From IMG/VR virus record IMGVR_UViG_3300009593_000069, positions 1-32,338 of that record: a DNA stretch of 32,338 nucleotides; one strand, written 5' to 3'. Position 1 is the stretch's first letter; each line of letters starts with the position of its first letter. Below are positions 1-32,338 of the stretch, piece after piece. Origin of the DNA: a virus. The notes beneath the pieces were generated by a model, which saw only the letters and a program-made list of their open reading frames with translations, had not been told where the DNA came from and searched no databases. The translations under genes and the position numbers were made by a program.

Positions 1-333
1 ACGACACCAGTTATTGGTACAAGTTTTTCTATTGGTTCTGCTGATATAACAGAAGCAGAATTAGAAATGATTGATGGCATAACTGCTGGTACTGCAGCTG
101 CTTCTAAAGCAGTAGTCCTAGACGCAAGTAAGGATGTTTCAGGTATTAGAAATATAGGTAATACAGGAACTATTACAGCAGGCGGTGTTATAACAGGTAC
201 TGGATTTACAATCGGTTCTGCTACAATGGTAGAAACAGACCTTGAGCAAGTAGAAGATATTACTGCTGGTACTGCGGCTGCAAGTAAAGCGCTTGTAGTA
301 GATGGCAATAAAGATGTAGGAACACTTAGAAAT
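1..333 (+). repeat. 180-nt tandem repeat within the fibre gene
   Basis: Counting from base 1, residues 9-51 and 69-111 are two copies of one module with an exact 60-residue (180-nt) period: F(S/T)IGSA, then ITAGTAAASKA(V/L)V, then KDV and RN. Residues 4-9 also resemble 63-69, so the array extends left of the window. The DNA copies have diverged at synonymous sites, which suggests selection on the protein rather than a recent duplication. Confidence 0.7.
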
Positions 334-1482
334 TTATCAACTAATGGTGCATTTACAGCTGCTTCTGGTACATTTACTGGAAACTTAGTAATAGGCAATT
401 CAGGATATATTGGTTCAACAAGTGATACAGACGCAATACAAATTGAGTCAGATGGTGATGTTGTATTAAGTCAAGACCTTGCTGTAACCGGTAATACTAC
501 GGTAACCGGTAATACTACTTTAAATGGAACAGTTGATCTTGGTAATGCTTCTGGAGACGCTATCGCTGTTGTGGGTACTGCTACATTTACTCCTAGTGCA
601 GATTTTGATGGTGGTTTTACAGTTGCTGCTGGTCAAACTGTTTCTTTTGGAGCAAATAGAATTACTAGTATCGCTGACCCAACTGGTGCTCAAGATGGTG
701 CTACGAAAGCGTATGTTGACGCTGTTAAAACAGGATTAAATATTAAAGATTCAGTTAAACTTGGATCAGCAGCTGCTCTTGCGGCGTGTACTTATGCAAA
801 CGGTTCAAGTGGTGTTGGTGCAACATTAACTGCAAACGCAAATGGCGCTTTAAGTATTGATGGAGTTGCTACTACGGTTGCTGATAGAGTTTTAATTAAA
901 GATCAAGCAGACGCCGCTCAAAATGGTATCTATACGGTAACAACTGTTGGTTCTGGTAGTGCAGCTTTTGTATTAACAAGAGCTACAGACGCCGATGCTT
1001 CTGCTCAGATAGCTGGTGGTACTTTTGTGTTCGTAACCCAAGGTTCTGCAAATGCTGATAATGGTTATGTATTTACACATAATGGAAACCCAACTGTAGG
1101 AACAACAGATTTAACTGTTGCACAATTCTCAGGTGCTGGTCAAATATCTGCTGGAGATGGATTATCAAAAACAGGTAATACATTAGCAGCTGTAGTTGAT
1201 GATAGTTCCATAGAAATTAATTCAGATACAATGAGAGTTAAGGCAAGTGGTATTACAAATGCTATGTTGGCAGGTAGTATTGACTTGACTGCAAAAGTAA
1301 CCGGGATACTTCCTGTTGCAAACGGTGGTACAGGTGCTAATACTTTAACTGCAAATAGAATGTTAATGTCAAACGGTACTAGTGCAATAACTGTACTTGC
1401 TGCTGGAACTGCTGGTCAAGTAATGACTTCAAACGGTGCTTCTGCTCCTGCTTTTGGTGATGTAGATGGAGGCACATTTTAA
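1..1482 (+). CDS. Tail fibre-like structural protein, 5' end missing
   Basis: The reading frame is open from base 1, so the true start lies upstream; 493 codons are visible. The protein is rich in Gly, Ala, Thr and Asn, with no long hydrophobic segment. It begins with a 60-residue repeat (core ITAGTAAASKA then KDV and RN), followed by short beta-type TGNTT repeats. A segment around nt 680-720 reads DPTGAQDGATKAYVD, a motif seen in many phage tail fibres. The C-terminal part has LPVANGGTGA, another common fibre motif. It lies just upstream of other fibre-type genes and the neck genes, so it is probably a virion fibre or appendage. The exact attachment point and receptor cannot be told. No alternative internal start is convincing because the repeat continues past the window edge. 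Confidence 0.75.
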   Translation, partial: TTPVIGTSFSIGSADITEAELEMIDGITAGTAAASKAVVLDASKDVSGIRNIGNTGTITAGGVITGTGFTIGSATMVETDLEQVEDITAGTAAASKALVVDGNKDVGTLRNLSTNGAFTAASGTFTGNLVIGNSGYIGSTSDTDAIQIESDGDVVLSQDLAVTGNTTVTGNTTLNGTVDLGNASGDAIAVVGTATFTPSADFDGGFTVAAGQTVSFGANRITSIADPTGAQDGATKAYVDAVKTGLNIKDSVKLGSAAALAACTYANGSSGVGATLTANANGALSIDGVATTVADRVLIKDQADAAQNGIYTVTTVGSGSAAFVLTRATDADASAQIAGGTFVFVTQGSANADNGYVFTHNGNPTVGTTDLTVAQFSGAGQISAGDGLSKTGNTLAAVVDDSSIEINSDTMRVKASGITNAMLAGSIDLTAKVTGILPVANGGTGANTLTANRMLMSNGTSAITVLAAGTAGQVMTSNGASAPAFGDVDGGTF

Positions 1483-1508
1483 TAATTAATTAAGAAAGTG
1501 ATTTAATA

Positions 1509-1742
1509 ATGGCAAAATTTGAAGATGCCCAAACTATAACGGGTGAAGTAAATATAAATTATGTTCTAACTGCTTACTCAAAAAAACTGAATAGTCTTAT
1601 GGGTGAGAATATTTTATTACAGGCGAAGGTGTCTGAATTAGAAGAACAGAATAATAATTTAAGTAATGAATTAACAAGATTACACACGAAGGTAAATAAT
1701 GGCGACAGTAATAAAACCAAAGCGAAGCGAAACCGCAAGTAG
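1509..1742 (+). CDS. Small coiled-coil protein of unknown function
   Basis: A 77-residue protein. Residues about 30-62 form a likely coiled coil (Leu/Val/Ile spacing with many Glu and Asn) and the tail after residue 68 is strongly basic (KTKAKRNRK). It sits 26 nt after the fibre gene, and the A-rich GA-containing sequence before the ATG could act as a weak ribosome-binding site. Its 3' end overlaps the next gene by 44 nt in another frame. I recognise no family. The position between fibre genes suggests a trimerisation or assembly helper, which is inference only. Confidence 0.6.
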   Translation: MAKFEDAQTITGEVNINYVLTAYSKKLNSLMGENILLQAKVSELEEQNNNLSNELTRLHTKVNNGDSNKTKAKRNRK

Positions 1743-2259
1743 TGTTCCAGGTACAAGTGATATTGTAGTTGGAGAAATGGCAGTTAATACTGCCGATAAA
1801 AAAATATATGTTAGAGACTCTAGCGATGCTATAGTTTCATTAGGTGGTGAAGGTATCACAGGTGCAACTTCAAATGCTGTTAGTAGTACATATCTTTTAA
1901 CAGGTACTACTTCAAACGCTACTGAAACAGAAATCTTTGTAGGTGGTGTTAGTAATACTAGAATATCAGTCGCAGCTAATTCAACTGTAATGTATAGTGT
2001 TGATGTTGTTGCGAGAAGAACTGACGCTGATGGTGTTGGTGCTGGTTATCACTTTAAAGGTGTTATAGATAATAATGCTGGCACGGTTGCTGATGTCGGT
2101 ACTTTATACGAGGTTATAGTTAGTGAAGATAATACTGCTTTGTTAGCAGATGTTGGTGCTGACGCAACAAATGATACAATTTATGTTAAGGTTACAGGTA
2201 TTGCCTCTCACACTTATAGGTGGGTTGCTTTAGTAACCACAACGGAGGCGAAAGAATAA
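1699..2259 (+). CDS. Short fibre-like virion protein
   Basis: A 186-residue protein. Its N-terminus ([29 protein letters not shown] then KIYVRDSS) matches a motif I know from the start of many marine phage fibre and appendage proteins, where a short N-terminal segment precedes variable beta-rich domains. The remainder is Thr/Val/Ala rich and predicted to be beta-structured. AAGG at 1689-1692 lies seven bases before the ATG. The start lies inside the preceding small gene, giving a 44-nt overlap; the next gene begins 4 nt after its stop. It is probably a virion protein, but the precise role is unknown. Confidence 0.65.
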
Positions 2260-2263
2260 TATT

Positions 2264-3115
2264 ATGGCAAGAACTAGAAGTTTTACTATTGATGGCGCTA
2301 CCGGTAAGTCGAAGATTGATGTAATAACAGATCAACCTACGATTACGAGTGGTGCTTCAGATGATTTAATCCTGGTATCAGATACTTCTGATTCAGGAGC
2401 GATGAAAAAGATTACGGTTGCAAATGCAGCTCTAACTGGACCTGCTGGGCCAGCTGGACCTGCTGGACCTGCTGGACCGACTGGACCTGCTGGTAGTGAT
2501 GGTGATGATGGATCAAATGGGTCAACGGGACCTACTGGACCTGCTGGACCAACGGGACCTGCTGGACCAACTGGACCTGATGGACCTACTGGACCAAGTG
2601 GGGGTACAGGACCAACTGGACCTACTGGACCTACTGGACCAACTGGCGGATTTACAACTAACTCAGACGCTCAAGTTAATTCATTGGGGGTCGGTACTGC
2701 AGGATCAACTACTGCTGGTGAGATTAGGGCAACAAATAATATTACTGCTTACTATTCAGATGAAAGATTAAAAGATGTTATTGGTGAAATAGATAATGCG
2801 TTAGATAAAGTAAGAGAATTAAGAGGTGTTTATTTTAAAGAAAATAAAACTGCTAAAGAACTTGGTTATGATAATGATGAAGTACAAGTAGGAGTAATTG
2901 CACAGGAAGTACAAAAAGTTTTACCTGAAGTAATTACAGAAGCACCGATAGACGAAAAATATATAACAGTTTGGTATGATAAGTTAATTCCATTATTGAT
3001 CGAAGCAATAAAAGAGTTAGCTGATAAAGTGGAGATTAAACCTAATAGAGTATATGATTTAACTGAGCAAGGTTTTAGTCCTGAAAAAATAGAAGAATTA
3101 GAAAAAAAGGAATAA
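2264..3115 (+). CDS. Collagen-like fibre with C-terminal S74 intramolecular chaperone
   Basis: A 283-residue protein in three parts. Residues 1-57 are a short head; residues 59-129 are collagen-type G-P/T-X triplets; residues about 163-258 are a Peptidase_S74-type intramolecular chaperone. The chaperone signature SDERLK is at 165-170 and GVIAQEV at 210-216. In this family the chaperone trimerises, folds the stalk and then cuts itself off before the Ser of the Ser-Asp pair, here S165-D166. The C-terminal helix contains [14 protein letters not shown]. The product is likely a trimeric tail or head fibre with a collagen-like shaft. Host receptor and place on the virion cannot be told. Confidence 0.85.
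2438..2650 (+). repeat. Collagen-like Gly-X-Y coding repeat
   Basis: About 23 triplets, mostly GPA, GPT, TGP or AGP, are encoded by near-repeats of GGACCTGCT and GGACCAACT. The array is locally more GC-rich than its surroundings. One interruption ([10 protein letters not shown]) splits it around residues 77-87. Repeat length is expected to vary between related phages by slippage or recombination. Confidence 0.85.
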
Positions 3116-3118
3116 CTT

Positions 3119-3928
3119 ATGGCTGTGCCAAATACAAAAGCAACTCTCAAAGAATATTGTTTAAGAGCTTTAGGTAAACCTGTTATTGAAGTTAATGTGG
3201 ATGATGACCAGGTTGATGATAGATTAGACGAAGCACTACAATACTTTGCTCAATACCATTATGACGGTGTTGAAAGAATGTATATGAAATATGAGGTAAC
3301 TTCCGCAGATATTACAAGAGCAAGAGCAACAGAAAGTGTTGGAACAGGTACAGATGGTTCTGTATCAAATTCGTTCACAAATCAAACTAATTATATTGTA
3401 ATGCCGTCTGCTGTTTTATCAGTAATGAACATATTTCCATTCAATGATAAATCAAATTTAAATATGTTTGATATTAGATATCAAATGAGATTAAATGATC
3501 TTTATGATTTTTCTTCTACCTCTATATTACATTATGAAATGACTATGAGGCACTTAGACTTTTTAGATCATATCTTAATAGGTGAAAAACCAATTAGTTT
3601 CAATATGCATAATAATAGATTGTATATTCATATGGATTGGGCAAACGATATAAATGCGGGTGAGTACATAATTATAGAATGTTATAGAAAATTAGACCCA
3701 GCTACATATACGGATATCTATGATGATATCTTTTTAAAGAGGTATGCTACTTCTTTAATTAAACAACAATGGGGAGCTAATTTATCAAAATTTCAAGGTG
3801 TTCAGATGTTAGGTGGGGTTTCAATGAATGGTGCTGAAATATATACACAGGCATTAGAGGAAAAAAGTAAACTGGAAGAAGAGATCCGATCTACCTTTGA
3901 AACACCTATCAGTTATATGGTAGGATAA
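3119..3928 (+). CDS. 13: Neck protein gp13
   Basis: A 269-residue homologue of T4 gp13 (T4 protein about 309 residues), one of the two proteins that close the portal after DNA packaging and form the head-tail joining site. The N-terminus (MAVPNTKATLKEYCLRALG then DDDQVDDR) is highly typical of gp13 in marine T4-like phages. The gene starts 3 nt after the collagen-like fibre stop and ends 1 nt before gp14, so it belongs to the late neck cluster 13-14-15. Confidence 0.88.
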   Translation: MAVPNTKATLKEYCLRALGKPVIEVNVDDDQVDDRLDEALQYFAQYHYDGVERMYMKYEVTSADITRARATESVGTGTDGSVSNSFTNQTNYIVMPSAVLSVMNIFPFNDKSNLNMFDIRYQMRLNDLYDFSSTSILHYEMTMRHLDFLDHILIGEKPISFNMHNNRLYIHMDWANDINAGEYIIIECYRKLDPATYTDIYDDIFLKRYATSLIKQQWGANLSKFQGVQMLGGVSMNGAEIYTQALEEKSKLEEEIRSTFETPISYMVG

Positions 3929-3929
3929 A

Positions 3930-4736
3930 ATGCCAACTAATGTATATTTCGATCACGGAACAACTAGTGAACAAAGACTATATGAAGATTTAATCATAGA
4001 GCAATTAAAAATCTATGGTCAAGATGTTTACTATTTACCTAGAACCGTAGTAAATGAGGATTCAGTATTAGGGGAAGATACTTCTTCTAAATTTACGGAT
4101 GCTTATGCTATTGAAATGTATGTTGAGAATACTGACGGGTTTGCTGGCGAACAGGAAATAATTAGAAAATTTGGTTTAGAATTAAGAGATGATATTACAC
4201 TTGTTGTTTCTAAAACAAGATGGTTACAAACAACAGAAATAGATAATAACTTAATTGAGGATTCAAGACCTAATGAAGGTGACTTAGTTTGGTTCCCTAG
4301 AGTTAATGCGTTTTTTGAAATTCAATTTGTAGAACACGAAGCACCGTTCTACCAAGTACACGATTTACCTACTTTTAAACTTAGATGTACTAAGTGGGAA
4401 TATTCTTCGGAAGAAGTTTCTGTTGGACATACAGAAATTGACGCCGTTGAGGATAATCTTTCAACTAATATGCTTGATTATCAAGTTAATCTTGAAGCTG
4501 GAACTGCTTCTAGTGGTTCAATTATGATGGAATCAGATATACCTGATGATAAGAACTTCATATTACTGGAAACTGCACCTGCTGAACTTGGTGAAAAACA
4601 AGTAGTAGATCAGTCGCATAAATTTGAAGCTGCGTCTGGTGTTACCACTACTAGCGATAGTACAGATGATATCTTGGATTTTAGTGAACGAAACCCATTT
4701 GGTGAAACTGATTATCACTTCGGGAAGGACTTCTAA
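3930..4736 (+). CDS. 14: Neck protein gp14
   Basis: A 268-residue homologue of T4 gp14 (about 256 residues), the partner of gp13 in the neck. Recognised from the N-terminal block YFDHGTTSEQRLYEDLIIEQ, the following YYLPR and the central W-F-P-R segment, which I know from cyanophage gp14 sequences, and from its place between gp13 and gp15. It is not related to the fibre genes upstream. Its stop codon overlaps the gp15 start (TAATG). Confidence 0.87.
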   Translation: MPTNVYFDHGTTSEQRLYEDLIIEQLKIYGQDVYYLPRTVVNEDSVLGEDTSSKFTDAYAIEMYVENTDGFAGEQEIIRKFGLELRDDITLVVSKTRWLQTTEIDNNLIEDSRPNEGDLVWFPRVNAFFEIQFVEHEAPFYQVHDLPTFKLRCTKWEYSSEEVSVGHTEIDAVEDNLSTNMLDYQVNLEAGTASSGSIMMESDIPDDKNFILLETAPAELGEKQVVDQSHKFEAASGVTTTSDSTDDILDFSERNPFGETDYHFGKDF

Positions 4737-5548
4737 TGTTTGGACAATATTTTTATAATAAACATTTAAGAAATACAGTTATCGCTTTCGGCACTATATT
4801 TAATACTATCGGTGTAAGAAGATATGACTCTAATGGTAATGCTGTATCAAGTTTAAGGGTGCCTTTAATGTATGCACCAAGAGAAAAGTTTTTAGCCAGA
4901 CTACAACAACAAACAACTTTAGGTTCTGGCAGCGAAGATTCAGTTGCAATCACTCTACCTCGATTGTCTTTTGAAATGACTGGGATCAGTTATGATCCTA
5001 GTCGTAAGATTAATAAAAACCTAAAGTATAAAAAAGCAAAAAGTGCTGACGATAATAAAGTATTTAAACAATTTGCTCCTGTCCCTTACAATGTAGGATT
5101 TAATCTTTATTCTTTTACAGCAAACTCAGATGATGGTCTACAAATAATAGAGCAAATACTACCTTTCTTTCAACCTGATTATACGGTTACATTTATTGAA
5201 AGTCAAACAATGGATATTAAAAGAGATATTCCTTTTGTATTAAATAGTGTTGACTATGAAGATACCTACGATGGTGATATGACTTCTAATAGAAGAATTA
5301 TATACACTATGAACTTTACTGCTAAAGTATATCTTTATGGTCCAATTACAAGTGGTGCTGTTATTCGTAAGGCGTCTGCTGATTTATATACAAAGATGAG
5401 TACAGAAAGTCCATCAAGATCAGAAAGAGTTACCATAACTCCTAATCCTACAACGGCAGACTATGATGATGATTACACATATACTGAAACTTTGGACTTC
5501 TTTGATGATGGTTTAAATTATGACGAACAATCAGGACTTGACAAATAA
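4736..5548 (+). CDS. 15: Tail terminator / sheath stabiliser gp15
   Basis: A 270-residue protein, nearly the same length as T4 gp15 (272). In T4, gp15 caps the finished tail as a hexamer and docks it to the neck. The N-terminal block FGQYFYNKHLRNTVIAFGT is characteristic of the family. It lies directly after gp14 with a one-base overlap. Its last 29 nt overlap the start of the radical-SAM gene, which is not part of the T4 neck cluster and looks inserted between gp15 and gp16. Confidence 0.87.
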   Translation: MFGQYFYNKHLRNTVIAFGTIFNTIGVRRYDSNGNAVSSLRVPLMYAPREKFLARLQQQTTLGSGSEDSVAITLPRLSFEMTGISYDPSRKINKNLKYKKAKSADDNKVFKQFAPVPYNVGFNLYSFTANSDDGLQIIEQILPFFQPDYTVTFIESQTMDIKRDIPFVLNSVDYEDTYDGDMTSNRRIIYTMNFTAKVYLYGPITSGAVIRKASADLYTKMSTESPSRSERVTITPNPTTADYDDDYTYTETLDFFDDGLNYDEQSGLDK

Positions 5549-6185
5549 ATTTTTCTCAAGAAAAAGAATAAACATAGATATAGGCTTTAGATGTACTCTA
5601 GAGTGTCCTAAGTGTGAACGCCAGAATAGTTATAAAGATATCAGACCTGTTCCTGGTAGAGATATGACTATACCAGAATGGCATAAAATAGTAGATTACT
5701 TTGACGAGATACAATGTTGTGGTCAAATATCTGATCCTATATTCAATCCTTACTTTATAGATTTCATAAAAATAGCAAAAGAAAAAGATAAGTATATGTT
5801 GGTTCATACCGCAGCTTCTCATAAACCAGTAAAATGGTATAATGAAGCTTTTGATAATTTTGGTAGAGGTGAATGGATATTCGGTTTAGATGGTTTACCT
5901 TATGAGAGTCATATACATAGAGTTAATCAAGATGGAAAAAAGTTATTTGAAATGGCTAAGTTATGTGTTAGTAAGGGAATTAGAACCCGTTGGCAATTTA
6001 TTATTTTTAAATATAATGAGAATCATATTGAAGAAGCTAGGAAGATGGCTGAAGATAATGGTATTGAATTTGAAATAAATATATCAGCGAGGTTTGACGG
6101 ACCTGAAGATCCTTTAAGACCTACTAATACTGACTATTATTTTGATAATGAAAAGTTTGCAATAATTGGAAATTTAAATGTCTAG
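5520..6185 (+). CDS. Radical SAM enzyme, N-terminal catalytic part
   Basis: A 221-residue protein with the radical-SAM cluster motif C25-X3-C29-X2-C32 (FRCTLECPKCER), which in this superfamily binds a 4Fe-4S cluster that cleaves S-adenosylmethionine to a 5'-deoxyadenosyl radical. The fold continues with DPIFNPYF, a hydrophobic strand near 92-97 and GLDGLP, all in plausible barrel positions. At 221 residues it is short for a complete enzyme. The next frame, beginning 8 nt before this stop, supplies a Cys-rich C-terminal domain of SPASM/twitch type, so the two may act as one enzyme. The substrate is unknown. The gene overlaps gp15 by 29 nt and interrupts the usual gp15-gp16 adjacency. Confidence 0.82.
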   Translation: MTNNQDLTNKFFSRKRINIDIGFRCTLECPKCERQNSYKDIRPVPGRDMTIPEWHKIVDYFDEIQCCGQISDPIFNPYFIDFIKIAKEKDKYMLVHTAASHKPVKWYNEAFDNFGRGEWIFGLDGLPYESHIHRVNQDGKKLFEMAKLCVSKGIRTRWQFIIFKYNENHIEEARKMAEDNGIEFEINISARFDGPEDPLRPTNTDYYFDNEKFAIIGNLNV

Positions 6186-6633
6186 AAATAATTTAAAACT
6201 TACGAAAGAAGGTGATGTCGTTCTTACTGGTCCTAGAGATCCAGAAGAATTAAAACCTTTGTGTTTAGACCATGGTATGTTTGCTGGTAAAGGAAACCAA
6301 AAAGATTTATCAGAATGGTTGGGTAAAGCATACGGATATAATTCTCAAGGTTATATTATGCCGTGTTGTTGGACTGTACAAGAAAAGGGATATGAAGAAG
6401 AACAATTTAAACCTTTAATGAAAGATAAATTCCATATTAGTAATGTAGATAAAATAGAAGATGTTGTACAATCTGAGGAATGGAAAGAATTTGCAGACAT
6501 ATTAATTAATAAACCAAAAAATGCACCTAATGTTTGTTGGTATTTTTGTGGTAAAAAGATAAACAGTTATATGAAGGATAGACCATTTATGGAAGGCGAG
6601 AGAGTTAAACAAGGTTTTAAGGAGCATAAATAA
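6178..6633 (+). CDS. Cys-rich SPASM/twitch-like domain, partner of the radical SAM gene
   Basis: A 151-residue protein with cysteines at 29, 63, 64, 120 and 124. The block G58-YIMP-C63 matches the G-X4-C part of a SPASM-type auxiliary Fe-S domain, and C120-X3-C124 could complete a site. The start overlaps the upstream stop (ATGTCTAG). A TAA at 6175-6177 in this same frame lies immediately before the ATG, and there is no good Shine-Dalgarno sequence, so translation is probably by coupling to the upstream gene. It could be a natural gene split, a recent single-base mutation in a once-continuous enzyme, or a sequencing error. On its own it lacks the radical-SAM C-X3-C-X2-C motif. Confidence 0.7.
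   Translation: MSRNNLKLTKEGDVVLTGPRDPEELKPLCLDHGMFAGKGNQKDLSEWLGKAYGYNSQGYIMPCCWTVQEKGYEEEQFKPLMKDKFHISNVDKIEDVVQSEEWKEFADILINKPKNAPNVCWYFCGKKINSYMKDRPFMEGERVKQGFKEHK
6625..6632 (+). promoter_or_regulatory. Possible late promoter element CATAAATA before gp16
   Basis: CATAAATA followed by ATAGT and the gp16 ATG at 6638. The same 15-base string (ATAAATAATAGTATG) occurs at the diiron gene start at 17547-17561. T4-type late promoters start about six bases after this box, which would place the start site on the ATG. An AAGGAG at 6619-6624 offers ordinary translation from a read-through message, and the box spans the upstream stop codon, so chance is possible. Confidence 0.35.
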
Positions 6634-6637
6634 TAGT

Positions 6638-7060
6638 ATGAGTAAAATAGATGATAAATTAAACGAAATCCTAGAGGTCACCGCTGAGGATATATTGGCA
6701 CCTAAAAAGGTTGAACCAAAAGAGGTTACGGTAGTGCCAGGACCAGCAGATCCACAAGACGATTTTGAACACGGAAGAGCAAACCTATATAAATTAATTG
6801 AGCAAGGTACTGAAGCAATAGATGGTATTCTAGCTCTTGCAAAAGAAAGTGAACACCCTAGAACATATGAAGTTGCAGGGCAATTAATATCTACTGTAAG
6901 TCAAGTATCGCAAGACCTATTAGGTTTACAAAGTAGATTAAAAAGACTTAAAGAAGTACCTAACAATGCACCTAAGAATGTGACCAATGCTTTATATGTA
7001 GGTTCAACAAATGAATTACAAAAACTTCTAAAGAAAAATAATGGAAAAAGCAAACCTTAA
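6638..7060 (+). CDS. 16: Small terminase subunit gp16
   Basis: A 140-residue protein (T4 gp16 is 164). The small subunit forms a ring that stimulates the gp17 ATPase and helps recognise DNA for packaging. Evidence is position directly before gp17, length, and the helical central region (about residues 45-105, containing DDFEHGRANLYKLIEQG and LGLQSRLKRLKE) typical of gp16 in marine T4-like phages. The Pro-rich residues 22-42 (PKKVEPKE, VPGPADPQD) look like a flexible linker. The last 20 nt overlap gp17. Confidence 0.85.
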   Translation: MSKIDDKLNEILEVTAEDILAPKKVEPKEVTVVPGPADPQDDFEHGRANLYKLIEQGTEAIDGILALAKESEHPRTYEVAGQLISTVSQVSQDLLGLQSRLKRLKEVPNNAPKNVTNALYVGSTNELQKLLKKNNGKSKP

Positions 7061-8681
7061 TCCTAACGAACAATATTTAGGTAACCCCAATTTAAAGAAA
7101 GCATTTACTTCTTCAGAATTTACTGAAGAGCAAATTGTTGAGTTGCAGAAATGTATTGAGAGTCCAAACTATTTTATAGAAAACTTTATTAATATCGTTA
7201 CCATTGATAAAGGTCTTGTACCATTTGAAATGTATAAGTTTCAAGAAAAGATGGTAGATACTTTTCACAATAACAGATTTACAATTTGCAAACTACCTAG
7301 ACAATCTGGTAAATCAACAATCATTATTGCATATCTATTACACTATGTTTTGTTTAATGAGAATGTGAATGTTGCTATACTTGCAAACAAATCAACAACT
7401 GCTCGTGATCTATTAGGTCGTTTACAACTTGCATATGAACATATGCCTAAATGGATGCAACAAGGAGTAATGAATTGGAATAAAGGTTCATTAGAATTAG
7501 AAAATGGTTCTAAGATTGTTGCAGCTGCAACTTCATCATCTGCTATTCGTGGTGGTTCTTTTAATGTAATATTTTTAGATGAGTTTGCTTATATACCTAA
7601 CAATATTGCTGACGAATTTTTTAGTTCAGTTTATCCTACAATTTCTTCTGGTAAGTCATCAAAAATTATGATGGTATCTACACCACACGGAATGAATATG
7701 TTTTATAAGATATGGACCGATGCTATCAATGGAAACAATACTTATGTTCCTATTGAAGTACATTGGTCGGAAGTTCCAGGTAGAGATGAAAAGTGGAAAG
7801 AAGAAACAATTAAGAATACAAGTGAGCAACAATTTCAAACTGAGTTTGAATGTGAATTCTTAGGTTCTGTTAATACATTAATTGCCCCAACTAAATTAAA
7901 AGCATTAGCACATATTGATCCACAAAGAAGTGGTGATATAGATATTTTTGAAATGCCTAAGAAAGACCATGTTTATACTTGTACAGTTGATGTATCGAGA
8001 GGTACTAACAATGACTACTCAGCATTTACAATATTTGATACAAGCGAAATGCCATATAGACTTGTTGCGAAATATAGAAGTAATGAAATTAAACCTGTTG
8101 TCTTTCCTAATATCATAAATGAAATTTGTAGAAAATATAATATGGCATATGTATTGGTAGAAACAAATGATTTAGGACAACAAGTAGCAGACGCTTTACA
8201 GTTTGAATGTGAATATGATAATATGTTAATGTGTACGCAAAAGGGTAGATCAGGACAAATATTAGGTGGTGGATTTAGTGGTAGAGGATCTTCTCTAGGT
8301 CTTAGAATGACAAAAGCTGCAAAGAGAGTAGGGTGTTCTAACTTAAAATCACTATTAGAAGGTGATAAGATGATAATACAAGACTTTGATACCATCGCTG
8401 AGTTGTCAACCTTTATATCTAAGGGTAAATCTTACGAAGCTGAAGATGGTTGTAATGATGATTTAGTTATGTGTCTAGTAATATTCGCCTGGGTCGCAAA
8501 TCAACAATACTTTAAAGAATTAGTCAATATTGATATGAGAAATGCCTTATTTGCTGAGCAACAAAACGCATTAGAGCAAGATATGGCTCCGTTTGGTTTC
8601 ATGGATGACGGGTTATCTGATACTGAGTCTGAAATAGATGAATATGGCGATGTCTGGTCACCCGTTGATGTCGTTAGATAA
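7041..8681 (+). CDS. 17: Large terminase subunit gp17 (packaging ATPase-nuclease)
   Basis: A 546-residue protein (T4 gp17 is 610). It drives DNA into the prohead and cuts the concatemer. The N-terminal ATPase has the Walker A-type block PRQSGKST at 86-93 (K91) and Walker B VIFLDE at 176-181 with catalytic E181. The C-terminal RNase-H-like nuclease shows acidic residues at D317 (VDVSRG), E374 (LVETNDLG) and D473/D474 (CNDDLV). The start overlaps gp16 by 20 nt. All the motifs expected of an active enzyme are present, with no intron or frameshift. Confidence 0.95.
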   Translation: MEKANLNPNEQYLGNPNLKKAFTSSEFTEEQIVELQKCIESPNYFIENFINIVTIDKGLVPFEMYKFQEKMVDTFHNNRFTICKLPRQSGKSTIIIAYLLHYVLFNENVNVAILANKSTTARDLLGRLQLAYEHMPKWMQQGVMNWNKGSLELENGSKIVAAATSSSAIRGGSFNVIFLDEFAYIPNNIADEFFSSVYPTISSGKSSKIMMVSTPHGMNMFYKIWTDAINGNNTYVPIEVHWSEVPGRDEKWKEETIKNTSEQQFQTEFECEFLGSVNTLIAPTKLKALAHIDPQRSGDIDIFEMPKKDHVYTCTVDVSRGTNNDYSAFTIFDTSEMPYRLVAKYRSNEIKPVVFPNIINEICRKYNMAYVLVETNDLGQQVADALQFECEYDNMLMCTQKGRSGQILGGGFSGRGSSLGLRMTKAAKRVGCSNLKSLLEGDKMIIQDFDTIAELSTFISKGKSYEAEDGCNDDLVMCLVIFAWVANQQYFKELVNIDMRNALFAEQQNALEQDMAPFGFMDDGLSDTESEIDEYGDVWSPVDVVR

Positions 8682-8699
8682 TGTCTAATTTTTGATAGT

Positions 8700-8707
8700 T
8701 ATAAATA
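8700..8707 (+). promoter_or_regulatory. Late promoter (TATAAATA) for gp18
   Basis: TATAAATA in the 84-nt gap between gp17 and gp18, 58 nt before the gp18 ATG. It matches the T4 late promoter box read by gp55 sigma, and gp55 is encoded at 25838. A TTGACA lies at 8718-8723, but no good -10 follows at 16-18 nt, so a sigma70 promoter is doubtful. The leader ends in a strong AAGGAG ribosome-binding site at 8752-8757. Confidence 0.7.
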
Positions 8708-8765
8708 GTTTAAAGGGTTGACAAAAAATAAGGGTAATTTAAATAATTATTAAGGAGAAATCACT

Positions 8766-10733
8766 ATGGCATTCCAATTATCACCAGGTGTTCTCGTACA
8801 AGAAACAGACCTAACAAATATTATACCTGCTGTCGCAACTTCAATCGGTGGCGTAGTTATTGTATCTGATAAAGGTCCTATGGATGAGATCGTCACGGTT
8901 TCATCTGAAAAAGAATTAGTAGATACTTTCGGTAAACCAGATGGTAATACATACCAACATTGGTTCACGGCTGCTAATTTCCTTCAGTACGGTAATACTC
9001 TAAAGGTGGTTCGTGCTACAACAGGTAATGTAAATGCTTGTGTATCAGGTACCGCTGTACAAATTAAGAATACTCAACACTATCTTGATAACTACGCAAG
9101 TGGACAAGGTGCTGTTGGTTCTTGGGCTGCTCGTACTGCTGGAACTCACGGAAACAGTTTACAAGTTTCTATGTGTACAAACTCTAACGCTTATTCATCT
9201 ACTGCTACTTCACTAGTAAATAACGGATCAGGTATCGCTGTTGGCGCTACTACGGTTGCTGTTGATACTGGTTCTGAATTTGTAGTTGGTGATCTGATTG
9301 AGTTTGGAGACGCTTCTAGCAATTTCAATGCTGCTCCATCTGGAGAGTATTATGAAATTACGGCAATTAGCTCAAACGATTTAACAATAAAAAGACACAA
9401 TAGTACCGGTTCAACTGGTGCTAAACACGCTATCGTTGACAACGCAAAAATCAAAAGATACTGGAAATATCACGATCAGTTTGACGCTGCTCCGGGTACT
9501 ACAACCGATGTTTCTAATAACAACGGATCTAATGATGAATTGCATATTGCAGTAATAGACGAAGATGGTAAAATTTCCGGTACTGCTGGAACAATTTTAG
9601 AACTCTTTGAAGGACTTTCACAAGCTTCTGACGCTAAAGACGCAAGTGGAGCTTCTAACTATTACGCTGATGTTCTTTACAACAACAGTAATTACATTTA
9701 CTGGATGGATCACGAAAGTACATTAGCAAACGCTGGTGCTGCTAAAGCAGGACAGGCATTTGATAATGTTGGTTCGAGTGCAACTGCTCATTATACCAAT
9801 TCACTAACAAGTGGTACTGATGACAATGCACCAACAAACGCTGAGTTAGCGCTTGGTTACGATAAATTCAAAGATGGAGAAACAGTAGATGTTAATTTAT
9901 TAATGACTGGTCCATCGGAAACTTCTGCTGACGCAACTGGAGCTACTTTAGCAACAGCTGTAATTGATATCGCAGAATATCGTAAAGATTGTGTCGCATT
10001 TATTTCACCTGCGAGAGCAGATGTTGTAAATGTTTCTGATCCTATTGCACAGACTGAAAATGTTAAAGGTTTTGCTGACGCATTATCTTCATCTTCTTAT
10101 GCTGTGATTGATAGTGGTCACAAATATATGTATGACAAGTACAATGATGTATATAGATTCGTTCCATTGAACGGAGATATTGCTGGTTTATGTGCTAGAA
10201 CGGACAATGTTGCTGACGCTTGGTTCTCACCTGCTGGTATGAATAGAGGTCAAATTCGTGGTTCAGTTAAACTTGCATTTAACCCTAACAAAACTCAAAG
10301 AGATACGCTATATCGTGCAAGAGTAAATCCTGTGGTAACTTTACCAGGTCAAGGTACTCTAATGTTCGGTGATAAAACTGCACAATCTAAACCAAGTGCA
10401 TTTGATCGTATCAATGTTAGAAGGTTATTCATCACAATAGAGAAAGCAATTTCTACTGCTGCTAAATTCCAACTATTTGAATTCAATGACGAGTTCACTA
10501 GAGCACAATTTAGAAATCTTGTAGAACCTTTCCTAAGAGATGTACAAGGTCGTAGAGGAATCACAGACTTCCAAGTAGTATGTGATGACACTAACAATAC
10601 TGGCGATGTTATTGATCGTAATGAGTTTAGGGCTGACATTTTTGTTAAACCTAACAGATCAATTAACTTCATAACTTTAAACTTTATCGCAACAAGATCA
10701 GGCGTAGCCTTTTCTGAAGTTGCGGGTGCTTAA
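8766..10733 (+). CDS. 18: Contractile tail sheath protein gp18
   Basis: A 655-residue protein, close to T4 gp18 (659). The N-terminus (LSPGVLVQETDLT and then GGVVIVSDKGP) and the C-terminal conserved region (INVRRLFITIEKAIS, then FEFNDEFTRAQF, then RDVQGRRGI) are the classical contractile sheath signature. The central, Thr/Ser/Ala-rich part (about 110-400) is the variable protruding region. The C-terminal third lies nearest the tube in known sheaths. It is preceded by AAGGAG and a late promoter, as expected for a highly expressed late gene, and followed 21 nt later by the tube gene. Confidence 0.95.
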   Translation: MAFQLSPGVLVQETDLTNIIPAVATSIGGVVIVSDKGPMDEIVTVSSEKELVDTFGKPDGNTYQHWFTAANFLQYGNTLKVVRATTGNVNACVSGTAVQIKNTQHYLDNYASGQGAVGSWAARTAGTHGNSLQVSMCTNSNAYSSTATSLVNNGSGIAVGATTVAVDTGSEFVVGDLIEFGDASSNFNAAPSGEYYEITAISSNDLTIKRHNSTGSTGAKHAIVDNAKIKRYWKYHDQFDAAPGTTTDVSNNNGSNDELHIAVIDEDGKISGTAGTILELFEGLSQASDAKDASGASNYYADVLYNNSNYIYWMDHESTLANAGAAKAGQAFDNVGSSATAHYTNSLTSGTDDNAPTNAELALGYDKFKDGETVDVNLLMTGPSETSADATGATLATAVIDIAEYRKDCVAFISPARADVVNVSDPIAQTENVKGFADALSSSSYAVIDSGHKYMYDKYNDVYRFVPLNGDIAGLCARTDNVADAWFSPAGMNRGQIRGSVKLAFNPNKTQRDTLYRARVNPVVTLPGQGTLMFGDKTAQSKPSAFDRINVRRLFITIEKAISTAAKFQLFEFNDEFTRAQFRNLVEPFLRDVQGRRGITDFQVVCDDTNNTGDVIDRNEFRADIFVKPNRSINFITLNFIATRSGVAFSEVAGA

Positions 10734-10754
10734 CTAGAGAGAGGAGAATAAACA

Positions 10755-11282
10755 ATGCCTAATATTAATGACTTTAAAGCTCGTCTTTCTGGTGGGGGCG
10801 CTAGAGCCAATCAGTTCAAGGTAACAATGCCTTTCCCTGGTTATTCTGCCGTTGGTGGCGAAACACAGCAAATGGCTTTCTTATGCCAAGCTGCTCAGTT
10901 ACCTGGTAGTACAGTAGGGGAGACACCGATACCTTTTAGAGGTAGAACACTTTATATCGTAGGAGATAGAGAGTTTGAACCTTGGACGGTTACAGTTCTA
11001 AACGACACCGATTTCTTAGTGAGAAACGCTTTAGAAAGATGGTTGAATGGAATGAACAATATGACTGATAACGAAGGGTTAACAAACCCGGCTGATTATC
11101 AGGTTGACGCTTTTGTTGACCAACTAGATAGAAATGGTGGAATCTTAAAGACTTACACTTTTAGAGGTCTTTTCCCAACATCACTATCTGCTATTGATCT
11201 TGCATATGATAGCAACAACGCTGTTGAAACTTTCACTTGCACATTCAGATATCAATTTTTTGAAACTGATACTACTACTTAA
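10755..11282 (+). CDS. 19: Tail tube protein gp19
   Basis: A 175-residue protein (T4 gp19 is 163). Hexamers stack to form the inner tube of the contractile tail. The N-terminal segment NQFKVTMPFPG and the C-terminal FTCTFRYQFFE are typical of the gp19 family, as is its position straight after the sheath gene. It has a strong ribosome-binding site (GAGAGGAG) but no late-promoter box of its own, so it is probably co-transcribed with gp18. A divergent relative is at 18746. Confidence 0.93.
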   Translation: MPNINDFKARLSGGGARANQFKVTMPFPGYSAVGGETQQMAFLCQAAQLPGSTVGETPIPFRGRTLYIVGDREFEPWTVTVLNDTDFLVRNALERWLNGMNNMTDNEGLTNPADYQVDAFVDQLDRNGGILKTYTFRGLFPTSLSAIDLAYDSNNAVETFTCTFRYQFFETDTTT

Positions 11283-11289
11283 TTTAACA

Positions 11290-11297
11290 CATAAATA
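11290..11297 (+). promoter_or_regulatory. Late promoter (CATAAATA) for gp20
   Basis: CATAAATA starts 7 nt after the gp19 stop and 40 nt before the gp20 ATG, in the only noncoding gap between them. It differs from the T4 consensus at the first base only. The leader carries AAAAGGAAA as ribosome-binding site at about 11317-11325. Confidence 0.6.
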
Positions 11298-11329
11298 ATT
11301 AGTAGAAATTATTATGAAAAGGAAATCTA

Positions 11330-12883
11330 ATGGCTGAATTATTTGGCTTTCAAATAACACGAGCTAATCAAAAAGCTAAGGATGGTGGAACTCCCCAGAG
11401 TTTCACCGTCCCTACGGCTGATGATGGCACTACCACGGTATCTGCTGGTGGTTACTTCGGATCGTACCTCGACATGGAAGGTGGTGCGAAAAATGAAGAA
11501 GAATTAATTAGAAGATATCGAGAAATTTCAATATATCCTGAAGTTGATACTGCTATTGATGATATAGTAAATGAAGCAATAGTAGCAGATGAAAGAGACC
11601 AATCGGTTTCTTTGTCTATGGACAACTTAGACTTATCTAAAAAGATTAAAGAAAAAATTAGAAATGAGTTTGATGAAATTCTTAAACTAATGCAGTTTGA
11701 GGAAAAAGGACACGATATCTTTAAAAGATGGTATATAGACGGAAGAGTTTATTATCATAAAGTTATTGATCCTAATAAACCTAGAGCTGGTCTTACAGAA
11801 TTAAGATATATTGACCCACGCAAAATTCGTAAAGTTAGAGAGATAAAGAAACATAGAGCTAACAAGACGGGTGTTGAAATGACACAATCGGTTAATGAAT
11901 GGTATGTCTATAATGAAAAAGGTATGACTTCACCTAATTCTAATATGGGACTTAAAATAACTACCGATGCTATTTCATATTGTACTTCTGGTGTAATTGA
12001 CCAAAATAAAAATGTAGTATTAAGTTATCTACACAAAGCAATTAAACCAGTTAACCAATTACGAATGATAGAGGACGCTGTTGTTATTTACAGAATAGTA
12101 AGAGCGCCTGAAAGAAGAATATTTTATATTGATGTAGGCAATCTGCCTAAAGTAAAAGCAGAAGCTTACTTAAAAGATGTTATGGCAAGATATAGAAATA
12201 AACTTGTCTATGACGCCTCAACAGGAGAAATGCGAGATGATAGAAAACATATGTCTATGCTCGAGGACTTCTGGCTGCCTAGGAGAGAAGGCGGTAGAGG
12301 TACAGAAATTTCTACTCTACCTGGAGGACAAAATCTTGGCGAGATACAAGATGTTCAATACTTCCAGAAGAGAGTTTATAAAGCACTCCATGTTCCAACA
12401 AGTAGATTGGACAATGACCAAGGATTTAACTTAGGTCGAACTGCTGAAATAACTAGAGATGAAGTTAAGTTTTCTAAATTTGTACAAAGATTAAGAAAAC
12501 GATTTACAGGATTATTCCAAGACTTACTAAAAACACAATTGGTATTAAAAGGAATAATTACAATAGAAGATTGGGATGCAATTAAATCCCATATACAATA
12601 CGATTTCTTACAAGATGGACATTTTTCTGAATTGAAAAATGCTGAAATATTAAGAGAAAGATTAACTCTTGCAAATGAGGTAACACCTTATGTTGGTAAA
12701 TATTTTTCAGTAGAGTATTTAAGAAAGAATGTATTACGACAAACTGATGAGGAAATTGAAGATATTGACCGTCAGATTGCTCAAGAAGTTCAGGATGGAA
12801 TGATTGCTGATCCTTTAGAAGGAGAAGGGCAAGAACACGAAATCGAAAAAGATATATTAAATAAAGGAGAAAATGATGAGTGA
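11330..12883 (+). CDS. 20: Portal protein gp20
   Basis: A 517-residue protein (T4 gp20 is 524). The dodecamer forms the DNA entry vertex, nucleates the prohead and binds terminase. Recognised from LRYIDPRKIRKVREI, IVRAPERRIFYIDVGNLP, the block EDFWLPRREGGRGTEISTLPG and NLGRTAEITRDE(V)KF, all diagnostic of T4-type portals; g20 is the common marker gene for marine myoviruses. The acidic C-terminus overlaps the next ORF by 11 nt. The gene is intact. Confidence 0.95.
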   Translation: MAELFGFQITRANQKAKDGGTPQSFTVPTADDGTTTVSAGGYFGSYLDMEGGAKNEEELIRRYREISIYPEVDTAIDDIVNEAIVADERDQSVSLSMDNLDLSKKIKEKIRNEFDEILKLMQFEEKGHDIFKRWYIDGRVYYHKVIDPNKPRAGLTELRYIDPRKIRKVREIKKHRANKTGVEMTQSVNEWYVYNEKGMTSPNSNMGLKITTDAISYCTSGVIDQNKNVVLSYLHKAIKPVNQLRMIEDAVVIYRIVRAPERRIFYIDVGNLPKVKAEAYLKDVMARYRNKLVYDASTGEMRDDRKHMSMLEDFWLPRREGGRGTEISTLPGGQNLGEIQDVQYFQKRVYKALHVPTSRLDNDQGFNLGRTAEITRDEVKFSKFVQRLRKRFTGLFQDLLKTQLVLKGIITIEDWDAIKSHIQYDFLQDGHFSELKNAEILRERLTLANEVTPYVGKYFSVEYLRKNVLRQTDEEIEDIDRQIAQEVQDGMIADPLEGEGQEHEIEKDILNKGENDE

Positions 12884-13235
12884 AACAGAAACTAAAGAAG
12901 TTCCTAATACGGAAGTTCAAGATGTTAATTATGTTAAAGATATGGTAGATTCTCTATCGCAAGGAGATAATATTGGTGCTGAGAAAGCATTTAAAGACGC
13001 CCTTGCAGGAAAAATTTCAAATGCTTTAGATGGTAAAAGAGCAGATGTTGCTGGTTCTTGGTTGAACGAACCAGAAGCACCAGCTGACGAAACTCCTCAA
13101 GAAATTGAGGTTACTAGTGATGTACCGAGTGATCCAAAACCAGAAATTGCCGAACCAGGACCTGATCCAATGATGACTCAAGGTGCTGAAGGTGACGCTG
13201 GTGAAACAGGTGCTGCGGATGCTGAAAAAGTTTAG
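12873..13235 (+). CDS. Prohead core protein, gp67-like
   Basis: A 120-residue acidic protein directly after the portal, the place T4 uses for prohead core protein gp67. It has one ordered segment near residues 38-66 (KAFKDALAGKISNALDGK then ADVAGSWLN) that I associate with core proteins of marine T4-like phages, followed by a Pro/Glu/Asp-rich disordered tail. The start could be either of two adjacent ATGs at 12873 and 12876; AAGGAG at 12864-12869 serves both. An IAE followed by Pro near residue 92 resembles a gp21 protease site, but Pro after the cut makes it doubtful. The gp67 assignment is by position and composition only. Confidence 0.6.
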   Translation: MMSETETKEVPNTEVQDVNYVKDMVDSLSQGDNIGAEKAFKDALAGKISNALDGKRADVAGSWLNEPEAPADETPQEIEVTSDVPSDPKPEIAEPGPDPMMTQGAEGDAGETGAADAEKV

Positions 13236-13446
13236 TCAGTATAAAAGAGAATTAACGGAAGTACAACACAAAGTATCTACCGAATATAATAAACTATCGC
13301 CTAGAATGAAAAAAGCGATAGATGATTTGTTTAAATCGAGTGATTCGATTGAGAAAATAGACACTAATATTGATAGAGTCGCAAAGCAATATGGTGTGAG
13401 TAAAGACAAAATAATGACTTATTTGGATAAAGAAACTTTGCGCTAG
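13219..13446 (+). CDS. Small basic helical protein in the prohead core region, gp68-like position
   Basis: A 75-residue product starting at ATG 13219. The frame extends upstream to a GTG at 13183, but the ATG gives a 17-nt overlap with the preceding gene and a more ordinary start. It is Lys-rich and helical, and its C-terminal half (IDRVAKQYGVSKDKIMTYLDK) looks like a small helix-turn-helix or SAP-type unit. T4 carries gp68, a prohead core protein, here. The sequence itself does not prove homology. Confidence 0.55.
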   Translation: MLKKFSQYKRELTEVQHKVSTEYNKLSPRMKKAIDDLFKSSDSIEKIDTNIDRVAKQYGVSKDKIMTYLDKETLR

Positions 13447-13454
13447 TATAAATA
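13447..13454 (+). promoter_or_regulatory. Late promoter (TATAAATA) for the small surface-protein pair
   Basis: TATAAATA lies immediately after the previous stop codon (ends 13446) and 17 nt before the ATG at 13472, with AGGAGA at 13461-13466 as ribosome-binding site. The predicted 5' leader is only about 12 nt. Confidence 0.7.
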
Positions 13455-13471
13455 GTAATTAGGAGAGAATT

Positions 13472-13867
13472 ATGGCATTCGCAACAAGAACAATAAGAGA
13501 TGACGCAATCCCAACAGGAGCAGGTACTGCTGGCGGAACTGTTGTAGTTCATTTAGACCATTCAGCTGATAGTGCTACTTCAGCGGCTTTAGACGCAAGT
13601 GGTTTATCAGGACACGCAAACGGAGCTACATTAAGTATCGTAAGAGCTTGGTGGGCATTATCTGGTTCAGTAGAAATTCAGTTTAAAGGTTCTTCAACAG
13701 ATACACACGCAATTAGACTTGCAGGTACAGGAAAATATGATGGTCCTGCAATATCTAATAATGCAACCAATGCTGGTGCAACTAGTGGTGATCTAGAATC
13801 AATTGGAGCTTCTGCAACAGGATTCATTGTCTTAGAGTTAAGAAAAGACGAATCATTTACTGCATAG
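13472..13867 (+). CDS. Small virion protein, possible capsid decoration protein (paralogue 1)
   Basis: A 131-residue beta-rich protein with no family I can name. Residues 59-130 align by eye with the next gene: AWWALSGSVEIQFKGSS, then LAGTGKYDGPAISNNAT, then SGD, ending IVLELRK. It has its own late promoter and ribosome-binding site and sits between the portal/core genes and gp21-gp22-gp23, which is consistent with a copious head protein such as a decoration or vertex protein. That role is inferred from context, small size and composition. A tail accessory role is not excluded. Confidence 0.65.
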   Translation: MAFATRTIRDDAIPTGAGTAGGTVVVHLDHSADSATSAALDASGLSGHANGATLSIVRAWWALSGSVEIQFKGSSTDTHAIRLAGTGKYDGPAISNNATNAGATSGDLESIGASATGFIVLELRKDESFTA

Positions 13868-13876
13868 GAATTTATA

Positions 13877-14296
13877 ATGGCTGATACGGTAACTAGTCAA
13901 ACGATTGCTGATGTAAGTGGTCAAAAGACTACAATAAAATTCACTAATCTATCTGATGGTAGTGGTGAAACATTGGTTACTAAAATGGACGCTTCGGCAT
14001 TAACTTATATGACCGAGGACGCAACTAAGAAATTATCTAAGTTGTATTGGTCTATTAACACACAGGACCCAAAAGGTGCTGTAGAGATATTATGGGCAGG
14101 TAGTGGAACTTCTGCTGCTAATGCTACTGCGGTTGTTTTATCAGGGAAAGGTTCTTGGGATTTAAGAACTGATGGTAATGAAATCGCTAACAACGCAACT
14201 TTGACTGCTGATACTTCACCTGCTGGTGATGTATTATTCAGTACAAGAAATTTTAACAACGGTGATAGTTATACTATCATAGTAGAGGTAAGATAA
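13877..14296 (+). CDS. Small virion protein, possible capsid decoration protein (paralogue 2)
   Basis: A 139-residue protein following its paralogue by 9 nt. Shared features are W58 with VEILWAGSG (69-77), LSGKGSWD (88-95), IANNAT (103-108), AGD (116-118) and a final IIVEVR. The N-terminal 50 residues differ from paralogue 1. It probably shares the late transcript starting near 13460. The tandem copies suggest either heteromeric assembly or two sites on the capsid. Function is not proven. Confidence 0.65.
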   Translation: MADTVTSQTIADVSGQKTTIKFTNLSDGSGETLVTKMDASALTYMTEDATKKLSKLYWSINTQDPKGAVEILWAGSGTSAANATAVVLSGKGSWDLRTDGNEIANNATLTADTSPAGDVLFSTRNFNNGDSYTIIVEVR

Positions 14297-14947
14297 ATGA
14301 AACTGATTACAGAAACTACTGAAAATATCGAAGTCATTACCGAAGCAAAAGGTAATGGTAACGGTAACGATTATAAGATTCGTGGTATATTTCTACAAGG
14401 TGATATTAAAAATCGTAATGGTAGAGTTTATCCAGTTGAAGTACTATCTAAAGAAGTGGGTAGATACAACAAAGAATTTGTAGAAAAGAAAAGAGCTTTC
14501 GGTGAGTTAGGACATCCTGACGGACCGACTGTGAATCTCGAAAGAGTTTCACATATGATTACTAGTTTAAAACCAGAAGGAAGAAATTTCATCGGTGAGG
14601 CTAAGATCATGGATACACCTTACGGTAAAATCGTCAAAAATTTAATTGACGAAGGTGCTCAATTAGGCGTATCATCAAGAGGTATGGGGTCAATGAAACA
14701 AGTTAATGGCAAAAATGTTATTAACTCAGACTTCTATCTTGCAACTGCAGCTGATATAGTTGCAGACCCATCTGCTCCTGACGCTTTCGTAGAAGGTATT
14801 ATGGAAGGTAAAGAGTGGGTATGGGACAACGGAGTACTGAAAAGTATGGAAGTTGAAAAATATAAACAAGAAATCGAGAATGCTCGCCAAGCTGAACTAG
14901 CTGAAGCAAAAGCGAGAGTTTTCAAAGACTTTTTATCAAAGTTTTAA
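14297..14947 (+). CDS. 21: Prohead protease gp21
   Basis: A 216-residue protein (T4 gp21 is 212) that matures the prohead by cutting scaffold and capsid proteins. The GELGHP block holds the likely catalytic His (H73) and GVSSRGMGS the likely catalytic Ser (S126/S127), as in the T4-type herpes-assemblin-like fold. The product has candidate self-cleavage sites of the (I/L)-X-E type: ITE-A at 14-17 and LAE-A at 201-204. It follows the surface-protein pair directly and precedes gp22 and gp23, the T4 order. The third catalytic residue cannot be assigned from this sequence alone. Confidence 0.92.
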   Translation: MKLITETTENIEVITEAKGNGNGNDYKIRGIFLQGDIKNRNGRVYPVEVLSKEVGRYNKEFVEKKRAFGELGHPDGPTVNLERVSHMITSLKPEGRNFIGEAKIMDTPYGKIVKNLIDEGAQLGVSSRGMGSMKQVNGKNVINSDFYLATAADIVADPSAPDAFVEGIMEGKEWVWDNGVLKSMEVEKYKQEIENARQAELAEAKARVFKDFLSKF

Positions 14948-14952
14948 ATTGT

Positions 14953-14986
14953 GCGTACTATACGCAAACTCTAAATCCTAGAGTTT
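14953..14986 (+). terminator. Two tandem hairpins between gp21 and gp22
   Basis: Hairpin 1 is GCGTA-CTA-TACGC at 14953-14965. Hairpin 2 is AAACTCTA-AATCC-TAGAGTTT at 14966-14986, a perfect 8-bp stem. They touch each other and end exactly where the TATAAATA box of the next promoter begins. No long U tract follows, so termination may be weak; an mRNA 3'-end stabiliser is an equally good reading. Confidence 0.5.
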
Positions 14987-14993
14987 ATAAATA
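14986..14993 (+). promoter_or_regulatory. Late promoter (TATAAATA) for gp22-gp23
   Basis: TATAAATA, 49 nt upstream of the gp22 ATG and abutting hairpin 2; its first T is the last base of the hairpin stem. The expected transcript start is near 14999. A strong site is plausible because gp22 and gp23 are the most abundant T4-type head products. Confidence 0.7.
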
Positions 14994-15003
14994 GTTCTAA
15001 CAA

Positions 15004-15021
15004 TTTAATTCTAGAATTAAA
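15004..15021 (+). promoter_or_regulatory. 18-bp perfect palindrome in the gp22 leader
   Basis: TTTAATTCTAGAATTAAA is its own reverse complement. It lies in the predicted gp22 5' leader, nine bases before AAGGAG at 15031-15036. As RNA it forms a 7-bp stem with a CUAG loop near the transcript's 5' end; as DNA it could bind a dimeric protein. See findings. Confidence 0.6.
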
Positions 15022-15042
15022 ATAATAACAAGGAGAGACCCT

Positions 15043-16107
15043 ATGTCTGATACTGAAGTTAAAGATGTGGAAACAGTAGAAGAGCAAATAACTGAGGCGC
15101 AAGACGCACCGAAGAAAAATGCTACGCCTGCTGAACCTACTCCACTATCAAACGAGGCTGAGGATCTTGGTTCTGCTGTTGTCGCTCCAGATGACGCAAG
15201 AAAAGGACCATCCGATGCTGGTACGAAATCGAAAAAGGTAGAAGATCAGGTCAATAAAGACGCAAAATCCGGTGAAGTTGAAGGAGACAACAAACCTAAG
15301 TCTGAAGAAGTTGAAACAGAAGCTGAAGAAGTAGTTGCTGAAGATACTGAAACTGAGGATGTTATTGATCTATCTAAAGATGTTGAAGCTCTAGTTTCTG
15401 CTGACGCTGACTTGTCCGAAGAATTTAAGGAAAAGGCTGCGACTATTTTTGAAACTGCTGTGAAAACACGCCTTGCAGAAAAAGAAAAAGAAATCCAAGC
15501 AAAAGCTGATAAAGATGTTGAAGAAAAAGTTTCTGCTGTAAAAGAAGAAATTGTCGAAAAAGTTGATTCATACTTGAACTATGTAGTTGAAGAATGGGTT
15601 AAAGACAATCAACTTGCAGTTGAATCTGGCATCCGTTCAGAAATAGCCGAAGATTTTATTTCTGGTCTGAAAAACCTTTTCAAAGAACATTATATTGATG
15701 TTCCTGAAGAAAAATATAATGTCTTAGAAGATATGGCTTCTAAACAGAAAGAACTTGAAGATAAACTAAACGAGTCTATGGAAAAAAATGTAGAGCTTGC
15801 TAAAGAACTTGGCAAATACAGTAAAGAAAAAATCTTTTCTGAATCTACTAAAGACCTTGCAGACACGGAAGTTGAAAAATTAAAAGAACTTTCTGAGAAT
15901 GTCGAATTCAAAGACGAAAAAGATTTTAGTAAGAAATTAGATACTTTAAAAGAATCATATTTCCCTAAAACAAAAAGTGAACCGACTGAAGCGCAAGCTG
16001 ATGTTGATTCCGTGGTGGGTGACGCCAATCTTACGAATGGTAGTAATGCATCTATGGCTGCTTACACCGCCGCTATTTCTAATACACTAACTAAAATTAA
16101 AGTATAG
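15043..16107 (+). CDS. 22: Prohead scaffold core protein gp22
   Basis: A 354-residue, very acidic, Lys/Glu-rich protein with extensive predicted coiled coil (about residues 125-325), as expected of the T4 internal scaffold gp22 (269 residues). The extra length is an N-terminal disordered acidic tract (residues 1-110). It lies between the protease gp21 and capsid gp23. ITE-A at residues 16-19 fits the gp21 cleavage rule. The C-terminus (DANLTNGSNASMAAYTAAIS) is typical of scaffolds that bind the capsid protein. Expression is from the late promoter at 14986. Confidence 0.88.
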   Translation: MSDTEVKDVETVEEQITEAQDAPKKNATPAEPTPLSNEAEDLGSAVVAPDDARKGPSDAGTKSKKVEDQVNKDAKSGEVEGDNKPKSEEVETEAEEVVAEDTETEDVIDLSKDVEALVSADADLSEEFKEKAATIFETAVKTRLAEKEKEIQAKADKDVEEKVSAVKEEIVEKVDSYLNYVVEEWVKDNQLAVESGIRSEIAEDFISGLKNLFKEHYIDVPEEKYNVLEDMASKQKELEDKLNESMEKNVELAKELGKYSKEKIFSESTKDLADTEVEKLKELSENVEFKDEKDFSKKLDTLKESYFPKTKSEPTEAQADVDSVVGDANLTNGSNASMAAYTAAISNTLTKIKV

Positions 16108-16139
16108 TTAGGCAAAGTTAATTAACAAGGAGAGAAACA

Positions 16140-17480
16140 ATGTTTCAAACTGAAAATTTACAAGAAAAATGGCAGCCCGTTCTTGAGCATCCTGATCTAG
16201 GTGAGATCAAAGATACTTACAGAAAAGCTGTTACCACAGTTGTATTAGAGAACCAAGAAAAAGCGATGAAAGAGGACAACCTAATGGAAGCTGCACCTGC
16301 TAACAATGTATCCGGCGGAAACATTGGTGGTGGCGTAAATGCTGGTTGGGATCCGATTATCATATCGCTTGTTCGTAGGGCTCTACCTAATATGATTGCT
16401 TACGATATCTGTGGCGTACAACCGATGACAGGTCCAACTGGACTTATCTTCGCTATGCGTTCTAGGTACACATCTCAAGCTGGTGGAGAGGCTTTATTCA
16501 ATGAAGCTGACACCGACCACGCTGCGAATGACGCTGCTGGTGACCTGGTAACTCCAGGAACTGGTTACGCTGCAACTAACCCTGCTGCTCTTAACGACAG
16601 CCCATCTGCTGGTACTTATTCTACTGGTGTTGGTATGACTACAGCTCAAGCTGAGGCATTAGGTGACGCTGCTGCAAACGCATTTGCTGAAATGGCATTC
16701 TCAATAGATAAAGTTACCGTGACTGCAAAATCTCGTGCTCTTAAAGCTGAGTACACTATGGAACTTGCTCAAGACTTAAAAGCAATCCATGGTTTAGACG
16801 CAGAAACAGAACTTGCTAACATTTTATCTACTGAAATTCTTGCAGAGATCAACCGTGAAGTTGTTAGAACTATTTACTTAGTTGCTAATAAAGGTGCGGA
16901 AGTTAATACGACTACTGCTGGTATCTTTGACTTAGATACTGACTCAAATGGTCGTTGGTCTGTTGAGAAATTCAAAGGTTTAATGTTCCAACTGGAAAGA
17001 GATGCTAACGCTATCGGTCAAAAAACTCGTAGAGGAAAAGGTAATATCATCATTACAAGTGCTGATGTTGCTTCTGCTCTTCAAATGGCTGGTATCTTAG
17101 ATTACGCTCCGGCACTTGACAGCTCATTAGCTGTTGATGATACTGCAAATACTTTTGCTGGTGTCCTTAACGGAAGATTCAAAGTTTATGTTGATCCATA
17201 TGCTGCGAATGTTGCTGCTAGTCAGTACTATGTTGTTGGTTATAAAGGTACTTCACCTTATGACGCTGGATTATTCTACTGTCCATATGTTCCACTACAA
17301 ATGGTGAGAGCAGTTGGTCAAGATACTTTCCAACCAAAAATCGGGTTCAAGACTAGATACGGAATGGTTCAAAACCCTTTTGCTAACTCATCTGCTGATG
17401 GTAGTATTGATGTAACCGCTCCTGCGGCTGCAAACCAAAACTTCTATTATAGGAGAGTTAAGGTTACTAACTTGATGTAA
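16140..17480 (+). CDS. 23: Major capsid protein gp23
   Basis: A 446-residue protein (T4 gp23 is 521 before cutting), HK97-fold shell protein. Typical blocks include GWDPIIISLVRRALPNMIAYDICGVQPM, split here as GWDPIIISLVRRALP and IAYDICGVQPMTGPTGLIFAMRSRY in two consecutive parts, and the C-terminal FYYRRVKV. The prohead protease site is most likely LME-A after E50, shortly before the Gly-rich NNVSGGNIGGG. A strong AAGGAGAG ribosome-binding site precedes it, but there is no separate late-promoter box in the 32-nt gap, so it probably shares the gp22 transcript. A strong terminator follows. Confidence 0.96.
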   Translation: MFQTENLQEKWQPVLEHPDLGEIKDTYRKAVTTVVLENQEKAMKEDNLMEAAPANNVSGGNIGGGVNAGWDPIIISLVRRALPNMIAYDICGVQPMTGPTGLIFAMRSRYTSQAGGEALFNEADTDHAANDAAGDLVTPGTGYAATNPAALNDSPSAGTYSTGVGMTTAQAEALGDAAANAFAEMAFSIDKVTVTAKSRALKAEYTMELAQDLKAIHGLDAETELANILSTEILAEINREVVRTIYLVANKGAEVNTTTAGIFDLDTDSNGRWSVEKFKGLMFQLERDANAIGQKTRRGKGNIIITSADVASALQMAGILDYAPALDSSLAVDDTANTFAGVLNGRFKVYVDPYAANVAASQYYVVGYKGTSPYDAGLFYCPYVPLQMVRAVGQDTFQPKIGFKTRYGMVQNPFANSSADGSIDVTAPAAANQNFYYRRVKVTNLM

Positions 17481-17507
17481 TCTCGTTAGTTGCTCTAGCA
17501 ACAGAAT

Positions 17508-17540
17508 AAAGAGGGGGGTCTTTTGATCCCCCTTTTTTTT
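17508..17540 (+). terminator. Rho-independent terminator after gp23
   Basis: AAAGAGGGGGG at 17508-17518, a short loop region (TCTTTTGAT), then CCCCC at 17528-17532 and eight T at 17533-17540. The GC core plus A-T and G-U pairs gives a stem of about ten pairs followed by a U tract. It is by far the strongest terminator in the window and ends the gp22-gp23 unit. Confidence 0.93.
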
Positions 17541-17545
17541 ACGGA

Positions 17546-17553
17546 TATAAATA
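17546..17553 (+). promoter_or_regulatory. Late promoter (TATAAATA) at the diiron gene start
   Basis: TATAAATA five bases after the terminator T run, followed by ATAGT and the ATG at 17559. A T4-type start site would fall on or next to the ATG, leaving essentially no leader. No Shine-Dalgarno sequence lies between terminator and ATG, in contrast to most structural genes here. Confidence 0.65.
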
Positions 17554-17558
17554 ATAGT

Positions 17559-18746
17559 ATGAACATTAAAGAAAATTTATTTTTACTTATAGTCCTATCA
17601 AAGAATGCTGTCTTTAAATCTCGTAGATGGTATCAAAGTCTTAGAAGTGGCAAGAATAGACTTACAAAAGATTCTGCATACAATGCCACACACCCTAGAC
17701 ATTTTACCCCAATGATGGAAGAAGAAAGATATGGTACTCGTACAAATATCTTTGATAAGATTATAAGTCAAACGCATAAACATTTCTGGGATCCTAATGA
17801 TACAAAGTATATAAGTTTTGACAAAGATTTTGATATGGAAAAACAGTATCTAGTAGACCCTAGAGTGTTTTGTTTAGAATTACAAGTACCTACTATTGCA
17901 GAAAGACTTACAGAAAAACAAAAGATAAAACTTGCAAATGAATCTTTTGGTTGGGTGTTATCTCAAATACTACACGGTGAGCAAGGTGCATTATCTTTAA
18001 GTGCTAGTTTATGCCACATACTTAAAGATCCAGGTGCTCAAGAGTATGCAGCTAATCAAACAAGGGAAGAAGCTCGCCATGTGGCAGCATTTACTAAGTA
18101 CATTGAAAAACGCTGGGGTAAACCATATAAAGTTGGAGATACTTTAGGTAGAGTTTTAGATGATATTGTTTCAAGTGATGAAGTGTATAAAAAGATTGTA
18201 GGTATGCAACTATTAATAGAAGGTTTAGCTATGGGTGCATTTTCTATGGCACATAAAGATACTAACGATCCCCTATTAGAAGATTTATTACAGTTAGTTA
18301 TGTCGGATGAGGCCTTTCATCATAAGTTTGGAAAGATATGGGCAGATAGAACCATTCCACAACTAAATAGTAGTGAGAGAAAAGAAGTAGAAGATTGGTC
18401 TGAAAGACTATTTTTAGAATTAGTATTTAATCTCGCAAACCCTAGAGAGAAAAAAGATATCTTTGCTTCTGTTGGTCTAGATTGGGAATGGGTATTAGAA
18501 GAATCCAAAAGACATTTTGATATGTATGAAGTTATAAGAACTGAAATGAAACAAACTAATAACATCTTTAGAGTATTAGTTAAAACATTATTAAACGCTC
18601 AGATCATAACTAGACGAACTCGAAAAACTTATGGGCAATTTGTTGATATGATAGAATTAAGAAATGAAGGTGAAGAGTTTAAAGAGGCAGACGAGATTGC
18701 TCAAAAAGGTATAAATAAATTAGAGAAGATTAATAAGGCAGCATAA
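17559..18746 (+). CDS. Ferritin-like diiron carboxylate protein
   Basis: A 395-residue protein starting at ATG 17559. The frame can be extended to a TTG at 17523, but that codon lies inside the terminator. It carries the full diiron ligand pattern on a helical bundle: E141, E171-X2-H174 (REEARH), E221, and E251-X2-H254 (DEAFHH). This set is shared by ribonucleotide reductase R2, fatty-acid desaturase-like and N-oxygenase-like proteins. No large reductase subunit is seen in the window, and I cannot tell which reaction it performs. The gene lies between the gp23 terminator and a tail gene, so it may be a late product or even a virion component. The C-terminus overlaps the next gene by one base. 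Confidence 0.8.
   Translation: MNIKENLFLLIVLSKNAVFKSRRWYQSLRSGKNRLTKDSAYNATHPRHFTPMMEEERYGTRTNIFDKIISQTHKHFWDPNDTKYISFDKDFDMEKQYLVDPRVFCLELQVPTIAERLTEKQKIKLANESFGWVLSQILHGEQGALSLSASLCHILKDPGAQEYAANQTREEARHVAAFTKYIEKRWGKPYKVGDTLGRVLDDIVSSDEVYKKIVGMQLLIEGLAMGAFSMAHKDTNDPLLEDLLQLVMSDEAFHHKFGKIWADRTIPQLNSSERKEVEDWSERLFLELVFNLANPREKKDIFASVGLDWEWVLEESKRHFDMYEVIRTEMKQTNNIFRVLVKTLLNAQIITRRTRKTYGQFVDMIELRNEGEEFKEADEIAQKGINKLEKINKAA
18710..18717 (+). promoter_or_regulatory. Late promoter (TATAAATA) for the gp3-like gene
   Basis: TATAAATA inside the last codons of the diiron gene, 28 nt before the ATG at 18746. The spacing to the start is similar to that at gp20. Being within coding sequence, it is weaker evidence than the intergenic boxes. 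Confidence 0.5.
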
Positions 18747-19333
18747 TGGCAGTAGAAACAACAAGCTTTAGCAGACAACCAACTAAACTAGACTATTCAG
18801 CACAAACTCAGTTTAAGTTTATGATAAACTATTTACCCTTGACAGAATACTTTTGTCAAACTGTTAATGTTCCAGGACTTTCATTAGGTACTGCAACTGT
18901 GCCTTCTTCAATGTACGATTATCCAATCCCTGGAGATAAAATAACTTTTGACCCTTTGAACTTGTCATTTTTAGTGGATGAAAATTTAAATAATTTTAAT
19001 GAATTACATACATGGATATCACGCTTAGGATTTGCAGAATCCCACGATGAATTTGCAAACCTATTGGCGTCTGGTAATCCTGCACAGGTCAAACCCTCCA
19101 CTACTGAACGGGTTACTGCTCCTGTACCTGATACAGGTATATATTCAGACGCCACGATTACTATATTGAATAGTAAGAATATACCAAAAACTGAAATAAG
19201 ATTTAAAAATGTTTATCCAACTAGCATATCCAGTTTGGAATATAGTGTTGGTGGAACAGATGTAGATTACATAACTTGTAATGCAAGTTTTAACTATTTA
19301 GGATATACAATAAATCAAATAAGTACAACATAA
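18746..19333 (+). CDS. Second tail-tube-fold protein, probable gp3-like tail completion protein
   Basis: A 195-residue protein with the general design of the tube family: an N-terminal strand (TQFKFMINYLPLTEYFCQ), NVPGLSLG, PGDKITFDPLNLSFLVDE, an amphipathic helix (NNFNELHTWISRLGF) and C-terminal strands ending ITCNASFNYLGYTI. It is too diverged from gp19 at 10755 to be a recent duplicate. In marine T4-like phages the gene between gp23 and uvsY is usually annotated gp3 (tail completion and sheath stabiliser), which fits this place. A baseplate tube initiator of gp54 or gp48 type is the alternative. It is the last structural gene in the window; the promoter class changes right after it. Confidence 0.72.
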   Translation: MAVETTSFSRQPTKLDYSAQTQFKFMINYLPLTEYFCQTVNVPGLSLGTATVPSSMYDYPIPGDKITFDPLNLSFLVDENLNNFNELHTWISRLGFAESHDEFANLLASGNPAQVKPSTTERVTAPVPDTGIYSDATITILNSKNIPKTEIRFKNVYPTSISSLEYSVGGTDVDYITCNASFNYLGYTINQISTT

Positions 19334-19336
19334 TAC

Positions 19337-19365
19337 TTGACTTTCCACCGTAAAGGTGTTATAAT
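19337..19365 (+). promoter_or_regulatory. Sigma70 promoter for guaC and the uvsY-uvsW operon
   Basis: TTGACT at 19337-19342, exactly 17 nt, then TATAAT at 19360-19365. The expected start at 7 nt past the -10 is 19372, the A of the guaC ATG, so the transcript would be leaderless. A CACC-GTAAA-GGTG inverted repeat at 19346-19358 fills the spacer. Confidence 0.88.
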
Positions 19366-19371
19366 AATGAT

Positions 19372-20418
19372 ATGAGAATTGAGCAAGACCTTAAATTAAA
19401 CTTTGAAGATGTTTTATTAAAACCAAAGCGATCTACTTTATCATCACGCCGTGATGTGGATATGGAACGAGATTTCGTATTCAGAAACTCCCAAAGAAAA
19501 TTCAAATGTGTACCAATAGTTGCGTCTAATATGGACGGTGTTGGCACATTTTCTATGGCAAAAGTCTTACAAGACTATAAGATGATTACTGCTATAACTA
19601 AAGATACCACAATAGAACAATGGAGAGAAGCTGCAGGTACAGGACTTAGATTACAAAATGTTTCTGTATGTACAGGTACTAATAGAATATGGGATGAGGA
19701 TGCACCTGATTATGCCACTATGGTACAGGTGTTAAATTCTTTTCCTGATATTAAAATGATTACAATAGATGTTGCAAATGCTTATCATCAAAATTTTGTA
19801 GATTTTGTTAAACTTGTTAGGGAAGAATACCCAGAAAAGATTATTACTGCAGGTAATGTGGTCACAGCAGAAATGACTGAAGAATTATTAATTGCAGGTG
19901 CTGATATTATTAAGATAGGTATAGGACCAGGGTCAGTTTGTACTACTAGAACTATGACTGGTGTAGGTGTTCCTCAACTTTCAGCAATAATGGAATGCTC
20001 AGACGCCGCAAACGGTGTTGGTGGTCATATTATGGCTGATGGTGGTTGTACTACTCCAGGAGATATTTCAAAGGCACTTGGTGGAGGAGCTCACTTAGTT
20101 ATGATAGGAGGAATGCTCGCTGGTCATAATGAATCTGAAATACAAATGGAAGAGGGTAGGAGAGAATTTTATGGTATGAGTTCCGATAGAGCTAGAGATG
20201 TACACGGTAAAAGAAAAGATGGTTATAGAGGTAATGAGGGTAAAGTAATTCAGTTGCCTGATAGAGGACCAGTTAGTGAAACAGTAGAAGATATTTTAGG
20301 TGGTGTGAGATCAACTTGTACTTATGTTGGTGCAAGACGACTAAAAGATTTGGCAAAATGTGCTTGTTTTGTCAGGACAAACAATGTAATTAACAGAATA
20401 TATGATAGGTACGAATGA
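19372..20418 (+). CDS. guaC: GMP reductase
   Basis: A 348-residue protein aligning end to end with E. coli GuaC (347). It reduces GMP to IMP and ammonia with NADPH. Matches include MRIEQDLKLNFEDVLLKPKRS (given here in short: the first 20 residues are nearly the E. coli start), ASNMDGVGTFSMA, AGNVVTAEM, GIGPGSVCTTR with catalytic C190, DGGCTTPGD, GGMLAGH and GGVRSTCTYVGA. The GMP-reductase form, with no CBS domain insert, is clear, so it is not IMP dehydrogenase. It starts a sigma70-type operon and overlaps uvsY by ATGA. It could move guanine nucleotides from degraded host nucleic acids to the adenine branch, useful for an AT-rich genome (inference). Confidence 0.93.
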   Translation: MRIEQDLKLNFEDVLLKPKRSTLSSRRDVDMERDFVFRNSQRKFKCVPIVASNMDGVGTFSMAKVLQDYKMITAITKDTTIEQWREAAGTGLRLQNVSVCTGTNRIWDEDAPDYATMVQVLNSFPDIKMITIDVANAYHQNFVDFVKLVREEYPEKIITAGNVVTAEMTEELLIAGADIIKIGIGPGSVCTTRTMTGVGVPQLSAIMECSDAANGVGGHIMADGGCTTPGDISKALGGGAHLVMIGGMLAGHNESEIQMEEGRREFYGMSSDRARDVHGKRKDGYRGNEGKVIQLPDRGPVSETVEDILGGVRSTCTYVGARRLKDLAKCACFVRTNNVINRIYDRYE

Positions 20419-20843
20419 CTTTAGACGAAATACAGGCTCAAGCCGATAAAGATTTGGTTATTGATGATACAGAATTAGATACTGAATCCTTAAAAACTCC
20501 AATACTACATAACAAATACTTACAACTTTTTAATAAGTTTAATTTACTATTGAAGAAATCTCAATGGGAAGAAAGAACTGTACAAAGAGAAAAGTGGGAG
20601 TACTATACAGGTAAATCTGATCCTGCTGTATATAAGGATAAACCTTTTGATTTAAAAGTTTTAAAAAATGATGTTCATATTTATATAAATGCTGATGAAG
20701 ATATACAAAAGATACAAGCAAAGGTAGTATATCAAGAGGCAATAGTTAATTATTTAGAACAGGTTTTAAGAATATTAAATAATAGATCCTTCACTATTAA
20801 AAATGCAATAGAGTGGAGACGATTTACGAGTGGTGCGATATGA
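20415..20843 (+). CDS. uvsY: Recombination mediator UvsY
   Basis: A 142-residue protein (T4 UvsY is 137). It loads the UvsX recombinase onto single-stranded DNA coated with gp32. Recognised from the TPILHNKYLQLFNKF segment, the motif QREKWEYYTGKSDP, the basic-aromatic DKPFDLKVLKNDVHIYI and the C-terminal helix RSFTIKNAIEWRRF, all typical of the family, and from its place before uvsW. Overlaps ATGA with both neighbours, so it is translated as part of the guaC operon. UvsX itself is not in this window. Confidence 0.88.
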   Translation: MTLDEIQAQADKDLVIDDTELDTESLKTPILHNKYLQLFNKFNLLLKKSQWEERTVQREKWEYYTGKSDPAVYKDKPFDLKVLKNDVHIYINADEDIQKIQAKVVYQEAIVNYLEQVLRILNNRSFTIKNAIEWRRFTSGAI

Positions 20844-21238
20844 TTGAACATAAACATATAATAGTTAGAGCATTAGTTAATAGACCATTAAAAGATACAG
20901 ATGAAACCAAACTTTGGTGGAATGATTTAGTTAAAGAAATAGGTATGGTTAAATTAGACTTACCTGAAAATCCCATTTGTGGTTATGTAGATACACCTGG
21001 AAACAAAGGTGTAACCATTGTGGGTATAATAGAAACTTCTCATATAGCTATGCATATATGGGATGAGCAAACTCCAGCTTTAGTTCAATTAGATGTATAT
21101 ACTTGCTCTTCGCTTCCTCAAGATAAAGTCCATCAGATGTTAGATGTTATGGATCCCATACAAGTAGATTGGGAAACATATGATAGAGAACATTCGTTGG
21201 AAAGAATTGATAACGGAGCAAGAAACTATGGTCCTTGA
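20840..21238 (+). CDS. speD: SpeD-like S-adenosylmethionine decarboxylase family protein
   Basis: A 132-residue product starting at ATG 20840 (ATGA overlap with uvsY); a GTG at 20813 is the only earlier option. It has the prokaryotic SpeD core: S67-H68 followed by H72 (TSHIAMHIWDE) and D85-VYT-C89. In SpeD the Ser becomes the pyruvoyl cofactor after self-cleavage of a Glu-Ser bond; His and Cys help catalysis. Here the residue before S67 is Thr (E65-T66-S67), not Glu, so processing should be tested. Overlap with the next gene is 11 nt. Likely role: AdoMet decarboxylation for polyamine synthesis, or a changed substrate. Confidence 0.75.
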   Translation: MIEHKHIIVRALVNRPLKDTDETKLWWNDLVKEIGMVKLDLPENPICGYVDTPGNKGVTIVGIIETSHIAMHIWDEQTPALVQLDVYTCSSLPQDKVHQMLDVMDPIQVDWETYDREHSLERIDNGARNYGP

Positions 21239-21827
21239 ACACCAGAGAATATTCCCAACACACATTTATATAGACCAAGAGTGTAATTTTGGTTTAAGAG
21301 ATATCAAGAAGTGGATATTAGACCATTACGAGGAGAACGCTGTTGAATGGCAAAGTGAACCTAACTTGTATGAGGTGGAAGAGTTTAAACCTTTAGTTGA
21401 TAAAATCAACAATAATGTAATTGAAATATTTAAAGACTTTAAGTTAAATACTGATAAGTTTGAAATTACTAATATGTGGGCAAATGTTAGTAAAGTAGGT
21501 GAAGGTCATAGACCTCATACACATTCTAATAATTTTTTAAGTGGTATCTTTTATGTATCCGCAGACTTAGACGATCATAACGGAATTACTTTTACAGACC
21601 CTAGACCTCAGTCTTGGGTGATTAACCCTCAAAGAGAAATGACAGTAGATACAGCTTCAATTCTTACATATAAAGCTAGAACAGGAACTATGTATATCTT
21701 TCCTGCTTGGCTTCAACACTATGTTGATATTAATAAATCAGCAACAAATAGAATAGGTATCTCTTTTAATATTATGTTGAAAGGATTAGTTGGTAATAAA
21801 AATGACTTACAATCAGCCACTTTCTAA
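21228..21827 (+). CDS. 2-oxoglutarate/Fe(II) oxygenase, TIGR02466-type
   Basis: A 199-residue protein from ATG 21228. An upstream ATG at 21180 would add 16 residues, but the GGAG at 21215-21218 suits 21228. The signature RPHTHSNNFLSGIFYV holds H97/H99, followed by TDPRP; the distal iron ligand is H164 in FPAWLQHYV and R175 in NRIGISFN should bind 2-oxoglutarate. These features place it in the putative 2OG-Fe(II) oxygenase group common in marine viruses. The substrate is unknown. It is the first of four such genes in this operon and overlaps the following one by 26 nt. Confidence 0.8.
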   Translation: MVLEHQRIFPTHIYIDQECNFGLRDIKKWILDHYEENAVEWQSEPNLYEVEEFKPLVDKINNNVIEIFKDFKLNTDKFEITNMWANVSKVGEGHRPHTHSNNFLSGIFYVSADLDDHNGITFTDPRPQSWVINPQREMTVDTASILTYKARTGTMYIFPAWLQHYVDINKSATNRIGISFNIMLKGLVGNKNDLQSATF

Positions 21828-22359
21828 TTACATTTATCGCTGTTCTGGTGGGGCTAAAAATGAAACTTTAGATCGAGTAGTATATTATTTTGACAATGAA
21901 GAGGATTGGAAACAATCAACCTTTTCATCTTCTCTTGGTAAGACAGGTACACAAAAAGTTCAAATGGATGAAATGTGGATAGCGCCAAAGACTCGTAGTT
22001 ATGATTACTTTAAATCAATACTTCTTAAAGCTGTTAAAGAGTATCAACAAAAGTTCCCATTTTGTCAAGTACAAACTAATACAGCTTTTAGGATGAATCG
22101 TTATGGTACAGGTGGGTTTATGAAGAACCATGTAGATTCTATTCATCATTCTCACGGACAAAAGTTTGGTTACCCTCATATAACTTCATTACTGTTTTTG
22201 AATTCTAAATTTAAAGGGGGTAATTTTAATCTTTGTGGGGAATCATTTGAAATGGAACAAGGAGAAATCTTAATATTCCCATCAAATTTTATGTTTCCAC
22301 ATTCAGTTGAGAAGGTAACTTCAGGCAAAAGATTTACTCTTATGGGATGGTGGATGTGA
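21802..22359 (+). CDS. 2-oxoglutarate/Fe(II) oxygenase, prolyl-4-hydroxylase-like
   Basis: A 185-residue protein from ATG 21802 (a TTG at 21790 is the only extension). Iron ligands are H110-V-D112 and H167 (FPHSV); R177 in GKRFTLMGWW probably contacts 2-oxoglutarate. The pattern of strands between them (ITSLLFLN, FKGGNFNL, GEILIFPS) fits the jelly-roll of the P4H-like branch. It is a different subfamily from the 21228 protein, since the HxD motif and the C-terminal GWW differ. It overlaps uvsW by 13 nt. Substrate unknown. Confidence 0.82.
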   Translation: MTYNQPLSNYIYRCSGGAKNETLDRVVYYFDNEEDWKQSTFSSSLGKTGTQKVQMDEMWIAPKTRSYDYFKSILLKAVKEYQQKFPFCQVQTNTAFRMNRYGTGGFMKNHVDSIHHSHGQKFGYPHITSLLFLNSKFKGGNFNLCGESFEMEQGEILIFPSNFMFPHSVEKVTSGKRFTLMGWWM

Positions 22360-23831
22360 CCGTAATTGTAGAAAAGAAAAATGATGTCTATTTAACAATA
22401 GACGCTGAACCTAATGTCGCTAGAGAAATGTCTGAATTCTTTACCTTTGAGGTTCCAGGGTTTAAGTTTATGCCAGCATATCGTAATAGAGTGTGGGATG
22501 GCAAGATCAGACTATTCTCTCAAAAAACAAAAGAAATGTATTTGGGATTATTTCCCTATATTAAAGCGTATTGTGAAGAACGAGATATACCTTTAGTATC
22601 AGGTCCTGGTGTGGGGGTTGTTAATAAGTCAGATAGAGATATAGTAGAGAAGTTTTGCAATAATCTAGGTCAGAAATTCGAGGCTAGAGATTATCAGGTT
22701 GACGCTGTACACACAGCTTTGAAATTTAATAGAACATTATTAGTAAGTCCAACTGCAAGTGGTAAGTCTTTTATCATATATGCATTAATAAGATACTATG
22801 AACACTTGCTAAAAGATGAAAAAAGAAACAGAATTCTTATAATAGTACCTACAACTTCACTTGTTGAACAGATGTATGGTGACTTTAAAGACTATGGTTG
22901 GAATGTTAAAAAGTATGTTGATAGAATATATGCAAAGTATGACAAAATGACAACCAAAAAAGTCGTGGTGAGTACTTGGCAAAGTATATATAATATGAAC
23001 GACAATTTTTTTTCCGACTTTGGTGCTGTGTTCGGAGATGAGGCACACTTATTTAAGAGTAAATCATTGACGACCATTATGACTAAACTTGTGGATTGCA
23101 AGTACAGGATAGGTCTGACTGGGACGCTAGATGGTACATTAACGCATAAACTCGTCCTCGAAGGTCTGTTTGGAATAGCAAATAAGGTTACTTCTACTAA
23201 ACAGTTAATGGAAAGAAAACAAGTCGCTAATTTAACTGTAAGATGTTTAATTTTAAAACATACAAAGGAGAATAGTAGATATCTATATGACAAGACTTAT
23301 CAGGAAGAACTTGAATACCTTGTCGGATCACAAAGTAGGAATAATTTCATTACTAATCTTTGTTTACGATCTGACGGTAATATACTTTGCCTTTACCAAT
23401 TAGTAGAGAAACATGGTGAGATTTTATATAATACTATAAAAGAAAAAATTGATGACAACAGAAAGTTATTTTTCGTACATGGTGGAGTGGCTGCTGAAGA
23501 AAGAGAGAGAATTCGTGCAATTACTGAAAAACAGAATGACGCAATTATCATCGCTTCTTACGGAACATTTTCCACAGGTATTAATATTAGGAATTTACAC
23601 AATCTTATATTTGCAAGCCCTTCCAAATCTCGTATAAGGAATTTGCAATCAATAGGTCGTGGGCTTCGTATCGGAGATTCCAAAACCCACGCTACGCTTT
23701 ACGATATATCAGATGATCTTACTCACCGAGAGCGTGAGAACTATACCCTTAAACATTTTCAGGAGAGAATGAAAATATATAATGAAGAACAGTTTGACTA
23801 TGAAATGCATAGTGTGGAGCTAAAATCATAA
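22347..23831 (+). CDS. uvsW: UvsW-type helicase
   Basis: A 494-residue SF2 helicase. The N-terminal cap (FFTFEVPGFKFMPAYRNRVW, then DGKIRLF) is the UvsW-specific DNA-binding region. Walker A is SPTASGKS (134-141), motif II is DEAH (231-234), GLTGTLDG is motif III and QSIGRGLRIGD is motif VI near 430. In T4, UvsW unwinds R-loops and branched intermediates and switches replication to recombination-dependent initiation. The start ATG at 22347 overlaps the upstream oxygenase. The next gene overlaps the stop (TAATG). Confidence 0.93.
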   Translation: MVDVTVIVEKKNDVYLTIDAEPNVAREMSEFFTFEVPGFKFMPAYRNRVWDGKIRLFSQKTKEMYLGLFPYIKAYCEERDIPLVSGPGVGVVNKSDRDIVEKFCNNLGQKFEARDYQVDAVHTALKFNRTLLVSPTASGKSFIIYALIRYYEHLLKDEKRNRILIIVPTTSLVEQMYGDFKDYGWNVKKYVDRIYAKYDKMTTKKVVVSTWQSIYNMNDNFFSDFGAVFGDEAHLFKSKSLTTIMTKLVDCKYRIGLTGTLDGTLTHKLVLEGLFGIANKVTSTKQLMERKQVANLTVRCLILKHTKENSRYLYDKTYQEELEYLVGSQSRNNFITNLCLRSDGNILCLYQLVEKHGEILYNTIKEKIDDNRKLFFVHGGVAAEERERIRAITEKQNDAIIIASYGTFSTGINIRNLHNLIFASPSKSRIRNLQSIGRGLRIGDSKTHATLYDISDDLTHRERENYTLKHFQERMKIYNEEQFDYEMHSVELKS

Positions 23832-24409
23832 TGAGGTTTGAAGTTATAGATGATTTTCTTACTAAGGAAGAGTGGAAAAAACAATTTGATTTAGTTTTTA
23901 GTACAGACTTTAAATGGACTTACGGTATGAAGAATACTGAAGTACCTGGACAAGATGACAACTATTGGGCTAATCAATTTAAATCAGTATTATTTCAATA
24001 TTGGTTTCACGGTGACGAAACACTATCTATAAATAATTTTGATCCTGCGTTTCAAAGTCCATCTCAAGTACCTAACACAAAACAACCATATTGGGATATA
24101 ATGTGTAAACCTATATTAGATAAATTTCCTGTAAAAAGAATTTTAAATATTAGAACTAATCTATATACTTGGTGGCATGAAACAGATAATACAGCTGGTA
24201 CACATATAGACCACCAATTAGATTGTGATTATTTGACTATGATATATTATATAAATGGTTCAAATGGTAAGACCTGGTTTGAGAATGAGGGTGAGGTTGA
24301 GAAAAAAGCAAATAGGTTAGTTATTGCAGACGGTAAAATACCTCATAGGTGTATATACCAGACAGATGTTAAGGCACAGGTAGCAACCAATATAAATATA
24401 ATAGTATGA
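23831..24409 (+). CDS. 2-oxoglutarate/Fe(II) oxygenase-like protein
   Basis: A 192-residue protein. H125-I-D127 (AGTHIDHQ) and H172 (KIPHRC) can form the iron triad, within DYLTMIYYINGSNGKTWF and the strand NRLVIADG, typical of the 2OG jelly-roll. The usual Arg (or Lys) that holds 2-oxoglutarate about ten residues after the distal His is not evident; the place has K181 or Q183 (KAQVATNIN). The enzyme may use a Lys or be altered. The N-terminal 100 residues resemble no family I know. It overlaps the next gene by ATGA. Confidence 0.72.
   Translation: MRFEVIDDFLTKEEWKKQFDLVFSTDFKWTYGMKNTEVPGQDDNYWANQFKSVLFQYWFHGDETLSINNFDPAFQSPSQVPNTKQPYWDIMCKPILDKFPVKRILNIRTNLYTWWHETDNTAGTHIDHQLDCDYLTMIYYINGSNGKTWFENEGEVEKKANRLVIADGKIPHRCIYQTDVKAQVATNINIIV
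24391..24398 (+). promoter_or_regulatory. Possible late promoter box TATAAATA before the 24406 gene
   Basis: TATAAATA, then TAATAGT and the ATG at 24406, resembling the arrangement at 17546 and 6625. It lies in the coding end of the preceding gene and in the early/middle half of the genome. Two other TATAAATA copies inside genes (24028, 29298) show that the box also arises by chance here. Confidence 0.3.
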
Positions 24410-24864
24410 GTAAAGAAACAAGTTTACGAATAGTTAAGTTGTCGGATGGTTCTGAGATAATTGGAAACATAAATCTAACAGACGAAGAATCTCAATTTTT
24501 AAGAATTACCGACCCATTGGAAATACTAATGAATAGTAAACCTGTTGGTATGGGGTTAGTGGAAGATTTTACTTCACTAAGACCATGGATGCAATTTGCC
24601 AATGACTCAGTATTTTCTATTCCAAAGGAAAGAATTATGACTATATCCAATGTAGCTGAAGATATGAAGTCTTATTATAAAGTTATAAGTGATAAGGTAA
24701 GACAAAGAGCTAAAATAAAAAAGCAACCTCTCACAGACAAGGATATTAAACGAGCTGCGGATATCATTGAAAAGATGGCAAATGACTCAGATGAAATGAT
24801 GAGGGAAGAATTATCAGATAGTGATTATGATTTATTCTATCCAAGAAAAAAGACTATACACTAA
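24406..24864 (+). CDS. Conserved phage protein with possible Sm-like N-terminus
   Basis: A 152-residue protein. Residues 6-80 (IVKLSDGSEIIGNIN then LRITDPLEIL and later FSIPKERIMTI) have the strand pattern and Gly/Asp turn of a bent five-strand Sm-like barrel; the rest (about 85-152) is helical and charged. Sm-fold proteins of putative cyanophage origin have been described structurally, and this could be a relative. If so it may bind RNA. No homology search was possible, so the fold is inferred from sequence pattern alone. It sits in the recombination operon between two 2OG genes. Confidence 0.55.
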   Translation: MSKETSLRIVKLSDGSEIIGNINLTDEESQFLRITDPLEILMNSKPVGMGLVEDFTSLRPWMQFANDSVFSIPKERIMTISNVAEDMKSYYKVISDKVRQRAKIKKQPLTDKDIKRAADIIEKMANDSDEMMREELSDSDYDLFYPRKKTIH

Positions 24865-24908
24865 TTCTGAAGGAACCCACAAGGGTATTATAACAGCGGA
24901 ACCATATT

Positions 24909-25610
24909 ATGTCAAGCACTAATCCTAGTTTTATAGGTGAATATTATATAGATGAAAAATTTTGTGATGAACTAGTAGATTTCTTTAATGCAACCCCCTT
25001 TCAAAGAGAAAAAACTGACCCTAAACGATATTATACAAAAGTTGAAGGTCAAATAGGAACTTTTGACCAAAGAACAGATACAACTATAAAAGATTCAACA
25101 GACCTTACACTTAATCATAATTTATTCTTTTCCAATGACCTCCCACCAGAAGCACTTCCCTTTTGCCATATAGCTCACAAATATATAGAATACTTACGGC
25201 CTTGTATAGATGAATACGGTAAAGAATACGAACACTCTCAAGAAACAGTATGGCAAATTAAAGAAGGAATTAATCTTCAACATTATGCCCCAGGTCAAGG
25301 ATATCATCATCTACATTGTGAACGACAAGGAACAAGTGAACCCTTTTGTTGGAGACATTTGGTTTTTATGACTTATCTAAATACAGTAACCGATGGCGGT
25401 GAAACATGGTTTAAATACCAAGACAAAAAAGTTAAAGCTGTTAAGGGAAAAACTGTAATATGGCCTTCTGATTGGACACATATGCATAAAGGTATTGTAT
25501 CTCCGACACAGGATAAGTATATAATGACTGGATGGATATCTCATACAAATCCTGATGATGTATGGGTTCCTAATACATTAAAAGGACTTCAATTAACGCT
25601 TGACCTTTGA
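24909..25610 (+). CDS. 2-oxoglutarate/Fe(II) oxygenase, prolyl-4-hydroxylase-like
   Basis: A 233-residue protein. INLQHYAPGQGYHHLHCE contains the proximal H136-C-E138 iron ligands (HxE rather than HxD), TDGGETWF is a typical core strand, and WTHMHKG holds the distal His (H193, or H191) with K203 (DKYIMTGW) as 2-oxoglutarate anchor. A 44-nt gap precedes it (the only gap of that size in this operon), with AACCCACAAGGGT as a short inverted repeat and no convincing promoter. It is followed by the sigma70 promoter of the gp55 operon, so it ends its operon. Confidence 0.83.
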   Translation: MSSTNPSFIGEYYIDEKFCDELVDFFNATPFQREKTDPKRYYTKVEGQIGTFDQRTDTTIKDSTDLTLNHNLFFSNDLPPEALPFCHIAHKYIEYLRPCIDEYGKEYEHSQETVWQIKEGINLQHYAPGQGYHHLHCERQGTSEPFCWRHLVFMTYLNTVTDGGETWFKYQDKKVKAVKGKTVIWPSDWTHMHKGIVSPTQDKYIMTGWISHTNPDDVWVPNTLKGLQLTLDL

Positions 25611-25628
25611 TGATAAATTTGTTATAAT
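25600..25628 (+). promoter_or_regulatory. Sigma70 promoter for the gp55 operon
   Basis: TTGACC at 25600-25605, exactly 17 nt, then TATAAT at 25623-25628. The start expected 7 nt past the -10 is 25635, the A of the ATG. The -35 lies at the end of the preceding oxygenase coding sequence. There is no Shine-Dalgarno sequence between -10 and ATG. Spacing and geometry equal those at guaC. Confidence 0.88.
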
Positions 25629-25634
25629 GGTACT

Positions 25635-25841
25635 ATGTTTAAAAGAATAATAAACACACTTTGGAAACAAGATCCAAAGACTGATATTACCGATTATCAA
25701 GAACCAGATCCAGATGAACTGAGTATTGATAACGCATATAAGACTAGGTGGATATGGTACCATACTTTTATGGCACTTGAACTATTAATTATAATAATGT
25801 TATTATTGGGAATATTAATAACACTAGGAGTTAAATTGTGA
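25635..25841 (+). CDS. Small single-pass membrane protein
   Basis: A 68-residue protein with a charged N-terminal part (residues 1-42, Asp/Pro/Glu-rich after residue 12) and one long hydrophobic segment near 45-66 (FMALELLIIIMLLLGILITL). No signal cleavage site is obvious. It leads the gp55 operon and overlaps gp55 by GTGA. A role is not recognisable; small membrane proteins at operon heads in phages are often superinfection-exclusion or lysis-control candidates, but nothing here proves that. Confidence 0.65.
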   Translation: MFKRIINTLWKQDPKTDITDYQEPDPDELSIDNAYKTRWIWYHTFMALELLIIIMLLLGILITLGVKL

Positions 25842-26377
25842 GAAAGAAAAAAGTAACCCAGCACTATGTAGATAATAAAAAGTTTCTTGTTGAAATGACC
25901 AAGTTTCGTACTAAAGTTATAAAAGCAAAAGATTCAAACAGAAAAAGACCTATGGTTACGAATTATATAGGTGAATGTTTTTTAAAGATTGCAAACCATT
26001 TAGCATACAGACCAAATTTTATTAACTACACATTTAGGGATGATATGATTTCAGATGGGATAGAGAACTGTTTACAATATATGGATAATTTTAATCCAGA
26101 AAAGTCAGATAATCCATTTGCATATTTTACACAAATAATATATTATGCTTTTATTAGACGAATACAAAAAGAAAAGAAACAAGTTTTAGTTAAACAAAAG
26201 ATTATTGAGAACGCTGATACAGAGTCATTCTTAACACAATTGGATGGTGACGATGGACAATATAAAAACCAGATGATTGAATTCTTGAAAGCTAATCAAG
26301 GTAATGTAATAGAAGAACCTAAAACTAAAAAACAAAAGAAAAAAGCAAAACAGAAAAACTTAGAAAAGTTTATGTAA
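25838..26377 (+). CDS. 55: Late-transcription sigma factor gp55
   Basis: A 179-residue protein (T4 gp55 is 185), the phage sigma that directs RNA polymerase to TATAAATA late promoters. Recognised from NYIGECFLKIANHLAYRPNF, RDDMISDGIENCLQYMDNFNP and NPFAYFTQIIYYAFIRRIQKEKK, shown here in segments, the sigma region 2-like core. The C-terminal 35 residues are Lys-rich. The start is GTG at 25838, overlapping the small membrane gene stop. Seven candidate late boxes in this window would be its targets. It needs sliding clamp gp45 and gp33 in T4; neither is here. Confidence 0.9.
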   Translation: MRKKKVTQHYVDNKKFLVEMTKFRTKVIKAKDSNRKRPMVTNYIGECFLKIANHLAYRPNFINYTFRDDMISDGIENCLQYMDNFNPEKSDNPFAYFTQIIYYAFIRRIQKEKKQVLVKQKIIENADTESFLTQLDGDDGQYKNQMIEFLKANQGNVIEEPKTKKQKKKAKQKNLEKFM

Positions 26378-27459
26378 TGAAGATAGCACTTCTTAACGAT
26401 TCACACTTCGGAGCCAGAGGTGATAGTGAAGTTTTTGATAACTACATTCACAAATTTATGGAAGATATATTCTTTCCGTATCTTAAAGAACACAATATCA
26501 CTACACTAATCCACTTAGGCGATATATTAGATAGACGAAAGTTTATCAATTTTAAAACTGCTTATAATTTCAGACGCAAGTTTATGAGGAAATTATGGGA
26601 AGAAAAGATTGATACACATATTATTCTAGGTAATCACGACACTTACTTTAGAAGTACAAACGAAGTAAATGGTCCTGAGGAGTTATGTACTACACCAGAC
26701 GGCAAACACGAACCTTGGATATACACTAAGACAACTGAGGTAGAGTTTGATGGTATGAAAGCATTGTTTATACCTTGGATCAATCCCGAAAATGAAACAG
26801 AAACATTTGATCTAGTGAATTCTACAAAAGCTGAGATTGCATTTGGTCATTTAGATATCAATGGGTTTGAAATGCACGCCGGTATGGTTGAGGCACACGG
26901 TCACGATAAATCTTTATTTTCTAAGTTTGAAAAAGTTATGTCAGGACACTTTCATAAAAAGTCAGATGATGGTCAGATATTTTACTTGGGTAGTCAGTAT
27001 GAATTAACTTGGTCAGATTATGACGACCCCAAACACTTTCATATATGGGATACAGATACTAGAGAACTTACTCCAATTAGAAATCCATTAACAATACACG
27101 ATAAGTTGTATTATAATGATAGAGATACAAATTATGATGATTACGATATTACACCTCACATAGAAAAACATTTAAAAATAATTGTAGTTAATAAAACTAA
27201 TCCTGAAATGTTAGATAGATTGCTTGACAGGTTTTATAGAGTCAATATGCACGAGCTGAAAATTATTGAGGATTATAGTGATTTGGATGCAGGTAATGTA
27301 TCAGATGATATTGTTGAGAGAAGTGAAGATACAATTACATTAGTTGATAATTATGTTGACGCTTTACCAATAGACTTAAATAAGGACAGACTAAAAACTA
27401 TTATAAGAGAATCTTATGTAGAGGCACAGGATAGTGCTGTAAAAACAAATGACGGATGA
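26377..27459 (+). CDS. 47: Recombination nuclease subunit gp47 (Mre11-like)
   Basis: A 360-residue protein (T4 gp47 is 339) of the calcineurin-like phosphoesterase superfamily. Metal-binding motifs are D8-S-H10 (LLNDSHFG), GDILDRR with D49, GNHD at 85-88, AFGHLDING and SGHFHKK. With gp46 it forms the Mre11-Rad50-like exonuclease that resects DNA ends for recombination and takes part in host DNA breakdown. The gene overlaps gp55 by one base and the methylase by ATGA, so gp47 and gp46 are split by one gene. Confidence 0.92.
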   Translation: MKIALLNDSHFGARGDSEVFDNYIHKFMEDIFFPYLKEHNITTLIHLGDILDRRKFINFKTAYNFRRKFMRKLWEEKIDTHIILGNHDTYFRSTNEVNGPEELCTTPDGKHEPWIYTKTTEVEFDGMKALFIPWINPENETETFDLVNSTKAEIAFGHLDINGFEMHAGMVEAHGHDKSLFSKFEKVMSGHFHKKSDDGQIFYLGSQYELTWSDYDDPKHFHIWDTDTRELTPIRNPLTIHDKLYYNDRDTNYDDYDITPHIEKHLKIIVVNKTNPEMLDRLLDRFYRVNMHELKIIEDYSDLDAGNVSDDIVERSEDTITLVDNYVDALPIDLNKDRLKTIIRESYVEAQDSAVKTNDG

Positions 27460-27983
27460 AATATAAGGTAATATATGCAGACCCTCCTTGGTACTTTAAA
27501 TCATATTCTAAAAAGGGTGAGGGTAGGAATGCTATTCAGCATTATGATTGTATGTCGATTGACGATATTTGCAATCTTCCTGTTCGTGATGTCGCTGATA
27601 AAGATTGTGTTCTTCTTATGTGGGTTACTGATCCAACTTTATTGGATGCCTTTAAGGTTATGGAATCTTGGGGTTTCACTTACAAGACAGTAGGATTTAC
27701 CTGGGTGAAAACAAATAAGAGTGAAGGATATTTTACAGGTATGGGATATTGGACTAGATCAAATCCTGAAATGTGTTTATTAGGTACAATAGGCAAACCT
27801 AAAAGGTTAGATATGTCAGTAAAACAATTAGTCGTATCACAAAGGAGAGAACATAGCAGAAAACCAGATGAGGTTTACGATAGAATAGAGAAGATGTTAG
27901 AAGGACCTTATTTAGAAATGTTTGCTAGAAATACAAGACAAGGGTGGGATAATTTTGGTAATGAGGTAACAAAGTTTGATTGA
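27456..27983 (+). CDS. MT-A70 family DNA N6-adenine methylase
   Basis: A 175-residue protein. DPPW (residues 9-12, in YADPPWYF) is the catalytic motif of N6-adenine methyltransferases; the later part (VTDPTLL, FTWVKTNK, NPEMCLLGT, REHSRKPDEVY and LEMFARN) is characteristic of MT-A70 methylases found in phages and bacteria. No restriction nuclease is adjacent, so this is an orphan methylase or a self-protection enzyme. It overlaps gp47 by ATGA and gp46 by 8 nt, so it is tightly fixed in the 47-46 unit. The recognition sequence cannot be predicted. Confidence 0.88.
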   Translation: MKYKVIYADPPWYFKSYSKKGEGRNAIQHYDCMSIDDICNLPVRDVADKDCVLLMWVTDPTLLDAFKVMESWGFTYKTVGFTWVKTNKSEGYFTGMGYWTRSNPEMCLLGTIGKPKRLDMSVKQLVVSQRREHSRKPDEVYDRIEKMLEGPYLEMFARNTRQGWDNFGNEVTKFD

Positions 27984-29685
27984 ATTTAAAGTAGTAAGAT
28001 ATAAAAACTTTTTAAGTACAGGTCAACAATATATAGAAGTTCCACTAAACACAGGAGGTACAACCCTTGTTATAGGTGATAATGGTTCGGGTAAATCTAC
28101 AATGTTAGACGCATTGTGTTTTGGTTTATTTAACAGACCTTTTAGAGATATCAAAAAAGATCAAATTGTTAATACTATTAATGAACGGGATTGTATTGTA
28201 GAAATAGAGTTTGTTATAGGTTCTAATAACTATAAAATAATTAGAGGGATAAAACCTAACTTGTTTGAAATCTGGTGTAATGGTAAAATGTTAAATCAGG
28301 ATGCAGCTTCAAAAGATTATCAGAAACACCTAGAAGATAACATATTAAGATTAAACTTTAGATCATTTACACAGGTTGTTATATTAGGTAGTTCTAGTTT
28401 TGTACCATTTATGAGATTAAGGGCAAGGCATAGGCGAGAGGTTGTTGAGGAGATATTAGATATTGAAATATTTTCTAGGATGAATTTATTATTAAGAGAG
28501 AAGAATAAAGCAAAAGATGAAGAAATAAGAAGTGCTGAGTTCTCAGTAAATTTATTTGAAGAAAAAATAACAGATCAAGATAAACATATACAAGACTTAC
28601 AATATAAAAATAAACAATCTATTGACGCTAAACAAGCACAAATAGACAAAGAGAAATCAGGACAGAAACAATACGAAGAAGATATAAAGGACTTAGAAAA
28701 AGAGATTACAGTTTTACGAGATAAGATATTTGATGAAGCAGATGTTAAGAAAAAACATATGAAGTTCCATCAGTTAGAAGCTAAGTTAGAGAATAATTGC
28801 TCTAAACACAAAACTATATTAAAGTTTTTTGAGGAGAATGATGATTGTCCTACTTGCAGACAAACAATAGATGAAACATTTAAATCTAAAGAAATAGAGG
28901 AAAAGAAAAAGAAGATAGATGAAATAGAAACCGGTATGTCCAAAATGAATACAGATATACAAAAAATAGAAACTAGAATGAAAACTATCCAAGATACAGT
29001 TGTGGCAATACGAGAAAAAGAAATGTTAGCTGAAAGATATAAAACTTCTATTGAAAATATTGGAGGATATATTAAATCTGTACAGAACGAAATAGACGAT
29101 TTAAGGGATGAAAAAGAAAGTACAGGAGAAGCTAAAGGGGTCTTAAAACAATTAAAGAATTCTTTTAGTGAAGCAGAATCTAACAAAGTAAAATTAAAAG
29201 ATGAAAAACTATACTTAGATACTGCTAGAGAATTAATGACTGATACAGGTATTAAAACTAAAATAATAAAACAATACTTACCAATTATGAATCAGATTAT
29301 AAATAAAAATCTCCAGAGGTTGGATTTTTATGTAAACTTCACCCTAGATGAGGAGTTTAATGAAACTATAAAATCTCGATATAGAGATTCCTTTAACTAT
29401 AATAATTTTAGTGAAGGTGAAAAATTAAGAATTGATTTATCAATTCTATTTACTTGGCGAGAAATTGCTAAGATTAAAAACTCTACTAACACCAATTTAT
29501 TAATACTAGACGAGGTGTTAGATAGTTCACTTGATTCGTCTGGTACCGAAGAGTTTATGAAAATAATAAACTCTTTAAGTAAAGAAAATGTATTTGTTAT
29601 ATCACATAAAGGAGATATACTAATAGATAAATTTACCCAAGTAATTAAATATGAAAAATATAAAAACTTTACAAGGGTAGCATAA
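27976..29685 (+). CDS. 46: Recombination nuclease subunit gp46 (Rad50-like ATPase)
   Basis: A 569-residue protein (T4 gp46 is 560). Walker A GDNGSGKST is at 34-42, the zinc-hook pair C291-PT-C294 lies in a long coiled coil (about 170-420), the ABC signature SEGEK is at 479-483 and Walker B LLILDE ends at D512-E513. It drives the gp47 nuclease. The start codon appears to be TTG at 27976: GAGGT at 27963-27967 is well placed, the product then begins MIEFKVVRYKNFLSTG like T4 gp46, and no ATG exists nearby in frame. It overlaps the methylase by 8 nt. Confidence 0.92.
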   Translation: MIEFKVVRYKNFLSTGQQYIEVPLNTGGTTLVIGDNGSGKSTMLDALCFGLFNRPFRDIKKDQIVNTINERDCIVEIEFVIGSNNYKIIRGIKPNLFEIWCNGKMLNQDAASKDYQKHLEDNILRLNFRSFTQVVILGSSSFVPFMRLRARHRREVVEEILDIEIFSRMNLLLREKNKAKDEEIRSAEFSVNLFEEKITDQDKHIQDLQYKNKQSIDAKQAQIDKEKSGQKQYEEDIKDLEKEITVLRDKIFDEADVKKKHMKFHQLEAKLENNCSKHKTILKFFEENDDCPTCRQTIDETFKSKEIEEKKKKIDEIETGMSKMNTDIQKIETRMKTIQDTVVAIREKEMLAERYKTSIENIGGYIKSVQNEIDDLRDEKESTGEAKGVLKQLKNSFSEAESNKVKLKDEKLYLDTARELMTDTGIKTKIIKQYLPIMNQIINKNLQRLDFYVNFTLDEEFNETIKSRYRDSFNYNNFSEGEKLRIDLSILFTWREIAKIKNSTNTNLLILDEVLDSSLDSSGTEEFMKIINSLSKENVFVISHKGDILIDKFTQVIKYEKYKNFTRVA

Positions 29686-29694
29686 GGAGAAATT

Positions 29695-30384
29695 ATGAAA
29701 ATTGCGATAACAGGACACACTAAAGGGATAGGTAAAGCTATTTGCAACCTTTTAGGAAAAGATGGCCACGAAATAGTTGGTGCCAGCACCAGTACTGGTA
29801 TCAATGTAATGCGAACCAAGAGTGTAATTAATTGGTTAAATAAAGAAGATCCAGATGTCTTTATAAACAATGTGTATGCACCCAATTCTCAATGTAGTAT
29901 ATTATATCAACTATACGAGAAATGGCAATACTTAGATAAACATATAATTAATTTAAGTTCAACCTCAGGTGAATCACATACACACTTTCAACAAATGGGA
30001 TTCAATGAACATTGGACACCTTATGTAAGTGATAAAGCAAGATTAAACTTTGCAAGTCAGTATCTATCAGAAAGATTTAATAAAGATCATAAATGTAGAG
30101 TATCAAATGTTTCCCCTGGGTTCGTTAAGACACAAGCTACAACAATGTTCCAACCATTCATAGATGATTATTGTTTCTGTACGCCTGAAGAAGTTGCTGA
30201 TTTTGTTAAATGGGTTGTAGATAGTCCTAAACATATACAGATTAGATACCTTTCATTTAATACTGGTAATAGCACTATTGCAGTTAGACGAGATAGAACA
30301 TATGAAACTAGAGCTGTCAAGGAAGATGGAGTTCAATATGGTCAAGAATCAGGTACTCAAACTTGGGATGGACCAGAAAAATGA
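29695..30384 (+). CDS. Short-chain dehydrogenase/reductase
   Basis: A 229-residue protein with an SDR Rossmann fold: TGHTKGIG (6-13) binds the cofactor, INNVYA supplies the Asn region, NLSSTSG gives the catalytic Ser, and Y110-X3-K114 (YVSDK) is the catalytic pair. NVSPGFVKT is the typical post-catalytic PG motif. The C-terminal part (about 185-229) is polar and unusual for the family. AAGGAG lies just before the ATG. The substrate is unknown. The operon context (gp46 before, deformylase after) gives no metabolic clue. Confidence 0.82.
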   Translation: MKIAITGHTKGIGKAICNLLGKDGHEIVGASTSTGINVMRTKSVINWLNKEDPDVFINNVYAPNSQCSILYQLYEKWQYLDKHIINLSSTSGESHTHFQQMGFNEHWTPYVSDKARLNFASQYLSERFNKDHKCRVSNVSPGFVKTQATTMFQPFIDDYCFCTPEEVADFVKWVVDSPKHIQIRYLSFNTGNSTIAVRRDRTYETRAVKEDGVQYGQESGTQTWDGPEK

Positions 30385-30920
30385 GCAAACACTTTCTAGT
30401 AGACCCCACAGCTGAGATAGTAAATAAACCTATACCTTTATTTACAGATAATCTACTAGGGGATGATAAAAGAGAAGATATAACAAATGCTATGGAAAAA
30501 GAAATGGTACGATATGGGGGCATAGGATTATCTGCTAATCAAATAGGGTTACCTTTTCGTATGTTTGTTATGGGTGGACATCCTTTGATTGAAGAAGGTA
30601 AGGTTAGACAATGTTGGAATCCTGAGATACTTGAGAAAAGTGATGAAACAATTTTAATGAAAGAAGGTTGTTTAACTTTTCCATGGTTATTTTTAGACAT
30701 TAAAAGACCTAAGTGGGTTAAGGTTAAATATGAGAATAACGAAAAAGAAACTGTTGAAGAATACTTACACGGACACCCAGCTAGAATATATCAACACGAA
30801 TTCGATCATATGGAAGGTATACAATTTACAAGTTTAGTAGGAAAGTTGAAATTAGAACGAGCAGAAAAGAAAAGGAAAAAGGATATAAAGAATGCCGCTA
30901 GGGATAAAGCCAAGTCTTAG
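30381..30920 (+). CDS. def: Peptide deformylase
   Basis: A 179-residue protein from ATG 30381 (ATGA overlap; a TTG at 30363 is the other choice). The three family motifs are intact: GIGLSANQ (47-54), EGCLT (95-99, metal ligand C97) and QHEFDH (138-143, H139, E140, H143). It removes the formyl group from new proteins. Marine phages often carry short deformylases; in cyanophages these are thought to help turnover of photosystem proteins, which would not apply to a SAR11 host, so here the benefit may be faster processing of phage proteins (inference). Confidence 0.9.
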   Translation: MSKHFLVDPTAEIVNKPIPLFTDNLLGDDKREDITNAMEKEMVRYGGIGLSANQIGLPFRMFVMGGHPLIEEGKVRQCWNPEILEKSDETILMKEGCLTFPWLFLDIKRPKWVKVKYENNEKETVEEYLHGHPARIYQHEFDHMEGIQFTSLVGKLKLERAEKKRKKDIKNAARDKAKS

Positions 30921-31626
30921 AGAGTTAATAATATCTCCATTTGAGGGTGATTTTCAAAAAGTTTTTAATCATCTTGATAGTTTAGGTTGGAGTGAAGTAA
31001 ACACGAAGAATACTAAAGATGGACAATGGGCTATGTTATCACTAAGAGGATATTCAAGTGATCCTAGAAAGTGTGGTAAACCTGCTGAAGAATGTGCCCC
31101 TAGAGTTGCAGTAGATGGCGATACAGTATTTACTGGTCCTAATGTTGCATTAAGTAAAAGTTTTGTAAAAGAAAAAGTCTATGATGGTTATGAATTTGAA
31201 GTAGAGTATTTACACGAAGGCGGTGAATTACAAGATTGCTCTATTCGATATGGTGATGTATTTAAAATAATAGAAGAAATATTAGAACCACTACCTTGCG
31301 AGTTTCAAAGAATACGATTTGCAAAATTAAAAGCAGGATCATTTTTAGAACCTCATACAGACGCAATAGATCAATCTTTTGGATTGCAAGATGGTGAGAT
31401 TGCAAGAATAGCTGTACCTTTAAAAACAAATGAAGGTGCTACATTTAGTGCTTATCCACAAGGACCTGATGGACCAGAAAGAAAAATGCATTTACACTTA
31501 GGACACTATTACTATACGGATGTTAAGGGTTGGCATTGTGTGAATAATGTGGGTGAAGAAGATAGAATACATTTATTAATAGACTGTATATCTAATAAGA
31601 AATTAAGAAGGTTAATACTACAATGA
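30892..31626 (+). CDS. Aspartyl/asparaginyl beta-hydroxylase-like 2OG oxygenase, paralogue 1
   Basis: A 244-residue protein. The C-terminal half has H155-T-D157 (PHTDAID), R172 (RIAVP), the distal H215 (WHCVNNV) and R225 (EDRIHLLIDC), the arrangement of the Asp/Asn beta-hydroxylase branch of 2OG enzymes. The N-terminal half (about 1-120) has WSEVNTKNTKDGQWAML and LRGYSSDP and is shared with the next gene. It overlaps the deformylase by 29 nt and its paralogue by ATGA. The substrate is unknown; the family includes small-molecule and protein hydroxylases. Confidence 0.8.
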   Translation: MPLGIKPSLRELIISPFEGDFQKVFNHLDSLGWSEVNTKNTKDGQWAMLSLRGYSSDPRKCGKPAEECAPRVAVDGDTVFTGPNVALSKSFVKEKVYDGYEFEVEYLHEGGELQDCSIRYGDVFKIIEEILEPLPCEFQRIRFAKLKAGSFLEPHTDAIDQSFGLQDGEIARIAVPLKTNEGATFSAYPQGPDGPERKMHLHLGHYYYTDVKGWHCVNNVGEEDRIHLLIDCISNKKLRRLILQ

Positions 31627-32306
31627 ATTGGGTTACAGATAAGGGTATAAAATTAAGTGCTGTACCTAACGGTACAGGATTCAAAGAAATGAATTATTTT
31701 ACTTTAGAGGATCACGGTTGGTACTTTCAACCAGTACAACCTAAAGTATTAAAACCAGTTGCAGATTATTTAGATACTTTAGAGTTTAAGAAAGTTAAAA
31801 CAAAATACACAAAGGGAGATACTTGGACTGCTATTGCATTAAAAGGATATAGTAATGATCCTTTAGATGTAACCAAACCTGGGGTGTTAAAGACCAAACA
31901 GAAAACGGATGCGAAACTACAATGGACTGAACTATATCAAGCACCAGAAATGCAACCTATATTAAACATATTAAAAACCATACCTTGTAGAATGGAACGA
32001 GTTAGGTTTATGAAATTAACAGCAGGCAAAGTTATTAATAAACATACAGACAAAATAGATAAAGATATTGGTATTGAAGATGGTCAGATAACTAGAATAC
32101 ATATGCCAGTTAGAACGAATAATTTGGTGACATTTTCTATATGGGATGATAATAAGTTTAAACAAGATTATAAGCTAAAGACTGGACAATTCTACTATAC
32201 AGATGTTAGAAAAGCACACGCTGTTGAAAACTTATCAGATACCGATAGAATACATTTGGTTATGGATTGTTATGTAAATGATGAATTACGAATGATGATA
32301 TGTTAA
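31623..32306 (+). CDS. Aspartyl/asparaginyl beta-hydroxylase-like 2OG oxygenase, paralogue 2
   Basis: A 227-residue tandem paralogue of the gene before it. Matching parts are KVKTKYTKGDTWTAIALKGYSNDP, broken here as TKGDTWTAIALKGYSNDP, the iron ligands H141-T-D143 and H199, and R158 and R209 (DTDRIHLVMDCYVND). Both copies retain the full active-site set, so neither is a decayed duplicate. The insert around AEECAPRVAVDGD in copy 1 is replaced by VTKPGVLKTKQ here. It is the last gene of the gp55 operon, followed directly by a new promoter. Confidence 0.8.
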   Translation: MNWVTDKGIKLSAVPNGTGFKEMNYFTLEDHGWYFQPVQPKVLKPVADYLDTLEFKKVKTKYTKGDTWTAIALKGYSNDPLDVTKPGVLKTKQKTDAKLQWTELYQAPEMQPILNILKTIPCRMERVRFMKLTAGKVINKHTDKIDKDIGIEDGQITRIHMPVRTNNLVTFSIWDDNKFKQDYKLKTGQFYYTDVRKAHAVENLSDTDRIHLVMDCYVNDELRMMIC

Positions 32307-32309
32307 AGC

Positions 32310-32338
32310 TTGACAAATTAAAAAAATAATGTTATGCT
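32310..32338 (+). promoter_or_regulatory. Sigma70 promoter at the right edge
   Basis: TTGACA at 32310-32315, exactly 17 nt, then TATGCT at 32333-32338, the last bases of the window. The expected start is 7 nt past the edge. It opens a third unit of the same promoter class as those at 19337 and 25600. Confidence 0.8.

Follow-up and report, generated by a model that had tools for sequence, protein, structure and literature searches.

The DNA analysed here, called the window, is the whole 32,338-nt stretch of the IMG/VR virus record IMGVR_UViG_3300009593_000069. It is from a T4-like marine phage whose nearest isolates by gp17 are the Pelagibacter phages HTVC008M (67.5%) and Mosig (66.0%). It was found that two overlapping genes lie between a gp15-like tail sheath stabiliser gene (4736..5548; 50.7% to the HTVC008M homologue by tblastn) and a gp16-like small terminase gene (6638..7060; assigned by synteny and similarity in relatives), which is followed by a gp17-like large terminase gene (7041..8681; 67.5% to the HTVC008M terminase). 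All are on the plus strand. The first gene of the pair, A (5520..6185; ATG 5520-5522, TAG 6183-6185), encodes a putative radical-SAM catalytic subunit of 221 aa, and the second, B (6178..6633; ATG 6178-6180, TAA 6631-6633), a putative twitch-like auxiliary Fe-S subunit of 151 aa. The start codon of A lies inside gp15, with an overlap of 29 nt (5520-5548). The start codon of B and the stop codon of A share the 8-nt overlap ATGTCTAG (6178..6185). Since an in-frame TAA (6175-6177) lies immediately 5′ of the B start codon, B cannot extend leftward. B ends 4 nt before the gp16 start (6638), and a T4-late-promoter-like sequence, CATAAATA (6625..6632), which is a consensus match only from a pattern scan, lies at the end of B just 5′ of gp16. 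Elsewhere in the window are three 2OG-Fe(II) oxygenase and two aspartyl/asparaginyl hydroxylase-like genes (21180-22359, 24909-25610, and 30892-32306), and SAM decarboxylase-like, IMP dehydrogenase-like, and MT-A70 genes (20813-21238, 19372-20418, and 27456-27983).

The A protein matched phrog_21308 (radical SAM) in PHROGs with an E value of 7e-10 and TIGR04317 weakly. The window A alone had no match to the Pfam radical-SAM family (PF04055), which was matched by 34 of 81 homologue rows, the natural fusion of contig L088 scoring above the cut-off. The radical-SAM assignment of the window A rests on PHROGs, the homologues, and the fold. A Pfam match of A to Sulfatase (E 0.0056) was judged to be due to chance. 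B matched Pfam SPASM with an E value of 0.0025, under the curated cut-off, and 11 of 13 B homologues matched the same family. When PDB sequences were searched, the A profile gave weak matches only, and the joint A+B profile gave BtrN at an E value of 0.067.

The cysteine residues of A are at positions 25, 29, 32 (CTLECPKC, or CX3CX2C), 66, 67, and 149, and A has GQISDP where a GGE-type motif is usual. B has exactly five cysteine residues (29, 63, 64, 120, and 124) and the motifs GYIMPCC (GX4CC) and CWYFC (CX3C). The usual C-to-G spacing is 9-15, while the window B has an insertion that makes it CX28GX4C; short-linker relatives such as Mosig B (CX12GX4C) are inside the CX9-15GX4C range. The original prediction, made from the letters of the window, was correct to the base in its CX3CX2C and 221-residue length for A, its GX4C and CX3C for B, its overlap, and its TAA before the ATG. 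I collected relatives by profile scans of viral contigs, which gave about 350 each for A and B, and examined the top 80 from each scan. Every one of 49 non-redundant pairs retains the CX3CX2C cysteines of A, the only invariant ones in the A family, and the five cysteines of B; the loss of B cysteines in relatives, which the original prediction had raised as an argument against itself, was not seen. The dN/dS values against relatives are 0.09-0.22 for A and 0.24-0.45 for B, and both genes are under purifying selection. The A and B distances of the 49 pairs correlate with r = 0.79, the maximum of 2000 permutations being 0.15.

Is the enzyme encoded by one gene or two in the relatives? It was revealed that the A loci fetched comprise 60 with A then B, three with B then A (one of which, in L007, belongs to a tandem repeat), seven fused, and six without an adjacent B, mostly at contig ends. 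The B loci fetched, a set that has some contigs in common with the A set, comprise 37 A-B, 28 B-A, four fused, three at edges, and two orphans. The B-then-A order occurs about 30 times across the fetched loci. The spacing of A and B runs from an overlap of 98 nt to a gap of 75 nt, and B is found in either of the two frames that A does not use; the 8-nt overlap class has 11 loci, and overlaps of 4, 11, 14, and other lengths are found elsewhere. The comparison with related phages proposed in the original prediction has thus shown that the split recurs and that fusions also exist. Natural A-B fusions amount to 11 ORFs, including L088, L093, L094, and L095 in the A-side set, with four more from the B search. 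In the A tree, where several joins involve long branches, the seven fused proteins nest inside the split family in two groups; the radical-SAM proteins of the distant outgroup are undivided. Because of this nesting, fusion is probably secondary to the split. A programmed frameshift was rejected because the overlaps vary and the B-A order exists. The split is biological and not an assembly error. In summary, many marine bacterial viruses carry as two genes a radical enzyme that is usually one protein.

Some loci depart from the pair. L026/L113 (one contig) has an A without B at gp15/gp16, and L193 and L194, near-identical contigs of 34-35 kb, have a B without a detected A; since all of these contigs are fragments, such absences carry little weight. 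A 2OG-oxygenase-like gene lies near the orphan B of L193 (2914-3375) and L194. In L016 (3810-4178), B lacks the usual start and has an ATG 75 nt past A, in the A frame, which may reflect an alternative start or damage. Eight relatives are from bacterial and archaeal assemblies. In two of them, the Hyphomicrobiales contigs L097 and L098, the neighbouring genes are chromosomal; at least L100 has phage neck genes, and others resemble phage contigs binned into MAGs. The close bacterial pair of L097 (7986-8938) and L098, with 59% identity in A, lies among unrelated metabolic genes. In a distant Alphaproteobacteria MAG (L104:1863-2823), an apparent barrel-only gene is followed by a short cysteine-rich gene, and further radical-SAM genes adjoin them.

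The natural fusion of L088 (306 aa) was modelled with a pLDDT of 83.2 and a pTM of 0.81, and the window A and B joined in silico with a pLDDT of 82.2 and a pTM of 0.80. To tether the window pair, TAGA was translated as a single residue, a modelling device that implies no read-through, and the A-B interface is predicted from these artificially tethered or naturally fused chains rather than from two free chains. Residues 1-297 of the L088 model matched SuiB (Z 18.0), BlsE (17.9), SkfB (16.7), PqqE (16.3), and BtrN (14.5), and residues 1-361 of the tethered window model matched the same structures with Z scores of 14-18. MoaA, DesII, and anSME were also matched nearly at full length by both models, in the same range. 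The joined A and B are thus modelled as a radical-SAM barrel followed by a twitch domain. The barrel of the window A begins at about residue 16 with no preceding domain in the model, and an RRE-like N-terminal domain is absent from it.

In the twitch layout, one cysteine residue lies before a beta-hairpin, one after it, and two past the next helices (PMC6231123). In the window model, C29 (in a region of low pLDDT) is followed by a hairpin, C63/C64, helices, and then C120 and C124. The model and the conservation agree with the twitch layout for the window B, while the ligation itself is predicted. B had originally been called SPASM/twitch-like; the twitch half of that term stands, with a five-cysteine, one-cluster pattern, and the SPASM half does not, as the seven-cysteine motif is missing. 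A full SPASM domain with two auxiliary clusters was ruled out, because B has five cysteine residues only. B probably holds a helper iron-sulfur cluster. The claim of a radical-SAM gene with a separate auxiliary Fe-S gene between gp15 and gp16 is now strongly supported.

Close relatives (81-91% in gp15) have either A/B at gp15/gp16 or an empty junction of 21-29 nt. Variants at this site are A′B′AB in L007, A only in L026/L113, and A-B-B in L031. Other clades have at this site either 2OG oxygenases or a tryptophan halogenase (phrog_2928, E 9e-106). In HTVC008M, for which a search of the phage collection gave no A/B pair, the gp16/gp17 junction is occupied by a halogenase and a 2OG oxygenase. L088 has fusions at both gp15/gp16 and gp16/gp17, while L196 and L218 have B-A at gp17/gp18. 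The gp15 tree is poorly resolved, with carriers and non-carriers interleaved, and no gp15 position was found that separates the two. The best reading is that marine T4-like phages carry the A/B pair as mobile cargo at gp15/gp16. Neck-terminase cargo in place of the radical-SAM pair, namely a tryptophan halogenase-like FAD enzyme or 2OG oxygenases, lies in L131 (4818-6275), L128 (3399-4711), and NC_020484 (62261-65157).

It is likely that A and B are two subunits of one heteromeric radical-SAM/twitch enzyme, the formation of a complex being an inference. A would fold as a partial (beta/alpha)6 barrel holding the SAM-cleaving [4Fe-4S] cluster, and would most likely make the 5′-deoxyadenosyl radical. 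B, as a separate polypeptide, is predicted to dock at the usual position of a C-terminal twitch domain. It would supply one auxiliary Fe-S cluster, with four of its five invariant cysteine residues as likely ligands, and this cluster may act as an electron acceptor or a substrate ligand. The overlap of the genes may couple their translation, so that A and B would be made in step, presumably from the late neck-gene transcript and thus probably late in infection. The enzyme would most likely oxidise, epimerise, or cross-link a small molecule or glycan late in infection, rather than modify a virion protein.

What is the substrate? In one clade, the C-terminus of B is fused to a phrog_1962 glycosyltransferase domain (L017:3073-4161 and L042:5666-6793; E 9e-18 and 4e-13). 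The A/B neighbours in relatives include DegT aminotransferases, carbamoyltransferases, and other radical-SAM genes. Because of this fusion and these cassettes, a sugar or surface glycan, a tentative assignment, is favoured over a virion protein, which seems unlikely; the fusion and the sugar neighbours belong to clades other than the gp15/gp16 clade. In L017 (1182-2318), and similarly in L019, L052, L067, and L089, the pair is preceded, immediately or at a short distance, by a separate gene for a one-piece radical-SAM protein (364-385 aa). A run of radical-SAM genes with amidinotransferase and sugar-transferase-like genes was seen in the Campylobacter phage CP220 (NC_027997 70690-78497).

The original prediction had called a virion or late protein a possible substrate. 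By that explanation, A/B would be a two-subunit maturase of a neck, tail, or terminase protein from the same transcript. The repeated insertion of the genes in the neck-terminase-sheath cluster (the window clade, L088, L196, and L218) and the presence of the peptide modifiers SuiB, SkfB, and anSME among the best fold matches speak for it. However, the tryptophan halogenase, the 2OG oxygenases, and a methyltransferase occupy the same sites, and gp15/gp16 is a cargo hotspot that is empty in some relatives and filled with A/B, a halogenase, or oxygenases in others. Carriers are interspersed with non-carriers in the gp15 phylogeny, and no fixed difference in gp15 sets them apart. The pair also occurs at a distance from virion genes, namely in Mosig, in a replication region (L247), and on bacterial chromosomes, and it is found in sugar/glycosyltransferase cassettes. 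The lack of an RRE-like domain also argues against it. A RiPP maturase with a local precursor was rejected, as the window has no room for an adjacent precursor-peptide ORF; A overlaps gp15 and B stops just before gp16, although a precursor gene may lie farther away. A virion substrate is thus unsupported and improbable.

An alternative that is less probable still is that B acts on its own as an Fe-S electron carrier, serving A or another radical-SAM enzyme through transient contacts, and is not a structural subunit. B is indeed separable, as seen in the order swaps, the tandem B-B after one A in L031, and the orphan B of L193/L194, and radical-SAM proteins can exchange electrons, as with PapB and QueE (PMC10470005). 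However, the natural fusions have the canonical domain order, A and B co-diverge, and the joined chains fold confidently in both the fused and the tethered models. Within the two-subunit reading, the system might even be exchangeable, with the barrel subunit pairing in trans with different twitch subunits and B tuning or redirecting the radical generator. This is a rather speculative extension, which was considered because of the tandem A′B′AB, the A-B-B, the lone B, and the B-glycosyltransferase fusion. An assembly or sequencing frameshift (the single-base error at 6170-6185 feared in the original prediction) or a decaying pseudogene of a one-piece enzyme is extremely improbable, for although one extra base could join the junction and the distant outgroup is one-piece, the split recurs in independent contigs with varied overlaps, both frames, and reversed order, and with purifying selection on both genes.

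With the barrel and the auxiliary domain in separate, reorderable genes and with fused relatives at hand, a cluster subunit could be added, omitted, or swapped without truncating a protein. There is continuing debate over the role of the auxiliary clusters of SPASM/twitch enzymes (PMC9012708, PMC10470005), and the A/B family offers a naturally dissected system in which to study the function of the helper cluster. The split also explains 'orphan' short radical-SAM genes and cysteine-rich hypothetical genes in the annotation of marine phages. In marine T4-like phages, the junctions in the neck-terminase region emerge as trading sites for oxidative and radical enzymes.

Among known phages, the genes 00084/00085 of Mosig (MT647606) are the same pair, with 45% identity in A and an 8-nt overlap. 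They lie in a sugar/redox cassette and are annotated as 'molybdenum cofactor biosynthesis enzyme' and 'hypothetical protein'. MoaA has a C-terminal CX2CX13C cluster motif and a GGE-type motif. The MoaA identity was rejected, as the pair has C...CC...CX3C and GQISDP instead. Radical-SAM cassettes have been reported in host-recognition clusters of pelagimyophages, and the passages of that report found by keyword make no mention of gp15, gp16, SPASM, or a two-gene split (PMC7029224). No description of a separately encoded SPASM/twitch subunit was found in the open-access papers searched. Like BtrN, SkfB, and MoaA, A/B has a CX3CX2C barrel and a small C-terminal domain with the twitch cysteine layout (PMC6231123); the Z scores to BtrN and SkfB are 14.3 and 17.3 for the tethered window model and 14.5 and 16.7 for the L088 fusion. 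Unlike these enzymes, the twitch part is a gene of its own, sometimes upstream of the barrel gene, and B has a CX3C pair and an extra adjacent cysteine (PCC). A/B resembles the SPASM enzymes SuiB, anSME, PqqE, and CteB in the near full-length fold match (SuiB Z 18) and the weak SPASM match of B. However, B lacks their seven-cysteine CX9-15GX4C-gap-CX2CX5CX3C-gap-C, and A/B has no RRE and is two genes. The fold also resembles that of the sugar-acting BlsE (Z 17.9 and 16.7) and DesII (16.3 and 16.6), which are single polypeptides, and a common fold does not establish a common substrate. In thuricin CD biosynthesis, TrnC and TrnD are two polypeptides in one working radical-SAM assembly; each of them is a complete radical-SAM protein, whereas A is the barrel only and B the auxiliary domain only (PMC12093266).
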